Assembly: GCA_016124895.1 (NCBI GenBank)
Contig: WGMU01000178.1
Location: forward strand, 1-37,193
Direction of reading: 5' to 3'
DNA from: a bacterium
GTDB lineage: Bacteria; Planctomycetota; Planctomycetia; Planctomycetales; Planctomycetaceae
Length of the DNA: 37,193 nt
The position numbers and the translations under genes were made by a program. The notes under the pieces are model-generated. The model was not told the DNA's origin. It worked only from the letters and a program-made list of their open reading frames with translations, and did not search any database. This document shows positions 1 through 37,193 of this stretch, in pieces (the first letter of the stretch is position 1; each line of letters opens with the position of its first letter).

Positions 1-139
1 CGACTTCCGGCACGTCGGCATAGTCGGCCACTCCGACAACTTCGATACCATGCGGCGACAGCAACAGAGCGATTTCCTCGATCTTCTTGTGATTCCGACT
101 GCCAACGACCAGTCGGCAGCGAGACTCCGCAGCACTCAT
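1..139 (-). CDS. rdgB: RdgB/HAM1-type non-canonical purine NTP pyrophosphatase, N-terminal part
   Basis: The gene starts at the ATG whose complement lies at 137-139 and runs off the left edge, so only about 46 residues are visible. After a short lead they read LVVGSRNHKKIEEI, then a segment ending VVGVADYADVPEV. This matches the start of the RdgB/HAM1 family, where the S/T-x-N-x-x-K strand-loop-helix forms the triphosphate-binding site. Family members hydrolyse dITP, XTP and ITP to the monophosphates and so keep deaminated purines out of DNA. The catalytic remainder is outside the window. The next gene is divergent, leaving about 200 bases for two promoters. The family call is fairly safe although the piece is short. 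Confidence 0.8.
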   Translation of the reverse strand, partial: MSAAESRCRLVVGSRNHKKIEEIALLLSPHGIEVVGVADYADVPEV

Positions 140-338
140 TGCGATCCCCGTTTCGATTCTCGCCAGGAATGATCAAACGCGACGCACGATAGCTGCTCGA
201 AATCGGCGATGCGCGGCCAGGCAACATTTGCAGCGAGACTTGCGCAGAGTTTCGGACCCGCCGCCGATGCCGAAACTCTGCGTGAGTTTCGCTACGCTTT
301 CTGGCTTCGGACCGAAAACCTCTTTCCGGAGATCCGCG

Positions 339-2564
339 ATGAGTCGCCTGCCTGTCTGCCTCGTTCTGTCGAGCCTGTTGATGAATGCCGCGACCGCCAG
401 TGCTGAGGCCTTGCAGGTCGAACTGCGATTTCAGACGGAACGGCCAATCGGCAGCGGGCAGTGGGAAACGCGGACTCGACAGGAGAAGTGGAAACCGGAA
501 GAAACGGCAATTGTCGTCTGCGACGTCTGGGATCTGCATCACTGTCTGAACGCAGTCCGGCGGCTGGAGCAGTTCGCGCCTCGGCTGAACGAGGTTCTGA
601 CGAAGGCGCGCGACCAGGGAGTGACGATCATCCATTCGCCCAGCGACTGCATGGACGCGTACGCTGACCATCCGGCGCGGCGGCGAGCGATGCAGGCTCC
701 GATGGCGGACTATCAGCCGTTCGACGTCAAAGCGTGGTGTTCGGCCATTCCCGCGGAAGAGCGGGCGAATTATCCGATCGATCAGTCCGACGGTGGCGAG
801 GACGACGATCTTCGCGAGCACGCGGAATGGGCGGCGAAGCTGACAGCAATGGGACGCCAGGCCGGAACGCCGTGGAGGTCGCAGAACAAACTGATTTCGA
901 TCGACGCCGAACGTGACTTCATCAGTGATCGTGGCGACGAAGTCTGGAACGTGCTGGAAGCTCGCAGCATCCGCAATGTCATCCTGACCGGCGTGCATCT
1001 CAACATGTGCGTGCTCGGTCGGCCGTTCGGTCTGCGGCAGATGGTCCGGAACGGGAAAAATGCCGTCCTGATGCGCGATATGACGGACACCATGTACAAC
1101 CCGAAGCGCTGGCCATTCGTGTCGCATCAGCAGGGAACTGAACTCGTCGTTACTCACGTCGAACGTTACGTCTGTCCGTCGATCACCAGCGACCAGATTC
1201 TCGGCGGCGAACCGTTCGAGCTGAAACCGGTCTCCAGCGGTGGCGGCGAGGCCGCGTCAGTCGAGGCGAAATCGCGACAGGATTTCGAGCAGCGCTGGGT
1301 GAGCGTTGACGTGCCCGGCGACTTGCGGAAGCCGTCAAACGGACCTCTGGCCAATTACGACGGACCGGCCTGGTACCGCTGCGTCGTGCGCATTCCGAAC
1401 GAGTGGGCAGTCGGCGGTGTGCGACTGACGCTGCCGCAGGCTGGCGCCGAAGCCTGGCTGAACGGCTATCCGCTCGACCGCGACAAAAATGTGACGGACA
1501 TCATGATTCCCAGCGACCGGATCGAAGCTGGCGATCACAACCTGCTGGTTGTTCGAGTCAGAGGTGCCGCGGAGCAGCTCGCCAGTCCGCCAGTCGTGAC
1601 GGCGGGTGAGCAATCGCTGGTGCTGGCCGGCCGCTGGCAGATGCGGATTGGAGGCAACCAGGAGCTGTCGAGTCTCCCGCTGCCGGCGAAATTCGGCGGC
1701 TCGGCGGACATCGTCTTCTCGCCGGACGAGCCGTTGTTTGTGGCTCGACCACTGACACGTCCGCACGAATTCACCCCTGGCATCGAAGGGCCGGCCTGCG
1801 ACGCAGCGGGCAATATCTTCGCAGTCAATTTTGAGCAGCAGGGGACGATCGGCCGGGTCAGTCCGAACGGCACTGGCGAGGTGTTCGTCGAGTTGCCGCA
1901 AGGCAGCGTTGGTAACGGCATCCGTTTTGACCGCGAGGGCAACTTCTACGTGGCGGATTATGTGCAGCACAACGTGCTGAAGGTCGATGTCAGAACGCGG
2001 AAGGTCACGGTACTCGCTCACCATGCCGGGATGCACCAGCCGAATGATCTGGCGATCGACGCTGACGGCACGCTCTACGCCAGCGATCCGGACTGGTCGA
2101 AAGGCGGCGGGCAGTTGTGGCGGATTGATCGCGACGGAACGGTGACGAAACTCGCTGGCGATCTCGGCACGACGAACGGTATCGAAGTCAGCCCGGACGG
2201 CCGCACGCTGTATGTCAATGAAAGTCAGCAGCTCAACGTCTGGGCGTTTACGATTAATGCCGACCGGACGCTGTCGAACAGGCGGCTGTTGAAGAAGTTC
2301 GACGATTTCGGTTTCGACGGGATGCGCTGCGACGTCGCCGGTAACCTTTACATCACGCGTTACGGCAAAGGGACGGTCGTCAAGCTCTCGCCAGCGGGCG
2401 AAGTTCTGCGCGAGATCGTTCTGCCGGGCAGACGTCCCAGCAATCTCTGCTTCGGTGGCCCGGACGGGCGCACGGTGTACGTGACCGAAGTCGAATTCGC
2501 GCGTCTGGTTTCGTTCCGTGTCGACGAACCCGGACTTGCCTGGCAGCGGCCGCAGCCGCGGTGA
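339..2564 (+). CDS. Secreted fusion: isochorismatase-like hydrolase, jelly-roll domain and SMP-30/gluconolactonase propeller
   Basis: The open frame extends upstream to 228, but the ATG at 339 follows a GGAG and opens a signal peptide (MSRLPVCLVLSSLLMNAATASA), giving 741 residues. Residues about 50-275 look like a cysteine hydrolase of the isochorismatase family: an early aspartate in VVCDVWD and the candidate nucleophile Cys224 in LNMCVLG. Residues about 320-440 resemble a galactose-binding-type beta-sandwich (WYRCVVRIP, AEAWLNGYPL). Residues about 476-735 are an SMP-30/gluconolactonase propeller with repeated G-N-x-Y/F-V-A-D style blades such as REGNFYVADY and GTLYASD. Export to the periplasm is inferred from the signal peptide. 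The substrate is unknown; hydrolysis of an amide followed by lactone hydrolysis is possible but unproven. Each domain is individually recognisable. Confidence 0.85.
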   Translation: MSRLPVCLVLSSLLMNAATASAEALQVELRFQTERPIGSGQWETRTRQEKWKPEETAIVVCDVWDLHHCLNAVRRLEQFAPRLNEVLTKARDQGVTIIHSPSDCMDAYADHPARRRAMQAPMADYQPFDVKAWCSAIPAEERANYPIDQSDGGEDDDLREHAEWAAKLTAMGRQAGTPWRSQNKLISIDAERDFISDRGDEVWNVLEARSIRNVILTGVHLNMCVLGRPFGLRQMVRNGKNAVLMRDMTDTMYNPKRWPFVSHQQGTELVVTHVERYVCPSITSDQILGGEPFELKPVSSGGGEAASVEAKSRQDFEQRWVSVDVPGDLRKPSNGPLANYDGPAWYRCVVRIPNEWAVGGVRLTLPQAGAEAWLNGYPLDRDKNVTDIMIPSDRIEAGDHNLLVVRVRGAAEQLASPPVVTAGEQSLVLAGRWQMRIGGNQELSSLPLPAKFGGSADIVFSPDEPLFVARPLTRPHEFTPGIEGPACDAAGNIFAVNFEQQGTIGRVSPNGTGEVFVELPQGSVGNGIRFDREGNFYVADYVQHNVLKVDVRTRKVTVLAHHAGMHQPNDLAIDADGTLYASDPDWSKGGGQLWRIDRDGTVTKLAGDLGTTNGIEVSPDGRTLYVNESQQLNVWAFTINADRTLSNRRLLKKFDDFGFDGMRCDVAGNLYITRYGKGTVVKLSPAGEVLREIVLPGRRPSNLCFGGPDGRTVYVTEVEFARLVSFRVDEPGLAWQRPQPR

Positions 2565-2811
2565 GCGGTCGTGTAATTTTCGATCGACTCAACCGGAAGC
2601 CGGGGCCGGGATCGAGTCCCGATTGAGATCGCCGACACGTCTTCAACGCCGGTGTATCAACGTCGAAACACGCGTATTGCCGGGGCGACTGGTTGAGCTA
2701 TCCTTCGCGAGGATTGTGGGCAGCTCGGAAAATAAGCCGCTCAGCACCAACTGGTCGCGGCCGCGTGGCTCGACAATCTTCCGTGACAACCGACGAGCTG
2801 ACGACGCTCTG

Positions 2812-4737
2812 ATGACTCTTCAATTTGCCGAGTGTGCTGCCCGGATTCGGTCGTTGCGAACCGCGCTCGGCGAACTGGAAGCTGCGTCGCTCAGCCTGCA
2901 ATTGGAGCCGCTGGCTCGGCGGGAATGGTTCCGGCTGCTGGAAGAGAAACTGCTGCCACAGGTTGGAGCAGACGCGTTTCTGGTTGCGGCCGTCGTCGGT
3001 GGAACGAATATCGGCAAGAGCGTCATCTTTAACCATATCGCCGGAACGCGGGCCAGCGCGACGAGTCCCCTGGCGTCCGGGACGAAGCATCCCGTCGTGC
3101 TGGTTCCTCCAGGCTTTGAAGCTTCGCACGATCTGGCGACCGTGTTTGCCGGCTTCAAACTGGTTGAATGGACGGACGCCAATCGTTCGCTCGACGAGTC
3201 CTCCGAGCATCTGCTGTTCAGGAAGCTGGGCGAGTCGCTGCCGCCGAACCTGCTGGTACTCGACACGCCGGACATCGACAGCGATGCGCGTATCAACTGG
3301 GAACGCGCCGACATGGTCCGTCGTGCGTCCGATGTTCTGATCGCGGTACTGACTCAGCAGAAATACAACGACGCCGCTGTGAAGGAGTTTTTCCGACGAG
3401 CCGCTGCCGAGGACAAAGTGGTGCTCGCTGTTTTCAATCAAGTGCATCTGCCGGATGACGAGGACTACTGGCCGCTATGGATGGAGACATTCTGCAACGA
3501 GACCGGCGTTCGACCGCACGTCCTGTATCTCGCCCCCCATGATCGCAAGGCGGCCGAGGAGAACCGGCTCGAACTGGTTGAACGGACCTGGTCGCCCGGA
3601 GGAACCGGAGCGAAGTCGCAAGCCGCCTCACCAGTCGCCAGTGGTGCGACGTCAGTTGCTGTGAAGCAGAACGCCGGGCGGATGCTCGGTGAGGATTTGT
3701 CATCACTTCGGTTCGGCGAGATCAAACTCAGAACGCTGGGACGTTCGATTCGACTGCTGTGCGAAGACGACGGCGTGCCAGCCTGGCTGAACGAGATTCG
3801 GACTCGCAGTAGCGAATTCCGCAAGGCGGCCGAGTTGCTCGCAACGCACAAACTGGCGGAAATCGAAGGCTGGCCAACGATCCCGAACAGCGTCATTGTC
3901 GGCAGTATCCGCGAGTGGTGGCAGCAGCAGCGTGAGGGTTGGTCCGCGACGGTCCACAGCTTTTACAACCGAATCGGTGACGGACTGAAGTCGGCGTACC
4001 GCTTTATGCAGGAGCAGATTGGTTCGACGCAGCGTCCTCCGCTGGACATCTATCGCGAGAAGGAATGGCAGTCCGTGCTGGACGTCGTTGACGACGTTTA
4101 CAGTCGGCTGAACTGGTTTCGGGAACTCGGCAACCCGCTGCTGCAGCCACGGCTGGAAGCACTGCTGGGCGCGACGTCGCGGGAATCGCTGCTCAAGGTG
4201 CTGCGTGATGCGCACAACGCGGTGGATGTCGAGTCCGCAATTCGCGAACTGGTGAGCGCCGAGCTGGAATCGTTCCGCAGAGAAAGTCCCGAGTGGTTCC
4301 GTTCGCTGCGACATCTTGATGCGGCCGCGGCGGCGGCGCGGCCGGCAACATCGATCGTTCTGTTCGTTACTGGGTTCGGGCCGTTTGGACACGCGCTTGG
4401 ACAGGTTGCGACAGAAACAGCCATTACGTCCGTTGTTTCGGTGGCGGGCGATGTCGCCGCCGGCGGAGTGACGGCCGCCGTCGGAGAAACCTGGATCAGC
4501 AGCACAGCGTCGTCAGGCATCGCCTGGCTCGAAGCCCACTTCCGGCGGATCCACGAACGCTTTGCTGCGCAGCGGGGTGAGTGGCTCGCCGGCCTGCTCG
4601 AAACACATCTGCTCGGTTCGCTGCCGCGCGATCTTGGCGAAGCTGCCATGATTCCCGACTCGGATGCGTTTCGCTCAGTTGAGCAGATCATCTCGGAATT
4701 GAGCCAACTGGATCCGGAAGAGTCGCCAGCGAATTGA
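2812..4737 (+). CDS. Large P-loop GTPase, dynamin-like (first of a tandem pair)
   Basis: The frame is open from 2518, but the upstream part has no protein-like character, and the ATG at 2812 gives a sensible 641-residue product. The Shine-Dalgarno is weak, so the start is uncertain. A Walker A/G1 motif GGTNIGKS lies at about residues 63-70, a G3-like LVLDTPDID near 145, and a G4-like segment around FNQVHLP. The long C-terminal half is mostly helical. At about residues 513-563 it has a Gly/Ala/Val-rich hydrophobic stretch (SIVLFVTGFGPFGHALG and following) that could insert into membrane. This layout resembles bacterial dynamin-like proteins, though I cannot confirm the subfamily. It is followed 11 bases later by a second, different GTPase, and the two probably act together. 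The cellular role is unknown. Confidence 0.75.
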   Translation: MTLQFAECAARIRSLRTALGELEAASLSLQLEPLARREWFRLLEEKLLPQVGADAFLVAAVVGGTNIGKSVIFNHIAGTRASATSPLASGTKHPVVLVPPGFEASHDLATVFAGFKLVEWTDANRSLDESSEHLLFRKLGESLPPNLLVLDTPDIDSDARINWERADMVRRASDVLIAVLTQQKYNDAAVKEFFRRAAAEDKVVLAVFNQVHLPDDEDYWPLWMETFCNETGVRPHVLYLAPHDRKAAEENRLELVERTWSPGGTGAKSQAASPVASGATSVAVKQNAGRMLGEDLSSLRFGEIKLRTLGRSIRLLCEDDGVPAWLNEIRTRSSEFRKAAELLATHKLAEIEGWPTIPNSVIVGSIREWWQQQREGWSATVHSFYNRIGDGLKSAYRFMQEQIGSTQRPPLDIYREKEWQSVLDVVDDVYSRLNWFRELGNPLLQPRLEALLGATSRESLLKVLRDAHNAVDVESAIRELVSAELESFRRESPEWFRSLRHLDAAAAAARPATSIVLFVTGFGPFGHALGQVATETAITSVVSVAGDVAAGGVTAAVGETWISSTASSGIAWLEAHFRRIHERFAAQRGEWLAGLLETHLLGSLPRDLGEAAMIPDSDAFRSVEQIISELSQLDPEESPAN

Positions 4738-4748
4738 GGATCGTCGTG

Positions 4749-6563
4749 ATGAATGATTCAGAAATTGCTCAGTTGGAGCTGTTCGCTCAGGTCGACGAAC
4801 TGCTGCGTCGTCTGTGTGCGTGGTCGAGTGGCGAGTCGTCCTGGCAGCCGATGAACGAATCGCGGGCGATTGTGCGACGTCTGCTCGGTCGGCTCGACAC
4901 GCTGCGGGTCCGGCTGGAAGCGCCGCTGGTCGTCGCGACGTTTGGCGGGACCGGGACGGGCAAAAGTTCGCTGGTCAATGCGCTCGTTGGCCGAGAATGT
5001 ACGGCATCGGGGCGGCAGCGACCGACGACGACACGGCCGATTCTGATTGCCCATCCGGAAGCTGAACTCGACATTCTGGATCTGCCACTGAGTGACTTCG
5101 ATGTGCAGCGGGTTGAAGCGACTGTGCTGCGCGACATCGTGATTCTGGATTGCCCGGACCCGGACACCAGCGAAGGCGAAGCGCCGGGGAGCAATCTCGA
5201 AACACTGCGGCGAATGCTGCCCCACTGCGATGTGCTACTGTACGCGTCGACGCAGCAGAAGTACCGCTCGGCACGGGTGATCGACGAACTGGATGTCACC
5301 GCAGCAGGTTGCCGGCTGATCTTTGTGCAGACGCACGCTGATCATGACTCGGATATCCGTCAGGACTGGCGTCAGCTTCTGGCGGATCGCTACGACGTGC
5401 CGGACCTCTTCTTCGTAGACTCAGTCCGGGCGTTCAACGAGCAGCAGTCGGGGCAGTATCCGAGCGGCGACTTTGGGCGGCTGCTCGACCTGCTGACGAC
5501 TCGGCTGGCGGCGGTGGATCGCGTCCGGATCCGTCGCGCCAATCTGCTCGATCTGACGATGGCCACGCTGGGCCGCTGTCGCGAACTGGTCAGTGAGTTC
5601 GAGCCGGCAATCGTTCGCGTCGAAGAAACGCTGAAAGAACAGCGGGCGCGGTTGACCCTGGAAATGAGCCAGACGCTGCGAACACAGCTCGAATCGAGCC
5701 GGCACCTCTGGGAACAGCGGATTCTGGGTAGCGTGACGTCGCTGTGGGGAGTCAGTCCGTTCTCGTCGCTGTTGCGGCTGTACAACGGTCTGGGGACGGT
5801 CATCGCGTCGGCCAGTCTGCTGCGGGCGCGAACCAGCGCGCAACTGGTTCTTGTCGGAGCCATGCAGGGAGGCCGCTGGCTGGCAGCGCGCCGGAAAGCG
5901 ACCGAGGCCGAAGACAGTTTCGAGCAGGCCGCGGCGCTATCGCTCGACGACGCTCTGCTACGCGAATCGCAGTTGATCATCCGCGGGCATCTGCATGACG
6001 CGCAGTTGAGTTCGTCGCTCGTCGAGTCCGGTCAATCGGAACTCTGGCGCGAGGCGGCGCGAGTTGAAGCCGGGTTCCTGGATGCGGCGCGGCGGCGGAT
6101 CGACGACGTCATTGAACGGCTGGCTCAGCGGAACTCAGGATTGTTCAGCCGATTGTGGTACGAGTCACTGCTGCTGGCGCTTGTTGGCTATGTGCTGTTC
6201 CGAGCCGGGAGAAACTTTTTCTGGGATACGTGGCACAATTCGGATACCGCGTTTCTGCCGATTGACTTTTATTTCTCCGCCGGTGTCTTTTTCGTTCTGT
6301 GGTGCGTGATCCTGCTGATGGCGTTCTGTCGCCGTCTGCGTCGAGGACTGAATACTGAGATCGCAAAGCTCGCCGACGAACTGGCCGGACAAAAGCTGGG
6401 CAGCGGCCTGTTCCCCGCGCTGGAACAGCAGCTCGACGCAACTCGGAACGACCTGAGGCAACTCGACCAGCTCTTCGAGACCTGTGACACCCTGCGTGGC
6501 GACATCGTCACGGCCAACGGCCTCGGATCACCGCGCGATCTGAACGCGGTCAGTGTGGGGTAG
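4749..6563 (+). CDS. Membrane-anchored P-loop GTPase (second of the tandem pair)
   Basis: A TTG start at 4734 overlapping the previous stop is possible. The ATG at 4749 has a GAGG nine bases upstream and is preferred, giving 604 residues. The G1 motif GGTGTGKSS is at about residues 66-74, G3-like VILDCPDPD follows near 130, and LIFVQTHAD occupies the G4 position. A long helical region around residues 285-330 (EETLKEQRARLTLEMSQ) looks like a stalk. Two transmembrane segments lie near residues 467-490 (SLLLALVGYVLFRAG) and 506-527 (AGVFFVLWCVILLMAF). The soluble GTPase head, helical stalk and paired membrane helices fit a dynamin-like membrane-remodelling enzyme. It is encoded directly after the 641-aa GTPase, with too little space for a separate promoter. 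Function is inferred from architecture only. Confidence 0.75.
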   Translation: MNDSEIAQLELFAQVDELLRRLCAWSSGESSWQPMNESRAIVRRLLGRLDTLRVRLEAPLVVATFGGTGTGKSSLVNALVGRECTASGRQRPTTTRPILIAHPEAELDILDLPLSDFDVQRVEATVLRDIVILDCPDPDTSEGEAPGSNLETLRRMLPHCDVLLYASTQQKYRSARVIDELDVTAAGCRLIFVQTHADHDSDIRQDWRQLLADRYDVPDLFFVDSVRAFNEQQSGQYPSGDFGRLLDLLTTRLAAVDRVRIRRANLLDLTMATLGRCRELVSEFEPAIVRVEETLKEQRARLTLEMSQTLRTQLESSRHLWEQRILGSVTSLWGVSPFSSLLRLYNGLGTVIASASLLRARTSAQLVLVGAMQGGRWLAARRKATEAEDSFEQAAALSLDDALLRESQLIIRGHLHDAQLSSSLVESGQSELWREAARVEAGFLDAARRRIDDVIERLAQRNSGLFSRLWYESLLLALVGYVLFRAGRNFFWDTWHNSDTAFLPIDFYFSAGVFFVLWCVILLMAFCRRLRRGLNTEIAKLADELAGQKLGSGLFPALEQQLDATRNDLRQLDQLFETCDTLRGDIVTANGLGSPRDLNAVSVG

Positions 6564-6660
6564 GCAGTAACGGCAGTGTCTCGATCCGTGACGCAGTGAG
6601 GTGAGTCTGTCAGGATGCCCGACTTCGCTTCTCATTGTTGCCTTAACCGGATGTCCCGCC

Positions 6661-7713
6661 ATGCTGGCTGTGCTGCAGAAACGCTGGTTCCTGATTTCTC
6701 TGCTGACGCTGATTCCCTGCGGTCTGATGACGGGATACTTCGGCGATGTGCAGACGGTTGAGAGGTGCCGGGATCTCGTTCCGACGAGAAAACTGACGGC
6801 GTTTATTCTCGTGCTGATGGCATTCAGCCTGAACAGCGGCCACTTGAAGGCGTCGCTCAAAAAGCCCGGCCCCGTCTGCTGGGCGAGCCTGTGCAATTAC
6901 GCGTTGATTCCGTTACTTGGCTGGGCGGCGATGAGCCTGCAGCTCACGCCGGACTTCCGGATCGGGCTGATGATCGCCGCCAGCACTCCCTGCACGCTGG
7001 CTGCTGCGTCGGTCTGGACGCGCAAGGCCGGCGGAAACGACGCGGTGTCGCTGCTGACGACGCTCGTCACGAACACGCTGTGTTTTGTCATCACTCCGTT
7101 CTGGCTGGTGACGGCGACGGGCCAGTCGGTCGAGCTGAATATGGCCGACCTGACACAGCGACTGCTGTGGGTTGTCCTGCTGCCGACGCTGATTGGCCAG
7201 AGTCTGAGAATCTTCCGCCCGGCAGCCGACTTTGCGACAAAGCACAAAACCCCCATTGGTGTGGTTGCTCAGTCGTGCGTGCTGATCCTCGTCCTGATGG
7301 CCGCTCTGGGTGGGGGCATTAAGCTGCGCGAATCGAGTCTCGGGCAGCAGGTCGCCGGGCTGGCCGTCGTCTGGACAAGCTGCGTTGCGATTCACCTGAC
7401 GGCATTTACGGTCGCGTGGCGAGGTGGCGGGATATTGCGTCTTGAGCGGAGGGATCGCATCGCCGCATCGTTCGCCGGCAGCCAGAAGACGCTGCCGATC
7501 GGTGTCTATCTGGCGACGGATCCGTCGGCGTTTGGTGGAGCCGAGGTCATCGATGGCCTGCCGATTCCGTTTGCCGTGTTTCCAATGCTGATGTTCCACG
7601 CGAGTCAGCTTTTTATCGACACCCTGATCGCCGACCGTCTGAAGGCTGCAGAGAACCAGCTCGAAGGAGTCGATTCGAGCTGCGGTACCGCCCTCAGTGA
7701 CGACTCGAAATGA
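6661..7713 (+). CDS. Bile acid:sodium symporter (SBF)-like membrane transporter
   Basis: The product from ATG 6661 is 350 residues; a GTG at 6601 in the same frame is the alternative start. About nine to ten hydrophobic helices are evident, beginning with WFLISLLTLIPCGLMTGYF. Helix-breaking segments such as AASTPCTLAAASVWTRKAGG and FAGSQKTLPIGVYLATDP are typical of the SBF/bile acid:sodium symporter-like fold. In that fold, discontinuous helices bind sodium and an organic anion or other solute. The substrate cannot be read from sequence. The gene stands alone, 97 bases after the GTPase pair, and converges on the STAS gene with a shared terminator between them. Confidence 0.8.
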   Translation: MLAVLQKRWFLISLLTLIPCGLMTGYFGDVQTVERCRDLVPTRKLTAFILVLMAFSLNSGHLKASLKKPGPVCWASLCNYALIPLLGWAAMSLQLTPDFRIGLMIAASTPCTLAAASVWTRKAGGNDAVSLLTTLVTNTLCFVITPFWLVTATGQSVELNMADLTQRLLWVVLLPTLIGQSLRIFRPAADFATKHKTPIGVVAQSCVLILVLMAALGGGIKLRESSLGQQVAGLAVVWTSCVAIHLTAFTVAWRGGGILRLERRDRIAASFAGSQKTLPIGVYLATDPSAFGGAEVIDGLPIPFAVFPMLMFHASQLFIDTLIADRLKAAENQLEGVDSSCGTALSDDSK

Positions 7714-7802
7714 TCCCGCATCGGGAGAAGAGCGGGGTGGAGATTCCGATCTCAACAACGCTGCTGCGCGAATCTCTCGTCTCTGCGTGTTGAATGAAAA
7801 AT

Positions 7803-7840
7803 GCCCTCGCTGTTCTGAAGCAAACAGCAAGGGCGATCTT
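7803..7840. terminator. Bidirectional intrinsic terminator between convergent genes
   Basis: GCCCTCGCTGTT at 7803-7814 pairs with AACAGCAAGGGC at 7823-7834 with one mismatch across an eight-base loop. On the minus strand the stem is followed by ATTTTTC, a good U-tract for the STAS gene. On the plus strand it is followed by a weaker gatctttg for the SBF transporter gene. Confidence 0.7.
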
Positions 7841-7884
7841 TGATGTCGTGGGGAACCAGGCAGCCTGACAGATCGAGTTCCATC

Positions 7885-8256
7885 TCAATTGGAACCGTTG
7901 ACTGCGGCGATGGCCTCGTCACGAGACTGAAAGTACGGCCACAGTTTTGTGAGATTCATGGTCGAAATCACGCCACGCATGTTCTCGGACGAGTTGCAGA
8001 ATGCGGCGGTGCCTTTTTGATTGGCAATGCTGCGTGCCAGCTTGATGAGCGAGCTGATCATGATTGAACCGACGACCTCAACCTCGCCGAAATCGACGAC
8101 CATCCGGTTAATCTTCAGTCGGTTGATCGAATCAACCAGGGAGTTCGTGTCTGTGTGAATGTCCTGATACCGAAACCCACTGGCATCGCCTCTAGGAGCC
8201 ACGATGACCACATTCTGAATGATCTCAACAGAAAAAACCCGGGTCTGCGTTGTCAT
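7885..8256 (-). CDS. STAS-domain protein (anti-anti-sigma factor-like)
   Basis: This 123-residue protein is a single STAS domain covering nearly its whole length. The core beta-strand and helix segment MVVDFGEVEVVGSIMISSLIKLAR holds the position where anti-anti-sigma factors carry the serine phosphorylated by their partner kinase; here the candidate is the serine in VGSIM. The family binds anti-sigma kinases of the RsbW/SpoIIAB type or acts within stressosome-like switches. No kinase or phosphatase gene is adjacent, so the partner must be elsewhere. It is monocistronic by its surroundings, with 263 bases upstream before the next gene. Confidence 0.8.
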   Translation of the reverse strand: MTTQTRVFSVEIIQNVVIVAPRGDASGFRYQDIHTDTNSLVDSINRLKINRMVVDFGEVEVVGSIMISSLIKLARSIANQKGTAAFCNSSENMRGVISTMNLTKLWPYFQSRDEAIAAVNGSN

Positions 8257-8519
8257 GATTTGCCCATCTGATTTCGCAGGTCATTCGGCAGGGTCAGACT
8301 GCCGGGGAAGGCATCTTAGTCCAGACTTGTTTGAAAGATGCCTTACCGCTTGCGGAACTATCGGAAGAGAGGAAACGCCTCCAGACACGTAGTACCCTTT
8401 TGCGGTCGGTTTCCTTCTCGGAATTCGTCCCAAGCCGTCAGATTATTCCGGATTTACCCCAGAAGTGCGACGCCATTTGTCTGATGTTCGCAGAAATTGC
8501 ACACATTTGATTCTCTGAG

Positions 8520-9794
8520 TTACCTGACCTGCGGGTTCCCGCAAGGAGTCCGGCTGAAGACCGACGCAGCAAACAGGCTGACGATGGGGACCAATGGTGA
8601 ACGCATTCTCATGTTCGACCAGTAGACCGCATGGAGCAGTGTCAACGCGATCGTCAGCAGCAGGACGGCGTGAAAACGTGGTAAGCAATGCCTGTGCCGG
8701 GCCAGACCGGCCACTGCCGCAAGTAGCGTCGTCGCATACCAGATTCCGATGGCCGCTCTCAGCAGTTCACTGCCTGAGTCGTCCCGCTGCGGTCGGACGG
8801 CCCAGAACCGCTGGACCCGCAGCCAGCTTGCCGATGCAAATTCCAGCGGATGATTCCTGATCCACTCTACGGCGAGGCGTGACATCGCAGCGTCCTTCTC
8901 GAGTTCGTTTGCATGGTCAACGCCGCTTTCAACAAGACGGCGTTCTGTTTCGCGTTGCCAGCGCTGCAGTCCAGCTTCGCTCCAGACGTTTTCAGGTCCA
9001 GCGACGACGTCGGTAAAGAAACGTTCGTTGTTTCCCAGAGCCAGTGTGTAGCCGCCGTGCGTGGTCATCACGATCGGTCGACCGAAGTCGATCCAGTTCC
9101 GCAGCACCCATGGACTGACGACAAGTCCGGCGACAATCGCAATGGTTAAACCGCGTTGCCAGTCAGAGACCTCGGCATGACGCATCGCTGAACCTCGCAC
9201 ACGCCGACACAGGGCGAATCCGGTTGCTGCGATCAGCCACAGGAGCACGAATGCCCAGATGCTCGGTCGGCAGAGTGCGGCCAGGCCGATCAGGAGGCCG
9301 CTGAGTAACGGACGTGCCACGGAGATTCCCGTTGGCCTGGTCAGCGAGCACAGCAGCGCAGTCGACAGAAACGTAAACAGCGTTTCGGTCATTGGCTGCG
9401 TCACGTGTTCGAGCAGCAGCGGATCGACCGCGGTCAGCAGGCCAGCGAGCAGCGCAAGCCGCGTCGAAAAGCCGGCATTTCGTGCCAGCCGCCAAGTCAG
9501 GCCGACGGTCGCTGTGCCGAGCCCGGTCTGAACGGCAGCAATGGCGCAGGGGCCACCAAGCGCGAGGCACGCGGCCAGCAACAGTGGATACAACGGTGGC
9601 CGAAACGCGGTCGGCTTTCCGGGAACAGAGCAGAAGCCGTTGCCCGCCTGCAGATTTTCGGCGATGGCGAGATAGGCATCGCGATCGATCGTCAGATTCT
9701 CCCAGCGGACGACGACGGCTGCACAACGCAGAGCAAACGCAAACGCCAGCAGGGCGAGCAATGGTTGATCGAACTCTTTAAGACGGCGCAGCAT
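8520..9794 (-). CDS. GT39/ArnT-like integral membrane glycosyltransferase
   Basis: The open frame extends to 9953, but the ATG at 9794 gives a protein that starts with a short charged stretch and the first membrane helix (FDQPLLALLAFAFALRC), 424 residues in all. After the first helix comes DRDAYLAIAENLQAGNGF and then FRPPLYPLLLA. This is the acidic luminal loop plus P-P-L-Y-P pattern of the GT39/dolichyl-phosphate-mannose-protein mannosyltransferase-like superfamily (PMT_2). About ten further helices follow. Such enzymes transfer a sugar from a polyprenyl-phosphate donor to lipid or protein on the outer face of the cytoplasmic membrane. Acceptor and sugar are not deducible. It is divergent from the MMPL exporter gene. 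Confidence 0.75.
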   Translation of the reverse strand: MLRRLKEFDQPLLALLAFAFALRCAAVVVRWENLTIDRDAYLAIAENLQAGNGFCSVPGKPTAFRPPLYPLLLAACLALGGPCAIAAVQTGLGTATVGLTWRLARNAGFSTRLALLAGLLTAVDPLLLEHVTQPMTETLFTFLSTALLCSLTRPTGISVARPLLSGLLIGLAALCRPSIWAFVLLWLIAATGFALCRRVRGSAMRHAEVSDWQRGLTIAIVAGLVVSPWVLRNWIDFGRPIVMTTHGGYTLALGNNERFFTDVVAGPENVWSEAGLQRWQRETERRLVESGVDHANELEKDAAMSRLAVEWIRNHPLEFASASWLRVQRFWAVRPQRDDSGSELLRAAIGIWYATTLLAAVAGLARHRHCLPRFHAVLLLTIALTLLHAVYWSNMRMRSPLVPIVSLFAASVFSRTPCGNPQVR

Positions 9795-9985
9795 GATCGG
9801 GTTTTCGAGCGATGACAGCCGGTAGCGGACAGGATCGGGCACAACTATTCTGCGATTCCGCTCGGCGACTTTACACAGCGTCGGACTAATCGCTTCGGCG
9901 GAATCGTCGGTGAACTCAGAGCCGCCGCGTACGACGTTCCGTCTGACCGGCAAGTTACTTCGGACACGTTCGTAAGTCCTCTCTC

Positions 9986-12631
9986 ATGCCCGATTCGACT
10001 CCGCTCAGTTTGCTGGAATCGCTTGTCCAGAAGCTTCTGCGCTGGCGGCTGATCGTTCTTCCGGTCGTCGCGATTCTGTTTGTCCTGTCGCTGCCAATCG
10101 CCGCCCGGCTCGAATTCGACCAGTCGATTGAATCACTTTACGCGGAGGATGACGAATATTTCTCGGCGTACGACCGCAGCAAAAAGCTGTTCGGCGGCGA
10201 CGAGTTCGCCATCGTGGCGTGGCCGGAAGACGGTCTGTTCGAGCCGGGCGGCGACGTCGTTTCCGAACGCAGCCGCGACCGGATCGAAGACCTCGGCCGA
10301 AAGCTCGCTGCAGTCCCGGGTGTTTATCCCGAAAGTCTGCAGACACTGCCGGCTGCGACTGACGTACAGGGACGCATTGGCGACGCGCTGCGGGCACTCG
10401 GTCTGCCGATTGTGTTCAGTCGGCTGATTGATCATCTCGATTTTTCGGCAGAGCAGAATCAGGCGGTTAAACTCGCGGAAGGCATTCTGGTCGGCGAGGA
10501 CCGGCACACAACGGCGATCGTCGTGCGGCTCAAACCGGCGACGACAGAAACGCCGCGTGGGGAAACGATCGCCCGAATCCGCGAACTCGCGACCTCGCAC
10601 GATCCGCCTGCGTTTGTTGTCGGCGAGCCCGTGCAGGTTCACGATATGTTCCGCTACGTCGAGGAAGACGGCCGAGTGCTGTTTCATGTCTCGCTGGTGC
10701 TGCTGGCGGCGGTGCTGTTTCTGATATTCCGCACGCTGCGCTGGGTGCTGCTGCCTCTGGTCGTCGTGCTCATCACGATTCGCTGGACCGAGGCGATTCT
10801 GGTTCTCAGCGGCGCAAAGCTGAGCATGGTCAGCTCGATGCTGAACTCACTGGTCACGATCATCGGCATCGCAACGGCAATGCACATCGCGCTGCGCTTT
10901 CGCGAGAAGCGTCAATCGGGATCACTTTCGCGCGAAGCCGCTCTGGCGAGCACGATGAGCGAACTGACGCCCGCCATCTTCTGGACGTGCGCGACAACAG
11001 CAGTTGGGTTTGCGGCGCTGCTTTCCAGTGAGATCACGCCGGTGCGCAGCTTCGGGCTGATGATGTCGCTGGCGACGCTGATTGTCTTCGTCGTTGTGGT
11101 GCTGATTACGCCCGGCGGAATGGCGCGCTGGCGTCGCCGGATCGACGAGACACAGCCACCGACGATCGGGAGTCGTCTGCTTGACCTGGCGATCGGTGAC
11201 CCGGTGCCTGCGAATGCGGAGCGTCACCTGGTGGCGGCGCTTGGCGGCGTCGGACGTTTCGCTCATCAACGGCCAACGATCGTCGGATTCACTGCTGCCG
11301 CGATCATCGCGATCGCGGGACTGGGCATCACGAGGCTGCAGGTCGAAACGGATTTCAGCAGGAACTTTCGTGAAGACAGCAGTCTCGTTCAGTCGCTCAA
11401 CTTCTTCGAATCGAAGCTTGGCGGTGCCGGTACCTGGGAAGTGAACTTCGCGGCGCCAAAGAAACTCTCAGACGACTATCTCAGTCGAGTGCGGGCTATT
11501 GCGGCTGACCTGCGCGACGAACTCGGTGGACCGGACTTCGGCTCGTCTGGTTCAGGCGAGTCAGCGGCAGTGTCGACGCAGGCGAGCACGGCCGTGGGGA
11601 GTTCCGAGGATGTCGCGTCGGCTGTTCCCGCAATTGAAGATTCAAAGCTGGCAACGGGTTCGTTGACAAACCCGCTGGCCGGACGTTTGACCAAAGTTGT
11701 CGCGCTGACGGACGGGCTCGACCTTGTGCCGCAGAAAGTCGGCGCTGGATTTCTCGCGAAGCAGTTTTCGCTGGAGCAGCGTCTCACAATGCTGCAGGCG
11801 ATTCAGCCGGAGTTTCTGAAGGGGCTCTACAACGCTGACCAGGGCCGAATGCGAATCATGCTCAGAGGCCTCGAACGCCAGCCATCGGCAAGCAAGCTCT
11901 GGTTGATCTCACGCGTACGGGAGATTGTGGAAAAGGTTGAGCAGGGCGAAGTCGGAAGTCGGAACGCAGCAGTCGGAGAGACCGATGCCACCCCGCCGAA
12001 GAATTCCGGCGTCCGCGTTCCGACTTCCGACTTCGCCGAGACCACCGGCCTGTTTGTCCTGCTAACGTTTCTCATCGAGAGTCTGCTGCGGGATCAACTC
12101 GTCAGTTTTGTGATTGCTGCGGTCGGGATCGGGTTGATGCTCAGCCTGGCTTTTCGCAGTGTGCGGCTCGGGATTGCGGCGCTCGTGCCGAATCTGTTTC
12201 CGATCGTTCTGGTCATCGGCTTCATGGGCTGGATCGGGCTGCCGATTAATATTGCGACGGCGATGATCGCCAGCGTGTCGATGGGGCTGACGGTCGACAG
12301 CAGCGTCCACTATCTCGCTCAGTACCAGCGACTGCGCCGGCAGGGGGAGCCAGTTGCTGGAGCTCTTGAAAAAACTCAGACAAGTGTCGGCCGCGCGCTG
12401 GTCTTCGCGAATGTGGCCCTCGTTGCCGGCTTCAGTGTTTTGACGCTCTCGCACTTCATTCCGCTCGTTTACTTTGGCATCCTCGTCAGTGTGGCGATGC
12501 TTGGCGGCCTGGCTGGCAATCTGTTTCTGCTGCCGCTGCTGCTGTCGTTTGTCGATCGAGAACACTTGACGTCCGACGCCGAGCCGCCGCTCGTTGCCGC
12601 AGACTCAGCGAACGGAGTTGATTCGCCATGA
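9986..12631 (+). CDS. MMPL/RND-superfamily exporter
   Basis: The 881-residue protein has the duplicated RND layout. Each half has one leading helix (residues about 18-36 and 437-452), a large periplasmic domain, and a block of five helices (about 230-385 and 690-860). SMVSSMLNSLVTIIGIATAMHIALRF and the matching INIATAMIASVSMGLTVDSSVHYL are the repeated TM4-like segments of MMPL-type exporters. They typically move lipids or hydrophobic compounds using the proton gradient. The second periplasmic domain has a Ser/Ala-rich low-complexity insert near residues 515-560. It also has an in-frame palindromic insert at about residues 654-684, described separately. The stop overlaps the start of the EF-hand gene by four bases (ATGA), so the two are translationally coupled. 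Cargo is unknown. Confidence 0.85.
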   Translation: MPDSTPLSLLESLVQKLLRWRLIVLPVVAILFVLSLPIAARLEFDQSIESLYAEDDEYFSAYDRSKKLFGGDEFAIVAWPEDGLFEPGGDVVSERSRDRIEDLGRKLAAVPGVYPESLQTLPAATDVQGRIGDALRALGLPIVFSRLIDHLDFSAEQNQAVKLAEGILVGEDRHTTAIVVRLKPATTETPRGETIARIRELATSHDPPAFVVGEPVQVHDMFRYVEEDGRVLFHVSLVLLAAVLFLIFRTLRWVLLPLVVVLITIRWTEAILVLSGAKLSMVSSMLNSLVTIIGIATAMHIALRFREKRQSGSLSREAALASTMSELTPAIFWTCATTAVGFAALLSSEITPVRSFGLMMSLATLIVFVVVVLITPGGMARWRRRIDETQPPTIGSRLLDLAIGDPVPANAERHLVAALGGVGRFAHQRPTIVGFTAAAIIAIAGLGITRLQVETDFSRNFREDSSLVQSLNFFESKLGGAGTWEVNFAAPKKLSDDYLSRVRAIAADLRDELGGPDFGSSGSGESAAVSTQASTAVGSSEDVASAVPAIEDSKLATGSLTNPLAGRLTKVVALTDGLDLVPQKVGAGFLAKQFSLEQRLTMLQAIQPEFLKGLYNADQGRMRIMLRGLERQPSASKLWLISRVREIVEKVEQGEVGSRNAAVGETDATPPKNSGVRVPTSDFAETTGLFVLLTFLIESLLRDQLVSFVIAAVGIGLMLSLAFRSVRLGIAALVPNLFPIVLVIGFMGWIGLPINIATAMIASVSMGLTVDSSVHYLAQYQRLRRQGEPVAGALEKTQTSVGRALVFANVALVAGFSVLTLSHFIPLVYFGILVSVAMLGGLAGNLFLLPLLLSFVDREHLTSDAEPPLVAADSANGVDSP
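11945..12037. repeat. 93-bp element with perfect 23-bp inverted repeats inside the exporter gene
   Basis: The 23 bases at 11945-11967 are the exact reverse complement of 12015-12037, separated by 47 bases. Each arm contains a short internal direct repeat (GAAGTCGGAAGTCGG). The element is read through in frame by the MMPL gene and encodes a Gly/Pro/Ser/Thr-rich segment just before a predicted membrane helix. It looks like a small palindromic element tolerated in a periplasmic loop. Confidence 0.75.
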
Positions 12632-14316
12632 CACGACGATGCCTGTGCTCCGGGAAGTGGAAGACGAGCGTTTCAGTTCTGACGCGGCGAGTCACCTGCT
12701 TTGCAGTCACCGCGGCTGTGCTTGAACTGCTGTTCGCGTCGTCCGAAGCGACTGCCGCGGAAAGCAACGAGCCAGCGACAATTCATCGGCTGATTTATCT
12801 GGGAACGTCCGGTCCGCTGTTCCTCAAACTGCAACTGACGATTGACGGGCAGCCGATCAGCGAGTTTCGTCATGCGTTCGCCGCCCGCCAGTTTTCACAG
12901 TTCGACAAAGACGGCAATGGGAGTCTTGCTCCGGAAGAAGCGGCGCAGGTTCCGGCATTTGACCGGTCGACGAGTCACGCAGCGGTGCTCGGTGATGACT
13001 GGAAATCACTTGACGTCACGCCGCAGGACGGGCAGTTGTCGCTGTCCGAAGTTACCGATCACTACGAAGCGTTCATGGGACCGGCGTTTTCACTGACGAG
13101 ACGCGTGCAGGACCGGCTGCTCGATGTCGACCTCCTCGGGGAACTCGATGCAGACCACGATCGATCGGTCTCCGAAACGGAACTGAAATCGGGGCCGGAA
13201 GCGCTGCGACTGCTCGACCTCGACGACGACGAGACAATCAGCGCAGCCGAACTCGCGCCGCTGTCCGACCCGGCTGGTCGGCCCGCGTTTGTGACCGAGA
13301 CAGAAGATAGTCAGCAGGCTTATCCGTTCGTGCTGTTAGAGGCCGATGCGAATCTTGTGGCCATCGCCGAGCAGATTCTGCGTCAGTACGACCGGAGCCC
13401 TGCCGATGGCGGCGAGCCAGGCGGCGGAGCGGCAGGCAATGGGGCTGCATCCGACGGTGAGTTGTCGACGTCCGAGATCCCGGCGTCGTTTGCTCATCTG
13501 GTTCGCTTTGACGCTGACGGAAGCAAGTCGTTGTCCATTTCGGAACTTGTCGCCGCGCTGCAGCAGCCTGGCAATGACCTTTCGGTGACCGCCGAGATGC
13601 CGAAGTTCGGACGCCCACGGATCACTCAGCCGGAGCTGCCGGACCGCTCGATTGACTTCTCTGTCAAACGCGGGGCAGCAGTAATGTCCGACACGATCAG
13701 TTTCTTCCGCATTCAGTTCCTGCGGGTCGACGCCGACAGAAACCGGTATCTCGACGCTCAGGAATTTGGCGGGCTGAATCTTGAAGGCGCGACGTTTGAA
13801 GTCGTGGACCGCAACGGCGACGGACAGGTCATCGTTGATGAGATCGTCTCGTATCTTGACGAGCGAGCGAGTCTCGGCCGATTGCGCGTCATCATGCGGG
13901 TCGACCTGCAGCGTCGGTCGCTGTTCGAGATTCTGGACAGCGACTCGGACCTGCGTCTGACGCGCCGCGAGTTTCTGCTCGGCCCGGAACGGATTGCGGA
14001 GTTCGATAAGAATCACAATCGGGCGCTCGACGCATCCGAAATCGAGAGCCGTTATCGCGTGACGATCGAACTCGCTCAGCCGGGGCTGATTCCGAACTCT
14101 CAGATGACGATGCAACAGGCGTCGACAAATCCGCGACTGCAGGAGGCCGTCAGCGGTCCGGAATGGTTTCGCCGGATGGACCTCAATCGGGACGGCGAGG
14201 TCTCACGGCGTGAGTTTCTCGGATCTGTGAACGATTTCGCTCGATTCGATGCTGATCGAGACGGCGCGCTCACCGCAGACGAAGCTCAGACCGCCGCCGA
14301 TTCCGCTGCCAATTGA
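12628..14316 (+). CDS. Secreted multi-EF-hand calcium-binding protein
   Basis: The 562-residue product begins with a long basic n-region and a hydrophobic stretch ending near SSEATAAES, consistent with export. About ten EF-hand-like loops are spread along the chain. Canonical ones include DKDGNGSLAPEE, DADHDRSVSETE, DADGSKSLSISE, DRNGDGQVIVDE, DLNRDGEVSRRE and DADRDGALTADE. Several are degenerate, with key positions replaced. Each good loop has Asp/Asn at positions 1, 3 and 5, Gly or similar at 6 and Glu at 12, so calcium binding is likely. The ATGA overlap with the exporter gene suggests a functional link, for example a calcium-dependent periplasmic partner of the exporter, but this is inference. 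Multi-EF-hand secreted proteins are common in planctomycetes. Confidence 0.85.
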   Translation: MTRRCLCSGKWKTSVSVLTRRVTCFAVTAAVLELLFASSEATAAESNEPATIHRLIYLGTSGPLFLKLQLTIDGQPISEFRHAFAARQFSQFDKDGNGSLAPEEAAQVPAFDRSTSHAAVLGDDWKSLDVTPQDGQLSLSEVTDHYEAFMGPAFSLTRRVQDRLLDVDLLGELDADHDRSVSETELKSGPEALRLLDLDDDETISAAELAPLSDPAGRPAFVTETEDSQQAYPFVLLEADANLVAIAEQILRQYDRSPADGGEPGGGAAGNGAASDGELSTSEIPASFAHLVRFDADGSKSLSISELVAALQQPGNDLSVTAEMPKFGRPRITQPELPDRSIDFSVKRGAAVMSDTISFFRIQFLRVDADRNRYLDAQEFGGLNLEGATFEVVDRNGDGQVIVDEIVSYLDERASLGRLRVIMRVDLQRRSLFEILDSDSDLRLTRREFLLGPERIAEFDKNHNRALDASEIESRYRVTIELAQPGLIPNSQMTMQQASTNPRLQEAVSGPEWFRRMDLNRDGEVSRREFLGSVNDFARFDADRDGALTADEAQTAADSAAN

Positions 14317-14638
14317 AACCGCCCGACGGATTGCTGATTCCCTACTGTCGACCGCCTACTCCCCACTCCAGCGTCTCGACTCACTTTTTCGCCAGCAACG
14401 ATCTGTTACGATCCCAGCCTTTGGAACGGTGCGATTTTGCGGGGTTTTCAGCCGCTTTACGGTACGAAGCCCGACTCGCAAAGTCGGAGGCTGGTCCCCT
14501 CTCCGCGATCCATGATCGAGGGCGCCGTTTCTTGCTGGGTCAAACAACTCTTGTCGCTGCCGGTGCCAATGGCTGGCCTGGCCTGATTCAGGCCGCGGGT
14601 GTTCAGCCAGCCCTTGCCGCCCGGACGGAGACATTACA
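14317..14638. other. Gene-free stretch between EF-hand and SDR genes
   Basis: No convincing gene is seen here. A small perfect hairpin, CCGACT at 14471-14476 with AGTCGG at 14482-14487, lies mid-way but is not followed by a T-run. The last bases carry a GGAG (14627-14630) that serves the TTG start of the SDR gene. Confidence 0.5.
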
Positions 14639-15460
14639 TTGCTGGATACATACGCTGATCGCTGGGCCTTGATCACCGGAGCATCGTCCGGAATCGGGGC
14701 TGAGTTTGCGCGCCTGCTGGCCGCGCGGGGAATGCACCTGATCCTGACGGCGCGGCGTGAGGACCGTCTGCAGGCACTCGCCGATGAGCTTCATACACGA
14801 CACGGTACGCATTGCGAATTGATTGTCGGCGACCTCTCGGATCCCAAAGAGCCGCAGCGCGTCTTTTCGCTGATTAAGGGCCAGGGGATCGCGGTCGAAC
14901 TGCTGATCAATAACGCGGGCTTCGGATTTGTCGGCATCGTCGACGAAACCGACCCGCAGAGAATGCTGGAAATGATTCAGCTCAACATCGCCGCGCTGAC
15001 TGAGCTGACCTATCTGTTCCTGCCGCAGATGCTCGAACGCCAGCACGGCGCGATCATCAACCTGGCGTCCGTCGCGGCGTTTCAACCGGTTGCGTATATG
15101 CCGGCTTATGCCGCGACAAAGGCCTACGTGCTGCACTTCAGCGAAGCATTGTGGGCCGAATGCCGCGACCGCAATGTGACCGTGCAGGCGTTGTGTCCGG
15201 GTACGACTGCGACCGAGTTCTTCGACGTGGCCGGCGTTCAGGGCTGGCTGAAGAAACAACGCTCGCACACAGCCGAGTACGTTGTGCGGCGTTCGATCCG
15301 CGGTCTCGAAAAACGCCGCCTGTTTGTCATTCCGGGCTTTGTAAACTTTCTGCTGTCGATGGGCGTGCGACTGGCAAGGCGGCGAATGGTCGTGCTGCAG
15401 TCCATGAAGTATTTCCGACCGCGACCGCGCACGGGTGACGACAACGGCTCAACCTCGTAA
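14639..15460 (+). CDS. Short-chain dehydrogenase/reductase (SDR)
   Basis: Translation starts at a TTG eight bases after a GGAG; no in-frame ATG precedes the nucleotide-binding motif. The 273-residue protein has the classical SDR pattern. The Rossmann motif GASSGIG is at residues 14-20, NNAGFGFVG follows in the middle, a catalytic serine lies in NLASVAAF near 144, and the YAATK catalytic Tyr157/Lys161 pair is present. It should oxidise or reduce an alcohol/carbonyl using NAD(P)H, most likely NADPH given the arginines in TARREDR after the second strand. The C-terminal part is hydrophobic and basic (FVNFLLSMGVRLARRRMVV), suggesting membrane association. The substrate is unknown. Confidence 0.85.
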   Translation: MLDTYADRWALITGASSGIGAEFARLLAARGMHLILTARREDRLQALADELHTRHGTHCELIVGDLSDPKEPQRVFSLIKGQGIAVELLINNAGFGFVGIVDETDPQRMLEMIQLNIAALTELTYLFLPQMLERQHGAIINLASVAAFQPVAYMPAYAATKAYVLHFSEALWAECRDRNVTVQALCPGTTATEFFDVAGVQGWLKKQRSHTAEYVVRRSIRGLEKRRLFVIPGFVNFLLSMGVRLARRRMVVLQSMKYFRPRPRTGDDNGSTS

Positions 15461-15577
15461 AGATTCGCGCCGTGAGAATCACCGCCGTGCCAAGCCGGCA
15501 GCGATTCGTGTTTCTCAGAGCCCGCCGTTTCCGGCGATGTTCGCGCCGACAGGTTCACTTTTCTCTGGAGCCACCCC

Positions 15578-16768
15578 ATGACGCAGTCCGTCCCGCAGCC
15601 ATTAAATCCTCCGTGTCGAATTCTGATGGGACCGGGGCCGAGCGATACACATCCGCGTGTACTCGCCGCGCTGGGGGCACCGACGGTCGGGCATCTCGAT
15701 CCGTATTTCCTGCAGACGATGAACGAAGTGCAGGACATGCTGCGTCAGATTTTCCAGACGCAGAACAAACTGACGCTGGCAGTCAGCGGAACGGGTTCGG
15801 CCGGAATGGAAACCTGCGTCGTCAACCTGATTGAACGCGGCGACCGGATGCTCGTCGGCGTGAACGGCGTCTTCGGCGGACGCATGAAGGACGTTGCAGA
15901 ACGTGCCGGAGCTGAGGTCAGCGCGATTGAGCGACCATTTGGCGAAGTCTTCTCGCCCGACGAAGTCGCTGCCGCTGTTAAAGCCCACTCGCCGAAAGTC
16001 GTCGGCCTGGTTCACGCGGAAACGTCGACCGGTGCGCTGCAGCCGCTGGAAGAGATCGCAAAGATCGTCCACGACGCCGGAGCACTATTACTGGTTGACT
16101 GCGTCACATCGCTGGGCGGAGTCCCGGTCAAAGTTGACGAGTGGGGGCTCGACGCCGTCTACAGCGGCACGCAGAAGTGCCTGAGCTGTCCGCCGGGACT
16201 CGCCCCGGTCACGTTCAGCCAGCGAGCACTCGACGCGATCGACGCCCGCAAAACGAAGGTCGTGAGCTGGTATCTCGACATGACAATGGTCCGCAACTAC
16301 TGGAGCGACTCGTCGCGGGCTTACCATCACACCGCCCCGATCAACATGAATTACGGCCTGCACGAAGCGCTGCGGCTTGTGCTGGAAGAGGGGCTCGACA
16401 ACCGCTTCGCGCGACATCGCCGCAATCATCTCGCTCTGCGAGCCGGCCTGGCAGCTCTCGGCATCGAGTACGCTGTCGCGGAAGAATTCCGCCTGCCGAT
16501 GCTCAACGCGGTCCGCATCCCGGAGGGCGTCGACGACGTAGCGGTCCGCAGTCGGCTGCTCAACGAGTTCGGCATCGAGATCGGCGCCGGCCTCGGCCCG
16601 ATGAAAGGCAGGACCTGGCGCATCGGCCTGATGGGCGAAGCCAGCTCGTCCCGCAACGTCCTGCTCTTCCTGGCCGCCCTGGAAAACTGCCTCTCCGCCC
16701 AGGGAGCCTCGATCCAGCCCGGCTCAAGCGTCGCCGCTGCCAACGCGTTTTACAGCTCTGCAGGCTGA
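15578..16768 (+). CDS. Class V aminotransferase, alanine-glyoxylate/serine-pyruvate type
   Basis: The 396-residue, PLP-dependent enzyme starts at an ATG preceded by a GGAG. The N-terminus contains [19 protein letters not shown], the usual opening of alanine-glyoxylate/serine-pyruvate aminotransferases. The cofactor lysine is Lys200 in [13 protein letters not shown]. The [11 protein letters not shown] segment near residues 70-80 is the phosphate-binding loop. [16 protein letters not shown] and the C-terminal [10 protein letters not shown] (a substrate-carboxylate-binding arginine) are also family hallmarks. It would interconvert glyoxylate and glycine, or serine and hydroxypyruvate, in the cytoplasm. 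Length is normal. It lies 117 bases after the SDR gene on the same strand and may be cotranscribed with it and with xth. Confidence 0.9.
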
Positions 16769-16828
16769 CCCGTCGCCTCTTCGGATCCCGCCGGGCAGTA
16801 ACTCTGCTGATTTACGGACGATTGCTCA

Positions 16829-17593
16829 ATGCGCATTACTACGTGGAACGTCAATGGAATCCGTGCGGCATTGCGCAAGGGCTTCGCGGAGATCCTTGAC
16901 GAAGTGCAGCCGGACGTGTTGATGCTGCAGGAAGTCCGTGCGCTGCCCGATCAGATGCCGAACGAGTGGGCTGCTCCTGATGGCTGGCACGTCCACTGGC
17001 ACCCGGCCGAACGCAAGGGCTATTCGGGAACAGCGATCTGGTCGCGCTCGCCGATCGAGATTCTTTCCACCGGGCTCGATGCTGCCGACCCCGAAGGCCG
17101 CGTCATTCGCGCGCTGATCGACGGCGTCGAAGTCGTCTGTGTTTACCTGCCGTCGGGATCGTCAGGCCCGGAGCGTCAGGAAGTCAAAGAGCGATGGCTG
17201 GCGGAATTTCTGCCGTGGAGCCACGGCGTGCAGAAGCAGCGTCGCCCGGTCGTCGTCGGCGGGGACCTCAACATCGCTCACACCGAACGCGACATCTTCT
17301 ACGCGAAGTCGAACGAGAACACGTCGGGCTTTCTGCCGCACGAACGCGCGTGGTTTTCCGATCTGCTCGGCACCGGCTGGAGCGACCTGGTCCGGCAGCA
17401 CTTCGGCGAAGTGCAGGGGCCATATTCCTGGTGGTCGAATCGCGGCAAGGCGCGGGAACTCGACCGCGGCTGGCGGATCGATTACCTGCTGGGCAACGCC
17501 GCGGCCGAAAAGCGATTTCAGTCCGCTGAAATCTGCCGGGCCGGCGGGCTGACCGTCTCTGATCACGCTCCCGTCACAATCGAACTGACCTGA
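16829..17593 (+). CDS. xth: Exodeoxyribonuclease III
   Basis: This 254-residue protein belongs to the endonuclease/exonuclease/phosphatase superfamily, ExoIII branch. It starts MRITTWNVNGIRAALRKGF, has the metal-binding glutamate in MLQEVR (about residue 34), the catalytic GGDLNIAHTERD block, the RIDYLL strand and the terminal SDHAPVTIEL His motif. It acts on abasic sites and 3' ends of double-stranded DNA in base-excision repair. All catalytic residues appear intact and the length is typical. It is the last chromosomal protein gene before the tRNA-Ser that marks the island junction. Confidence 0.93.
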   Translation: MRITTWNVNGIRAALRKGFAEILDEVQPDVLMLQEVRALPDQMPNEWAAPDGWHVHWHPAERKGYSGTAIWSRSPIEILSTGLDAADPEGRVIRALIDGVEVVCVYLPSGSSGPERQEVKERWLAEFLPWSHGVQKQRRPVVVGGDLNIAHTERDIFYAKSNENTSGFLPHERAWFSDLLGTGWSDLVRQHFGEVQGPYSWWSNRGKARELDRGWRIDYLLGNAAAEKRFQSAEICRAGGLTVSDHAPVTIELT

Positions 17594-17626
17594 CAGTATG
17601 AGGTCGTCAACCCTGTTCGGACGCAC

Positions 17627-17654
17627 TTGCGTTCGAGATGTTTGAGGCTATATT
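17627..17654 (+). promoter_or_regulatory. Candidate promoter of tRNA-Ser
   Basis: TTGCGT at 17627-17632 and TATATT at 17649-17654 are separated by 16 bases and lie 20 bases before the tRNA 5' end. Both boxes are close to the sigma-70 consensus. Confidence 0.5.
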
Positions 17655-17674
17655 CCGCCGCTGGTCACTGACCC

Positions 17675-17763
17675 GGAGAGGTGGCAGAGTGGCCGAATGC
17701 GCATCATTGCTAATGATGTGACCGGGTCAAACTGGTCCGAGGGTTCGAATCCCTCCCTCTCCG
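17675..17763 (+). tRNA. tRNA-Ser (anticodon GCU)
   Basis: The acceptor stem GGAGAGG at 17675-17681 pairs with CCTCTCC at 17756-17762, with discriminator G at 17763; CCA is not encoded. The anticodon stem CATCA/TGATG encloses the loop TTGCTAA, giving anticodon GCT at 17709-17711 (reads AGC/AGU). A long variable arm with stem-forming ACCGGG.. and ..CTGGTCC is typical of class II tRNA-Ser. The T-arm GAGGG-TTCGAAT-CCCTC is perfect. The island recombinase gene ends inside it on the other strand, marking this tRNA as the probable integration site. Confidence 0.97.
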
Positions 17764-19238
17764 CTTGTTTTTAGAAACCGCCCTTCGACGAGTACGTCGA
17801 AGGGCTTTCTCATCTCCGGGCAAAGGGTTACGCCGTCGAGGGTGCAGTTCAAACACACGATTTCGAGCAATCGCCGCTTCGTGGCGTAATCAGCGGTAAG
17901 CCATTGCTCCTTCAAGGTTTGCGAGAGTTCAAACACTTTGGCTGCCAACTCCGCCGTTTCGTCGTGGGAGCGGTCCAGCACATCCAGTTGCAGATTGATC
18001 GAAGCCAGCCGGTCGCGTAGCTCCGTGTGCTTCCTGGCGAAGGCATCCTGATCGATATCGTCGGCCAGCCGCATGTTGAGCAGACGGTCCTGCTGCTGGA
18101 TGAGCAGCGACTCCTGCCGGGTCAGTTCGGCACGCTGAGCGCGGCTGTCGGCCTGGGCATCGCGGGTCTGCGATGCAAGGACCATGCGGAACCAGTCGCG
18201 GACGGATTCGTCCTCGACTTTCATCTTGTCGAAGATCGCCAGCACCTGAGCTTCGATGTCAGCTTCCTTCACGCGGATGCGGGGATGGTCGCCCTTGGCA
18301 TAGCGGGCACAGCGGTAGTAAACGTGTTCGTTGACGCCGCCATCCTTCCTCTTCTTCCTGACCAGTTCGCCAGTGACCGGATGGCCGCAATGGCCGCAGG
18401 TCATGAACTGGCCCGCGTAGGTCAACGTCGTGGCGTGATGAACGTGACCACCGAGGAGTGCCTGCACCCGGTTCCAGGTCGCCCGGTCGATCAGCGGTTC
18501 ATGCTTGCCGGGATACCATTGCCCCTTGTGCTGGATTTCGCCGATGTAGCACCGGTCCTTCAACATCGTGTGGATCGAGGTGCGAGGGAACCTTGGCTGT
18601 GATGGACGGTACACGCGGCCTTCGGAGTTGATCTTCGCAACCACGCCATCGAGCGTCAGGTTTTCGTAGGCGTAGAGATGGAACATCCGCTTGACGTTAT
18701 CCGCCTGCTCGGGATCGGTCTCGATGACGCCGCGACCATCTTTGCGGATGTTGCGATAACCGTAAGGAGCCGGTCCGCAGAACCAGCCTTCCTTCACGCG
18801 GCGGGCAATTCCTTCGCGGACATCGACCGACATCTGTTCGGTGTAGAAGCTCGCCATGTTGGCGAGTGTCCTGCGCATCATGCGACCGGCGGGCGTGTTC
18901 TCAGTCGGCTGCGAGATGGAGATGAACGGCAGGTTGTGTTCCGATTCCAGCCGTTCGAGTTCGACGTAATCGAACAGGTTCCGCGATGCCCGGTCAACCT
19001 TGTAGAACAGCAGGCCATCGAGAGCGAAGGCATTCTTCTTGGCGTAGGCGATCAGCTCGCGGAACGTCTTGCGTTGCTCCCCTTTGCTCGCTGTCTCGGC
19101 GATCTTGAAGAACTTGACGATCTCACCGCCCGCCTGGGTCGCGTACCGCTTGAGACCTTCCTCCTGCACTTCCAGGCTGAAGCCCTCGCGTTCCTGTTCC
19201 CGGCTGCTGACGCGGGCCAAAGCGGCGAACTGTTTCAT
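17727..19238 (-). CDS. Large serine recombinase (integrase)
   Basis: The ATG at 19238 follows a good GGAG and begins MKQFAALARVSSREQ, the resolvase N-terminus with catalytic Ser11; an upstream extension to 19298 is unlikely. Order of parts: resolvase domain at about residues 3-150 (including YKVDRASRN), recombinase domain at about 160-260 (APYGYRNIRKDGRG), a zinc-ribbon at about 285-330 with CGHCGHPVTGEL and a later C-A-R, and a coiled-coil stretch at about 350-440. At 503 residues it is normal for large serine integrases, which join attP and attB without host factors. The final residues (EGGIRTLGPV) are the tRNA-Ser gene read backwards, and the stop codon is also in the tRNA. The C-terminus is therefore completed by chromosomal DNA. 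Confidence 0.9.
   Translation of the reverse strand: MKQFAALARVSSREQEREGFSLEVQEEGLKRYATQAGGEIVKFFKIAETASKGEQRKTFRELIAYAKKNAFALDGLLFYKVDRASRNLFDYVELERLESEHNLPFISISQPTENTPAGRMMRRTLANMASFYTEQMSVDVREGIARRVKEGWFCGPAPYGYRNIRKDGRGVIETDPEQADNVKRMFHLYAYENLTLDGVVAKINSEGRVYRPSQPRFPRTSIHTMLKDRCYIGEIQHKGQWYPGKHEPLIDRATWNRVQALLGGHVHHATTLTYAGQFMTCGHCGHPVTGELVRKKRKDGGVNEHVYYRCARYAKGDHPRIRVKEADIEAQVLAIFDKMKVEDESVRDWFRMVLASQTRDAQADSRAQRAELTRQESLLIQQQDRLLNMRLADDIDQDAFARKHTELRDRLASINLQLDVLDRSHDETAELAAKVFELSQTLKEQWLTADYATKRRLLEIVCLNCTLDGVTLCPEMRKPFDVLVEGRFLKTSGEGGIRTLGPV
17780..17810 (+). terminator. Intrinsic terminator downstream of tRNA-Ser
   Basis: GCCCTTCGACG at 17780-17790 pairs perfectly with CGTCGAAGGGC at 17795-17805 across a four-base loop and is followed by TTTCT. 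It sits 17 bases past the tRNA. The same bases encode a C-terminal stretch of the recombinase on the minus strand. Confidence 0.7.
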
Positions 19239-19332
19239 GGCGTTACTCCAAGACCAACCGGGAACAAGAAGCCTTTTGAATGGCCTTATTCTACCCAAGT
19301 TCCCGGTGGTCAGGGAGATTCAGCCGGTCCCT

Positions 19333-19581
19333 TCACTGCTGGGATTCCCCGGAAATCTTCGCTCCCGAGCGGCGAGTGGAGAGTGCGTCGAACAGAAGCC
19401 CCGCATTGCGGATGATTTCGATGGCATCATCAATCGTCAGCGGTGTCTCGTCGTAAGGCTGCCAGACGCGAATCGTCTGCTCGATGAGTTCAGCGGTGAT
19501 CCAGTCCGGTGTCCCGGCCGGAACGATGCTCGTCGCATCGTCGCGGATTCGGCAATCGGCTTGTCGATTGCTGCGGGACAT
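19333..19581 (-). CDS. Small hypothetical protein, 82 aa
   Basis: The product is hydrophilic and mixed helix, with MSRSNRQADCRIRDD at the start and a central TAELIEQTIRVWQPY followed by LTIDDAIEIIRNAGLLFDAL. That central segment reads like a compact helical bundle with the feel of a small regulatory or adaptor protein. A GGAGG lies about 12 bases before the ATG, slightly far. It sits between the HTH gene and the serine recombinase on the same strand, so a role in recombination control is possible, but I recognise no domain. Confidence 0.6.
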   Translation of the reverse strand: MSRSNRQADCRIRDDATSIVPAGTPDWITAELIEQTIRVWQPYDETPLTIDDAIEIIRNAGLLFDALSTRRSGAKISGESQQ

Positions 19582-19680
19582 GACCGGAATCCACCTCCGA
19601 ATGAAGAAATGGTTTGAGTAAATGCGCGCAGGCCGATCCCTGACCCGGCGCGCGGGTTTGTTGTTGTTGCGTGAAGGGGT

Positions 19681-19941
19681 TCAGTCTGCTTTGCGTAGCC
19701 CTTCACGCTGGTAGCGCTGCAATTCCTCATGTGAAATCGCCCACGACGTATGTGCTCCCCGGCCGCTTGCCTTTTTGTGGGCATGGATGCGCTTCCGGCG
19801 GCACCACTCGCGGCAGGTGAAGGAAGAACGCCCCACGATCCGGGAGAACTGCTCGACGGAGTACCAGTCCCGCACGCTTTGGCGTGCAACCAGCGCGATG
19901 AGCATCGCTTCAATCCGTGAGAGTCGTTCTTCCAACGTCAT
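19681..19941 (-). CDS. Small helix-turn-helix protein, candidate recombination directionality factor
   Basis: The 86-residue protein begins with a short helix (LEERLSRIEAMLIALVA) and continues with DWYSVEQFSRIVGRSSFTCREWCRRKRIHA. This is the winged-HTH pattern shared by MerR-type excisionases and HTH_17 proteins. The basic HAHKKASGRG and WAISHEELQRYQ would form the wing and last helix. Such small DNA-binding proteins next to a large serine integrase often act as excision (directionality) factors or repressors. It starts just after the pentapeptide gene stop (TAG at 19950-19952), with AGGTG in the junction as ribosome binding site, so the two are coupled. The excision role is inferred only from position and fold. 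Confidence 0.7.
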   Translation of the reverse strand: MTLEERLSRIEAMLIALVARQSVRDWYSVEQFSRIVGRSSFTCREWCRRKRIHAHKKASGRGAHTSWAISHEELQRYQREGLRKAD

Positions 19942-19949
19942 TGATGCAC

Positions 19950-20405
19950 CTAGTATTCCCTGCCGTTTCGCTCACGTTCCTGGTACTGTCCATTGGTCCG
20001 GGCTTCAGTTTGAGGCTTCTGTTCCTTGCCGTCCTTTTCCTGGAGAATCTTCTGGAACTCTTTGGCGAGATTGACGCCCGACATCTGTGCGTATTCCATC
20101 ACCGCCAGCCTCAGGTCGATGCCTTGCAGATTTGCTCCTTCCATCCTCGCGTTGACAAGGTTGGTGCCGACGCAAATGGCTCCTGTGAAATTCGCGCCGC
20201 GAAAGTCTGCGTTGCGGCAGTCGGCACGTGTCAGGTTGCACCCTGAAAGGTCGGCCGCACGAAAATCAACGTAGCGAAGATCGGCTCCCTCGAAATTCGT
20301 ATTTCTCAAGTCAGCGCCACGCAGATCGGCTCGCTTACCGGCAGACTGGTTTTTGACCCAATCCTTGTGCTGCTGCAAAGCAACCACGACATTCTTTTGC
20401 GTCAT
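19950..20405 (-). CDS. Pentapeptide-repeat protein
   Basis: Residues about 25-105 of 151 consist of roughly fifteen A(D/N)LxG-type pentapeptides (ADLRG-ADLRN-TNFEG-ADLRY-VDFRA-ADLSG and onward). These would fold into a right-handed quadrilateral beta-helix. The N-terminal MTQKNVVVALQQHKDWVKNQ is helical and the C-terminal tail is charged and probably disordered. No signal peptide is seen, so it should be cytoplasmic. Some proteins of this family mimic DNA (MfpA and Qnr bind gyrase), but this one is short. Its place inside a transfer operon would suit a DNA-mimic or scaffold role without proving it. A GAGGGTA precedes the start. Confidence 0.85.
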   Translation of the reverse strand: MTQKNVVVALQQHKDWVKNQSAGKRADLRGADLRNTNFEGADLRYVDFRAADLSGCNLTRADCRNADFRGANFTGAICVGTNLVNARMEGANLQGIDLRLAVMEYAQMSGVNLAKEFQKILQEKDGKEQKPQTEARTNGQYQERERNGREY

Positions 20406-20432
20406 AACCGTACCCTCAACTGCTTCCGAATC

Positions 20433-20454
20433 GGCGGGGCCTTGCGGCCCCGCC
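20433..20454. repeat. Perfect GC hairpin, 9-bp stem
   Basis: GGCGGGGCC at 20433-20441 and GGCCCCGCC at 20446-20454 flank TTGC. It lies in the 68-base gap between two minus-strand operon genes and lacks a T-run, so it may be an RNA-stability hairpin or a small repeat and not a terminator. Confidence 0.65.
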
Positions 20455-20473
20455 TCGACGGTGCGACCGCGCC

Positions 20474-20674
20474 TTACTTCTTCATCGCGGCACGCACGAT
20501 GCCGGCGATGATCGTTCCCATTTCCTTGCGGCGCTGGTGGCGTGCTTCCTTCCGCCGCTCCGCCTGGTCAACGTGTTCAGTCCAAATCTTCGGTTTGAAC
20601 GTCATCATGTAGAGCATCCATGCGATCAGCGCCACGCACGCGACGCCTGCTCCAATCAAAATCATCTCATTCAT
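20474..20674 (-). CDS. Small single-helix membrane protein, 66 aa
   Basis: The ATG at 20674 follows an ideal GGAGG seven bases upstream, so the longer open frame to 20716 is rejected. The protein starts MNEMILIGAGVACVALIAWMLYMM, a single transmembrane helix right at the N-terminus. A basic cytoplasmic tail follows (KPKIWTEHVDQAERRKEARHQRRKEMGT), ending IIAGIVRAAMKK. The amphipathic, strongly basic tail could touch DNA or phospholipid head groups. It lies between a 71-aa gene and the pentapeptide gene in the T4CP operon, so an accessory role at the transfer pore is plausible. No family is recognised. Confidence 0.65.
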   Translation of the reverse strand: MNEMILIGAGVACVALIAWMLYMMTFKPKIWTEHVDQAERRKEARHQRRKEMGTIIAGIVRAAMKK

Positions 20675-20757
20675 CGAATCATCCTCCGTTGTTGTGCGGG
20701 ACTTCCTCTGCCGCACCGCGCGGTCTTGGACTCCCGCAACTGGTTGTCATTGCGATC

Positions 20758-20774
20758 CGAGGGCAATGCCCTCG
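20758..20774. repeat. Perfect 7-bp hairpin immediately after a small gene
   Basis: CGAGGGC at 20758-20764 and GCCCTCG at 20768-20774 flank AAT. It directly abuts the stop codon of the 71-aa gene on the minus strand and has no T-run, so it is more likely an RNA processing or stability element than a terminator. Confidence 0.6.
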
Positions 20775-20990
20775 TTACATCTCCATGCCGCCCATTTCCT
20801 GCTGCGGCATTTCGATTTGCTCGGCAGCAAGGTCTGGGGCCGCTTCCGGCGTGATCTGCCCCGGACCGTACGGCACGAAGGCATCGCCGTTGAACAGGGC
20901 CGAGGCCATTTCCATCTGGCCCTGCACTCCAAGCCGGCCCAGCTCGGCACCGACATCGGAGAGGATTTCTTTGAACAGTTCTCTGGACAT
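20775..20990 (-). CDS. Small hypothetical protein, 71 aa
   Basis: A clear AGGAGA ribosome binding site precedes the ATG at 20990. A second ATG at 21008 overlaps the coupling-protein stop and would add six residues. The product, MSRELFKEILSDVGAELGRLG and onward, has an amphipathic N-terminal helix. A short segment GDAFVPYGPGQITPEAAPDL follows, then a Gln/Glu/Met-rich tail ending EMPQQEMGGMEM. It has no cysteines and no signal or membrane segment. Its tight position after the T4CP gene suggests a cytoplasmic partner of the coupling protein, but no family is recognised. Confidence 0.65.
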   Translation of the reverse strand: MSRELFKEILSDVGAELGRLGVQGQMEMASALFNGDAFVPYGPGQITPEAAPDLAAEQIEMPQQEMGGMEM

Positions 20991-21004
20991 CGTTCGTTCT
21001 CCTG

Positions 21005-22786
21005 TCATGGACCCGCCGTGACGTGCGGGTTGTGTGAGGGGTGAGCCAATAACGCTGCCGCCATCCGCACCCCCAGGACGGACACCAGCGACAGAAGCAG
21101 GACGGCGGCAAGCCACACTTCCGCCTTGACCCTGAAGCGCTTCCACCAGGAAGGCCCCTTTCCCAGGGACGGTTCCTCGAAGTAGCGAATAAGCGTGGTT
21201 CGGATCGGCGGCACACCCGGCGCGAAGGTGATCGCTGAGCGCGGGTTGAGTCCCGCGACCTCTTCGGGCTTCAACAGCTTCCTGGCATGTTGCTGCCAGT
21301 TCTGGCTTACATTCCAGGACGTGCCTTCGGTTCGGTTGCCGCCTTGGTTGCTGACCTGCGTCGAGCCGCCCGTGCTCGTGCCGCCTGATTCGACGATGAT
21401 CGTGGACTCGCCAAGCCGTGAACTCACATACTCGGCCGTTTGCAAATCCGACACACCGAAGAAGACTTGCGTCGTATTCGACAGCAACGTCTGGTCCGCC
21501 CCTTCGGGCCAGCATTTCTTCAACTGGCCAACCGACTGGTAGTAGAACTGGAGCCGCACACCGTAGCCCCGGTACTTATCCACCGCGTCATCGAGTGCGT
21601 CCATGTGGCCCAAGGACGCCGCCTCGTCCAACACGAAATGCACCTTGTTCGTCTCTTGCAATCCGCCACGCACCACGGCCCGAAGCAAGGCTCCGATCCA
21701 CATGCGAAGCAGTGCCGATTGCGCCCGCATATGCTCCGGTGGCAGCACCAGATAGACGGTCATCTTGCCATTCGGCAGTTCTCGGGGATCGAATGTGCTG
21801 GCCTTCGTACTGTGGGCGATGGCCAGCGTATCCAGGAATCGCAAGAAGCGATTGGTCGTGGTCAACACCGACGACAATTCCTTGCCCTCGAACTGCGTCA
21901 ACTGATGCCCCATGCGGGCAAGCATCCCGTCCCATGCCGTGGACTCGCAGGCAAGCTTGATGACGGCTTGCATCTTTTGCGGGTTGGTAAGGAGCGTCCG
22001 CAAGGTCTGGAGCGTGCGGTCAGCCGGTTCTGCATATTGCGTAATCAGTGCCGCCATCGCCGCGATCCAGGATTCCGCTGAATCGCACCAGTGCGGTTCT
22101 TTCTCTTGGCCCGTGCGAACCACCAACGCTTCGGCCAGGTCGCGGCAATCGTCAATCGCCAGCGCCGACTCGCTGTCAATCATGTCGAACGGGTTAAACG
22201 TATCAGGCGAGTCGGTTGTCACCTTGAACGGATCGAGGATCACGATCTTGTGACCGAACTGTTCCGCGCGGTGCCTGGCGGTGAGCTTCGCGTTCTCCCC
22301 CTTGAAATCCACCACCACCATTGATTCGCGGCAGGTCAGCAGATGCGGGATTACGCAACTGACACCCTTGCCGACGCCCGTCGGAGCAAAGACCGCCACA
22401 TGCACGGCTTTTGAAAGCCGCACCAGTTGCGGCGGAGCCGGTTGCAGCTTCCTCATCGAAAACACAAACCGCTCGCACGCCACGTCCGAGGCGATGCGCG
22501 GATTGAACAGGCCGATCAGCGACGCGGCGAAATCCGGACGCGACACCTGCATCCGCCCCAGTATCAACCCGTTGCCACCGGCAAGCATTCCCGAGCGCTG
22601 CATGTCCGCTGCATCCGCCCAGCGTGCCGTACCGAAGGCCGTCAGTTGGTAGCCCTTCCTGGTCGCCATGCCCAAGGCGATCAGTGCCGGTAGCACCCAG
22701 GCCCAGGGCACGGTGACGCACACCAGTGCGACCACCGCCGCCACAATCACCACCGACAGAATCAACAAGGCTCGGCAGTATCGCAT
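21005..22786 (-). CDS. VirD4/TraG-family type IV coupling protein
   Basis: The protein has 593 residues. Two N-terminal transmembrane helices lie within residues 7-45, followed by a cytoplasmic ATPase. Walker A is APTGVGKG at 134-141 and Walker B is VHFVLDEAAS near residue 386. TraG-type sequences MVVVDFKGEN and LDPFKVTTDSPDTFNPFD follow Walker A. The T-x-x-F-F-G-V-S-D-L-Q-T-A-E-Y block near 440 is also typical of VirD4 proteins. It would be a hexameric inner-membrane pump that docks the relaxase-DNA complex to a secretion channel. It is slightly short and has an unusual extra hydrophobic stretch at the C-terminus (WLAAVLLLSLVSVLGVRMAAALLA), predicting a further membrane helix. Its start overlaps the upstream gene by 25 bases, showing coupling. 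Confidence 0.92.
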   Translation of the reverse strand: MRYCRALLILSVVIVAAVVALVCVTVPWAWVLPALIALGMATRKGYQLTAFGTARWADAADMQRSGMLAGGNGLILGRMQVSRPDFAASLIGLFNPRIASDVACERFVFSMRKLQPAPPQLVRLSKAVHVAVFAPTGVGKGVSCVIPHLLTCRESMVVVDFKGENAKLTARHRAEQFGHKIVILDPFKVTTDSPDTFNPFDMIDSESALAIDDCRDLAEALVVRTGQEKEPHWCDSAESWIAAMAALITQYAEPADRTLQTLRTLLTNPQKMQAVIKLACESTAWDGMLARMGHQLTQFEGKELSSVLTTTNRFLRFLDTLAIAHSTKASTFDPRELPNGKMTVYLVLPPEHMRAQSALLRMWIGALLRAVVRGGLQETNKVHFVLDEAASLGHMDALDDAVDKYRGYGVRLQFYYQSVGQLKKCWPEGADQTLLSNTTQVFFGVSDLQTAEYVSSRLGESTIIVESGGTSTGGSTQVSNQGGNRTEGTSWNVSQNWQQHARKLLKPEEVAGLNPRSAITFAPGVPPIRTTLIRYFEEPSLGKGPSWWKRFRVKAEVWLAAVLLLSLVSVLGVRMAAALLAHPSHNPHVTAGP

Positions 22787-23190
22787 GATGTCTCTCCTGA
22801 TTCGTGTGTGTCGTGAAACCGCTTGCGTGCGCGGGCGATGAACAGCCCAAACACCAGCAGCACCGGAATGACTGCGGCAGCCAAGTAGAACGACTGCTTC
22901 CGCGAGCGTGCTTGAAGCGATTGCTCGAAGGCCGCTCGCTGTTCACCGTCGCGGGGCATCAACGCCCCGCTTTTGCTTCGCCCCTCGAATGGATTGCGTG
23001 CAAAGCCCGTCACCACTTCCTGTTCTTCAACCGACGGAGCCACTTGCGGAACGCGGGCATCGTCCGGCGGAAGCCCCGCGATCCGCCTCTGAAACGACTG
23101 CTCCCGTTGTGCGGCCTTGTGTCCGACATGGAACGCCAGGCCGCTTGCCAACAGTGCCACAACCGATGCAATGATCGTGATCCGAGACAT
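22762..23190 (-). CDS. Two-helix membrane protein of the transfer operon
   Basis: The protein has 142 residues, with helices at about 5-22 (ITIIASVVALLASGLAFHV) and about 100-118 (FYLAAAVIPVLLVFGLFIA). A charged, proline-containing loop joins them, and a short basic tail with two cysteines ends the protein. The loop would be periplasmic if both termini are cytoplasmic. Its 3' end overlaps the T4CP start, suggesting a stoichiometric partner such as a channel or docking subunit. It resembles no mating-pair protein that I can name. Bases 22951-22970 inside the gene form a perfect 7-bp hairpin (GCGGGGC/GCCCCGC) followed on the plus strand by TTTT, which encodes part of the loop. Confidence 0.7.
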   Translation of the reverse strand: MSRITIIASVVALLASGLAFHVGHKAAQREQSFQRRIAGLPPDDARVPQVAPSVEEQEVVTGFARNPFEGRSKSGALMPRDGEQRAAFEQSLQARSRKQSFYLAAAVIPVLLVFGLFIARARKRFHDTHESGETSCDTAEPC

Positions 23191-23201
23191 AGTCCCTCCC
23201 C

Positions 23202-23990
23202 TTATGGTTTCTTGGCCTTGTCGCGCATGACGGCGGCAAACGTTTTGGCATCGAGTGATTGGTCGCGTGCCTTCCTGGCTTCCTTCTGTGCTTCACCGAG
23301 GGCGTCGATGAAGTCATCCAGCGACAGTTCTTCCCCCGATACCGCGACCTTCACGCCCGACGGCAATGGGAACGCAATCCGTCTCGCCCGCACTTGCGGC
23401 GCGCTGGACTGCTTGTGCTTGCGAACCCGCTCGCGCACCGCGTCGCGGGAGGCACCGGTTTCCTTGAGGTGAAGCAGTTCGACCTGTTCAGCTTCAGCGA
23501 CACGGCTCAACTCATAGGCCGTGGTGATGCCGATACGACCGGCTTCGAGGGCGTCCTGCACATCCTTGGTGCAACGCGATGGCGACAGGTACTTGGTGAC
23601 CGATCCTTCCGACAGCTTCAGATGTTCGGCCAGGTCCTTGTTGGACCAGCCTTCATTGAGCCGCAGCAACTCCTCGCAGGCTCGCCATTTCTCGGCATCG
23701 GTCAGGTCCGAGCGATGCACGTTCTCCGTCAGTTGGAAGACGCGGATTTGCGTGTCGGTCAGGGCTTCGTCGGTGATGATGACCTGAAGGTCTTTAAGCC
23801 CAACGAGAGACGCAGCACGGAAGCGGCGTTCGCCGGCAATCAGCGTCCCATCGGGCTTCGCCAGCACGGGCTGCAACTGCTTGACCTTGAGCGACTCGCC
23901 AAGGCGGCGAAGTTCCGCCTCATCGAAATGCCGGCGGGCTTGCGGTGCGGTCTTGAACCAGGAAAGCGGCTTGTGAGTGAGGTTTGCCAT
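23202..23990 (-). CDS. parB: ParB/Spo0J-family DNA-binding protein
   Basis: The protein has 262 residues and a strong AGGAG ribosome binding site. The N-terminal nucleotide-binding domain contains LKVKQLQPV and the signature GERRFRAA at 53-60 (the CTP-binding arginine box), then FQLTENVHRSDL. The central HTH follows as NKDLAEHLKLSEGSVTKYLS at about 127-146. A charged C-terminal region ends it. ParB proteins bind parS and slide as CTP-gated clamps. No parA is encoded in the window and no parS-like palindrome was noticed beside it. In the promoter-proximal position of a transfer operon it may serve as a regulator, as KorB does, or as a segregation factor for the excised circle. Confidence 0.9.
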   Translation of the reverse strand: MANLTHKPLSWFKTAPQARRHFDEAELRRLGESLKVKQLQPVLAKPDGTLIAGERRFRAASLVGLKDLQVIITDEALTDTQIRVFQLTENVHRSDLTDAEKWRACEELLRLNEGWSNKDLAEHLKLSEGSVTKYLSPSRCTKDVQDALEAGRIGITTAYELSRVAEAEQVELLHLKETGASRDAVRERVRKHKQSSAPQVRARRIAFPLPSGVKVAVSGEELSLDDFIDALGEAQKEARKARDQSLDAKTFAAVMRDKAKKP

Positions 23991-24001
23991 TGGATGCTCC
24001 T

Positions 24002-24328
24002 TTCACAAGGAATCATCCGAATGGCCGAGATTCAGGCAAAAGCCGAGTGGCGAAAAGAGGGGTTGTCAGCCGAACCAGAATCGGGGATGTCCGCAACGCA
24101 TGTCCCTGTGGTTTCGATAGTTACGTTGCACGCACAGCGTCCGCCACGGTGTGAATGGCCGCGCCCGTGCGCGCCTTGAGGAACTTCTTCGGCATAATCT
24201 TGTACTCCTGAAGCCGCATTCGCAGCATTGGCCGGCGTGGAAACTTAGCCAGTTAGCCATGCTCGGCCAATAATGCTTGCGCTGAACCCGCTGCTGCGCT
24301 ATCCTGCTATTCAAGTAGGGATGGTAGC
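24002..24328. promoter_or_regulatory. Divergent control region between parB and the 475-aa regulator
   Basis: No full gene is seen apart from the 24-aa frame. The right part (about 24196-24328) must hold promoters for both directions. I could not identify convincing -35/-10 pairs or an obvious operator palindrome. AGGG at 24317-24320 serves the GTG start of the 475-aa gene. Confidence 0.5.
24121..24195 (-). CDS. Possible 24-aa leader or small protein upstream of parB
   Basis: An AGGAG nine bases before the ATG precedes a short frame, MPKKFLKARTGAAIHTVADA and four more residues, ending in TAA. It is the first start codon with a good ribosome binding site in the parB leader. It could be a regulatory leader peptide or simply chance. 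Confidence 0.3.
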   Translation of the reverse strand: MPKKFLKARTGAAIHTVADAVRAT

Positions 24329-25756
24329 GTGGCGGGTCGGAGGAAAGAGAATCACAGCCCAGAGGAAGTGTGTGAGCGGGCTAATCAGGTCATGGAAGGT
24401 TGGAGGTCCCACGCGGACTTTGCCCACCTCTTCGCCGCGCTGCTAGACGCGAACGGTCTAACCAACCTTGCATTTGCCCAACTGTACTCTCAAGCAACTG
24501 GCACACACATATCCGAATCAAAAGTGCAACGCCTTCGCCACGGCAGCTTCCGCCCGCCTTATCAGTTCGTGGCCGACATCGCTAATCATGCGTTGTTCTC
24601 GCTCGACCGGGAACGGTTGCAGCCTGGCGGCGATCATCGCATCGCGCTTTTCACCGCCGCCGGACTCATTGAAGTGACACCCGATTCGATCAAACACTGG
24701 AATGAGGAAGTGATGGCGAGATGGGAGCGACAAGCCCACGAAGCCCTGCCTCAGTCGCGTTTGACCTGGAGGGAACTTATCAACAAGCTGTTGAGCTTCC
24801 ACCGCCAAGGCGGACGTTGGACCTATGCAGACATTGCCGAAGCCGCCAACACGTGGCCCGGCTCCGATTGCCAATCTGATGCGCACCGGATTAAGGACCT
24901 CTTGTCGTCGCGTGGGATACCAACTCGTGTCGAACAATTGGCATTGGAGCGAATTGCCGGCCTTGACGGTTTGCAAATGAATCGCATCGACATCGCCATC
25001 GAAAACGGAAGCCTGCCGCTGGGTCGACAATCGCATCGGTCGTACTTCTCCTCACAACTCGCTGACATCTTAGGCCGTTTGCGCGTTGCCGGAATCTCGC
25101 AGGCCCAGCTTGTAATGCGCTCAATACCGCTCGGCCAGACGGAGCCTGCGCTCAACGAAGCATCTTTGTCGATGTCAAAAAATGGGATAACGTGCCCCAC
25201 TCAGTCGACCATGCGTGGGCTTGTCAATGCACTTCAGCGTTGCCATGATCGGGCGAACCGTCCTCTTGTGACGGCAGACGAACTTCAACAACTCGTGACC
25301 GCGACGGGATTCACCTTCGATGATCTGGCGGCCACGACTCACGACATCGTGGCTAGAATCAATAGCACAACCCGGCTCAAACCTCTGCTGTCCGCGCTGC
25401 GCAACGCCACAGACCTTGACGTGCCTATGTCGGCCGTGGACAGCGACATGGCACGAGGCGGCGCGGATGAAGATGCTCGTATGGCTCATCTGCTTCGGTG
25501 TTGGGAGTGGGACGGCGCACCCAATGTGCCAACACTCACGCAGGTGCATCAGCTTCTTGCTCGCTATAACCGCCTTCTGCAAGATAAAGGAAAGGCCCAG
25601 TTGAGCCGTGTGGAAATTGAAAGGGTGGTTGAAGTTGCAGAGCGCGACCGCGAAGAGGGCCGTCAGCGTGGCTTCGTGAGACGGGCACAGGAACACCATT
25701 CTCCCACTTCCCGCCGCACCATCGCCCCGGACTTCGATGGGGGGCCCACGCGTTGA
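24329..25756 (+). CDS. Putative multi-HTH regulator of unknown family, 475 aa
   Basis: It starts at GTG with AGGG eight bases upstream. No domain is recognised outright, but several segments read like helix-turn-helix repeats. One at residues about 22-75 has TNLAFAQLYSQATG followed by SESKVQRLRHG. One at about 145-210 has GRWTYADIAEAANTWPG and a later HRIKDLLSSRG. One at about 238-302 has SQLADILGRLRVAGISQAQLV and then STMRGLVNAL. A possible fourth lies at 317-340. Each combines an initial helix with a Xre-like recognition-helix context. The C-terminus is charged. No signal peptide or membrane segment is seen. The divergent position opposite parB suggests it controls the transfer operon. DNA binding is inference; a phage-repressor-like or partition-site-binding role are alternatives. 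Confidence 0.6.
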   Translation: MAGRRKENHSPEEVCERANQVMEGWRSHADFAHLFAALLDANGLTNLAFAQLYSQATGTHISESKVQRLRHGSFRPPYQFVADIANHALFSLDRERLQPGGDHRIALFTAAGLIEVTPDSIKHWNEEVMARWERQAHEALPQSRLTWRELINKLLSFHRQGGRWTYADIAEAANTWPGSDCQSDAHRIKDLLSSRGIPTRVEQLALERIAGLDGLQMNRIDIAIENGSLPLGRQSHRSYFSSQLADILGRLRVAGISQAQLVMRSIPLGQTEPALNEASLSMSKNGITCPTQSTMRGLVNALQRCHDRANRPLVTADELQQLVTATGFTFDDLAATTHDIVARINSTTRLKPLLSALRNATDLDVPMSAVDSDMARGGADEDARMAHLLRCWEWDGAPNVPTLTQVHQLLARYNRLLQDKGKAQLSRVEIERVVEVAERDREEGRQRGFVRRAQEHHSPTSRRTIAPDFDGGPTR

Positions 25757-25781
25757 CGTTTCAAATGCGACACATCGCAGC

Positions 25782-26039
25782 TTACGGTGTCTCGGTAGTC
25801 TTTTCGCTTATATTAGCCGGTGTGCGTTTTGTCTTCCAACGCTTGTAATACACGCGCAACGGCCAGAGTACGACCATAAACAATGCAGCGAGAACACTGC
25901 CCAATAGTGCGAATAAAGACCCGAGCATCGACAGCCCCGGCCCAGGTCCGACGTATGCCAGAGCCGGGAAACTACAGAACAACACCAAAAGACATACGCC
26001 AATGGCTGCTTCACTTGATGACATCCTATTCTTGCTCAC
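25782..26039 (-). CDS. Small membrane protein with AYVGPGPGLS motif
   Basis: The 85-residue protein has a signal peptide (SSEAAIGVCLLVLFCSFPALA) directly followed by YVGPGPGLSMLGSLFALLG and a single membrane helix (VLAALFMVVLWPLRVYY). A basic cytoplasmic tail completes it. The conserved YVGPGPG-type opening after signal cleavage followed by one helix is a known small hypothetical-protein pattern, but its function is not established to my knowledge. It is the last gene of the three-gene cargo block, 83 bases downstream of the second arylsulfotransferase-like gene and on the same strand, so it probably works with these exported proteins. Confidence 0.7.
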   Translation of the reverse strand: MSKNRMSSSEAAIGVCLLVLFCSFPALAYVGPGPGLSMLGSLFALLGSVLAALFMVVLWPLRVYYKRWKTKRTPANISEKTTETP

Positions 26040-26122
26040 GGTATCTCCTATGCGTATGCTCTTATTCGTCAGTAGCTGTACTGCTACTATAAGGCTCCAG
26101 TATTATAGATCAATCCTTTATT

Positions 26123-27487
26123 TCACATGTCTGTCTTCAGGAACGGCAACTCGTCCTTTCTGTAGCGAATGGCGCTGTTAATGGAGCATGGAGATAGGTC
26201 GCCGATACGGTCGCCCGGCAGGATAAAGTTCCACACGATTCTGCCTTCTTTTGTCACTTCGATCACGCGGCCATTATTGGTTTCGTTGATGAGCGAATTG
26301 CCATTGGGCAAACGCTGCACATTGCCGAAGGTCACCGACAGCAGCGGATGCTTCGCAGTGCCTGAATAACTCCAGTGAATCGCGGAATCCTGCACGGAAA
26401 ACTCCATCGCGCGGGAAGTGATCTTTTCACCGAGCACCTGCCCCATATTATCAAACACCGTCATATTCCCATTGGGCAGGAACACCGCGTCATGCTGCAC
26501 ATACCACGGTCCTTTCATCGCCCAAGTGATCTTCTTCGTCGCGGGATCGAGTACGGCCAGCAGACTCATGCTGCGGATCGACAACAGCAGCTGACCCGGC
26601 TTGAACATTGGAAACTTATCGGCCACCTCCGGTTCCAGCTTCATGATGCTGTTGGTGTGGAAACGATCCCATGCCACGCGCTGCGTGGCCTGCGCGTTCT
26701 TATTTTCGTCGTCCACCTTGCTGTAAAGATAGATTTCGAAGGGCGTGCCAAGAAATGCGTCGAGAATGGAAATCTTGTCGAGCGGCGTGCCTTCCGGCGA
26801 CAGGATCATCACGTAATCGGTGAGGATCTGCTGCGGCATGCCTAACGCCAGGTTCGAGCGTGCCTTCAGGAATTCATGCTCCAATGCATAGATGGTTCCG
26901 TTTTCTTTATCGATATAGACGACGTGGTGAATCTGTTCGACGTGCCAGAGCAACTTGCCGTCCTTGTCCAGTTTCACCATGGACCGGCTGTATGGCGTTT
27001 CGCCGCGTATTTTGTTGGTGATGAGAATGTCCCCGTTGGGATAAAGCGATGCGTAGCGGCCGAAGATGCGCTGCTGCGCCTCGTCGTTCTCCTTCATCAG
27101 CAGTTCCTTCGGATAGGCAGGCCAGGAACGCACTATTTTGCCTTCCATGTTGACTAGGAATGCCTTGTCTTCGTTGCGCGCGGTAATCAACGTGTAGTCG
27201 CCGTAGGAGAGTGCTTTGTCCCACACCTCAACCTTGGCACGGCTGACGGGATGCATGTTTTTGGGCTTGCGGTCGATCTTGTCGAGCTTCTGCTGCTGCG
27301 TTTCTTCGTCCTTGATGCCCTGCCAGTCATCGGCCACCTGCAGCGCTTCCAGCACGAATGTCGGGAGCATGCGGAAATGCAGCGCCAGCGCGCCAGCGGC
27401 GAAAACAAGCAAGACCACGCCAGCCAGCGCCACGCGGCGCGACAGCCTGTCAAAGGCATCTTCGTTCACGCGCGAGAAAAGACTCAT
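26123..27487 (-). CDS. Arylsulfotransferase-like membrane-anchored beta-propeller protein (copy 2)
   Basis: The ATG at 27487 is preferred over a GTG six bases upstream because AAGGGG is correctly spaced; the product is 454 residues. An N-terminal anchor helix (about 18-38, ending ALHFRMLPTFVLEAL) precedes a periplasmic beta-propeller. Repeated PNG(D/N) turns mark blades: LYPNGDILITN, FLPNGNMTVFDN and RLPNGNSLINE. The end, GRVIEVTKEGRIVWNFILPG, matches arylsulfotransferase-family (ASST) proteins. ASST enzymes move sulfuryl groups between phenolic compounds through an active-site histidine, but I could not place that histidine with confidence, so a non-enzymatic role is possible. It starts 9 bases after the upstream paralogue's stop and shares its layout throughout. 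Confidence 0.75.
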   Translation of the reverse strand: MSLFSRVNEDAFDRLSRRVALAGVVLLVFAAGALALHFRMLPTFVLEALQVADDWQGIKDEETQQQKLDKIDRKPKNMHPVSRAKVEVWDKALSYGDYTLITARNEDKAFLVNMEGKIVRSWPAYPKELLMKENDEAQQRIFGRYASLYPNGDILITNKIRGETPYSRSMVKLDKDGKLLWHVEQIHHVVYIDKENGTIYALEHEFLKARSNLALGMPQQILTDYVMILSPEGTPLDKISILDAFLGTPFEIYLYSKVDDENKNAQATQRVAWDRFHTNSIMKLEPEVADKFPMFKPGQLLLSIRSMSLLAVLDPATKKITWAMKGPWYVQHDAVFLPNGNMTVFDNMGQVLGEKITSRAMEFSVQDSAIHWSYSGTAKHPLLSVTFGNVQRLPNGNSLINETNNGRVIEVTKEGRIVWNFILPGDRIGDLSPCSINSAIRYRKDELPFLKTDM

Positions 27488-27496
27488 CGCCACCCC

Positions 27497-28852
27497 TTAC
27501 TGTTTCTCAGGCGCAAGGAATGTCAGCTCATTCTTGCTGAAACGCCTTGCGTGATAAATGGTGGATGGCGACAAATCTCCGATCCGCTCGCCCGGCAATA
27601 CGTATTCCCAGACGATTTTGCCTTCCTTCGTCACCTCGATGATGCGGCCGTCATTGCTCTCTGTGATGAGCGTGTTTCCGTTTTTCAGGCGCTCGGCCGA
27701 ACCATGCGTGGAGGTAAACATCTTCACACCCGGCCCACCCGCGTAATACCACGGAACCGCCATCGTCCCTGGTGAAAACTCCAGCACACGCGAATAAGTC
27801 TTGCCGCTGAAGCTGTGGCCCAGATTGTCGAATAGCAGGATCGAACCGTTATCCAGGAACTGCGCGTCGTGCTGCGCGTCCCACGGTCCTTTCATCGCCC
27901 AGACGATCTTTTGCGTTTCCGGGTCGAGCGCCGCGATAGCGTCCATGTTGCGGACGGAAATCAATATCTGACCCGCTTTCAGCATCGGGAAATGCATGGC
28001 CATCTCCGGCTCTAGCTTCATGATGCTGTTGGTGTGTAGGCGGTCCCACTGCGCCTTGTCCTTGATCTCATTGTAGAGGAAGCCCTCGAACGGGGTGCCC
28101 ATGAACGCATCGAATACCGAAATGCTCTCCAGTAACTTGCCGTTGGGAGAGAGAATCATCACCAGATCGTCCAGCGTACTTTCTGGCATATGCGGCGCCA
28201 GGTTGATAGTACGTTTCACGAAGTCGTGCCCCAGCGCGTAGATATTGCCATTCTCTTTGTCTACATAAACGGCATGATGCATCTGGAAGCTGTCGAAACT
28301 CCACAACACGTTGGAATCCTTGTCCATTTTGATCAGTGAATGGCCGTACGGAGTCTTTCCTCGCATTACGCTGATTACCAGCAGATCGCCGTTGGGAAAC
28401 AGCTGCGAGAAGCTGTTGCGCAAGCGCAGCTTGATTTCCTCGCTATCTTTGTCCGCGCCTTTGAGCGTCGAGCGCGGCACCGCGTCCCACGCATGGATGA
28501 CCTTGCCCTCCATATCGACAAGATACACCTTGTCCTCATTGCGCACATTGACCACCGTGTAGCCGTTATAGGCCAGCGTTTTATCCCACACCTTCACCTT
28601 GGCACGACTGACGGGATTCTTGTTTCGCGGTCTTTTGTCGATGATATCAAGCTCGGCCTGCTGGATGTCGTCTTTCGTGATGGCGTCCCAGTCGTCGGCC
28701 ACTTCTATCGCCTCCAGCACAAAGGAAGGCATGATGCGTAGATGCATCGCCGCTACGCCCAGCATGAATACTAAGAACAAGCCGCCGATCCACATCCCGG
28801 CGCGGACGAGCGTATCCAGAAAGGTCGCGTTAGAATGTGGATGGAGAGGCAT
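27497..28852 (-). CDS. Arylsulfotransferase-like membrane-anchored beta-propeller protein (copy 1)
   Basis: The 451-residue protein is closely paralogous to the next gene. It has the same anchor (LFLVFMLGVAAMHLRIMPSF), the same VLEAIEVADDW junction, NPVSRAKVKVWDKTLAYNGY, LFPNGDLLVISV, FLDNGSILLFDN and RLKNGNTLITESNDGRIIEV. It ends with LPGERIGDLSPSTIYHARRF, which is nearly repeated in copy 2. The domain call is the arylsulfotransferase family. The pair and the 85-aa gene form a block with visibly more A+T and a different codon feel from the flanking transfer genes, suggesting a separate, perhaps proteobacterial, source. The function for the host is unknown. Confidence 0.75.
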   Translation of the reverse strand: MPLHPHSNATFLDTLVRAGMWIGGLFLVFMLGVAAMHLRIMPSFVLEAIEVADDWDAITKDDIQQAELDIIDKRPRNKNPVSRAKVKVWDKTLAYNGYTVVNVRNEDKVYLVDMEGKVIHAWDAVPRSTLKGADKDSEEIKLRLRNSFSQLFPNGDLLVISVMRGKTPYGHSLIKMDKDSNVLWSFDSFQMHHAVYVDKENGNIYALGHDFVKRTINLAPHMPESTLDDLVMILSPNGKLLESISVFDAFMGTPFEGFLYNEIKDKAQWDRLHTNSIMKLEPEMAMHFPMLKAGQILISVRNMDAIAALDPETQKIVWAMKGPWDAQHDAQFLDNGSILLFDNLGHSFSGKTYSRVLEFSPGTMAVPWYYAGGPGVKMFTSTHGSAERLKNGNTLITESNDGRIIEVTKEGKIVWEYVLPGERIGDLSPSTIYHARRFSKNELTFLAPEKQ

Positions 28853-28881
28853 TATCCTAAAGCAGAAAGTTCAATACACGA

Positions 28882-28910
28882 CAAATATACTAGTATGCCT
28901 CTCGTGACAA
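28882..28910 (-). promoter_or_regulatory. Candidate promoter of the arylsulfotransferase-like operon
   Basis: On the minus strand TTGTCA (28910-28905) is followed by TATATT (15-base gap) or TATTTG (17-base gap), about 30-35 bases before the start codon. Neither arrangement is ideal. The surrounding 28853-29034 holds no gene that I can support. Confidence 0.3.
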
Positions 28911-29034
28911 TCAGAATATTTCTGAGCCGTGACGGTAAGTGCCAGCTCTCGTAGGCACACGGTACATCGACAGTATGTGCTACCATTACACTTGGAATGG
29001 GATAGATATGCTGAAGTGGCAATGGTGCTCCGCG

Positions 29035-29547
29035 TTACAAAAACGCACGCGCATGGGCTTCCAGCCATTCCTTCATTGCGGCATACGACTCGAATTCCGC
29101 CACCTGGATGCTGTCGATGGTCGGGCCGGTGTCTCCCACCTGCTGGACTTCCTCGGCGGCCATTTCACGCAGCCACAGCACACGATGCCGCTGTAATCCG
29201 GCACGCACAAGGTCGATAGTGCCATCGCCGAGCGGCCGGTCGAGATTGCTTCCCCGGATCAGCACCAGGTACACCATGTCGCCGGAAAACTTCAGCAGCA
29301 GCCCCTCGGATGGATTGAAATGCCAGTTGCCCATCCAGCTATAGGGAAACCACACGCTGTTGCCGTCCTTGAAACGGAACTCCACAATCTCGGCACGGTC
29401 GCGGATTCCGCGAAGATAGCCGAAGGCCGGGCAGGATGCTTCGCCCTCGTCGGCATCCGTTTCCCGCGAATGCAGGATGCCACTGAGTCCCGATGGTTGG
29501 GATGAGCGTTGCAGACGCTCTTGATGCGTCGGTTTATCATCGCGCAT
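29035..29547 (-). CDS. Hypothetical protein coupled to the MobF relaxase, 170 aa
   Basis: The start codon lies inside the last codons of the relaxase gene (11-base overlap), so translation is coupled. The N-terminal 50 residues are charged and probably flexible. From about residue 55 there is a compact alpha/beta stretch: EIVEFRFKDGNSVWFPYSWMG, then a Gly/Phe strand LLLKFSGDMVYLVLIRGSNL, DLVRAGLQRHRVLWLREM and a C-terminal helix. It contains several conserved-looking aromatic residues and no signal or membrane segment. It has the look of a small DNA-binding or effector-binding fold, but I recognise no family. Close coupling to mobF suggests a transfer accessory. Confidence 0.7.
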   Translation of the reverse strand: MRDDKPTHQERLQRSSQPSGLSGILHSRETDADEGEASCPAFGYLRGIRDRAEIVEFRFKDGNSVWFPYSWMGNWHFNPSEGLLLKFSGDMVYLVLIRGSNLDRPLGDGTIDLVRAGLQRHRVLWLREMAAEEVQQVGDTGPTIDSIQVAEFESYAAMKEWLEAHARAFL

Positions 29548-32215
29548 GGTCTATCTCCCGTTGCTCGGCCCCGTTTCCCGCCGGATGGCTGCCGTTGCGT
29601 GCCGCGAATACCCCAGCGCCACGGGCGAATGCCAGCCGCTTGGCAAGGCGTCCCCGCAACGATGTCTGTTCGGACGGCGCAATCTCCGTTGCCGACGTCG
29701 GATCATCTGGCCGAGCGACTACCTTCAGTAATTCTTCCTTGTCGTCTGTGAAGATCACGGCCTGTTCCCGCCCTCGCGTCACGGCCACATAGGCCGTTCG
29801 CTGGCAGGTCGCCGGGAATGACTCGCTGGAGATGCCCACAAACACCTTGTCCACCGTCGCGCCCTGGCTGGCGTGACTCGTGACGACGTAGCCATGCGCA
29901 AAATGACCAAAGTCCCTGGCGATGACCCAGCCATGATCGACAACAATGTCGCCGGACTTGGTAAAACCCTGCACGGTCATCAGCGAGCCATTGCTGAGTC
30001 GGTGTTTGCCGTCCTTCGTCTTGCCACCGGCGGTGACGCGGATGCGATCCCCGGCCGCGAGCGCCAGCGGTGCGGGCCGGTAGACCTCGAATCGCTGCGC
30101 CTGTTCGACAGGAGGCTTGCTGCCTTCGGCCAGGATCAGCCGCTCCCCCTTGGTATAGCCTTTCGCGTTCTGGTGAAATTGAATCAGGTCACCCGCTTCG
30201 TATTCCGTGTGGTCGGTCTTCTGCGCGTCGGTCAGGTGCGTCGGCAACCACCGTTCGATGACATGCTCTTCCCCGAGCTTGCCTTGGGCTTTCAGACCAT
30301 CGCGAATCGCCTGCGTGATGCGATCCGCTTCCGCGTGCGTCGGAGACACGACCAAAGCGGACTTGTGCCCACCGCCGCGTTTCTTTTCCTCGACTGCGCC
30401 GAGATAGGCAGAGGCCAATTGCTCGTTACGCTCCTCATCATCGACTTGCCTGATCCATCCCAGCCGGTCGAGCTGGTCGAAACCCTGTTGCGTGTTACCT
30501 TCGCTCAGTGCCTTTGACGCCTTCTTGTAGCTGCCCTGCTGCCGCATGATTTCGGTGACTTGGGCCACCTTCAGCCCGGCTTTTTCCTCCAGGAGCCGCA
30601 GCGGCTCCCCGGCTGTCACGCTCCGATGCTGCTTGCGATCGCCGACCAGGATCACACGAGCGCCCACCGCATCGGCGACTTTGAACACGCGGTGCATGTC
30701 GCGCGTGCCAAGCTGGCTGGCCTCATCCACGAGAATGACACCACCCCTTGCCGCCTCCTGCATCCCCGTATCCCGGAAAAACCTCGCCACCGTATCAGCC
30801 AGCTTGAAGCCGGCCTCCTCACGCAGCACTTCACGGCTCGCCTTGACGCTTTGCGCCAACGCGACCACCGGGACGCCCTTGACCGCCAACGCTTCACCGA
30901 TTTCCTGTTCCAGCGTCGTCTTCCCCGTGCCCACCGCACCACGGATCAGCATCCCCCTGTCACGCGATGTGAGCACATGCGACACGGCGGCCTTTTGACC
31001 ATCGTTGAACCAGTCCCGCGAGCACACATGCTCCGGGAACAGAGGACGGCACCGCCCGCGCCCGTCGCGGGCGAAGTCTATCAAACCCGATTCCAGGCCG
31101 AGCATCTCTTTCGTTGTGGCCATCGCCCGCCCGTCAACATCCTTGCGGATAAGTGACCTTGCCCGTAGCTCGCTTGCGGTTGCTTCGACCGTGACCGAGC
31201 CAAGCCCGCGTTTCAACGCTTCCGTGAGCAGCTTCCGCTCCGGCACGACGGCCTCGCGGACATAGACATGCTCGATGGCATGATCGACCGCTTTCTTCTG
31301 GCCAGGCTCCGCTTTAGGGGCTGTCTTCTCTCGGCGGTGGATGCTCGCCAATAGTTCACGCTCGGTATCCGTCATCCGGGCGTCCCATTCCTTCCGCAGT
31401 GAATCCCAGTTGAGGGCGTGACCCTTCTTCTCGCGGGTTTCGGCCCCCAGTTCCGCCTTGCGGTCGGGGCTGGTGATACCCTTGTCCTCCGCCACCTTTT
31501 CAATGAGGGCTGTGCGCCGCGAGAAACGCTTGAGCATGTCGGCGGGGATACCCGAAATCTCGAAATCATCCCGCTTACGTTCGACGCCGAAGCCCAGGTT
31601 CTGTAGTTTTCCCGCGAGCCGGACGCGAAAAGCCGCCTGGAAATAAGGCGCATCGCGTTTGAGTTCCCGGAACTGGCCCGCCTTCCAACGATGCTCCTTG
31701 TCGTCCCAGGTCGTGTTGAAGGTGAATACGTGGGCATGCAACTGCGGATCGGGGAGACCATCGACGGGCCGTGACGTGGTATGGATGAACTCCGCCCAGA
31801 CCATGTTGCCTGTGGTGCGGTCGGTATCCTGCCGCCCCTTGCGGACGCGGGTCTTCATTTCCGCTTCCATCTCGCGCATCGTCTCATCGACCGCGCTGCG
31901 GAAAGCTGCGAGAATGTCCTGATCGCCGCTCATGGCATAGAGCAGTGACACGGACTTCGGCACGGAGAACGTGAAATCGTAACCGACGGTCCGCTCGGTG
32001 CGTGTCCGCACCGTCAGCGGTCTTCCGGTTGTGGGATCGAGATTATCGCAAAGACGCTCGAAGGAGAACTTGTCAACGGTGCCCGATAGACCCAGCCGGT
32101 CAGCGCCCTTGCCGCCCCAGGAGCCGACAATCTCCTGGCCTTCGCTGTAATAGTCTGCCGTCGCGTAGTAACGCTTGGCACCCGAGGCAGATTCCTGTTG
32201 CGAGATACGAATCAT
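29537..32215 (-). CDS. MobF-family conjugative relaxase-helicase (TrwC/TraI type)
   Basis: The 892-residue protein opens MIRISQQESASGAKRYYATADYY, with two tyrosine pairs (Tyr16/17 and Tyr22/23) as in TrwC-type relaxases. The metal-binding histidines are His145, His160 and His162 (IHTTSRPVDG ... QLHAHVF). The C-terminal half is a RecD-like SF1 helicase: Walker A GAVGTGKTT at about 427-435, Walker B-like VILVDEASQLGTRD, VILVGDRKQHRS and the terminal VVTSHASQGATVDKVFV and YVAVTRGREQ. It nicks oriT, stays covalently on the 5' end and unwinds the strand. All motifs look intact. GAGGT is almost adjacent to the ATG, an unusually short spacing. The coupling protein is encoded about 7 kb away on the same strand, on the other side of the cargo. 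Confidence 0.93.
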   Translation of the reverse strand: MIRISQQESASGAKRYYATADYYSEGQEIVGSWGGKGADRLGLSGTVDKFSFERLCDNLDPTTGRPLTVRTRTERTVGYDFTFSVPKSVSLLYAMSGDQDILAAFRSAVDETMREMEAEMKTRVRKGRQDTDRTTGNMVWAEFIHTTSRPVDGLPDPQLHAHVFTFNTTWDDKEHRWKAGQFRELKRDAPYFQAAFRVRLAGKLQNLGFGVERKRDDFEISGIPADMLKRFSRRTALIEKVAEDKGITSPDRKAELGAETREKKGHALNWDSLRKEWDARMTDTERELLASIHRREKTAPKAEPGQKKAVDHAIEHVYVREAVVPERKLLTEALKRGLGSVTVEATASELRARSLIRKDVDGRAMATTKEMLGLESGLIDFARDGRGRCRPLFPEHVCSRDWFNDGQKAAVSHVLTSRDRGMLIRGAVGTGKTTLEQEIGEALAVKGVPVVALAQSVKASREVLREEAGFKLADTVARFFRDTGMQEAARGGVILVDEASQLGTRDMHRVFKVADAVGARVILVGDRKQHRSVTAGEPLRLLEEKAGLKVAQVTEIMRQQGSYKKASKALSEGNTQQGFDQLDRLGWIRQVDDEERNEQLASAYLGAVEEKKRGGGHKSALVVSPTHAEADRITQAIRDGLKAQGKLGEEHVIERWLPTHLTDAQKTDHTEYEAGDLIQFHQNAKGYTKGERLILAEGSKPPVEQAQRFEVYRPAPLALAAGDRIRVTAGGKTKDGKHRLSNGSLMTVQGFTKSGDIVVDHGWVIARDFGHFAHGYVVTSHASQGATVDKVFVGISSESFPATCQRTAYVAVTRGREQAVIFTDDKEELLKVVARPDDPTSATEIAPSEQTSLRGRLAKRLAFARGAGVFAARNGSHPAGNGAEQREIDHAR

Positions 32216-32455
32216 ACCTCATTTTAAACTACCACACTTGCATTAACGCTTCCTTACTCCTCTTCTGCTCCACCGCAGTTTTCCTTGGGTTTTGAGGATT
32301 ACCTCAACTTGAAACATCACTCACACGTGACTGCAATGCGACACCAACATCGGACACCGCAAGTGAGGTCTTCGTACATTTTTTGGGAATCGTCGCAGCA
32401 CGCTGATGGACACTTGGTGGATGCCGCCGACTCAACGCGGATCACAACGGCGCGA
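32216..32455. other. Intergenic region next to mobF, candidate oriT
   Basis: No gene is seen. A perfect inverted repeat TTGAGG (32292-32297) / CCTCAA (32302-32307) with a four-base loop lies about 77 bases upstream of the relaxase start, and a T6 run follows at 32380-32385. Relaxase genes often lie beside their nick site, so this is the best oriT candidate, though no known nick sequence is recognised. Confidence 0.35.
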
Positions 32456-33655
32456 CTACTTCTTGGCTTCTTTCTTCTTCGCCGCTTCGTCCAGATAGTC
32501 CGCCCACCACTGCATCATTTCGCGGCGTTCGGGCAGGTACTGGGCATGGTTGTACGCGGCACGCACTTTGTTCCGTTCACCATGTGCAAGCTGCCGCTCA
32601 ATGACATCCGGTCGAAATCCGTGTTCATTTAGGATCGTGCTGGCTGTACTCCGAAAGCCATGTCCCGTGGCCTTGTGACGGTAGCCCATGCGATACAGAG
32701 CGTAAAGCATCGTGTTCTCGCTCATGAACGTTGCCGGGTTGGTCTCGCTCGGAAAGATGAATTGCCGGGTACCGGAATGCTGCTGCAACTCGTGCAACAC
32801 CGCAATCGCTTGTTTGGACAGGGGAACGATATGCTCTTCCCTCATCTTCATGCGTTCGGCCGGAATTCGCCATTCGGCCTTTTCCCAGAGGATTTCCTCC
32901 CATCGTGCGGCTCGCAGTTCAGTTGTGCGGACAAAGGTGAGGAGCAGAAACTGTAAGGCCAGCTTGGTCAGTGGTGTCCCCACATAGGCAGCCAGGCGTT
33001 CCAGGTACTCCGGCAGTTCCGACTCCCTCAGATACGCACGATGTGTGACGACCGGTGTCTTCAAGGCCCCTCGAAGATCGTTGACTGGGTTCCGTTCAGC
33101 TCGCCCTGTGGCGATGGCGTAACTAAAGACCTGAGAAATGATATGAGACACGCGTCGGGTCATCTCCAAAGCACCTGAAGCTTCCACAACCCGGAGTACC
33201 GCGAGAACCCCCGGTGCATTGATTTCAGCAATCGGTTGGTGCCCCAACCTTGGCTGTATGTGCCGTTCCAGGCGATCCAGCACCATTCCGGCCGTTTTCG
33301 GAGACCACTCGTGTTTTCGCTGCTCGTACCACTCTTGAGCGATGGCTTCAAAAGTGTTGGCGGCATTGAGGACCGCCGTTTGTTTGGCCTGCTTCTTGGC
33401 ATCACCGGGGTCGTTTCCGGCTGCAAGCACCTTTTTCGCCTGCGCCCGACGGTCGCGAGCATCCGCGAGAGTCACATCCGGATAGACTCCCAATGCCAGC
33501 AGCTTTTCCTTGCCGAAGAAGAAGTATCTTAATCGCCAATACTTACTGCCGTTTGGCATGACCACGAGGAATAGCCCCTCGCCATCACTTATCTTGTAGG
33601 GCTTGGTTTTGGACTTCGCATTCCGAACTGCTGCATCTGACAGAGACTTGGGCAT
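32456..33655 (-). CDS. P4-type tyrosine integrase
   Basis: The ATG at 33655 gives 399 residues starting MPKSLSDAAVRNAKSKTKPYK. The N-terminal arm-binding domain (KISDGEGLFLVVMPNGSKYWRLRY, then LGVYPDVTLADARDRR) is the DUF4102 type of P4 integrases. The core-binding domain spans about 95-195. The catalytic domain contains an arginine in FVRTTELRAARW at about 240, HGFRSTAST at about 330 (the H-x-x-R motif), and LAHGERNKVRAAYNHAQY with the nucleophile tyrosine near 368. All catalytic positions are present, so it should be active. Such enzymes normally integrate at tRNA 3' ends next to their own gene, but no tRNA is adjacent, suggesting a merged or displaced element. No strong ribosome binding site precedes the start. 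Confidence 0.92.
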   Translation of the reverse strand: MPKSLSDAAVRNAKSKTKPYKISDGEGLFLVVMPNGSKYWRLRYFFFGKEKLLALGVYPDVTLADARDRRAQAKKVLAAGNDPGDAKKQAKQTAVLNAANTFEAIAQEWYEQRKHEWSPKTAGMVLDRLERHIQPRLGHQPIAEINAPGVLAVLRVVEASGALEMTRRVSHIISQVFSYAIATGRAERNPVNDLRGALKTPVVTHRAYLRESELPEYLERLAAYVGTPLTKLALQFLLLTFVRTTELRAARWEEILWEKAEWRIPAERMKMREEHIVPLSKQAIAVLHELQQHSGTRQFIFPSETNPATFMSENTMLYALYRMGYRHKATGHGFRSTASTILNEHGFRPDVIERQLAHGERNKVRAAYNHAQYLPERREMMQWWADYLDEAAKKKEAKK

Positions 33656-33676
33656 GAAGAGCAAGAGACGCTAACT

Positions 33677-33918
33677 GGGGTATATGTCCTGATATATACC
33701 CCTAAAATACCCCGGATGTCAACGAATTCATGCGGACAACCAGTCGCCACGTTTCTGCCGGTGATCGGCTCTGACTCTCAGTTACATGGCCTTTAACGGA
33801 TATGGCCGGATTGGAGGTTGGCTCCGCGACCTGGATTCATTTGTTGGAACCAACCATTTGATAAATAATTCGTTTTCAGTAGTAGCGGTGGGTAATATAC
33901 CCCGGTTTTATACCCCTA
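33677..33918. repeat. ATACCCC repeat clusters upstream of the tyrosine integrase
   Basis: Cluster 1 has ATACCCCTA at 33696-33704 and ATACCCCGG at 33707-33715. Cluster 2 has ATACCCCGG at 33897-33905 and ATACCCCTA at 33910-33918: the same two nonamers in swapped order. An inverted copy, GGGGTATAT at 33677-33685, pairs with ATATACCCC at 33694-33702. Both clusters lie between int and alpA, so integrase arm sites or operators are likely. Confidence 0.6.
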
Positions 33919-33929
33919 CTCCTGTCACG

Positions 33930-34154
33930 TCAGTGATCATCACGAGTGTTAACTTCTGAAGGTACCGATTCTGACAGAGCTTTGATCAGTTCGTGGATGT
34001 CCTCCGCGCGCCATGCTGTGCAGCGAGCAGACAGTTTGACCGGCTTCGGGAAGCGTCCCGATTTCACTCCCTCCCACCAGCAGGTCTTCTTTACGGGGAT
34101 TATGTTCAATACCTGTGGAAGGCGCAAGAACCCCGTTTCTGGAATCTCAAACAT
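33930..34154 (-). CDS. AlpA-family excisionase/regulator
   Basis: The 74-residue protein has the compact AlpA winged-HTH signature: FLRLPQVLNIIPVKK (helix plus turn), CWWEGVKSGRFPKPVKL (recognition helix with the Trp and the R-F-P-x-P wing) and TAWRAEDIHELIKAL (last helix). AlpA proteins activate the neighbouring P4-type integrase gene or act as excision factors, and this one sits upstream of such an integrase on the same strand with only the ATACCCC repeats between. Length and motif order are normal. The family call is secure; the direction of its effect is inferred. Confidence 0.88.
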   Translation of the reverse strand: MFEIPETGFLRLPQVLNIIPVKKTCWWEGVKSGRFPKPVKLSARCTAWRAEDIHELIKALSESVPSEVNTRDDH

Positions 34155-34711
34155 ATCGACATCCTTTTCGAGTCATCGGCTCCGGCGGTGGTAGAAGCAC
34201 ATCCTTGATGAGCCAGATCATTCATACTGCGACACTTCATTAACATTAGCACGACTCCCGCCATTTTGTCTCGGAGATTCGCACTGACAGCCAGTTTGCC
34301 AGCAATTCCGTCTCATGACGAGATTCGACGGTGCAGCGTCCCAAAGTGAAACGGCCCAGAAACGCTATCCATCCCGGCGGCTACTGAGCCAGCCGAGCAT
34401 CTTCGGTTGTGAAGTCGATGCCCGGAACTGAGTTGCGATTTGTACCTGGAGTATCGGCTTCTCATTTGCCTCGCTGCTGAGACAGTGTGGCCTCCCCTCT
34501 TTCCTGGCCCGTTCATCCGCGAACACGGCCTTCTTCTGAGCACCGGTAAAGCCGCCGCCGGGCCGCTCAAGCTGCCAAGGCCGCTTTCCAAGGGAAGCCT
34601 TCGGCCTTTCGCTTGCCCGGTGCGCCAGTGCCCCGGACTGGGGCGGCTTTGTGGGGTGCCATAAGGCCGCGACGGTCGCGGCTTCAAACTCAAAGAGAAG
34701 GAGACCAACTC
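34155..34711. other. GC-rich structured leader before the plus-strand cassette
   Basis: No gene is supported. Near the right end GCCCC/GGGGC form a hairpin at 34630-34644, and GCCGCGAC/GTCGCGGC form a perfect 8-1-8 palindrome at 34666-34682, ending just before the AAGGAG that serves the first cassette gene. The left part (34155-34440) should contain the alpA promoter, but no clear boxes were found. Confidence 0.5.
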
Positions 34712-34921
34712 ATGTCCAACAGCAAGAAAGGCGATTCCGCGTCTAAGGCACCCAGCCACATCGCCTACCAGGTTCGTGACCGCGACGGCCAAAAGGGATT
34801 CTGGACCCGCATCGGCAGCGTATGGCCGCACGCGGACGGCAAGGGCTTCAACATCCAGCTTGAAGTCGTTCCCCTCGACGGACGAATCACCATCCGCGTC
34901 GCTTCCGAGAAGAAAGACTGA
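34712..34921 (+). CDS. Small mobile-element protein, 69 aa
   Basis: AAGGAG is well spaced before the ATG. The sequence (SHIAYQVRDRDGQKGFWTRI, then HADGKGFNIQLEVVPLDGRIT) is a compact all-beta protein of a type carried by many proteobacterial integrative elements, where its role is not known. The fold pattern (beta-strands with G-F-W and D-G-R-I-T turns) and positive N-terminus (MSNSKKGDSASK) might suit an OB-like nucleic-acid-binding fold, but that is speculative. It leads the plus-strand cassette of six tightly packed genes. Confidence 0.75.
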   Translation: MSNSKKGDSASKAPSHIAYQVRDRDGQKGFWTRIGSVWPHADGKGFNIQLEVVPLDGRITIRVASEKKD

Positions 34922-34973
34922 TTAACCCAGGGCGGACCGCAGTGTCCGCCCATCACCTGAAAGGATTTCGATC

Positions 34974-35126
34974 ATGCAACAGCACAATTCATTCGCAACC
35001 ACTTCAGATTTCATCCGGCACCTTGATGACCTCTCCGCCGGGTGCGACACCGACTTCGACACGGCTTACGACGACCTCGACCGCGAGTTCGCCGAACTAC
35101 GCCTCTCATTCCGCAACGGTGAATAG
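34974..35126 (+). CDS. Small acidic protein, 50 aa
   Basis: CTGAAAGGATTTC precedes the ATG, the same leader pattern as two other cassette genes. The acidic product contains FATTSDFIRHLDDLSAGCD and DTAYDDLDREFAELRLSF, i.e. two predicted helices rich in Asp and Glu. An acidic character this strong would suit a DNA-mimic or antirestriction-like role, but nothing more can be claimed. The stop is followed eleven bases later by the methylase ATG. Confidence 0.6.
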   Translation: MQQHNSFATTSDFIRHLDDLSAGCDTDFDTAYDDLDREFAELRLSFRNGE

Positions 35127-35136
35127 GGAGGCGATG

Positions 35137-35889
35137 ATGAACTACTTATTCTCCACCGTGAATCCTTTCTACGCCCGGCGTATCAATCGGGACGCAACGA
35201 GGAACGAGGCGTGTGACCGGCCCGTCTACGCCAGGCTCCCTTTAGCCCCGCGTAATGCCTCCCCCGTACCGCACCTGACGAGCCTTTACCATTTCCACCG
35301 CGCCGGTGAGTATGGTGACCGCAAATGGCCCGGCAATTGTGGCGGCAACCTCATCAAGGATTTACTGGCCTACTTCCAACCGGATGGCTTGGTCTTCGAC
35401 CCCATGTCCGGCTCCGGAACGTGCGCCGACGTGTGTAAGGAACTGGCAATCCCCTGCATTTCGTGGGACATCCACCAGGGATTCGATGCGTGCGACCCGC
35501 AGCAATTCCCAGAACCCGAATCGCTCGGTTTCATCTGGGCACATCCGGCCTATTGGCGTCAGAAGCTCTATTCGAAAGACCCGCGTGACCTGTCACGGTC
35601 GCCAACCCTGGATCACTTCCTACGGCGATACGGCCAGTTCATTCGCAACTGTGCCAACGCCCTCAAGCCCGGCGGAAAACTCGTCATCCTGATGGGTGAC
35701 TACCGCGACCGGGAGGCCGGTTACGTCCCCCTCACTTTCCACACGAAACGGCTTGCCTTCGACGCCGGACTCCAGCAGTGCTGCACTGACATCATCCGGT
35801 TCAGCCACGGGGCCAGTAGCAGCAAGAAAGTGTATCGCAGCAGTTTCATACCCGGCCTGCACGACACCTGCATGGTCTTCACAAAGTAA
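35137..35889 (+). CDS. DNA methylase-like protein (N4/N6 type)
   Basis: Two ATGs stand in tandem at 35134 and 35137. The second is at a better distance from GGGAGG, giving 250 residues. Motif I, the AdoMet-binding DPMSGSGT, is at 88-95. The catalytic motif IV position reads HPAYW at 136-140 instead of the usual (D/N/S)PPY/W. The rest (CANALKPGGKLVILMGDYRDREAG and PGLHDTCMVF) matches the N4-cytosine/N6-adenine methyltransferase fold. The altered motif leaves catalysis uncertain. There is no restriction endonuclease gene nearby, so it is an orphan methylase, plausibly protecting incoming element DNA. It sits within the compact cassette. Confidence 0.75.
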   Translation: MNYLFSTVNPFYARRINRDATRNEACDRPVYARLPLAPRNASPVPHLTSLYHFHRAGEYGDRKWPGNCGGNLIKDLLAYFQPDGLVFDPMSGSGTCADVCKELAIPCISWDIHQGFDACDPQQFPEPESLGFIWAHPAYWRQKLYSKDPRDLSRSPTLDHFLRRYGQFIRNCANALKPGGKLVILMGDYRDREAGYVPLTFHTKRLAFDAGLQQCCTDIIRFSHGASSSKKVYRSSFIPGLHDTCMVFTK

Positions 35890-35917
35890 TCCGAAACAAC
35901 AACTGAAAGGCGAATTT

Positions 35918-36178
35918 ATGGCCATACGCAAACAGCTAACCAGTACGGCGATGTTCTACACACCGGGATTGTTCCGAGCCTTGCAGAACGATTACCGCAT
36001 CAAAGGCAAGGCGCGTCGACTCGCCGTCCAAATACTCAGCGACGGCTACGGGTTGCCTGTGGTAGAGGCCCGTGGCTTACTGAGCGGCTCCATTTCGGTG
36101 GAAGTCGACGAAGACACCGGCACTGTCACCTACGAAGTGCCTGACTCCATTCCGAGCATGTCCAAGCCTCAATCCTGA
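35918..36178 (+). CDS. Small hypothetical protein, 86 aa
   Basis: CTGAAAGG precedes the ATG. The product, MAIRKQLTSTAMFYTPGLFRA and following, has a basic first half (NDYRIKGKARRLAVQILSDG, helical). An acidic second half contains the short beta-strand pair ISVEVDEDTGTVTYEVPDS. It probably folds as a small alpha/beta domain. No named family is recognised, and it is known to me only as the type of hypothetical protein that travels in these cassettes. Confidence 0.65.
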   Translation: MAIRKQLTSTAMFYTPGLFRALQNDYRIKGKARRLAVQILSDGYGLPVVEARGLLSGSISVEVDEDTGTVTYEVPDSIPSMSKPQS

Positions 36179-36190
36179 AAGGATTCCAGC

Positions 36191-36520
36191 ATGACAGAGA
36201 CCTTTATCGAACTTACCGAAGATGAATTCGACGACCAATTTCCACTGGTCCCAAACCACATCAATCCGTCCGCCGGATGGGCCGTCGGCGATTCCGGCGG
36301 TTGCCTGTTCGAGACTTTCGGCGAGGAGTTCGCCTTTGTCCGTCGCCACGATCCCCGGAAAGTCTGGACGCTGGTTGATGGCGACGACGGTGACATGTAC
36401 GTCATCAGCGGCTGCCACTTCGTCAACCGTATCGGCTACCTGATTAGCCGCGATTCCGTCCCGGATAACGCCACGATCCAGGTCCATCTTCCCATGCAGA
36501 CCGACGAGGACGAGCAATGA
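36191..36520 (+). CDS. Small mobile-element protein, 109 aa
   Basis: CTGAAAGGATTCC precedes the ATG, the same leader as the 50-aa gene. The product reads FIELTEDEFDDQFPLVPNHI, GGCLFETFGEEFAFVRRHDP, KVWTLVDGDDGDMYVISG and FVNRIGYLIS. It is an acidic alpha/beta protein whose strands end in conserved-looking Gly/Asp turns. Similar proteins occur in proteobacterial integrative elements. Function is unknown. Its stop overlaps the next start by four bases (ATGA), indicating coupling. Confidence 0.7.
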   Translation: MTETFIELTEDEFDDQFPLVPNHINPSAGWAVGDSGGCLFETFGEEFAFVRRHDPRKVWTLVDGDDGDMYVISGCHFVNRIGYLISRDSVPDNATIQVHLPMQTDEDEQ

Positions 36521-36693
36521 CCGGCAGTGACGATACCCTCGACACCATCCTTGATGACCTGTTCCACGGCTGCGCTGTTGCAGCCTTTGTCGAACTGGCA
36601 AACAAGCGTGGCGTGTTCCCCGACCAGGAAGCGACCAGGCAGCTTGCCTACCGGTTCTACGAGGACGCGCTGAAGACGAAAGGCAGGGGGTGA
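36517..36693 (+). CDS. Small hypothetical protein, 58 aa
   Basis: The ATG overlaps the stop of the 109-aa gene. MTGSDDTLDTILDDLFHGCA and VAAFVELANKRGVFPDQEAT are two predicted helices with an acidic surface, and a short basic tail ends the chain. It is the last gene of the cassette. Its stop codon lies in the centre of a GGGGG/CCCCC inverted repeat (36686-36700), a possible weak transcription barrier without a T-run. No family is recognised. Confidence 0.6.
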   Translation: MTGSDDTLDTILDDLFHGCAVAAFVELANKRGVFPDQEATRQLAYRFYEDALKTKGRG

Positions 36694-37193
36694 ATCCCCC
36701 ACGGCGTCAAGGATGCCCTTCGGCGTCCGGCGCGGCCCCTCCCTAGCTTCCGCGCTCCCAAAACCTCGCTTGTGCAGCCAGGGAGACCCTCCACACCTAC
36801 CGTCCTTGACTCCGCTCCCCCCTTGCATCTTTTGGGCTTCGCCCCCCTTCCGCCGAAAAACGCTTTGGCGTTTCGCGTAAGGGGACATCATTCATCAGAC
36901 ATGCAACTTGTCCCAGGCTGGGACGCAGTATTCCATTGCCAAACGTCGCACGCTGTGCGACCGTCAACACACCCGTGCTGATACCTCCTCCAGCACGTTC
37001 GTTTGCCTCTGGTTCCCCCTCGCATTCCCTCTTGGAAGCAGAGCAAAGTTTGCGATCATTCCAAACACATTGAGTGACAGGCGTCTTCCCTATGCACTGC
37101 ATAGGCTGGATTTCCCGGGGAAATCCGGCCGAAAGCGCGGGAATCCGCCTGCTGCGTCGTCACTCGTTACCATCGAGCCGGTATCATCGCTTC
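36694..37193. other. Gene-free, hairpin-rich region at the right edge
   Basis: I see no gene here; short frames on either strand lack coherent protein character. The left part has small hairpins such as GGGC-TTC-GCCC at 36834-36844 and AAACGC/GCGTTT at 36858-36873. The right part holds the cluster of perfect palindromes listed separately. It may contain an origin, an attachment site or the leader of a gene beyond the window. Confidence 0.5.
36910..37126. repeat. Cluster of five perfect inverted repeats
   Basis: The repeats are: GTCCCAG-G-CTGGGAC at 36910-36924; GTCGCAC-GCT-GTGCGAC at 36945-36961; CGTGCTG/CAGCACG with a 10-base loop at 36974-36997; CCTATGCA-C-TGCATAGG at 37089-37105; and GGATTTCCC-G-GGGAAATCC at 37108-37126. 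The arms are 7-9 bp and the sequences differ from one another. The last two are only two bases apart. Confidence 0.7.

Follow-up and report, generated by a model that had tools for sequence, protein, structure and literature searches.

The DNA analysed here (the window, 37,193 nt) is a whole contig from a genome of 8.1 Mb; it ends 67 bases past the last of a group of palindromes at its right-hand side. The conserved part of the palindrome region, 37078-37126, is referred to as the core; the genes and elements to its left are the following:

17675-17764, plus strand: tRNA-Ser, its 3' end overlapped by the large serine recombinase ORF
17727-19298, minus strand: large serine recombinase ORF, CcrB-like
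21005-22786, minus strand: type IV coupling protein of the TraG/VirD4 type (PF02534, 6.8e-75)
23202-23990, minus strand: ParB-domain protein
29537-32215, minus strand: MobF relaxase-helicase, 892 aa (PF08751, 5.7e-71)
32456-33664, minus strand: tyrosine integrase
34713-34922, plus strand: small gene of the predicted leading region, reading toward the core
34942-35889, plus strand: DNA methylase-like gene of the predicted leading region (ORF as listed; the true start is probably further right)
35918-36178, plus strand: small ORF reading toward the core
36191-36520, plus strand: small gene of the predicted leading region
36517-36693, plus strand: small ORF reading toward the core
36684-36890, minus strand (the predicted transferred strand): R2, a structured element of 209 positions

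The tRNA-Ser and the serine recombinase (17675-19298) possibly form the left end of the island, its attachment end. The relaxase also matches PF13604 (3.7e-45; SF1 helicase, C-terminal) and NF041492 (200 bits, cut-off 100), as well as the solved TrwC and TraI structures (PDB 1omh, 2a0i). Its N-terminal region carries KRYYATADYY and IH...QLHAH, which we take to be the tyrosine-pair and histidine-triad motifs of MobF; loose versions of the patterns are present in 38 (tyrosine) and 40 (histidine) of 41 relaxases, missing L162 with both and L178 and L182 with the tyrosine pattern. PF08751 was detected in 27 of 99 related genomes. Coupling-protein matches over the cut-off were found in 22 of 32 genomes and PF03135, the sole VirB4 model used, in 1 of 25, so that a canonical mating-pair system is not demonstrated; the apparatus is either absent, provided in trans, or diverged beyond what PF03135 recognises. 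A separate observation concerns 34523-34712, the non-coding DNA upstream of the ORF 34713-34922, which is conserved at 69-87% over touching matches and is matched more than once in some relatives (L040, L045), making it a second candidate regulatory structure.

A reading of this DNA made from the sequence alone (the sequence-only reading) had pointed to five perfect inverted repeats, three of them centred on a single base, packed into the gene-free stretch 36910-37126 at a density above that of random DNA:

36910-36924: inverted repeat, arms 7 bp, centre 1 nt, sequence not conserved in relatives
36945-36961: inverted repeat, arms 7 bp, centre 3 nt, sequence not conserved in relatives
36974-36997: inverted repeat, arms 7 bp, centre 10 nt, sequence not conserved in relatives
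37089-37105: inverted repeat, arms 8 bp, centre 1 nt (hairpin 1)
37108-37126: inverted repeat, arms 9 bp, centre 1 nt (hairpin 2)

All five repeats are present where they had been placed, and the one-base centres (36910-36924, 37089-37105, 37108-37126) are correct. None of 20,000 dinucleotide-preserving shuffles of 36910-37126 reached five repeats (shuffle mean 0.11), a generous control, since the stretch was picked after the repeats had been seen. A fairer control is the whole window, which contains 43 such repeats (0.25 per 217 nt), giving a Poisson probability of about 7e-6 per stretch for at least five; among 217-nt stretches taken on a 10-nt grid, four repeats were found only at this cluster and the maximum elsewhere was three. 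A chance origin of the palindromes is ruled out by the shuffles and the window-wide density. The description of 36910-37126 as gene-free is also supported: among the ORFs crossing it, only the plus-strand 36908-37192 clusters with another ORF, its sole partner being in locus L087, which has the same DNA as the window from the core to the right.

A DNA search of 99 genomes (including the window's own) gave matches in 16, and the non-coding matches fell mainly either in 36684-36888 or in the right palindrome pair (about 37075-37131), blocks whose mutual distance varies between relatives. In the alignment, conservation begins abruptly at 37078, and the flank beyond this position is variable. When the species genome collection was scanned with a degenerate pattern, the core was detected in 32 further loci with replaced flanks: 27 planctomycete by record (including one 'Kuenenia' and one Blastopirellula marina DSM 3645), four labelled 'bacterium' and one Porticoccaceae. 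The core pattern had no match in the viral contig collection, nor had 36500-37193 a plasmid match. Among the five palindromes, conservation between elements is confined to the right pair, 37089-37126, which rules out a single five-part palindrome array and does away with the treatment of the five repeats as one group; the essential part also takes in 37078-37088, outside all five palindromes. The sequence-only reading had named palindromes lost amid preserved surroundings as the pattern that would speak against it: the right pair displays the opposite, palindromes kept and flanks replaced, and the three left palindromes show no sequence conservation.

Pairwise comparison of 400-nt flanks gave no sequence counterpart for these three left palindromes (36910-36997). 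Repeats as such are enriched close to the core: the 300 nt to its left contain 33 inverted repeats in 31 loci (three of them the window's) compared with 7.1 in shuffles (4.65-fold), and the region 60-360 nt to its right contains 22 compared with 6.9. The ratio in other flank stretches was 0.65 to 1.7, with one exception of 2.6 at -900 to -600 (15 vs 5.8). Perfect repeats recur across relatives near -57 to -23 and -157 to -127, and the window has near the first of these an imperfect inverted repeat:

37032-37064: inverted repeat, imperfect (75%), with its right end 13 nt from the core; several relatives have perfect repeats near there

The left-flank repeats may correspond to transcription ends, accessory-protein sites or structures of the transferred strand (T-strand).

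The core and its surroundings comprise the following elements:

37078-37088, minus strand: predicted nic sequence, read on the minus strand as GAAGACGCCT^G, near-invariant in 32 aligned cores
37089-37105, minus strand: hairpin 1, a putative IR2-like relaxase-recognition inverted repeat
37108-37126, strand not applicable: hairpin 2, the distal palindrome, whose sequence falls into classes that all keep the symmetry
37139-37151: distal arm of an outer stem, pairing with 37078-37090 around both hairpins (13 nt, 85% complementary in the window)

On the plus strand, the 5' part of the core reads CAGGC[GA]TCT[TC]CC and is followed by hairpin 1 and then hairpin 2. In the 32 aligned cores, 97.3% of the cells of hairpin 1 are paired, with compensatory changes at 3 of its 7 pairs; further variants of this hairpin exist in additional cores, and its sequence tracks the relaxase phylogeny. 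Hairpin 2 has 76% of its cells paired and compensatory changes at all 9 pairs, and its classes (TTTCCCGGGGAAA, TGGAACGGTTCCA, TTGCACCGTGCAA and TTTCACCGTGAAA) are unrelated in sequence, each of them keeping the inverted symmetry. The compensatory arm changes that the sequence-only reading had proposed looking for in an alignment are thus present in both hairpins of the right pair. The covariation of the core hairpins was 0.33 compared with 0.116 in shuffled alignments; four of five measures were reached by none of 500 shuffles and the fifth (pair types) by 40, and a sliding control peaked at the true register. The structure of both core hairpins is under selection. An exact complementary run of at least 8 nt, corresponding to the outer stem, was present in 13 of 33 loci (0.20 expected from shuffles), with compensatory versions in L060 and L072, and in the window this stem is imperfect (longest exact run 6); the outer stem is common, not universal. 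When the minus strand of 36895-37170 was folded (this strand alone), the z-score was -3.76.

The minus strand of the core reads GCATAGG (hairpin 1 arm), GAAGACGCCT and then G, that is, a spacer of 10 nt from the hairpin to the predicted nick. The motif preceding this nick was GCCT in 27, GTCT in 4 and GTCA in 1 of the 32 aligned rows, followed by G in 31 and A in 1, counts to be read with the fact that 25 of the rows were gathered with a pattern fixing most bases of 37078-37088, including GCCT and the +1 G. All 11 new cores have G(C/T)CT and a purine at the 10-nt spacer, as the parsing expression required. In diverged cores the ending is GACGTCT or GATGTCT, similar to the TTGTCT of R388, and sequence conservation in the cores stops at the +1 base.

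The association of the core with the relaxase was analysed in the 24 genomes with cores, in which 41 cores were listed (18-mer, at most two mismatches) and the relaxases were located with PF08751. A relaxase lies within 20 kb of 25 cores, and in all 25 cases it is left of the core, reads left and has its start toward the core, at a distance of 78 nt to 17.6 kb. Fourteen of the other 16 cores have no relaxase on their contig (eight of these contigs are shorter than 25 kb) and two have a distant one only; five of the 16 are probably chance matches, since all are two-mismatch matches failing R1, the covariance model built from the cores. In a sample of 392 genomes of the phylum, R1 matched 13 genomes and PF08751 15 (14 over the cut-off), with 10 in common; five of the 15 relaxase genomes had no core match. 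The sample provided 18 core matches, 14 of them unused in building R1: eleven of these are in relaxase genomes, all eleven within 15 kb, on the relaxase strand and upstream of the relaxase, and the remaining three (E 6e-4 to 6e-3, in genomes without relaxase) may be chance. In total, the 37 linked cores of these main counts (window included, relaxase within 20 kb) all have the relaxase on one side and in one polarity.

R1 detected five extra cores (L039, L045, L046, L049, L051) in 20-kb stretches that had been retrieved for other purposes, and these agree in polarity with the relaxase DNA mapped there; ten cores in stretches fetched upstream of relaxases agree too, this search being biased toward that outcome. 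Scanning the DNA upstream of 28 relaxases without known core with R1 gave 8 cores at E<=1e-4 and two more at E<=0.05, compared with 4 in an earlier hairpin search of the same regions; 18 of the 28 are still without core, some because the contig ends. Distances between the 18-nt nic sequences and between the relaxase domains were correlated in 41 pairs (Mantel r 0.84; none of 10,000 permutations reached it, the best being 0.48), four of these pairs coming from the biased upstream search and lying outside the 37. The core goes with the neighbouring MobF relaxase in linkage, polarity and co-inheritance. The genome holding the Gemmataceae locus L069 (G110) has an unusual MobF load, with 12 PF08751 matches and 4 cores.

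These results bear on whether the palindromes are operators, or the promoter region, of the relaxase or of the leading-region genes, as could be suggested by the elements in which the core is 72-100 nt upstream of the relaxase domain and by hairpin 2, whose one-base centre would be unusual in a hairpin but suits a dimer bound to duplex DNA and is typical of dimer-binding sites. Elsewhere, 2-18 kb separate the core from the relaxase, in the window with opposite-strand genes in between; no promoter was found in 34400-37193 by a duplex scan for sigma-70-like sites, which does not cover all promoter types; and operators do not predict a GTCT^R motif beside a hairpin that tracks the relaxase. We consider this explanation very unlikely.

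Pairs of loci reveal exchange at the core. The window and L087 have a right flank that is 100% identical for 116 nt, up to the contig end, and unrelated left flanks; L065 and L081 share the left at 94% and differ entirely on the right; the right is common to L069/L076 and to L078/L088, with at most 25 nt on the left, and L069/L080 share the left only. The genes right of the core in L087 (WGNR01000003.1) look by eye like what we take to be a mercury-resistance operon, and the window may continue into such genes because its right flank equals that of L087. From these comparisons, the flanks appear to undergo modular exchange at a predicted origin of transfer (oriT), which fits relaxase-mediated recombination at the nic site, a reaction reported for TrwC (PMC4176350), but equally ordinary recombination in common sequence. 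The same flank exchange (window/L087, L065/L081), together with the sharp left edge of the core, could be expected from the terminus or target of a rolling-circle transposon (IS91/ISCR/Helitron-like) or from an attachment site. In such an element the relaxase, ParA and RepA clusters would not be on fixed sides outside any single bounded unit, as they are here, and relaxase-mediated or homologous exchange at a common oriT gives the same pattern; we give this interpretation only a slight chance.

On the right of the core are genes for ParA (all 11 pointing away from it), RepA_C (all 4) and a large helicase/methylase (all 10), or else cargo. The ParA (11 loci) and RepA_C (4 loci) genes, and the ParB gene in the window, would suit a plasmid replication origin or partition site (oriV, parS). 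This is scarcely credible, given that 36700-37193 contains no iteron array, just short two-copy direct repeats, that cargo replaces ParA/RepA on the right in L058, L063, L083 and L087, and that the constant association is with the relaxase. Restriction-modification-like and helicase genes were recognised by eye right of the oriT in L058, L063 and L083, with cluster partners in L075, L084 and L086, a possible defence-island slot.

Comparison with relatives argues that 37078-37126 is the nic region (core) of an oriT used by the MobF relaxase of the same island (29537-32215), an assignment to which we give a probability of roughly 90%. The sequence-only reading had listed oriT as one of four analogues between which the sequence alone could not decide; sequence and relatives together do point to one of them, oriT, which is well supported for the right pair and its nic sequence, the five palindromes not being one unit. 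Its suggestion that 37089-37126 is a pair of protein-binding sites likewise holds in part: 37089-37105 fits a relaxase-recognition inverted repeat, and 37108-37126 is probably either a structural or an accessory-protein site. The site is most likely of a known kind, for which we found no planctomycete example described: no planctomycete oriT or MobF relaxase was recognised among the papers listed by a literature search that had most subscription papers outside its scope.

The polarity of transfer is less secure than the identity of the site. A layout like that of R388 and F, in the core a hairpin, 10 nt ending in G(C/T)CT and a purine, is present on the minus strand only. If the plus strand were transferred instead, the right side (ParA, RepA, cargo) would lead, preserving the R388 gene order with the relaxase last; some of the loci have, right of hairpin 2, a mirrored copy of the nic sequence on the plus strand, R1 matches the opposite strand weakly in L126 (22 vs 80.2 bits), and wobble pairs in the core hairpins give no strand signal (G.T 15 vs A.C 21), so that they do not favour the minus strand. 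Under that polarity, however, the conserved bases would be on the wrong side of the hairpins, the DNA right of hairpin 2 not being conserved throughout; the GTCT^purine of diverged cores fits R388 on the minus strand only; and the ArdC and methylase-like genes are on the left, reading toward the core. We regard transfer of the plus strand as improbable and keep it under consideration mainly because the relaxase gene is on the leading side when the minus strand is read as transferred: the R388 order, with the relaxase on the trailing side, is then not found, an order that is not functionally required.

With the minus strand as the transferred one, the leading side would be the left side, on which the named gene clusters keep one orientation, toward the core, across the 33 loci. 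The small gene 34713-34922 (cluster 5) is left of the core on the plus strand in 11 of 11 loci; the methylase-like gene (cluster 9) is left of the core and reads toward it in 10 of 10; and the family of 36191-36520 (cluster 0), with 26 ORFs from 16 loci, lies without exception on the plus strand and left of the core. The anti-restriction gene ArdC, assigned with Pfam on one representative, is left of the core and reads toward it in all 7 cases among these loci, and is absent from the window itself. In an F-like leading region, genes against host defence are encoded close to oriT and have the transferred strand as their template; ArdC (7/7) and the methylase-like gene (10/10) represent this arrangement here.

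The other conserved block, R2, was analysed in 25 distinct copies. In an alignment fitted to the minus-strand model, so that pairing and wobble counts lean toward that model, 95.3% of the cells are paired, 27 of 53 pairs have compensatory changes, and minus-strand wobbles are G.T in 88 and A.C in 11 cases; none of 500 shuffles reached the observed value on any of five measures. The consensus energy for nine sequences is -70.7 kcal/mol on the minus and -55.1 on the plus strand, so R2 folds on the predicted transferred strand, as expected of an Frpo/ssi element. The duplex scan of 34400-37193 for sigma-70-like sites gave no -35/-10 elements in R2. At 14 distinct places with a located core, all 15 R2 copies are on this strand, 188-8780 nt downstream of the predicted nick. 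The orientation of R2 agrees in L039, L045, L046 and L051; in L049 and in G026:C28 and C29 the strand is the same, with R2 located 12-19 kb away on the core's other side; and a copy in G043 (4082732) has the orientation opposite to that of the nearest relaxase, which is 20 kb away, and is not accompanied by a core match. Within the sample of 392 genomes, R2 was found in six, five of which have both core and relaxase. A known RNA family was rejected for R2, which has no Rfam match; the window's only Rfam match is the tRNA, and one sub-threshold match lies outside R2. The intrinsic-terminator-like site at the minus-strand 3' end of R2 in the window would suit a small RNA, but the relatives in the alignment show no T-run behind the hairpin.

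A transfer mechanism can be proposed from the homology with R388 TrwC and F TraI. The relaxase would bind GCATAGG, the minus-strand arm of hairpin 1 nearest the nic, together with the next 10 nt; it would cut the minus strand at GAAGACGCCT^G, between 37079 and 37078, and stay on the 5' end, the minus strand being sent leftward. R2 (36684-36890) would enter after about 190 nt and be followed by the small genes 34713-36693, for which the transferred strand would be the template; hairpin 1 would refold on the returning strand to allow termination. Together, hairpin 2 and the outer stem probably form a further site, either structural or for an accessory protein, and the three left palindromes would be non-conserved repeats of the leading-side flank. 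Nick position, strand and direction, and the roles of hairpin 2 and R2, are in this scheme inferred by analogy. In R388, according to PMC4176350, the proximal arm and the single-stranded stretch are needed, as is a purine at +1, and any base is tolerated at positions 27-32.

A further, tentative and rather doubtful proposal is that these elements represent a planctomycete MobF lineage with an oriT reversed relative to R388, in which the leading anti-defence genes and the relaxase gene would enter first and R2 (209 nt), sent by many of them shortly after the nick, would be a new structured single-stranded class (serving the transferred strand as promoter, as primer or for loading the relaxosome, or else a same-sense small RNA required for transfer). 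The inverted polarity and R2 raise two questions: the order in which the genes reach the recipient, and the way in which the first of them are expressed while the second strand is still lacking. In practical terms, genetic tools for planctomycetes are few, and a predicted oriT with its cognate relaxase offers a concrete handle; the R1 search model recognises planctomycete MobF elements even in fragmented contigs of metagenome-assembled genomes that lack the relaxase; and the nic and relaxase variants, paired in about 40 elements, lend themselves naturally to the study of relaxase-DNA specificity.

R388 (NC_028464.1) and F (NC_002483.1) served as yardsticks. F has leading genes (psiB and others) that point at oriT and for which the transferred strand is the template, as predicted for the planctomycete elements; F differs in its nic sequence and in having the tra genes on the trailing side of oriT (traI beyond the stretch read), and no R2 match was found in the F stretch searched. 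The arrangement hairpin-GTGGGGTGT^GG was found in the F sequence, where we take the nick to be at GTGGGGTGT^GG, 9 nt after the hairpin. R388 resembles the window's elements in its MobF relaxase, in the hairpin 5' of the nick (spacer of 9 nt in R388, 10 here), in GTCT (or GCCT) followed by a purine, and in its leading side, which has ssb and a zincin-like metallopeptidase gene, presumably ArdC, reading toward oriT. Its transferred strand consists of a hairpin, 9 nt and the nick, GTATTGTCT^A, the nick being placed as in PMC4176350. R388 differs in that its hairpin sequence is unrelated, in that the planctomycete core has two hairpins and a partial outer stem, and in that its relaxase gene is on the trailing side, compared with the leading side here, so that the planctomycete oriT is inverted relative to the relaxase gene.

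The Ptw plasmid of Burkholderia cenocepacia is also of the MobF type, and the sign by which its oriT was identified was a surplus of inverted repeats next to the operon of the relaxase; an R388-like nic site was not found in the Ptw oriT according to PMC4853378, whereas a nic motif is recognisable in the planctomycete core. R2 can be likened, by structure and position, to two elements: the Frpo/ssi single-strand promoters, located in the leading region (PMC11541004), and the sgm-sRNA of SGI1, located beside oriT (PMC9299015). The first of these sources also describes anti-defence genes of the leading region as encoded on the T-strand.
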